Positions 1 through 22,215 of a stretch of 22,215 bases of DNA are shown here, piece by piece. The number at the start of each line of letters is the position of its first letter. Within the stretch, counting starts at the first letter, position 1. The DNA is from a virus. Both the position numbers and the translations under genes were made by a program. Under the pieces are notes generated by a model. That model made no database searches, was not told the origin of the DNA, and saw nothing but the letters and a program-made list of their open reading frames with translations. The stretch lies in the IMG/VR virus record IMGVR_UViG_3300010300_000128, positions 1-22,215 of that record, one strand, 5' to 3'.

Positions 1-104
1 TCAAAGAAACTTATAATTTGGTTACTTAACGGTTTATACGCACCTATTGTAGACTCTAAGTTATCTATCGTAGGTATTATTACAATAAAACTGGTGTTGC
101 AACG
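1..104 (-). CDS. Partial reading frame downstream of the 769-aa structural gene, N-terminal part only
   Basis: On the minus strand, a frame is open from the TAA at 105-107 to the window edge. From about position 80 it reads IIPTIDNLESTIGAYKPLSN and continues. It overlaps the end of the neighbouring 769-aa gene, whose stop is at 80-82. There is no ATG, GTG or TTG in this frame; the only start-like codons are ATT (84-86) and ATA (75-80). It probably belongs to the next baseplate or tail gene of the operon, using a rare start or a frameshift, but too little is visible to name it. Its reality rests on plausible composition and operon position only. Confidence 0.35.
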
Positions 105-2389
105 TTACTTAGCAATAAAGTAGCAGTTACATCTAATTGAACTTCTGAGCCCGGCCCAATTACAACACCATTGTAAGACCATGGTTGCGCATCCATTTCT
201 GCAATAGTTAACTCTAATACATTTCTAGCTGTATTAATAGTAACATTTTCTATCAACCGTTGTAGTTGTACAGAAATTATTTCATCGTTATCGAGTAGTG
301 CGGATGTTTGAGCAGCAAAGAGTTCAATTTCAACTTGGAAGTCAGAAGAAGTTTCAGCAACATTAATATCGAAGAAGGACTCAATAAGCTCAATTTCAAG
401 TTTAGGACCCGGTACAAGGGCTCCGTCATCACCGCTTGGAATATATTGATCAATAGTAGTAGATACAACTTCAGGTATAAAGATTTCTGAAGGAGCAAGG
501 TATGTGTAAATAACATTATCACGTTCAATAAGTGTTAATGTTGCGTCTATATCAACATTAATAAGAACGTCACCAAACAGACGCATACCTGCAGGGTGCA
601 CTACATCTTTAACAATTTCACGGTATGTATTGAGCATTTGAGATGATCTCAATACATAAGAATATTCTTGATAGTATCTGTTATCCTGTAGTTTGTTACT
701 CCAAGATAGGAAACCCTTAGTATCGTTATACCGACCGGTATATTGAATTGGAGCTGTAACTAAAGGTGCACCTGATGCATTAGCATTAGTTAATGATATT
801 AATAGATTGGCACTTGCTGTATTTCCAATAAACCCAGAACCAATATTAGCTGTAACAACAGCATTTCTACCTTTAACTCCACCTCTACCATCTGGTAGTT
901 CATTTGCTGAAACATTTTGTTGTATAACACTTACAGATGGATTACTTGTATAATTATTACCACTGCTTAGTCTAGTAATAGAATCAATTGTACCTACAAC
1001 AGTATTAGCATAGTCTAACGAAGATAATAATGTAGAATTAATATTGGCAGCAGCGAGTTTTGCGCTGATAGAACCTGTGTTTGCAGAACCAAAAGGTGAT
1101 GCGTTTAACTGTGTGCCTGCTAGACCAGAAATACTATCTGTATAGATTGCTACTATTTCTGTATTAGTAATTGAATCAATTTGAAAACTTGCACCAGTAC
1201 CACCACCACCGCTAATTGTAATAGTAGCATTAGTGGTGTATCCGCTTCCGCCGTCTACAAGAGTAAAATCTGTATCGTTTAGATTTAAACTAGATATTAC
1301 TGTATCTTTTACTGTAGCTACAGGTGGTGAGCTGTACCCTGCACCCTGTAAGACAACTTGTACGTTGCTAATAGTACCAAAAGTATATACATTACCACCA
1401 ACAGAAACCGTGTTGGCATTAGTAATTGCGCTAACGATTAGCTGAGCACCAGCACCACCACCGCCTGATAGTGTTACTGGTGTTCCTACTCTATAACCAT
1501 TACCACCATCAATAATATTAACCTGTAAACCACCAACATCAAATTTTTGACGGGTTAAATTTACAATAGTTACAGGGTCTGTTCTATAAAAATTAGATCC
1601 TGCATTTGTTACAGATAGCGATACTATTCTACCATCATCTGTAACATTAATTCTGCCGCGACCACCGGTACCAGATGCACTACTAATACTAACAATATCA
1701 TTTCTTTGATGTCCGGATCCACCATCAAGAATAATTACGTTCTGTAAAGAGCCTTGTTTTGAAATAATGGTAGCTTGTATATCACCTTGAACATTAGTAA
1801 TTGTCTCACCGTCAAGGAAAGTGCCGTTAATATTGGTAACAAAAATCTCGTAAGAATCAATTTCATCTTCGAAAATATTTTGAACACGTTCTACTTTTGC
1901 AGTTGCATTTGAACGTAAACCGGTAATGTTGCCACTAAGTTGATCTGGATTACCTACAAACGGTTTTGTAACACGAATTGATGTTTCTTTAATCCATCTA
2001 CCATCAGAGGCTCTAAGAATATCCTGACCAGGATAATAAAAATCTATTTCTTCATCATAAAGAATTATGAATAACAGCTTATAAGATTCTTCCGATCCCT
2101 TAGACCGGTACAAGTCTTTAATTCTTTTATATACTAATTTTTTATTAGCAAGAATATCTTCTGGAAATTGAGAAAGAATCTCTCTTTTAAAGTATTTGAG
2201 AAATTCTTCTGCGGTTTCGTCTAGATCTTGATAGTTAAGAAGATTTTTTGAACGGTCGGTGACCTGCCCAGACTGTTCCATCCACTCGTAATAAGCTTTT
2301 ACGAATGCTTGGAATTTAGGACCTTCAACTTCTAAAAAATCAGGTAGTAGGCTTTCTACTAACGCTGATGTATTTCTGTCCGTAGCCAT
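80..2389 (-). CDS. Large baseplate/tail structural protein, Gly-rich beta repeats
   Basis: A 769-aa virion protein encoded directly after gp6, with TAATG stop/start overlap. The first ~135 residues are a charged alpha-helical domain (FLEVEGPKFQAFVKAYYEWM at about 18-37) of the kind seen at the N terminus of structural proteins next to gp6 in marine T4-like phages. The middle (about 215-500) is beta-rich, with recurring units of the form DGGxGY...PVTLSGGGGAGA at about 222, 293 and 378, suggesting stacked beta modules as in fibre or wedge proteins. A Tyr/Arg-rich stretch follows (YTGRYNDTKGFLSWSNKLQD, about 549-568), then an acidic C terminus. By position it may occupy the gp7/gp8 wedge place, but I see no sequence basis to assign either name. 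Tail or baseplate role is inferred from context. Confidence 0.8.
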   Translation of the reverse strand: MATDRNTSALVESLLPDFLEVEGPKFQAFVKAYYEWMEQSGQVTDRSKNLLNYQDLDETAEEFLKYFKREILSQFPEDILANKKLVYKRIKDLYRSKGSEESYKLLFIILYDEEIDFYYPGQDILRASDGRWIKETSIRVTKPFVGNPDQLSGNITGLRSNATAKVERVQNIFEDEIDSYEIFVTNINGTFLDGETITNVQGDIQATIISKQGSLQNVIILDGGSGHQRNDIVSISSASGTGGRGRINVTDDGRIVSLSVTNAGSNFYRTDPVTIVNLTRQKFDVGGLQVNIIDGGNGYRVGTPVTLSGGGGAGAQLIVSAITNANTVSVGGNVYTFGTISNVQVVLQGAGYSSPPVATVKDTVISSLNLNDTDFTLVDGGSGYTTNATITISGGGGTGASFQIDSITNTEIVAIYTDSISGLAGTQLNASPFGSANTGSISAKLAAANINSTLLSSLDYANTVVGTIDSITRLSSGNNYTSNPSVSVIQQNVSANELPDGRGGVKGRNAVVTANIGSGFIGNTASANLLISLTNANASGAPLVTAPIQYTGRYNDTKGFLSWSNKLQDNRYYQEYSYVLRSSQMLNTYREIVKDVVHPAGMRLFGDVLINVDIDATLTLIERDNVIYTYLAPSEIFIPEVVSTTIDQYIPSGDDGALVPGPKLEIELIESFFDINVAETSSDFQVEIELFAAQTSALLDNDEIISVQLQRLIENVTINTARNVLELTIAEMDAQPWSYNGVVIGPGSEVQLDVTATLLLSNVATPVLL

Positions 2390-4281
2390 TAGTACACCGT
2401 AGATACAACACCGGTTTCAGGAATGGTAGTCGTCGCCCCCTCTGTATTAATAGACGAAACAGTTGCAACCGTACTCTTAAGTTTAGTATCATATAATGAT
2501 ACAGTAGCATCAGCAATTAAAAGCAGCTGATTGCGTAGTGGGTCAATATCAGATGTATCTGGATCCACAATAATCTCTAGAGCATCACCTTCATAATCGG
2601 TAATTAAGATATCGTTTAATATCACAGTACCTGTAAGATAGTCAATAGTACCTGCAAGACGGTTTGTATATATTTTAATACCGTTAGGATTTACATAATA
2701 AGTACGTACATTACCAAATCCATCATCATCAAAATATGTTTTTATTCTGCCGTTATATGTAAACGCAGTAGATGATAGCGTTAAACCTTGACCTGGATGA
2801 GACGCAGGAGAAATTCTTAGCCCGGCGCCACCAGTAATATTTAATAATGGCCTGTTGAAAGGAATTCTATATGTTGTACGTACTGTCGTATTAGGTACAA
2901 TTTTCTTTTTAATTGTAATATCTGTGCTTACAGATGTAATTGCATCGCTTAAATTATAGATATCTCTACCTAAATCAGAACCAATATAAGACTGCGCAAA
3001 CAGTCCTAATTTATTTGCTTCATAATTGATTATACCATTAGTAATGGCATTTACCATTGCACCAGATGATAATGAAGTGAGATCAGGGTTATATTTTACA
3101 GTAACTTGTGGTCTTACATAAACATATGTTGGATCTACTAATTCAGGCTCGATAGTAAGTACATTTTTTTCTACGAGATAATCTACAATATTTTGTTTTC
3201 TATCTTCAGCTAATAAAAGAGAACTTCTTGGTTTAACTGACAGATAAACCTTACCGTAAATAGGAGGAGTATTGTCTTCTCCACCCCAAACAGATACCGC
3301 TTGAATATCTGCAAAGAAATTTTTAACTAGAGTTTCGTAGTCTTTACGAGTTACTGCTCTATTTTGTGCCTGATAATTTTTTGGTGCATTATACTTAATA
3401 GACTGAATATTTTCTTTAGATGCACCGCCTTGAGCTGCGGATACTGTTGCAGTAGTAATGTCAGAATAACCGTCAATTTGATCTACCGCAGAAAATACAC
3501 TTGCACCTCTTGCGTCTACACCATTACATACTCTATAATCAATGTTAACTACGTTACCATCATTTAATTGCTTGCCAAGAACATTGTCACCGAACGTTAA
3601 CTCGTATCTACCATCAATATTTTCGTCTAAGAAGTAAACAGTAGAATCACCTGTAACGTTAATCAAGTCAGACGCTAATGTATATGTTGTAACACTGCTG
3701 TTTGCTGAGGATTCTTGCACTCTAACAGTAATACCTGTAGTATCTACATTATCATTAGGAATAACGTAGCGAACAGGGTTAACTGAGCTTACCGTATATC
3801 TGTGAGTTAACGGTTGACCCTCTACAATATCAATATTGGTAGAGAAAATACCTTGAGGGTTGGCGTTAATTACTTTAGCATCAGGGTTTACAAAGATGTA
3901 GTTAGTACCATCGATGGTTGCTCTGAATCTTTTATTCTTATCGATGGTAATAGTGCTTGGACTATCACCCGGGGTAATAGTAACCTGTACTGTTGCCGTG
4001 GCACCACGTGCAGATCTAGGTGTATACCCGAGCATTTTAGCTCTTGACACTACATTAGTACGAATCTGCGCAGAATCCAAGAACATTTCATTACCTACCA
4101 TATTTAAATAGTAGGAATTCATGTATGTATTGTATGCTAACAGGTTTAACAGAATTTGCATCGTTGAAGATTCATAATCGTAATCTTCTAACTCAGTCTG
4201 ATTCTGTAAAAACACTTTTAAGTTGCTCTTAATACCATCAAAGTTAATACTTGATAGTTGTAATGCGTTATTAGCTGCCAT
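2389..4281 (-). CDS. 6: Baseplate wedge protein gp6
   Basis: A 630-aa protein close to the T4 gp6 length (about 660). gp6 forms the inner ring of the contractile-tail baseplate and belongs to the gpJ-like baseplate family. The N terminus has the typical pattern of a short helix followed by LNLLAYNTYMNSYYLNMVGN (about 45-64) and FLDSAQIRTNVVSRAKMLGY (about 67-86), which is highly characteristic of gp6. A central region (about 300-380) with NRAVTRKDYETLVKNFFADI is the conserved gpJ core. The gene starts 1 nt after the gp25 stop and ends overlapping the next gene by one base, so the three are translationally linked. It assembles with gp25 and gp53, both encoded nearby. No unusual features. Confidence 0.95.
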   Translation of the reverse strand: MAANNALQLSSINFDGIKSNLKVFLQNQTELEDYDYESSTMQILLNLLAYNTYMNSYYLNMVGNEMFLDSAQIRTNVVSRAKMLGYTPRSARGATATVQVTITPGDSPSTITIDKNKRFRATIDGTNYIFVNPDAKVINANPQGIFSTNIDIVEGQPLTHRYTVSSVNPVRYVIPNDNVDTTGITVRVQESSANSSVTTYTLASDLINVTGDSTVYFLDENIDGRYELTFGDNVLGKQLNDGNVVNIDYRVCNGVDARGASVFSAVDQIDGYSDITTATVSAAQGGASKENIQSIKYNAPKNYQAQNRAVTRKDYETLVKNFFADIQAVSVWGGEDNTPPIYGKVYLSVKPRSSLLLAEDRKQNIVDYLVEKNVLTIEPELVDPTYVYVRPQVTVKYNPDLTSLSSGAMVNAITNGIINYEANKLGLFAQSYIGSDLGRDIYNLSDAITSVSTDITIKKKIVPNTTVRTTYRIPFNRPLLNITGGAGLRISPASHPGQGLTLSSTAFTYNGRIKTYFDDDGFGNVRTYYVNPNGIKIYTNRLAGTIDYLTGTVILNDILITDYEGDALEIIVDPDTSDIDPLRNQLLLIADATVSLYDTKLKSTVATVSSINTEGATTTIPETGVVSTVY

Positions 4282-4282
4282 T

Positions 4283-4702
4283 TTATCTTGTTCTCTGTAT
4301 TACAACTTGCAGTTCGGTAGGCTCTGCTTGATTGATGACGCGAAAATGAACAGTAACATTTAATTCATTTCCATCGTTATTAGCTCTTACGTTAATCTCT
4401 TGTACAATAGCGCGAGGCTCGTAGTTTTCAATTGCTTCTTGAATATCAGCTTTTAAGTTTGCTTCTGCAATAGGATCAAACAGCTCAAATAGCTGATCAT
4501 AAACATTACAACCATACAAAGGCTCATATGGTCTTTCAAAACGACTTGTTAAAATAACGTTTTTAATAGCACGTTTAACTGCTTCTGCATTTTTATACAC
4601 AGGTAGTTTCTTAGTGATTGGATGTGCCGTTAAAGACAATCCGAGATCACTAAAAACTACATCGTTTGTAATTGGGTTAACAGAGCCGGAAGAGCGCGCC
4701 AT
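4283..4702 (-). CDS. 25: Baseplate wedge protein gp25
   Basis: A 139-aa protein matching the T4 gp25 family (132 aa), the lysozyme-like-fold wedge component that nucleates the sheath. The diagnostic EPR-type core appears as SRFERPYEPLYGCNVYDQLF (about 53-72), followed by EAIENYEPRAIVQEINVR (about 89-106), the standard gp25 C-terminal half. An AGGAA ribosome site lies 6 nt upstream of the ATG at 4702. A late-promoter-like GATAAATA sits about 24 nt upstream, suggesting that gp25-gp6-769-aa can be transcribed as its own late unit. Confidence 0.95.
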   Translation of the reverse strand: MARSSGSVNPITNDVVFSDLGLSLTAHPITKKLPVYKNAEAVKRAIKNVILTSRFERPYEPLYGCNVYDQLFELFDPIAEANLKADIQEAIENYEPRAIVQEINVRANNDGNELNVTVHFRVINQAEPTELQVVIQRTR

Positions 4703-4724
4703 TGTTATTTCCTATCGTTTACGT

Positions 4725-4898
4725 TTATTTATCATTATTTTTCTTGTCTTGTATCTCTGCTCTACGTGTCTTTGCAAGTTTTGTTAGTTCAGATAAAGCT
4801 TTTCTTGCTCTCGTGCCCGCAGTCTTATTACCACCTTCAAACTTTTCATTCTCTGTTACGTATGTTTCAAATAAAGAAACCATTAAATCATGTGTCAT
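4725..4898 (-). CDS. Small basic hypothetical protein, 57 aa
   Basis: Start ATG at 4896-4898, stop TAA at 4725-4727. A perfect GGAGG lies 7 nt upstream and overlaps the PAAR gene stop, giving strong initiation. The product begins MTHDLMVSLFETYVTENEKF and continues with a lysine/arginine-rich helix, RARKALSELTKLAKTRRAEI at about 30-49. Small proteins with the same plan (acidic head, TRARKAL...ARRAEIQ basic helix) occur in other marine T4-like phages and look histone-tail-like, but I know of no assigned function. A DNA- or RNA-binding or assembly-chaperone role is speculation. Confidence 0.75.
   Translation of the reverse strand: MTHDLMVSLFETYVTENEKFEGGNKTAGTRARKALSELTKLAKTRRAEIQDKKNNDK
4726..4733 (-). 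promoter_or_regulatory. Late-promoter-like octamer GATAAATA upstream of gp25
   Basis: The minus strand reads GATAAATA, 7 of 8 matches to the T4 late promoter TATAAATA. It lies about 24 nt before the gp25 ATG, inside the last codons of the 57-aa gene. gp33, the late co-activator, is encoded in the same window. The octamer is short, so chance is possible. Confidence 0.5.
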
Positions 4899-4901
4899 AT
4901 G

Positions 4902-5189
4902 CTATCCTCCAGCAAAAACATTACCAGACCCAGCAGCTACAGCAGAACCGCAGTCTACAGGATCACCAATTCGACCCATTTGTTTACCATTGACGAATAC
5001 TGTGCCGCTACCCGCAGCTAAAGCACCGTCGTGACAAGATGCGCCACAACAATGTGACGCCCAGGAGTCACCCTGTCTATGAACAGCAATACCGTTCACA
5101 AAAACGTTTGGACTAGCACTTGTACTTGGCCGTCCACCATAACATCCGTGTCCAGTGCATGTATCTCCCAATCTAGTTACAGCAGGCAT
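4902..5189 (-). CDS. PAAR-domain spike tip protein (T4 gp5.4-like)
   Basis: A 95-aa protein, the usual PAAR size (T4 gp5.4 is 97 aa). PAAR proteins form a zinc-bound cone that sharpens the central tail spike. The sequence shows the family pattern: MPAVTRLGDTCTGHG at the start, the repeated VFVNGxxxxRxGD motif at about 29-41 and 64-76, and Gly/Ala-rich AAGSGTVFVNG segments. H14, H37, H46 and C80 are candidate zinc ligands; there are additional cysteines (C11, C16, C47, C48, C52). Its place in the same operon as gp5 supports it capping that spike. The start overlaps the upstream stop (TAATG). Confidence 0.93.
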   Translation of the reverse strand: MPAVTRLGDTCTGHGCYGGRPSTSASPNVFVNGIAVHRQGDSWASHCCGASCHDGALAAGSGTVFVNGKQMGRIGDPVDCGSAVAAGSGNVFAGG

Positions 5190-5680
5190 TAGTTTTTCAA
5201 CCCTCCAGATGTTTTTAAACCGTCAATATAATCTTTATATGGTGTATAATTTTGGTATAACTCTAATGTAAATGTTTCAGAAAAATCACCCGATAAAGAT
5301 GTTGTTGCAGTTACAACATATTCCTGATCTAGTATTTGAGTAGGATCAGGTGTTAAATTAATTAAAAATTTCTCAGGCGGTCTCGATGTTCCTTTAACCA
5401 CATCAGGGGTTTGAGTTTTGTCTGACTCACCTTTAGCTAACCAAGTTGTTGTAGTTTGAGGCCATAGACTATTTGTATACGCACCACTAATAGTAGCACT
5501 TTCAACACCATTAGCGATCGTAACCCTGTCAGGTGTTGTCTCTTCATACTTTGGTGTTATTGTGACAGCAGTTACCACGCCGTCAGTCGGTTCTGCTGTA
5601 GCACTAAACTCAAATGAAAAAATATCACCTGATGTAATAAAGCCAAGGTCAGTGCTACCGGGAGTAAATGTAACAGCCAT
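5189..5680 (-). CDS. Conserved hypothetical protein between gp5 and PAAR, 163 aa
   Basis: I do not recognise the family. The product looks beta-rich and Thr/Val-rich, with no signal peptide or membrane segment. It starts MAVTFTPGSTDLGFITSGDI and ends YKDYIDGLKTSGGLKN. An AGAGG ribosome site lies 5 nt upstream of the ATG. Because it is translated between the spike (gp5) and its tip (PAAR), a spike-associated or hub structural role is likely. An immunoglobulin-like or fibre-like fold is possible from composition. Function unproven. Confidence 0.8.
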   Translation of the reverse strand: MAVTFTPGSTDLGFITSGDIFSFEFSATAEPTDGVVTAVTITPKYEETTPDRVTIANGVESATISGAYTNSLWPQTTTTWLAKGESDKTQTPDVVKGTSRPPEKFLINLTPDPTQILDQEYVVTATTSLSGDFSETFTLELYQNYTPYKDYIDGLKTSGGLKN

Positions 5681-5689
5681 TTGTACCTC

Positions 5690-6523
5690 TTAGTTCAGAT
5701 CAATCTTAGCACCGGTTACTTTAACGTTACCACCAGCTGCTGTTGTTTGATTACCGCCGTATGTCTCGTCTACATTACCACCAACTGTATGTTTAACATT
5801 ACCGCCAACATTAACTGTCCAGTCACCACCAATATTCCAATTTACATCTCCACCAACGGTCATGTTGACTGTACCGCCAACATCCATAAAATCACTTCCG
5901 CCCACTAATGTATATTTATCAGTTACAATCTTATATGTACCATCACCGCCTGCTTGAATCTCCATATATGATCCTGACGGAGTATAGGTTGCATATCTAC
6001 CTGTAGTATTGTAAATAGTATATGGACCGGATTCAGCCTGAATTACTTGTGTAGTAGGATATTCAGAATCTTCTGGATCAGCTGGTTCATCCCAAGTTTC
6101 TCCGGTTGCTGGATCAATTACAATACCTGTTGTTTGATCTGCTTTACGTTTTTCTACATTGGCGTCAGGATAGTCTGCTTCAAATCTACCCGCAGTAGGA
6201 ACGTCTGATTGACCGGGTGAGTTAAATGTATATCCAGGAATTAATCCCATCACCATAGGTTTTTGAGCTCTATCGCCATCCATGAAGAAACCGAATACCC
6301 AGGTACCCGGTTTAAGACCGGAGGATACCGTTGCCGGTGCAGTAACTGGTTGGACTGTATTAGCCCAGGGTAGTTTGTCTGTAGGTATTAAACTTTTATC
6401 TAATGTGTGCCATCCAAAACATCTTACACGTACACGTCCAAGAAACAACGGATCATCACGATCTTCAACTTCACCAATGAACCAAGTAAAATCTTTACCC
6501 ATAAATTCTTTTTCAAATTGCAT
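5690..6523 (-). CDS. 5: Central spike protein gp5, without lysozyme domain
   Basis: A 277-aa form of T4 gp5 (575 aa). Residues 1 to about 110 fit the OB-fold hub domain: FTWFIGEVEDRDDPLFLGRV, then RVRCFGWHT and a PxGxWVFGFF-like segment (KPGTWVFGFFMDGDRAQKPM). The C-terminal third (about 205-270) has the octad repeat of the triple-stranded beta-helix needle: VGGDVNWNIGGDWTVNVGGN then TVGGNVDETYGGN. The peptidoglycan-cleaving domain that T4 carries in between is absent; only a Pro/Asp/Glu linker is present (about 120-165). AGGAG lies 7 nt upstream. The PAAR gene nearby would supply the tip. Confidence 0.92.
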   Translation of the reverse strand: MQFEKEFMGKDFTWFIGEVEDRDDPLFLGRVRVRCFGWHTLDKSLIPTDKLPWANTVQPVTAPATVSSGLKPGTWVFGFFMDGDRAQKPMVMGLIPGYTFNSPGQSDVPTAGRFEADYPDANVEKRKADQTTGIVIDPATGETWDEPADPEDSEYPTTQVIQAESGPYTIYNTTGRYATYTPSGSYMEIQAGGDGTYKIVTDKYTLVGGSDFMDVGGTVNMTVGGDVNWNIGGDWTVNVGGNVKHTVGGNVDETYGGNQTTAAGGNVKVTGAKIDLN

Positions 6524-6525
6524 AA

Positions 6526-7890
6526 TTAAGCTCCTTCTGGTGCCTTCGCTTCAATAGCGAATGATTGCTTGACACCTTGAATTGTAGTATAATAGTCACC
6601 TGTAGTCTGTTTATAGTTATGCATTACAGCTGTAACTAAAAACTTTGGAGATATCTGTCCAAATAATTTGATATATTTTATCGCATCATCTGTCATTAGT
6701 GGTGAGTTTTCCGGTATAAAAATATTAATTAGATCACCAGCTTTAATATCAGAATTACCAGGTACAGTAATATTAATCGTATATTGATGTAATGATTGTA
6801 ATAACGCTACACCATTATGATAGTATTTCCATCTTTTACTACTATGAAATTTATGAGGATCGGTTGCTTCTGTAATACGTCCATCTAGTGTTTGTGTATC
6901 TTCATCATTGAAATCAGTAGAAATCAATCTCATATGAGATGTTCCGTTTGTTTCAATATATTTACCAATCTCTTTAGGTAGAATAGGATTACCACCACCT
7001 TTACCGTCAGTACCAGCAATACTGTCGAGTTTATCAAAATCTTTAATATAAGAAAATGTAAATTCCTCATATTTTTTCATAATAGGATCAATATACGCAA
7101 CAGTAGTATCTAACATACCGCCAGTTAGACCTTTCATTATATCAAAAGATCTGTCAAAAGACATAGCAGTGATAATTTGATATTTTTTAATACTAGCTTT
7201 ATCTTGAGAAATTTCTTCACCAGCGGTAGGATCAGCCAAGTAGTAACTCTCTACCGGGCTCTCATTTAATAGTTTATTAATTGACTTAAAGTTAAAACCT
7301 TTTTGTGTTTCCCAGAACAAATAGAAAGAAGAATCAGGAAATTCTTCTGACTGAGCTTCGGTAGTAAGTAAATTAATAAACTCAATAGGGTGATGTCTAG
7401 CACCTGTAGCTGTAAACAAGTTAACACATGGCTCTGCGTCTAATGTTTTTCCACCAGCGCTTAGATACTCATCGAAAATAGCTTGAGCCATTTCATTTGG
7501 TTTTTTACCAACGTAATAGTTATCTGCAATAGTTAATAAGTTATCAATTAACTCTTCTGAAACAGCTCTTAACACATACTGGTGCTGGCGCTCTTTTGCA
7601 ATCAATCTTTTATCAAGCTTGTATACTCTAAACTTAAGTCTTATTTTTTCCGCATCTACGCTGGCTCTGATAGCCATTTCAATATATTCATCACCTACGA
7701 TAGGTAACGATTCAGTAAGACCTTGTGAGTCATCTATTAAAAAATCAGCTTTAACGACATTACTAAAAATATCCTCGTATATATTAATTTCAGCCACAAT
7801 TCTAGAGATGTCAGAATATTCATCCTTATGGTTAAAAAGGATAACTTCATATTCTGATGCACCTGGTCTATAATTTTGAGGTGCTGCCAT
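6526..7890 (-). CDS. 27: Baseplate hub protein, gp27-like
   Basis: A 454-aa protein, somewhat longer than T4 gp27 (391 aa). gp27 is the trimeric hub torus that links the tube to the gp5 spike. The product shows the hub pattern: YEVILFNHKDEYSDISRIVA near the N terminus, a QYVLRAVSEELIDNLLTIAD segment (about 103-122), ARHHPIEFINLLTTEAQSEE (about 169-188), and a C-terminal SDIKAGDLINIFIPE stretch typical of tube-like barrel domains. It lies immediately upstream of gp5, with the gp5 ribosome site overlapping its end. The assignment rests on length, order and general resemblance; sequence divergence from T4 gp27 is high. Confidence 0.82.
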   Translation of the reverse strand: MAAPQNYRPGASEYEVILFNHKDEYSDISRIVAEINIYEDIFSNVVKADFLIDDSQGLTESLPIVGDEYIEMAIRASVDAEKIRLKFRVYKLDKRLIAKERQHQYVLRAVSEELIDNLLTIADNYYVGKKPNEMAQAIFDEYLSAGGKTLDAEPCVNLFTATGARHHPIEFINLLTTEAQSEEFPDSSFYLFWETQKGFNFKSINKLLNESPVESYYLADPTAGEEISQDKASIKKYQIITAMSFDRSFDIMKGLTGGMLDTTVAYIDPIMKKYEEFTFSYIKDFDKLDSIAGTDGKGGGNPILPKEIGKYIETNGTSHMRLISTDFNDEDTQTLDGRITEATDPHKFHSSKRWKYYHNGVALLQSLHQYTINITVPGNSDIKAGDLINIFIPENSPLMTDDAIKYIKLFGQISPKFLVTAVMHNYKQTTGDYYTTIQGVKQSFAIEAKAPEGA

Positions 7891-8456
7891 TATGCAAGCT
7901 CTTCTTCAATCGAGTTAATAAGGTTAATAATATAGCGCTCGTCTAATAGCTTAATTTCTCTTTTTTTATCATTAAGATCAAGCTCATAGTCATAATTATA
8001 AATTACTTTACGCTCATTACCGCCAAGTGAATTATAGGTGGCTTCGTCTACTTGTACAGTTCTTTCCGGTACAGTAATACCATCATAAGTTGTGGTTTGT
8101 GCATGTAAAATTTGTTCGTAATGATGTACAGTGCTTGTCGCAGATTGTAGACTGCCGTATTTTTTAGTGATATAATTATCTAAAGATCTTCTATCTAATG
8201 GCCATTCAAACTGCGGATCAATTATTTGGTTAGTGAGAAAAATAACCCAGTCAAGTGTAGCATCGCCATAATACTTAAATGCGATAGTATCTGCGCGCTC
8301 ATCTTCTTGTACATTATATTCGTAAAATACAGCTTTTTTTCTTTGTACTAGGTCTCGTACTTTTAATCCGACAAAGATATTAGGAACGGTAATTGGTTTA
8401 CCATTCTTTTTAATATCATATTCTACAGTAGGAAAATATTTAAAATAATGAGCCAT
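7890..8456 (-). CDS. 53: Baseplate wedge protein gp53
   Basis: A 188-aa protein (T4 gp53 is 196 aa). gp53 clamps adjacent wedges by binding gp6 and gp25. Diagnostic stretches are MAHYFKYFPTVEYDI at the start, EYNVQEDERADTIAFKYYGD at about 46-65 (LysM-like core), and ATLDWVIFLTNQIIDPQFEW at about 66-85 with PLDRRSLDNYI. These match the usual gp53 pattern in marine T4-like phages. The stop overlaps the gp27-like start (TAATG), and the start lies 2 nt from the gp48-like stop. Confidence 0.93.
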   Translation of the reverse strand: MAHYFKYFPTVEYDIKKNGKPITVPNIFVGLKVRDLVQRKKAVFYEYNVQEDERADTIAFKYYGDATLDWVIFLTNQIIDPQFEWPLDRRSLDNYITKKYGSLQSATSTVHHYEQILHAQTTTYDGITVPERTVQVDEATYNSLGGNERKVIYNYDYELDLNDKKREIKLLDERYIINLINSIEEELA

Positions 8457-8458
8457 TG

Positions 8459-9355
8459 TTATCTACCCTGTACCAAGATTTCTGATTTAGTAGTAATTGC
8501 AACTTCTTGGAATGTAAGTGATAGCGTGACGCTGAATGGAGCGTTTGTATCTTCAAAGTGGTAAGCAGCTCCTTCACCACCATAACCAACATCAAACTGA
8601 GTAAGTACAGAAGCACCAATATCGAATAGATAATTACCACCCACAATATCAATATCCCATTGTTCTGGATAGTCAAAGAAGTGACCCGCTGTTCTATATG
8701 CAGGTGCCATATGAAATTTAAATGACCTAATAATTGATCTTAATGTTCTTGACTCTGCCGCATCGCGCGCCACCAGTTTATACTGAAATGCGTGTTGTCT
8801 AAAGTTAGTACCAGTAAACAATGTCGCAAGGTGGGGGTTACGAGCAACACCTGCACCTGCCATTAAGCCTTTTGTTGCTTGAGCTGCAATTGCACCGGCA
8901 GCCGCCCCGGTTAAGCCACCAATTGAGCCAGCTAATGCGCCAATTGCAGGGTCTGCAGCTGTTGATGCTAGGTTTAAAAGAGCACCTTTAACATCTCTAC
9001 CGCCATCATTAGTAAACTTATCTACCAGTCTTTGTGCTACGCCTTGTGCACCACCACCGCCTGCTGCAACATCTGCAGCTAATTTACCAACAGCTCCAAT
9101 AGCTTCATTTGAATATTGGGCGTTATAAGATGTTGACAAATTACCTGGTAGAGGTAGAGCAATATTAGTTACTGATGCCTTCAAAGGCGCTGCTGTGCGA
9201 GACAATTGATAGTCTTTCAACGCCCTAAATAGTATAAAGTTCTGCCCGTGACCTCTTAAATCTGATGGAAAGGATTGACCTCCACCTCCAAAGGCAAAGC
9301 TTAAAAGCGCACTTAGTGCGCCACTAACATCTACGTTTGCATTAACTACTGGCAT
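8459..9355 (-). CDS. Baseplate tail-tube junction protein, gp48/gp54-like
   Basis: A 298-aa protein (T4 gp48 364 aa, gp54 320 aa; both are tube-fold proteins that join hub to tail tube). The N-terminal third is helical and Gly/Ala-rich, with FILFRALKDYQLSRTAAPLK at about 41-60. A long small-residue segment (about 120-170) could be membrane-like or a flexible insert: GALAGSIGGLTGAAAGAIAA. The C-terminal half is the tube-like barrel: FQYKLVARDAAESRTLRSII, then FDYPEQWDIDIV. Position beside gp53 favours gp48, but I cannot separate gp48 from gp54 without alignment. It begins 14 nt from the divergent gp4 start, with only a weak GAG ribosome site. Confidence 0.82.
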   Translation of the reverse strand: MPVVNANVDVSGALSALLSFAFGGGGQSFPSDLRGHGQNFILFRALKDYQLSRTAAPLKASVTNIALPLPGNLSTSYNAQYSNEAIGAVGKLAADVAAGGGGAQGVAQRLVDKFTNDGGRDVKGALLNLASTAADPAIGALAGSIGGLTGAAAGAIAAQATKGLMAGAGVARNPHLATLFTGTNFRQHAFQYKLVARDAAESRTLRSIIRSFKFHMAPAYRTAGHFFDYPEQWDIDIVGGNYLFDIGASVLTQFDVGYGGEGAAYHFEDTNAPFSVTLSLTFQEVAITTKSEILVQGR

Positions 9356-9369
9356 TTATTTTTCTCGTT

Positions 9370-9807
9370 ATGACTTATAAAGGTAAGTTTCGACCAAAGT
9401 ATCCTAACAAATATTTAGGCGATCCAACAAACATAATTTATCGTAGTTCTTGGGAGCGACAATGTATGGTTTATTTTGATAGTAACCCTAACATTGTTAA
9501 ATGGGGTTCTGAGGAGGTTATCGTGCCGTATAGATCACCAATCGATGGTCGTTATCATAGATATTTTGTCGATTTTATTGTCAAAGCAAAACAAGCAGAT
9601 GGTACTATAGGTGTTACGCTTGTAGAGGTAAAGCCTTTTAAGCAAACAAAACCTCCAGAAATACAAAAACGTAAAACAAAGCGTTATCTCAATGAAGTAA
9701 CCACATATCTTGTCAATGAAGCCAAATGGAAGGCTGCTGAACAGTACTGTAAGGACAAAAAGTGGAATTTTCAAATTATAACTGAAAAAGAACTTGGTAG
9801 AAAATAA
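9370..9807 (+). CDS. 4: Head completion protein gp4
   Basis: A 145-aa protein (T4 gp4, also called gp50/65, is 150 aa), needed to finish the head so that the tail can attach. It has a nuclease-like PD-(D/E)xK layout: YRSSWERQC at 24-32, D68 in YFVDFIVKAK, and E86-V-K88 in LVEVKPF. This resembles TnsA-type endonuclease folds, though whether it cuts DNA in this phage is unknown. The start lies just 14 nt from the divergent gp48/54-like start and has no clear Shine-Dalgarno sequence. It is the first gene of the plus-strand late cluster. Confidence 0.9.
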   Translation: MTYKGKFRPKYPNKYLGDPTNIIYRSSWERQCMVYFDSNPNIVKWGSEEVIVPYRSPIDGRYHRYFVDFIVKAKQADGTIGVTLVEVKPFKQTKPPEIQKRKTKRYLNEVTTYLVNEAKWKAAEQYCKDKKWNFQIITEKELGRK

Positions 9808-9815
9808 GATAAATA
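9808..9815 (+). promoter_or_regulatory. Late-promoter-like octamer GATAAATA
   Basis: GATAAATA follows the gp4 stop directly and ends 28 nt before the next ATG (9844). It is 7 of 8 to the T4 late consensus and identical to the octamer upstream of gp25 on the other strand. It lies in a small dyad (GATAA...TTATC). A plausible late promoter for the plus-strand tail genes. Confidence 0.5.
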
Positions 9816-9843
9816 ATCTTATCTACAAATAAGGTTCTTACTA

Positions 9844-10434
9844 ATGGTCGCATACGTATTTGATACTATTCTAACAAAAGGGGTTAAAGCTAATCAAATC
9901 CCTGCGCGCACCCGTGCGGCTAGAGAGTGGTATCGCAATGAAGCAGAAAAGACTGATGTAACACCAACTAAATTGATGCGCGAAAATCAATCTAAGGTTG
10001 TGCGTGGATATGAAATCGGTCAGATGATGCTATTTCAATATGACCCCAAATTAAAACGAAAGCTTCCTTACTACGATGCGTTCCCACTAGTATTTCCAAT
10101 TGAGCCTAGAGATAAAGGCTTCTTAGGTATTAACCTACATTATCTGCCTCTTAGACAGAGAGCAATGTTAATGGATGCTTTATATACTCTAGCATCTGAT
10201 ACTCGTTATGACGAAAAAACTAAACTTGGTTTGAGTTATCAAATATTAAAGAGCTCTGCTAGGTATAAATTATTTAAACCTTGCGTTAAACATTATTTGA
10301 ATAGTCATATTAAATCTAGACGTATTAAGATTGATCCTGTGGAATGGGATATGGCTTTATTCATGCCGTTACAGAGATTCCAAAAAGCAAGCGCAAGCCA
10401 AGTATACACAGATAGTCTGAGGAAAGCAAGCTAA
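9844..10434 (+). CDS. Conserved T4-like phage protein of unknown function, 196 aa
   Basis: The sequence is of a type conserved in T4-like marine phages, with KGVKANQIPARTRAAREWYR at about 12-31 followed by QMMLFQYDPKLKRKLPYYDA and FLGINLHYLPLRQRAMLMDA (about 95-114). I cannot connect it with a named T4 gene. It is soluble, basic and without signal or membrane segments. It lies between gp4 and a tube protein gene, and its stop overlaps the next ATG (TAATG), so a virion or DNA-end/head role is likely. T4 places gene 2 (DNA-end protection) next to gene 4, but that identity is only a positional guess. Confidence 0.85.
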   Translation: MVAYVFDTILTKGVKANQIPARTRAAREWYRNEAEKTDVTPTKLMRENQSKVVRGYEIGQMMLFQYDPKLKRKLPYYDAFPLVFPIEPRDKGFLGINLHYLPLRQRAMLMDALYTLASDTRYDEKTKLGLSYQILKSSARYKLFKPCVKHYLNSHIKSRRIKIDPVEWDMALFMPLQRFQKASASQVYTDSLRKAS

Positions 10435-11180
10435 TGGGTTTTAACGTAGACGATTTTAGTAGTAGACTCAATCAAAGAGGCGTTGCTAAGCAATCCAATT
10501 TTGAAGCTTGGGTTTCTTTTCCGGCAAGAATGACATTTCCTGTTGGAGGAGCAGCTGCTGTAAGTACTCTTGGCTTTAGAGCAGATACTGCAGAAATACC
10601 AGGTAGATCAATTCAGACTATTACATATAAACCATACGGTGGTGGTTTAACTCATAAGATTGGTTATGATGTAACCTATCCTGAAGTAACTATGTCATTT
10701 ATTTGCGGTACTGACTTAGCAGAAAAGGTTTTATTTACAGCCTGGCAGAGTCTTGTTATCGGTAAACATAATACTAATCAGCCGTATCAACGTAACATGA
10801 AAATTGGTTACTATAAAGACTATATTGGAACTGTAGTAATTAATCAATACTCAGAAGAAGGTGAGTTATCTCACCAAGTAACACTTGTTGAGGTATATCC
10901 TACGATTGTTAACTCTATGCCGCTAAGCTGGGCAAGCGAAGATGTACATAGAGTGACAGTTCAATTCTCATACTTACATTTTATTGAAAGTTCAGTTCCT
11001 TATACACCAGCACCTGCATTAAACTTTAGTAATGCTGGTAACAATATTAGAAGTAGTATTAGAAACTCTGCTACCAACTTACTTGTTGGTGGTTTGAATA
11101 ACGCGATTGGCAATGCTACTGGTGGTGGTGTTAGCGTAAGTACTAGTGATATTAATGTGAATCTTTCTTCGCCATTTTAA
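10434..11180 (+). CDS. Tail-tube-fold protein, gp19/gp54-like
   Basis: A 248-aa protein with the gp19-type tail-tube fold: SNFEAWVSFPARM near the N terminus, EIPGRSIQTITYKPYGGGLT at about 53-72, DVTYPEVTMSFICGTD, then AWQSLVIGK and a late YPTIVNSMPLSWASEDVHRV segment (about 155-174). gp19 forms the tube; gp54 and gp48 are paralogues at its base. The extra ~50-residue Gly/Asn/Ser-rich tail beyond the barrel, and the location next to gp26 and the tape measure, favour a tube-initiator (gp54) role. GGAAAG lies upstream of the ATG. Confidence 0.8.
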   Translation: MGFNVDDFSSRLNQRGVAKQSNFEAWVSFPARMTFPVGGAAAVSTLGFRADTAEIPGRSIQTITYKPYGGGLTHKIGYDVTYPEVTMSFICGTDLAEKVLFTAWQSLVIGKHNTNQPYQRNMKIGYYKDYIGTVVINQYSEEGELSHQVTLVEVYPTIVNSMPLSWASEDVHRVTVQFSYLHFIESSVPYTPAPALNFSNAGNNIRSSIRNSATNLLVGGLNNAIGNATGGGVSVSTSDINVNLSSPF

Positions 11181-11201
11181 TTTTATATAACTGGAGGCAT
11201 C

Positions 11202-11915
11202 ATGGCTTTACCTAAAATTGCATCACCTGAATTTGAAGCGACAATCCCATCAACTGGTCAAAAAGTTTTCTTTAGACCGTTCTTGGTTAAAGAAGAAAAA
11301 GCTCTCTATATGGCTATGGAGGGCAACGAGCAAAACGAAATTATTAATGCGGTTGTTAAGGTATTATCAGCTTGCATTAGAGAAGATGTTGATGTAGCAT
11401 CTTTATCTTATTTTGATATTGAATATTTGTTCTTAAAACTGCGTGCTAAGTCTGTAGGTGACGTTGTTACCCTGCGCTTCAGACATGGTGGAGAAGATCC
11501 AGCATGTAAACACGTGCAAGAAGTTCCTATTGATCTCGATAAGGTAGAATTAGAGAGAACAGAAGGTCATACAGATAAGATTATGATTACTGATGATGTA
11601 GGTATTAAATTAAAATATCCATCACTAGATACAGCAAGACGGCTTGGCAATTTGAATACAAATAATCTTGATGATGTGTTTGAGTTTTTAACTGATTCTG
11701 TTGAGTATATTTTTGACAAAGAACAAGTATATGAAGATACAACTAAACCAGAAATAAAAGAATGGCTTGAAGATTTAGGTCAAAAGCAATTTGAAAAAGT
11801 AATGAACTTCTTTAATACTATGCCTAAACTTAGACAAAAGCTTGTATACAAGTGTGATAAGTGTGGTAAAGAAGAGAAGATTACTATCGAAGGATTACAG
11901 GGTTTTTTCGGATAA
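11202..11915 (+). CDS. 26: Baseplate hub/tail assembly protein gp26 (0-frame product)
   Basis: A 237-aa protein of the T4 gp26 family (208 aa in T4). It begins MALPKIASPEFEATIPSTGQ with FFRPFLVKEEKALYMAME at about 23-40, the family signature. A likely zinc site joins C102-x-H104 with C218-x2-C221 (CDKCGKEE) near the C terminus. GGAGG lies 4 nt before the ATG. The last codons, GGT TTT TTC GGA TAA, contain the slippery heptamer T TTT TTC at 11903-11909 in exact register, and the -1 frame stays open for 60 more codons. This product and its extension therefore probably act like lambda gpG/gpGT, as chaperones for the tape measure encoded next. Confidence 0.9.
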   Translation: MALPKIASPEFEATIPSTGQKVFFRPFLVKEEKALYMAMEGNEQNEIINAVVKVLSACIREDVDVASLSYFDIEYLFLKLRAKSVGDVVTLRFRHGGEDPACKHVQEVPIDLDKVELERTEGHTDKIMITDDVGIKLKYPSLDTARRLGNLNTNNLDDVFEFLTDSVEYIFDKEQVYEDTTKPEIKEWLEDLGQKQFEKVMNFFNTMPKLRQKLVYKCDKCGKEEKITIEGLQGFFG

Positions 11916-12091
11916 GCCTCGGTCACGACAGCTTGGCTAACCTTTATTATGTTAATTTTGCCTTGATGCAGTACCACAAGTACTCGTTGACCGAATTAGA
12001 AGAGATGATACCATTTGAGAGAGACATCTATCTAAATATGTTAATACAACACTTAGATCAAGAACGAGAACGGTTAGCAAAAAATGGCTGA
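11202..12091 (+). CDS. Predicted -1 frameshift product of gp26 (about 296 aa)
   Basis: If ribosomes slip back one base at T TTT TTC (11903-11909), 236 gp26 residues are joined to 60 residues read from 11909, ending at TGA 12089-12091. The added part reads RISLGHDSLANLYYVNFALM, then QYHKYSLTELEEMIPFERDI and YLNMLIQHLDQERERLAKNG. IPFERDIYLNMLIQHL is typical of tail-assembly T-segments, and such extensions usually bind the tape measure. The -1 frame is closed upstream by TAA at 11867, and its only ATG (11966) has no ribosome site and would yield just 41 residues. The end overlaps the tape-measure start by 8 nt, as in many chaperone-tape measure pairs. It occupies the place where other annotations may put gp51; no resemblance to T4 gp51 was established. 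Confidence 0.72.
11903..11909 (+). promoter_or_regulatory. Slippery heptamer TTTTTTC for -1 frameshifting
   Basis: The heptamer has the X-XXY-YYZ form in the gp26 frame (T TTT TTC), allowing both tRNAs to re-pair on TTT TTT. It sits two codons before the 0-frame stop. A small AGCC...GGCT stem is possible downstream (about 11915-11937), but no strong stimulatory structure is obvious. Confidence 0.7.
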
Positions 12092-14786
12092 GGCAACACT
12101 ACCTAGCGTCAACGGAGACGGTAAAAGAATTGGCGACGATATTGCTACAGTACGTCAGTACGTAGAAGAAATAATTACCGTCAATAAAAACGTTTTATCA
12201 ACTCAAACTGAAAGTCTTAAGAATCTTAAGTCAATCGATTCTGTTCTCATAGGTGTTAATTCTGCATTGAATCAAATGCTTGATTTTATGATAGGTCGAG
12301 CTGATATTGAAGACAGAAATCGTCAGACTGATATGGCGCTTGCTGAAGAGAATCGTCGCGAAGCACAACGCGCTAGAGGTGAGAGTCGTGCAGGAGCAGC
12401 TCCTGTCAAAGTATCAAAATCAGATTTGCCTGAACTAGGTTTTGCTGATCTTCTTGGTCTGCCATTACTTGCTTCTATCGTTACAAGTATTTTTGGTTCA
12501 GATGATTTTATGCGAGTCCCTGCATATTTAACTGCATTAGGACAATCAATTCGCTTATTTACTGAAAACCTAATGAACCTACCAAGGCGATTCGCCGCGT
12601 TAGCAAAATTATGGAATAATGGTACGAGAACCTTTTCTACTTTTATGGGTAAGTTCTTAACAGGCGGTTTCTTTAAACCTATCATTGACTGGTTTAGATC
12701 TGTACCTCGTGCAATAGGTGATATGCTCAAGAAGAATAATATAACAAAAGTATTCTCGTCTATATTTAAAGGTGCGAGTACTATGCTTAAACCTGTTATG
12801 GATGTCTTTAAAGGTATTGGAAGTTTCTTTGGTGCTGTAGGTAGAATGTTAAAACCTATTGCTGCTCTTGGCGGAGCTGCGTTAAGACTGTTGGGCAAAC
12901 TAGCGCTACCTATTACTATTATTTTTGGTATTATTGACGGTATTACAGGTTTTGTTAAAGAGTTTGCAGCTACTGGTTCTATCGTAGAAGGTATTAAAGG
13001 GGCACTAGTTGGTATTGTTGACGGCTTCTTTGGCACTCTAGCTGAATTCTTAGGTGATGCATTAGACTGGATTCTTAATAAAATTACATTTGGTCTATAT
13101 GACGGTAATCTGTTTGGTAGTCTGGGTGAATGGCTTTCAGGTGCAATCGAAAAAAGCGTAAGAGGTATGTTTGATGTCGTAGTTGGAATCTTTACTTTAG
13201 ATTGGGACCGTATCAAACAAGGCCTTGGTAGTATTGCTAGTATCTTTATTGGTGAAGACGGTTTTGTAACACAAGCTTGGGAATGGGTTAAAGGTCTTTT
13301 CACCTGGTCTGACCCTAACGGTGAAGAAAGATCATTACTTACAATTGTAGGTGATGCATTAGATGAAGTTTGGAATTGGTTAGGAGAACTGTTCGATCCT
13401 AAACGTATTATTCGTGCTATGCTTCCCGATCCTAGCTCAGCAGCAGCTATTCTTATTCCCAATTCATTATACGAATATGCTGGTATTAACCCAGAAACTG
13501 GTGAAGTAGAAACACCAGCTCAACGTAATATCAAAGAAGCTCAAGATGAAATTCAAGCTTCACAAGAGCGTTTACAAGCTTTAGAAGCAGAGAGAGAAGC
13601 TCCTTCAGATATGGAAGGCCAGCGCACGGTGCTTGAGGAAGAGCTTGTACGTCTACGTAATCAAAGAGAAGAAGCTCCTGTAGAGGACGGCTGGTTTACT
13701 ACTACGAAAGCTGAATATGATGAGATGATCGCTGATAGAGAAGCTCGTCTCGCTACATTGCAAGAACAAGTAAGTACCCGTCAAGCTGAAATTGATGCTC
13801 AAATTGCTGAAGAGCGTAGAGTGCAAGAAAGAGCTGCTCGTAGAATTACCGGTGTACAGACAGGTGATGGCGCTGTTCCTGAGCCTACAGAACCAGAAGA
13901 TGTTGCTGCTGTTTTAGAGGGTAGAGAACCTGAACAACGTAGAGGTGCAGTTATTCCACCTCAATCAGGCGAGCAGGTTGTCCCAGCAAGAGGCACAGGT
14001 GAGGTTACACCAAGAGGTGCAATGGCTATTCCTGGTGCAGTTCAGGTTGTCCCAGCAAGAGGCACAGGTGAGGTTACACCAAGAGGTGCGATGGCTATTC
14101 CTGGTACAGGTGAGGTTACACCAAGAGGTACAGGTGAGGTTACACCAAGAGGTGCAATGGCTATTCCTGGTGCAGTTCAGGTTGTCCCGGCAAGAGGTAC
14201 AGGTGAGGTTACACCAAGAGGTGCGATGGCTATTCCTAGTGCTGGTTCTGCACAAACAGCTCCTGCAGCTGCTCCTGCTGAAGAAGCCATTGCAGCTCCA
14301 GCTCAACAAGATAGCGACGGTTCATTTAGACTAGCTGGTATGGATTTTGGTGAAGATTCTACAATGAACATCGGCAACATAATGAATGAGCTGGTGGGCG
14401 GTGGTGATGGTTCACTAAGCAGAGAAGGATTATTTGCACCAAGTCCTTTAACAGGTAGATCATTTAATGATGCATTTGCTGCTGTTACGGGTCAAAATAT
14501 TGAAGATGTAGATGCAGCAAGAGAAGAGCTGTTTAGACGTTACCAGGGTCCAGAAGACTTTAGTATTACTGGCAGGGCTGTTAACAATGGTTCTACATCT
14601 ATTGCAGCTGCTAGAGAAGAAAGAATGAGTGGATCTGGTTCTGTAGTATCTGCACCAACTGATAATAGTACAAACGTTACTAATGTATCTAACCAGACAA
14701 CAGTTGTTGGATCAACTAATCCAAGATCTAATGAGCCTACTATTATGGCTACAATTGCTTGTCATTACGATACTTGTTTCGGATAA
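12084..14786 (+). CDS. Tail tape-measure protein (gp29 position)
   Basis: A 900-aa protein that fits the tape measure: longest gene of the cluster, placed right after the gp26 frameshift pair. An N-terminal coiled-coil-like region (about 1-110) is followed by a Phe/Gly/Lys-rich amphipathic region (about 130-440) with hydrophobic stretches such as LALPITIIFGIIDGITGFVK near 272-291, typical of tape measures that insert in membranes. A charged coiled coil follows at about 475-590 (EIQASQERLQALEAEREA). Then come near-perfect repeats of VVPARGTGEVTPRGAMAIP at about 632-718, and a Ser/Asn/Thr-rich C terminus ending CHYDTCFG. The T4 equivalent is gp29, but similarity is structural rather than clearly sequence-level. 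Confidence 0.85.
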   Translation: MAEATLPSVNGDGKRIGDDIATVRQYVEEIITVNKNVLSTQTESLKNLKSIDSVLIGVNSALNQMLDFMIGRADIEDRNRQTDMALAEENRREAQRARGESRAGAAPVKVSKSDLPELGFADLLGLPLLASIVTSIFGSDDFMRVPAYLTALGQSIRLFTENLMNLPRRFAALAKLWNNGTRTFSTFMGKFLTGGFFKPIIDWFRSVPRAIGDMLKKNNITKVFSSIFKGASTMLKPVMDVFKGIGSFFGAVGRMLKPIAALGGAALRLLGKLALPITIIFGIIDGITGFVKEFAATGSIVEGIKGALVGIVDGFFGTLAEFLGDALDWILNKITFGLYDGNLFGSLGEWLSGAIEKSVRGMFDVVVGIFTLDWDRIKQGLGSIASIFIGEDGFVTQAWEWVKGLFTWSDPNGEERSLLTIVGDALDEVWNWLGELFDPKRIIRAMLPDPSSAAAILIPNSLYEYAGINPETGEVETPAQRNIKEAQDEIQASQERLQALEAEREAPSDMEGQRTVLEEELVRLRNQREEAPVEDGWFTTTKAEYDEMIADREARLATLQEQVSTRQAEIDAQIAEERRVQERAARRITGVQTGDGAVPEPTEPEDVAAVLEGREPEQRRGAVIPPQSGEQVVPARGTGEVTPRGAMAIPGAVQVVPARGTGEVTPRGAMAIPGTGEVTPRGTGEVTPRGAMAIPGAVQVVPARGTGEVTPRGAMAIPSAGSAQTAPAAAPAEEAIAAPAQQDSDGSFRLAGMDFGEDSTMNIGNIMNELVGGGDGSLSREGLFAPSPLTGRSFNDAFAAVTGQNIEDVDAAREELFRRYQGPEDFSITGRAVNNGSTSIAAAREERMSGSGSVVSAPTDNSTNVTNVSNQTTVVGSTNPRSNEPTIMATIACHYDTCFG
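13977..14238 (+). repeat. In-frame tandem repeats in the tape-measure gene
   Basis: Units encoding VVPARGTGEVTPRGAMAIP start at 13977, 14046 and 14181. The first two are 69 bp apart; between the second and third lies a partial expansion (TGEVTPRG twice, 14103-14180). Copies are nearly identical at DNA level, which indicates recent duplication or slippage. All changes keep the frame. Confidence 0.9.
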
Positions 14787-14791
14787 TAAAA

Positions 14792-14816
14792 AAGGGGGCT
14801 CTAGGCCCCCTTCTCT
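14792..14816. terminator. Bidirectional terminator between convergent tape-measure and gp32 genes
   Basis: Stem GGGGGC (14794-14799) pairs with GCCCCC (14805-14810) around a 5-nt loop, extended by AA/TT. A-rich sequence lies on the left and T-rich on the right, so it can end transcription from either side. It fills the gap between the two convergent genes. Confidence 0.88.
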
Positions 14817-15722
14817 TTAGTCGTCAGCAGCAAGCTTTTCAAAGAACGACATACTATCATCATCGTCATCATCTGTCGCAGCAGACGCAAACGCTGGTGC
14901 AGCAGCGGCTTCAGGCTTAGGTGCTTCAGTAAACTCTACCTCATCAGCAGTACTCATAGTACCACCAGCAGAGCCACCATCAAGACCAAGTACACGATTC
15001 ATCTTAGCTTTAAGCTCATCGTATGACTTGAAGTTCTTAGGATCGACCAACTCTTGTAAAGAGTATTGTGACTTCCAAATCTTCTCAAGCTCGTCATCAT
15101 CTTCTGATAGAGGTCGAGGTGAGTCAAACTCAGACTTATCGTAGTTACGATAGCCTTCTACATTACGAATCTTAAGTTTAAAGTCCGCACCAGTCCAGAG
15201 GTCGAACGGGTTCATTGGGCTTTCATCTTCAAACTCTGGATTCATTGCTTCGTTGAGCTTGTCGAAAATCTTTTTACCAAACCTATAAAGGAATACCTTA
15301 CCTTCATTAGCAGGATTAGCAGGATCTTTTACTACGTAAATATTAACGTAGTAGTTTAGACGACGCTTCTGCTTACGTACTTGATCCTTATTAGACTCAA
15401 TACCTGAGTTCCAAAGCATAGAGTTATACTCTGATACAGGATCTTTCTTATTGAGAGTAGTTAGAGAGTTCTCAATATACCAACCACCCGGTCCTTGGAA
15501 ACCATGATTAAACATACGAACCCAAGGAAGATCTTCACCCTCTGGAGCAGGTAGGAAACGAATAACAGCAAAGCCGTTACCTGCTTTATCTACTTCTGGC
15601 TTCCACAGGTTATCATCTAGCCGGGTTTCACCTGGGCCTGATGTCATCTTAGTTGTTTCTGAGATTAGTGCTTCGAGTGAAGACTTACGATTACTCTTAA
15701 GAGCAGCGAACGAACTTGTCAT
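14817..15722 (-). CDS. 32: Single-stranded DNA-binding protein gp32
   Basis: A 301-aa protein (T4 gp32, 301 aa) that coats ssDNA during replication and recombination. Start chosen at 15722 (MTSSFAALKSNR), with GGAG 6 nt upstream; a longer open frame to 15761 has no ribosome site. Features: basic N-terminal cooperativity arm (about 1-20), OB-fold core (about 30-235) with FAVIRFLPAPEGEDLPWVRM at about 51-70 and NHGFQGPGGWYIENSLTTL at 72-90, and an acidic tail DDDDDDSMSFFEKLAADD (284-301) that recruits partners. The zinc-ribbon cysteines of T4 gp32 are not present: no Cys occurs in the whole protein. gp59, its loader partner, is encoded just upstream. Confidence 0.96.
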   Translation of the reverse strand: MTSSFAALKSNRKSSLEALISETTKMTSGPGETRLDDNLWKPEVDKAGNGFAVIRFLPAPEGEDLPWVRMFNHGFQGPGGWYIENSLTTLNKKDPVSEYNSMLWNSGIESNKDQVRKQKRRLNYYVNIYVVKDPANPANEGKVFLYRFGKKIFDKLNEAMNPEFEDESPMNPFDLWTGADFKLKIRNVEGYRNYDKSEFDSPRPLSEDDDELEKIWKSQYSLQELVDPKNFKSYDELKAKMNRVLGLDGGSAGGTMSTADEVEFTEAPKPEAAAAPAFASAATDDDDDDSMSFFEKLAADD

Positions 15723-15782
15723 ATTTTTCTCCGTATATGCGATGTATTTTCTTATCCACAATATTCATAATAACATGTATAT

Positions 15783-16394
15783 TTAGCTAGTAAATACACT
15801 TTTCATTACCTTTTTATAAGCTTGTAGGTCAACTTGTAAGAAGGGTTTATACTTGTTAGATTTGTCTCTAACAGTACAATACATTATATCATCTTTTAGG
15901 GTAGAGTTCCACTGTTTTGTGAAATTTAATATCCCATCCATGATAGTAAATGTTTCAAGAGATAGATGCTTACCAAGATACTTCCTAAGTAGAGGAGGAT
16001 GAACGGACTTCACCACTTTAAAATACTCATCAAACGAGATGTCTTTGGACTCAATTTCATTGTATATGCTCTCACATTCAGTCTTAAAGTTATATTTTAA
16101 ACTTTCAATACGCTTACGCCATTCTATATAATTTTTCTCACTCTCAGCACCAACTAAAGAGCCTGACCAACTATGGTTGTCATTAAGAAAGTTAGCTACA
16201 AAAAAGTAAACCAACTCTTGCCCTTTATAATTGCGCTCAAGTTTAGCGAAGAAGAATTTGTCTCTACGTTTAAGAAAACTATCACCTGATACTTTTAACT
16301 TTCCATTATATTTAAAATAATCGTAGTTTGATGTGAAGTGATTTCTTATAGCGAGATATGTCTTATAAGCATCTAATCCTTCATAAACATTCAT
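15783..16394 (-). CDS. 59: Helicase loader gp59
   Basis: A 203-aa protein (T4 gp59, 217 aa) that binds fork DNA and gp32 and loads the gp41 helicase. The start MNVYEGLDAYKTYLAIRNHF is typical of the family (short helix plus YxxYLAIKxHF), followed by FLKRRDKFFFAKLERNY (about 40-56) and YFFVANFLNDNHSW (about 63-76). The basic, aromatic-rich composition agrees. Start and upstream stop overlap as ATGA (16391-16394), so translation is coupled with gp33. gp32 follows 60 nt downstream. Confidence 0.92.
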   Translation of the reverse strand: MNVYEGLDAYKTYLAIRNHFTSNYDYFKYNGKLKVSGDSFLKRRDKFFFAKLERNYKGQELVYFFVANFLNDNHSWSGSLVGAESEKNYIEWRKRIESLKYNFKTECESIYNEIESKDISFDEYFKVVKSVHPPLLRKYLGKHLSLETFTIMDGILNFTKQWNSTLKDDIMYCTVRDKSNKYKPFLQVDLQAYKKVMKSVFTS

Positions 16395-16615
16395 ACCGGT
16401 AGCTTTGCAGTCTTCTCTTTCATTAAATTTAATTCAGCACATTCAGCTTCAATCTTTTTCTTTATGATAGTATTGATTAGCTTTGCACCTGTCTCTAGTT
16501 CAATTTCATTCTGCTCACAATACCACATTACGGCATCGAAGTATGATAATCTTTTATCTTTAACAACCTCTTCAATCTTCATTGAGAAGGTTTGTGTGTT
16601 CATTATTTCAACCAT
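16391..16615 (-). CDS. 33: Late transcription co-activator gp33
   Basis: A 74-aa protein (T4 gp33, 112 aa) whose position just before gp59 and sequence (KDKRLSYFDAVMWYCEQNEI at about 19-38, then ETGAKLINTIIKKKIEAECA) match short gp33 proteins of marine T4-like phages. gp33 bridges host RNA polymerase, the gp55 sigma-like protein and the sliding clamp at TATAAATA promoters. The start could also be the internal ATG at 16603; neither has a strong ribosome site (AGAGG lies about 14 nt upstream of 16615). Octamers fitting its target sequence occur in this window. Confidence 0.8.
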   Translation of the reverse strand: MVEIMNTQTFSMKIEEVVKDKRLSYFDAVMWYCEQNEIELETGAKLINTIIKKKIEAECAELNLMKEKTAKLPV

Positions 16616-16638
16616 CTTTACGAACTATATCCTCTTCT

Positions 16639-17124
16639 TCATTGATTCTGCCTGTAAAATACATGTGAGCCGATTCGACCAACAAGTTGCAACCTCTGTG
16701 CCCAAGCAGGGCTAACATATGTGGCGTGATAATGAGTGCAGCCTTCAGTAATGCCGCGATAGGTACTGTTAAAATACATATTAGATGCTACATCGATAGC
16801 ATGCCACCATGCATCGTTTGTTGCAATATTAGGAATACGGTCTGATTTTCCATCACAATACCAACTAAATTGACACTGATGGCGAATCATATTACCGTTT
16901 GAATCTTGACGACCTTGTTTGACCACATCACATATTGTATTAGGATAGTCTGCGCTATATACTCGATTAAGAGTAACATCAGCAACAGCAGCTTGCCCAG
17001 CTAAACTATCACTTCTTGCCTCGAAGTAAATGTTTTTAGCCAGGCAATCTATCTCTTCCATTTCATTCGCATGTACTAGCGAACCAAACATAACAAAACC
17101 AATAATCAGCAAAAGCTGTTTCAT
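16639..17124 (-). CDS. Exported SleB-type cell-wall hydrolase (endolysin candidate)
   Basis: Start at 17124 (MKQLLLIIGFVMFGSLVHAN), with AGGAG 7 nt upstream. 161 aa with a Sec-type signal peptide or signal-anchor (1 to about 19). The rest is a SleB/CwlJ hydrolase domain: NIYFEARSDSLAGQAAVADV (31-50) with E35 the likely catalytic acid, LNRV, then QCQFSWYCDGKSD (83-95) and AWWHAIDVASNMY (105-117). These enzymes cleave the glycan of peptidoglycan. The export signal implies action from the periplasm, possibly without a classical holin. It precedes gp33-gp59-gp32 in the same direction, behind a host-type promoter. Confidence 0.9.
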   Translation of the reverse strand: MKQLLLIIGFVMFGSLVHANEMEEIDCLAKNIYFEARSDSLAGQAAVADVTLNRVYSADYPNTICDVVKQGRQDSNGNMIRHQCQFSWYCDGKSDRIPNIATNDAWWHAIDVASNMYFNSTYRGITEGCTHYHATYVSPAWAQRLQLVGRIGSHVFYRQNQ

Positions 17125-17150
17125 AACAAATCTCCTCATTCTCATATCTT

Positions 17151-17179
17151 ATTATAGTTACTTTCGTTACGAAAGGCAA
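17151..17179 (-). promoter_or_regulatory. Host sigma-70-type promoter with palindromic spacer
   Basis: On the minus strand, TTGCCT (17174-17179) and TATAAT (17151-17156) are separated by exactly 17 bp. The -10 is perfect and the -35 matches 4 of 6. It reads into the wall hydrolase and then gp33-gp59-gp32, genes normally expressed early to middle. The spacer contains the dyad described at 17154-17183. Confidence 0.65.
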
Positions 17180-17183
17180 CTAT
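17154..17183. repeat. Hairpin/operator-like dyad over the promoter spacer
   Basis: Inner perfect stem CTTTCG-TTA-CGAAAG (17161-17175) plus outer ATAGTT (17154-17159) and AACTAT (17178-17183). It overlaps both promoter elements and touches the stop codon of the upstream gene (17183). It could be an operator, or an RNA hairpin at the end of the upstream transcript; there is no U-tract on the minus strand, which argues against a simple terminator. Confidence 0.6.
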
Positions 17184-17728
17184 TATTTTATATCATTTAG
17201 AGGATTATCAAGAGCTTCTTGAAGTTTCTCATTTAGATCTTTCTCAAGACGACGCATGTCTTCTTCTAGACGTGTTTCTGTATCACGCATAGTATCACGT
17301 ACATCTTTTTCTGTCTCACGGCTAATATCTGAAAGCTCTCTTAAACGACTATCGATATCCATTTGAACCTCTTTAACTCTCTTTGAAGTTGAGTCATTGA
17401 TTTGTTCAATACGAATGATATCGTCTTTTAGATCTTTCTTGATATCACGGGTGTATTCAATAGCGTCATCTAACTTAGTTAGTACTAAAGTATTCTCTGC
17501 TTTGATTTCTTCGATATCAATATTCTGGACAACTTCTTTCATATCCATGTAGTCTTTGTATAGAATAAAACCACCATACAACGATCCAATTAGCGAAGCA
17601 ACCAATGTTAATGCTGCACTAATAGACACTGCGTTCATCTTTATACCAAACAACCTAAAGTCTTTGGTTTTTAGACTCTCTAATTCAGACTCTATATTTT
17701 CTAGACCTTCGCCTAAATCCTTAGACAT
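17183..17728 (-). CDS. Single-pass membrane protein with long coiled coil
   Basis: Start at 17728 (MSKDLGEGLENI), with AGGAG 7 nt upstream; 181 aa. A short charged N terminus precedes one membrane segment at about 31-57 (SISAALTLVASLIGSLYGGF). The rest (about 62-178) is highly charged with heptad-like patterning, for example RRLEKDLNEKLQEALDNPL near the end. The family is unknown to me. Next to a wall hydrolase, a lysis role (inner-membrane spanin-like or holin accessory) is possible, as is a virion or host-membrane scaffold role. The lack of a small outer-membrane partner gene nearby weakens the spanin idea. Confidence 0.75.
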   Translation of the reverse strand: MSKDLGEGLENIESELESLKTKDFRLFGIKMNAVSISAALTLVASLIGSLYGGFILYKDYMDMKEVVQNIDIEEIKAENTLVLTKLDDAIEYTRDIKKDLKDDIIRIEQINDSTSKRVKEVQMDIDSRLRELSDISRETEKDVRDTMRDTETRLEEDMRRLEKDLNEKLQEALDNPLNDIK

Positions 17729-17855
17729 TAGATTTCTCCTTACAATTATCTCCATGCCATCTACCATAAACGTTTTTTGCTATGTGCTCGTGGCAATGTG
17801 GGCATTCTATTTTATCATGTGATTTACCTTTAAATGCAATTGTATCATTTCTCAT
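17721..17855 (-). CDS. 44-aa zinc-finger protein
   Basis: Start ATG at 17853-17855, stop TAA at 17721-17723. The product contains IECPHCHEHIAKNVYGRWHG then DNC: a CxxC plus WHxxxC motif, the layout of the small zinc knuckles found in many phage proteins and near phage HNH nucleases. AAGG lies about 9 nt upstream. It overlaps the stop of the 760-aa gene upstream and the start of the 181-aa gene downstream by 8 nt, which fits tight operon packing. A nucleic-acid-binding regulator is the natural guess; no direct evidence. Confidence 0.75.
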   Translation of the reverse strand: MRNDTIAFKGKSHDKIECPHCHEHIAKNVYGRWHGDNCKEKSNV

Positions 17856-20127
17856 ATTGTGACCTTACCATCTCTCGATGTACTGCGTCACTTGCTCCAT
17901 TAAATAGTCTTGCATTCGGGTTATCATAATTTTTTTGGCCAGCGTAAATATCTTTTGGTTTATAAAATTTACCGCTTGGCATTTGAGGCTGTTGATACGC
18001 TCTAAAGTTAGGATTATAACCTAGTAATGCTGCTTGTGCATCTTCCGAGTCATCCCCAGCTAAAGCTTTTTCAACTAAATTGTCTTCTTTTGCATTCTGC
18101 TCTTCGTAACTTTCTTCTGCTGATTCTTCTGCAATCTCTTCAGCTTGTGTTACAATATCTCTAGCTACCTTCTCAGTTATTTCGTTTAGTATCTGAGTTA
18201 ACGGATTGCTAAGATCAGTCAAATCGATTTTTGATAATGTTGTTTCAACACCACCTTCTATACTACCGTTCTGCGATGTGTTAAACGTATCATTGATATT
18301 ATTATTAAACACATCTTCGATAGTATCAGCCCCATTTATCCCATCGTCTCCGCTGTTGTTTATACCAGTTATATCTACATTATCGTTCATTATATCAGCA
18401 GCGCTAAGCTGATTCTCTGCAGTCTCTGTACCTGTATCTCCTGATATCGATACATCTATACTAGTACCAACACCACTAATATCAGCCCCAGTAATACCAT
18501 CGCTTGACATACCTATCTGCATACTACTATCTACACTAGATTGACTGTCAGATGATTGACTAGACATATCATCCACACCACCGCTGATAGCATTAGAGAC
18601 AACATCAGTTAATGTACCATTAGCATTTGAAATACCGTCTGATGTTAAATCAGATGATACACCGCCAGATTCCGATAATCCAATACTAGAACTTCCTGTA
18701 GCTTGTGTTGCTGCTGTTGACTCGGCTGCAGCTGTTGTACCAGCTGCAATATCTAGAGCCATTAATTGATTAGCATTTAATCCACCACCAGATTTTTTTT
18801 CTTCTGAAGATGAAGTTGGATCAGCTTCCATCGCAACTTCGCTGCTTTGTTCAACTTCCCCTGTGCCAGTTTCTTCAACTACTTCCGGTGTAGATTCTGC
18901 AACTTGTTCATTTATTATCTCCTGTATAGGTTCCTGTACTATTGTTTCCTGCGCTACTATCTCAACGTTAATACTACCATCATTAGCTACTACATCTGTC
19001 GTTCCAATATTAGCAACATCTGCTACTGTTGTAGCTGCATTCATTTGATCTAACATCGCTGTTTGATAACCAGGGCAGTTCATATCGTACAATGGGTTAT
19101 TTTGACACATTTGATCAAACAACATTTGCTCTGTGTTATCAACAATAATAGGTCTATATTTTAATTTTACATTAGGGTTATTAAATTCAGGACCATACCA
19201 CCCATCCCAATTACCAATATCTTGACCTGTAACTTGTAGCATAACACTATCAAGTGTTTTTAAATCAAACGGTGCATCGAAGTTTTCTTCTCCAGACATA
19301 TTTACCCGAGTATCAATCCAATATGAATAATCATATTCTTTTTCATAGACAGTTTTACCACCATTATCTTTAATTGATATTGTTACTTTTAACGTGTCTT
19401 GAGCATTCACACCGTTTGTTGATTCAAAATTTGCATCAGCGTTTTTTACCAACCATGAATATGTGTATCCGGTTGTCTCAAGACCAGCGTTTTTTAAAGC
19501 TGTATCAATTGCAGATACCTGTGTAAGGGTTTGTTGCATATACCCCCAGTTAATCTGATTGGAATCATTATTAATAATAGGACACTCACCCCCACCTGCA
19601 CCTTGATTATCAGCCCATGTTGAGCCTGTACCGGTAGCAAAGCAACCAGACCAATAGGTTGAACCAGTTCCAAAAATGTTAGTTTCATCATCAACGACAC
19701 CAACAAACGACTGCTGGTCTTGATAAATGCCGATGGGTGCAGGATCAGGCTCTGCGATTAAATTAAGATCGGAGAAGCTATACCATTCTATGTTCTGATA
19801 GTTTGTATTATTATAAAAAGCACATTGGCTAGGCTGAATAGCATTATAGACAGCAAATGGTGTACCACCGTAGCTGCCACCATCATACATAAAGCAGAAA
19901 CCATCGTCTGTAGTGTCGCCATTGTTAGCATCGCCGGCTAGCATCCAATGCCAATCGGTTAACGTAGAATCGCTGTAGAGACCACTCTCATCTAGTGTTG
20001 TTTTATAATAATCGATATCGTTGTTCCATACCCAATTATTATAATCGCCAACTGCGAAGACTGGATTAGAGAGCGAGCAGAATAAGAGTGATAAGACCGC
20101 CAGCGACAGCGCCTTCAACTTTATCAT
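17845..20127 (-). CDS. Large exported protein with CPGY motif and Ser/Gly/Asp-rich repeats
   Basis: 760 aa. A clear Sec signal peptide (MIKLKALSLAVLSLLFCSLS then NPVFA, cleavage near 25). Residues about 26-335 form a Trp/Tyr/Asn-rich extracellular-type domain. At about 347-362 is CQNNPLYDMNCPGYQTAM, a motif recurring in exported or fibre-like proteins of marine T4-like phages. Then come an acidic Glu/Val/Thr stretch (about 385-440), a long low-complexity Ser/Gly/Asp/Asn region (about 470-640, with DGINGAD-like units reminiscent of calcium-binding repeats), an acidic helix, and a conserved C-terminal block (AQAALLGYNPNFRAYQQPQM, then SDAVHREMVRSQYEK). It follows and overlaps the Asn/Thr-rich gene by 62 nt. 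Function unknown; surface, adhesion or superinfection roles are possible. Confidence 0.85.
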   Translation of the reverse strand: MIKLKALSLAVLSLLFCSLSNPVFAVGDYNNWVWNNDIDYYKTTLDESGLYSDSTLTDWHWMLAGDANNGDTTDDGFCFMYDGGSYGGTPFAVYNAIQPSQCAFYNNTNYQNIEWYSFSDLNLIAEPDPAPIGIYQDQQSFVGVVDDETNIFGTGSTYWSGCFATGTGSTWADNQGAGGGECPIINNDSNQINWGYMQQTLTQVSAIDTALKNAGLETTGYTYSWLVKNADANFESTNGVNAQDTLKVTISIKDNGGKTVYEKEYDYSYWIDTRVNMSGEENFDAPFDLKTLDSVMLQVTGQDIGNWDGWYGPEFNNPNVKLKYRPIIVDNTEQMLFDQMCQNNPLYDMNCPGYQTAMLDQMNAATTVADVANIGTTDVVANDGSINVEIVAQETIVQEPIQEIINEQVAESTPEVVEETGTGEVEQSSEVAMEADPTSSSEEKKSGGGLNANQLMALDIAAGTTAAAESTAATQATGSSSIGLSESGGVSSDLTSDGISNANGTLTDVVSNAISGGVDDMSSQSSDSQSSVDSSMQIGMSSDGITGADISGVGTSIDVSISGDTGTETAENQLSAADIMNDNVDITGINNSGDDGINGADTIEDVFNNNINDTFNTSQNGSIEGGVETTLSKIDLTDLSNPLTQILNEITEKVARDIVTQAEEIAEESAEESYEEQNAKEDNLVEKALAGDDSEDAQAALLGYNPNFRAYQQPQMPSGKFYKPKDIYAGQKNYDNPNARLFNGASDAVHREMVRSQYEK

Positions 20128-21238
20128 TTCTTCTTGTCTCCTGTTCGATGTTCTCTGGCTTCAGATCAGGGTTTTCATCCCACTGTTGCGTAGCTTCAGC
20201 GCCAATTGTACCCATAAACGGACAAGGAGTACCGGCCATCTCCATAGCTTTATAGACCGTTGCTTCTTGACACATTAAAGAAACAGCAGCAACTTTCATA
20301 CCCATGTTATAAAGAGTCTTTGCATTCTTTAAACGCTCACAATTAAGGTCTCTAATATGACCACCACCTGACATACCTAAAATCTGAGTCTGAACAGCTG
20401 CGGAGAATGTAACCGTACATGTATCATTACCACCAGGCATAATTGTTGGAGCAATCGCTGACGGTGGAGGTGATTCAATCTTCTGTGTAATAATACTATT
20501 GTTAGTATTCATATTATTGTTATTGTTAGTATTGTTCGCTGTACTATCAATAGTAGTATTATTAGTGTTGTTGTTCGTATTTGTATTTGTATTGTTAGAT
20601 GTAACGTTACTTGTACTATTTACAGTTTGATTAATATTAGAATTTGTATTCTGATTTACTGTCTGATTAATATTTGAATCGGTTGTTTGATTAATGGTAG
20701 TATTGTTAGTATTGTTATTCGTATTTGTGTTATTAGAAGTAACGTTACTTGTACTATTTACAGTTTGATCTACAGTGCTTGTGCTTGTATTAATATTTGT
20801 ATTAGTGTTGTTAGTACCACCACTCATAATATTATTATTTGTATTAACATTAGTGCTAGTACTTGTACCAGTATAATTTGTATTATTGGTATTTGTATTA
20901 GTATTAATATTAGTGTTCGTTGATGTAGAATCTACGGTACTAGTATTAGTGTTAAAATTATTATTTGTGTTCGTGCTTGTACTAGTATTAGTATTGGTAT
21001 TAATATTAGTATTTGTAGCGGTAGAATCTAACGTAGTCGTGTTGACATTAGTATTCGTACTATCAATTATAGTATTGTTAGTATTGGTGTTGTTAGATGT
21101 TACAGTGCTTGTAGATGTAGTATCACTGCCCGTTCCAACATAGCTGGACGAGTCATATGTAATACCATCTACAGTAGTTTGCGCTAATGTCACCGAACCG
21201 AACATAATAAAGAGCGCAACCATGAATATTCTCTTCAT
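20066..21238 (-). CDS. Exported Asn/Thr-rich low-complexity protein with C-terminal membrane segment
   Basis: 390 aa; GGAG lies 6 nt before the ATG at 21238. Signal peptide MKRIFMVALFIMFGSVTLA (1-19). Residues about 35-255 are almost wholly Asn, Thr, Ser, Val and Ile (for example TNTNINTNTNTSTSTNTNNN), with alternating polar/beta-branched pattern and mixed synonymous codons. A conserved-looking domain follows (about 256-360) with four Cys: TCTVTFSAAVQTQILGMSGG, DLNCERLKNAKTLYNMGMKV, LMCQE, GTPCPF. The protein ends in a hydrophobic segment (VAGGLITLILLAL). The pattern resembles amyloid or beta-solenoid proteins (curli-like in a loose sense); no specific family is claimed. A perfect TATAAATA lies 58 nt upstream of the start. 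Confidence 0.85.
   Translation of the reverse strand: MKRIFMVALFIMFGSVTLAQTTVDGITYDSSSYVGTGSDTTSTSTVTSNNTNTNNTIIDSTNTNVNTTTLDSTATNTNINTNTNTSTSTNTNNNFNTNTSTVDSTSTNTNINTNTNTNNTNYTGTSTSTNVNTNNNIMSGGTNNTNTNINTSTSTVDQTVNSTSNVTSNNTNTNNNTNNTTINQTTDSNINQTVNQNTNSNINQTVNSTSNVTSNNTNTNTNNNTNNTTIDSTANNTNNNNNMNTNNSIITQKIESPPPSAIAPTIMPGGNDTCTVTFSAAVQTQILGMSGGGHIRDLNCERLKNAKTLYNMGMKVAAVSLMCQEATVYKAMEMAGTPCPFMGTIGAEATQQWDENPDLKPENIEQETRRNDKVEGAVAGGLITLILLAL
20480..21130. repeat. Low-complexity Asn/Thr codon repeat region
   Basis: A long run of AAT/AAC and ACT/ACA/ACC codons (minus strand) inside the 390-aa gene. A 31-bp perfect direct copy occurs at 20601-20631 and 20739-20769 (138 bp apart), encoding QTVNSTSNVT in each. 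Elsewhere codon choice is scrambled, so the repeat is conserved at protein rather than DNA level. Confidence 0.85.
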
Positions 21239-21295
21239 AGTGTTCTCCGGCTTCGTGGCAATTTTATACTGTTTTGATAAGTATCTTCTAAGAGA

Positions 21296-21303
21296 TATTT
21301 ATA
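21296..21303 (-). promoter_or_regulatory. Late promoter TATAAATA upstream of the Asn/Thr-rich gene
   Basis: The minus strand reads TATAAATA, a perfect T4 late consensus, 58 nt before the ATG at 21238 and just after the tmRNA terminator. It should drive the two exported-protein genes late in infection. Confidence 0.7.
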
Positions 21304-21332
21304 TAAAAAAAGAGGGCGCGAGGCCCTCTTTT
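21304..21332 (-). terminator. Intrinsic terminator after the tmRNA
   Basis: Stem AAAAGAGGGC (21308-21317) pairs with GCCCTCTTTT (21323-21332) around a 5-nt loop. On the minus strand the hairpin is followed by a T-run (21304-21310). It ends the tRNA-Bfd-tmRNA transcript. The plus strand also has a short T-run but no gene to terminate. Confidence 0.9.
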
Positions 21333-21371
21333 CCTAGTCGTTGGGTAATAAGGTGACTAGCCCCAATCAGT

Positions 21372-21416
21372 TTACGCAGCTAAGCGAAGATCCTGATAGT
21401 AAACGTCATCATTTGC
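21372..21416 (-). other. tmRNA tag reading frame, ANDDVYYQDLRLAA
   Basis: GCA resume codon at 21414-21416, 14 codons, TAA at 21372-21374. The start AND and the end LAA are the conserved tag ends; LAA is recognised by ClpXP. The tag is acidic to neutral and contains two tyrosines in a row. With the alanine carried by the tmRNA itself, the added tag would be 15 residues. Confidence 0.92.
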
Positions 21417-21506
21417 GTTTATTTTATTTTGTTGCGTTTACGGTAGCTCCTACACCGGCTCTCCACTTACTTACTTACAACCCTGTCGAACCTGTTCATC
21501 CCCATC

Positions 21507-21599
21507 AAGAGCATATTCTTTGCTTCCCACTACGGCGCATTAAGTGCTTTATGTGAATCTGATTCTAAACGTACCTTACAACACTCAGAATATGCTCTT
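21507..21599. repeat. 12-bp inverted repeat of the tmRNA precursor
   Basis: AAGAGCATATTC (21507-21518) and GAATATGCTCTT (21588-21599) are perfect complements. In the minus-strand precursor they extend the acceptor stem through a 3x3 internal loop (GAT opposite ACC), so the two pieces are held together until the ~70-nt loop between is removed. The second arm includes the final A of CCA. Confidence 0.9.
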
Positions 21600-21650
21600 G
21601 GTGGAGATGGGGAGAATCGCACTCCCGTCCAAGATCACTTTTAGTTTGCT

Positions 21651-21806
21651 TCAACGAATTCTTTTTTCAAGAACCTCAACCTCAGCATCAACTCGTTTCT
21701 GCCAAGACTCTTGTGTTCTGTTACCCTTCTCAAAGAACTTTGCTTTACGCAGGTTATCTAATGCAACCTGCCTGCGGTTATTTATATTCTGTGATTTTCT
21801 TTTCAT
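21651..21806 (-). CDS. Small basic hypothetical protein, 51 aa
   Basis: Start ATG at 21804-21806, overlapping the upstream stop as ATGA; stop TGA at 21651-21653, directly before the tmRNA acceptor piece. It reads MKRKSQNINNRRQVALDNLR then KAKFFEKGNRTQESWQKRVD, a charged, probably helical protein. I recognise no family. The coupling and regular composition support a real gene. Confidence 0.65.
   Translation of the reverse strand: MKRKSQNINNRRQVALDNLRKAKFFEKGNRTQESWQKRVDAEVEVLEKRIR
21779..21786 (-). promoter_or_regulatory. Late-promoter-like TATAAATA upstream of the tmRNA
   Basis: The minus strand reads TATAAATA, a perfect late octamer, inside the 51-aa gene and about 140 nt before the tmRNA acceptor piece. 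It could give a late transcript of the tmRNA alone. It may also be chance in codons for Asn-Ile-Asn. Confidence 0.45.
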
Positions 21807-22006
21807 CCTAGTTCCTTTTCTCTATTCTTTCTCAACGTTCTGGCAACAATCTCATTTGCCGCTTTGTCCAACAGGGTGTACACATCAAAGACCTGTTGAT
21901 CTGTTAAAGCAAAGTTTACTCCACCTTTATGAAGCACATACTTACCGTTCTTCTCGTTGTAAGAAATACTTACCGTTTCTTGGTTGGCATCTTTCTGAAC
22001 GACCAT
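21803..22006 (-). CDS. Small hypothetical protein, 67 aa
   Basis: Reads MVVQKDANQETVSISYNEKN, then GKYVLHKGGVNFALTDQQVF, then a helix DVYTLLDKAANEIVARTLRK. A beta-hairpin plus helix plan is likely; no known family recognised. A purine-rich AAGGGG lies about 9 nt before the ATG. The start lies 65 nt inside the Bfd-like gene in another frame, and the stop overlaps the 51-aa gene start. Confidence 0.7.
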   Translation of the reverse strand: MVVQKDANQETVSISYNEKNGKYVLHKGGVNFALTDQQVFDVYTLLDKAANEIVARTLRKNREKELG

Positions 22007-22175
22007 TCGTCAAACCCCTTTCCTTTTTCAAATTGAACTGCTTATCAGTTCCTGGGTAGCAACCTTTTTCAATCCACTCAATACACCTGCCGCATCTGGT
22101 GCCACACTTTTGCATCAGGGAAGAATCTTCCTTGATCATGGTTTCCGTAATGGCGTTACAAATACAAATGTACAT
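21942..22175 (-). CDS. Bfd-like [2Fe-2S] protein
   Basis: 77 aa. MYICICNAITETMIKE at the start and CGTRCGRCIEWIEKGC at about 24-39 give the CxC...CxxC set (C4, C6, C28, C31) of BFD-type [2Fe-2S] domains, as in bacterioferritin-associated ferredoxin, where it reduces stored ferric iron for release. The helix between the Cys pairs is shorter than in E. coli Bfd, and residues about 45-77 form a charged tail that shares DNA with the next gene in another frame. The ATG lies only 6 nt from the tRNA 3' end, with no ribosome site except within the tRNA. The real function in the phage is open. Confidence 0.75.
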   Translation of the reverse strand: MYICICNAITETMIKEDSSLMQKCGTRCGRCIEWIEKGCYPGTDKQFNLKKERGLTNGRSERCQPRNGKYFLQREER

Positions 22176-22181
22176 AACGTT

Positions 22182-22215
22182 TGGCGTCCCAGGAGAGATT
22201 CGAACTCCCGACCAA
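22182..22215 (-). tRNA. 3' part of a tRNA, cut by the window edge
   Basis: On the minus strand: GGTC, T arm GGGAG-TTCGAAT-CTCTC (22193-22209), acceptor strand CTGGGAC (22186-22192), discriminator G and encoded CCA (22182-22184). The anticodon lies outside the window, so the amino acid cannot be told. It is transcribed in the same direction as the Bfd-like gene and the tmRNA. Confidence 0.88.

Follow-up and report, generated by a model that had tools for sequence, protein, structure and literature searches.

A complete, beta-like circularly permuted tmRNA gene upstream of the late-transcription genes of a T4-like phage

Here, we describe a circularly permuted tmRNA gene in the window, by which we mean the whole stretch of DNA analysed (a linear viral record; 22,215 bases, 38% G+C). 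ARAGORN called a single gene in the window, a minus-strand permuted tmRNA (tmRNA*) whose tag is ANDDVYYQDLRLAA. By cmscan, the same locus matches the full RF04321 tmRNA_permuted model (1-213, window 21372-21659 (-)) with 104 bits (E 1.2e-19) against a cut-off of 47 bits, so that the covariance-model check proposed in an earlier note on this DNA returned a hit. Together with a full-length alignment to the beta model, these calls confirm that note's central claim of a complete permuted tmRNA. Moreover, the predicted fold of the region is more stable than 100/100 shuffles (z -4.0). Read on the minus strand, the gene consists of GGAC, the T arm, CAUCUCC-ACCA, a 95-nt spacer, GGGGAUG...GGUUCGAC, the tag frame, a pseudoknot and a terminator (Table 1), the same order that the note had given with T arm and CCA first, then spacer, tag frame and terminator. 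The note had the right locus; however, its extent of 21333-21645 trimmed both ends of the gene, and the strand was left unstated. The acceptor stem has 7 bp with the alanine identity pair G3.U70 and the CCA present, and the tag frame has an alanine resume codon and a hydrophobic-AA end. P2 pairing is imperfect in the covariance alignments, and a simple terminator scan did not list the terminator hairpin, although it is obvious. The tmRNA gene in the window is complete and circularly permuted.

Table 1. Positions of the tmRNA gene, its parts and neighbouring features in the window
Feature	Position	Strand	Basis or remark
Permuted tmRNA gene (ssrA), whole: acceptor piece, intervening segment, coding piece, terminator	about 21305..21660	-	ARAGORN, cmscan, RF01850 alignment
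Acceptor (3') piece, 5' segment AUUCGUUGAAGC...	21599..21660	-	cmscan alignments
GGAC of acceptor piece	21627-21630	-	read from sequence, cmscan alignments
T arm GGGAG-UGCGAUU-CUCCC	21610-21626	-	read from sequence, cmscan alignments
Acceptor 3' strand CAUCUCC	21603-21609	-	read from sequence, cmscan alignments
ACCA	21599-21602	-	read from sequence, cmscan alignments
Intervening segment, 95 nt	21504..21598	-	absent from mature RNA by analogy
Perfect 12-bp helix closing the intervening segment, AGAGCAUAUUCU / AGAAUAUGCUCU	21587-21598 / 21508-21519	-	
Acceptor 5' strand GGGGAUG	21497..21503	-	pairs 7/7 with CAUCUCC
Tag reading frame, resume codon GCA, ANDDVYYQDLRLAA, stop UAA	21372..21416	-	ARAGORN and sequence
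H-type pseudoknot 3' of tag	21334..21366	-	read from sequence; aligned with beta_tmRNA 3' region
Pseudoknot stem UUGGG/CCCAA	21362-21366 with 21341-21345	-	
Pseudoknot stem CUAGUC/GACUAG	21355-21360 with 21334-21339	-	
Rho-independent terminator AAAAGAGGGC-CUCGC-GCCCUCUUUU, 10-bp hairpin and U7 run	21305..21332	-	fold; aligned to last RF01850 hairpin
TATAAATA, T4-type late-promoter-like box just past terminator	21296..21303	-	58 nt before ORF 20066-21238
Second TATAAATA box	21779-21786		
51-aa ORF directly upstream of tmRNA, stop inside tmRNA 5' edge	21651..21806	-	no Pfam match
Low-complexity Asn/Thr-rich protein, secreted-looking, 390 aa	20066..21238	-	homologue at same position in L128 and L218
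Endolysin / cell wall hydrolase	16639..17145	-	PF07486
gp33-like late transcription coactivator	16391..16615	-	PHROG 254
gp59-like helicase loader	15783..16394	-	PHROG 269
gp32-like single-stranded DNA binding protein	14817..15725	-	PHROG 224

The genes around the tmRNA are those of a T4-like phage. PHROGs matches in the window comprise T4-type baseplate, tail, head-closure, gp32, gp59, gp33 and endolysin genes, and the tmRNA lies upstream of endolysin-gp33-gp59-gp32, 4.7 kb from gp33 and on the same strand. No integrase was seen within the 22-kb fragment. The earlier description of a tmRNA in a T4-like phage and not beside an integrase is thereby borne out. The best phage-record matches of the baseplate protein gp6 are Melnitz, Mosig and HTVC008M, at 38-41% identity. 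Two long secreted-looking proteins (17845-20127 and 20066-21238, both on the minus strand) with overlapping ends sit between the tmRNA and the lysis and late-transcription genes; one is the Asn/Thr-rich protein, and the pair gave no Pfam match. No relatives were found of an adjacent 67-aa ORF. Also on the minus strand and upstream of the tmRNA, a tRNA 3' end (T arm and encoded CCA; 22182-22215 (-)) is cut by the window edge, and a 77-aa ORF (21942-22175 (-); MYICICNAIT...CGTRCGRC) resembles a BFD-type [2Fe-2S] ferredoxin, with a weak Pfam match below cut-off. Further away, in-frame repeats (ARGTGEVTPRGAMAIPG) lie at about 13974-14173 inside a 900-aa ORF (12084-14786), where other contigs align in several registers.

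Among the Rfam subtype models, the beta model fits the window gene best. RF01850 aligns over its full length (1-331, window 21306-21705 (-)), taking in the CCUUGUUACC-AA region and the terminator hairpin, with 78.8 bits, which is under its cut-off of 84; this score was found without that cut-off, and at curated thresholds alpha is the sole subtype model listed for the window. The alpha and cyano models had been named in the earlier note as the ones to run: the alpha model RF01849 reached 57.8 bits, which exceeds its cut-off of 50, in a partial match weaker than that to beta, while cyano_tmRNA RF01851 gave 29.9 bits against a cut-off of 70. We dropped the alpha label because the beta model scored higher, although below its own cut-off. 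Since RF01850 is the best of the three subtypes yet below its cut-off, we call the gene beta-like only. The beta score alone is a weak discriminator, as it can be as high as 73 bits in bacterial tmRNAs distant from the beta family, and the model comparison and the tree therefore carry the subtype argument. The beta model is also the best in L096, L097, L183, L192-L194, L216 and L226. The window gene resembles the betaproteobacterial RF01850 tmRNAs in that their model is the best of the three for it and aligns full-length, and two bacterial examples fall in the same tree set; they differ in the T loop (UGCGAUU in the window versus UUCGAUU/UUCAAUU) and in the length of the intervening segment (95 nt versus 30-42 nt). 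Alphaproteobacterial RF01849 tmRNAs share gene order and mechanism class with the window gene; however, they are matched by it only in part and form a separate supported tree set, and nearly all of the 48 sampled alphaproteobacterial genes have, unlike the window, the T loop GGCGGUA or GGCAGUA and the stem CCGGG/CCCGG.

A two-piece tmRNA in a phage is not new in kind because Melnitz and relatives were published with them (PMC9004378), and 3/3 cultured close relatives carry one. In 2022, 53 of 133 distinct phage tmRNA structures were reported to be two-piece, and 50 of these 53 came from marine or aquatic phages (PMC9004378); a tmRNA database paper of 2025 holds 79 phage tmRNA sequences (PMC11915505). 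The window gene is a further, well-supported example of these published phage permuted tmRNAs. Melnitz, Mosig and HTVC008M (a Methylophilales phage and Pelagibacter phages) resemble the window in being T4-like aquatic myophages with a permuted tmRNA upstream of gp33 on the same strand. In contrast to the window, their tmRNAs are alpha-type by best subtype model and their tags differ, and Melnitz has a glutamine riboswitch 3' of the tmRNA, of which none was found in the window. The window case adds a beta-like subtype to a conserved slot upstream of late-transcription genes. More broadly, with tmRNAs encoded by phages, ribosome rescue may be virus-controlled in abundant aquatic phages.

The slot and the RNA recur across phages. 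A permuted tmRNA is present in all three isolates with the closest gp6 (Melnitz, Mosig, HTVC008M) and lacking in four other records with a related gp6. In about 29 distinct phage loci, some fetched with gp59 as bait and others through tmRNA patterns, the tmRNA lies upstream of gp33/gp59 on one strand, often with gp32 and endolysin, and L128 and L218 share the gene order of the window, including a homologue of ORF 20066-21238. No tmRNA was detected in many relatives, most of which are fragments. DNA-level searches of the phage collection recovered nothing beyond chance terminator matches and the T-arm/acceptor segment of Stenotrophomonas and Achromobacter phages. Our script parsed 52 distinct permuted tmRNAs from viral contigs and isolates. 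G3.U70 is present in 52/52, and the acceptor strands pair 7/7, the latter being a parsing requirement; 23 of the 52 were collected without the T-arm/acceptor pattern, i.e., with G3.U70 not imposed, and have nine different acceptor stems among them. The phage T stems comprise 15 sequence combinations, all paired. Tags vary, with the AND start kept and ends of (L/M/I/V)AA; the parsing script demanded an xA end, and most tags are also ARAGORN calls. What is seen directly is the sequence and structure, the family match, a gene order that is kept and an acceptor piece that has diversified with its pairing retained.

The position of late-promoter boxes points to late expression of the tmRNA in many of these phages. 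NATAAATA, the core of T4-type late promoters, lies 40-51 nt before the GGAC of the T-piece in 22/51 phage tmRNAs (e.g., L009, L096, L101, L189, L218 and L238, and Melnitz at 45 nt) and at 95 nt in one more, against a chance expectation of 1.1 for any box within 120 nt; it was found within 80 nt in 0/48 bacterial genes. A late-promoter box is common, not defining, for the permuted tmRNAs of T4-like phages: the window gene has none at 40-51 nt, and its box is found within an ORF, about 156 nt upstream. TATAAATA occurs twice in the whole window against 3.2 expected, i.e., not above chance, and the promoter argument is therefore drawn solely from position across relatives. In the open-access literature, we found no report of a late-promoter position near a phage tmRNA, which is weak evidence of novelty. 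Elsewhere in the window, GATAAATA boxes at 9808 (+) and 4733 (-) precede ORF 9844 and gp25 by about 30-36 nt and are plausible late promoters of the tail operons.

In an unrooted tree of 49 phage, 48 alphaproteobacterial and two betaproteobacterial tmRNAs, the alpha genes group together (100/98); the window gene belongs to a set of 27 phage and two betaproteobacterial genes (99/97). A first tree without betaproteobacterial genes put all the phage genes on one side; the two betaproteobacterial sequences broke that arrangement, and we dropped the idea of a phage-only lineage. These two genes are located among ordinary chromosomal genes, and the beta cut-off was passed by 2/60 sampled genomes of that betaproteobacterial order. 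A genome-wide T-arm/acceptor scan yielded mainly Patescibacteria, in which ARAGORN reads one-piece tmRNAs, and one Rickettsiales, with no near-identical host gene; thus, no recent host donor was seen. The earlier note held that the tmRNA also points to the host lineage. This was not established; the best fit is to the beta subtype, the tree set mixes phage and betaproteobacterial tmRNAs, and the scan gave no near-identical host gene. The nesting of the two betaproteobacterial genes within the 27 phage genes, with only these two bacterial sequences, is the basis for reading the tree as transfer from phages to betaproteobacteria. Such phage-to-host transfer is possible, and the reverse direction is also compatible with the unrooted tree and the two sequences. 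The wider proposal that permuted tmRNAs are an old phage-maintained lineage, late-expressed in many phages, from which betaproteobacteria would have acquired their patchy form, seems to us rather doubtful. The family-wide comparison makes testable whether bacterial permuted tmRNA lineages derive from phages and whether phage tmRNAs are late genes.

We consider it likely that the window gene is a complete, probably functional permuted tmRNA of a lytic T4-like aquatic phage that supplies ordinary trans-translation with host factors. By analogy with established tmRNA biology, from which we take transcription, processing, charging, the use of SmpB and proteases, benefit and timing, the tmRNA would be transcribed as one precursor, in which the intervening segment would be fixed by a helix of its own that stacks close to the acceptor stem. 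Host tRNA-processing enzymes would excise the segment, leaving two RNAs joined by base pairing, and the G3.U70 acceptor would allow charging by the host alanyl-tRNA synthetase (AlaRS). The charged phage tmRNA would then enter stalled ribosomes with host SmpB and free them, and the tag ending in LAA would send the unfinished protein to ClpXP-type proteases of the host. Host SmpB is the likely partner because a search of 12 phage records returned no SmpB, while 10/14 control genomes were positive. The phage would most likely benefit from having tmRNA supplied at a time when many messages are truncated through nuclease activity and host shut-off.

Other explanations have to be weighed against ordinary trans-translation. 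Host DNA misassembled into a phage contig, an objection already foreseen in the earlier note, or a bacterial contig misclassified as viral might be suspected, as permuted tmRNAs are normal in bacteria (in one alphaproteobacterial class, 263/289 sampled genomes score above the RF04321 cut-off) and independent contigs, about 99.8% identical to the window, confirm it no further than position 18738. However, phage genes flank the locus, no other tmRNA in the tree exceeds about 67% identity to this one, and gene, strand and position relative to gp33/gp59 are common to about 29 loci, three cultured phages included. Because position and strand are conserved across phages, misassembly is excluded in practice, and we regard this explanation as extremely improbable. 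That the gene is a host-captured, non-functional relic, to which the imperfect P2 pairing might speak, is quite unlikely: all defining elements are intact, the T stems and the helices of the intervening segments differ in sequence yet stay paired, and the gene is kept at one location across diverged phages.

Two further alternatives grant the RNA a function but a different one. Phage copies of host factors can be competitors, and the window tmRNA might be a decoy or inhibitor of host tmRNA, a role reported for the tag-less tmRNA in mycobacteriophage DS6A (discussed in PMC11915505); a decoy requires no full tag frame, degradation-type end, resume codon or pseudoknot, all of which the window gene has, and we judge this role very improbable. 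The Melnitz authors proposed that an early-acting phage tmRNA tags host proteins for degradation and thereby recycles the host proteome, taking a predicted sigma-70 promoter as their ground for early expression (PMC9004378). Tags that retain an adaptor-like AND start and an LAA end are in line with such recycling, whereas the late box before GGAC in 22/51 phage tmRNAs, Melnitz included, speaks against it, and we hold it to be unlikely.

Intervening segments span 4-493 nt in phages versus 3-165 nt in the 48 bacterial genes of the alphaproteobacterial sample. In phages and in bacteria, the matching arms of the end helix pair better than arms swapped between genomes (0/20,000 permutations each); the end helix is real. 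Some phage segments contain whole protein genes, i.e., an iscU-like gene (PF01592, E 3e-55) and an HNH nuclease (PF01844, E 8e-5), both of whose frames run into the 3' arm of the segment and terminate in its conserved motif UUUAUGAU, and others encode membrane proteins without a significant match. Gene-bearing segments measure 405 nt in L148/L196/L199 (G120), 493 nt in L229 and L252, 361-368 nt in L238, L242, L245 and L248, and 322 nt in L215, and two of the cases were seen more than once, in separate contigs. The 2025 tmRNA database paper (PMC11915505) mentions that such segments can contain a tRNA gene or a repetitive element; we found no report of protein genes within them in the open-access literature, which is weak evidence of novelty. 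In L217 and L241, the intervening segment of the permuted tmRNA is just 4 nt (CCAC). Finally, L195 (G126) has an RF04321 match of 85 bits and a tag frame without the usual AA end (ANNIVAFSRSNTTALV), and lies beside several tRNA-like stretches.
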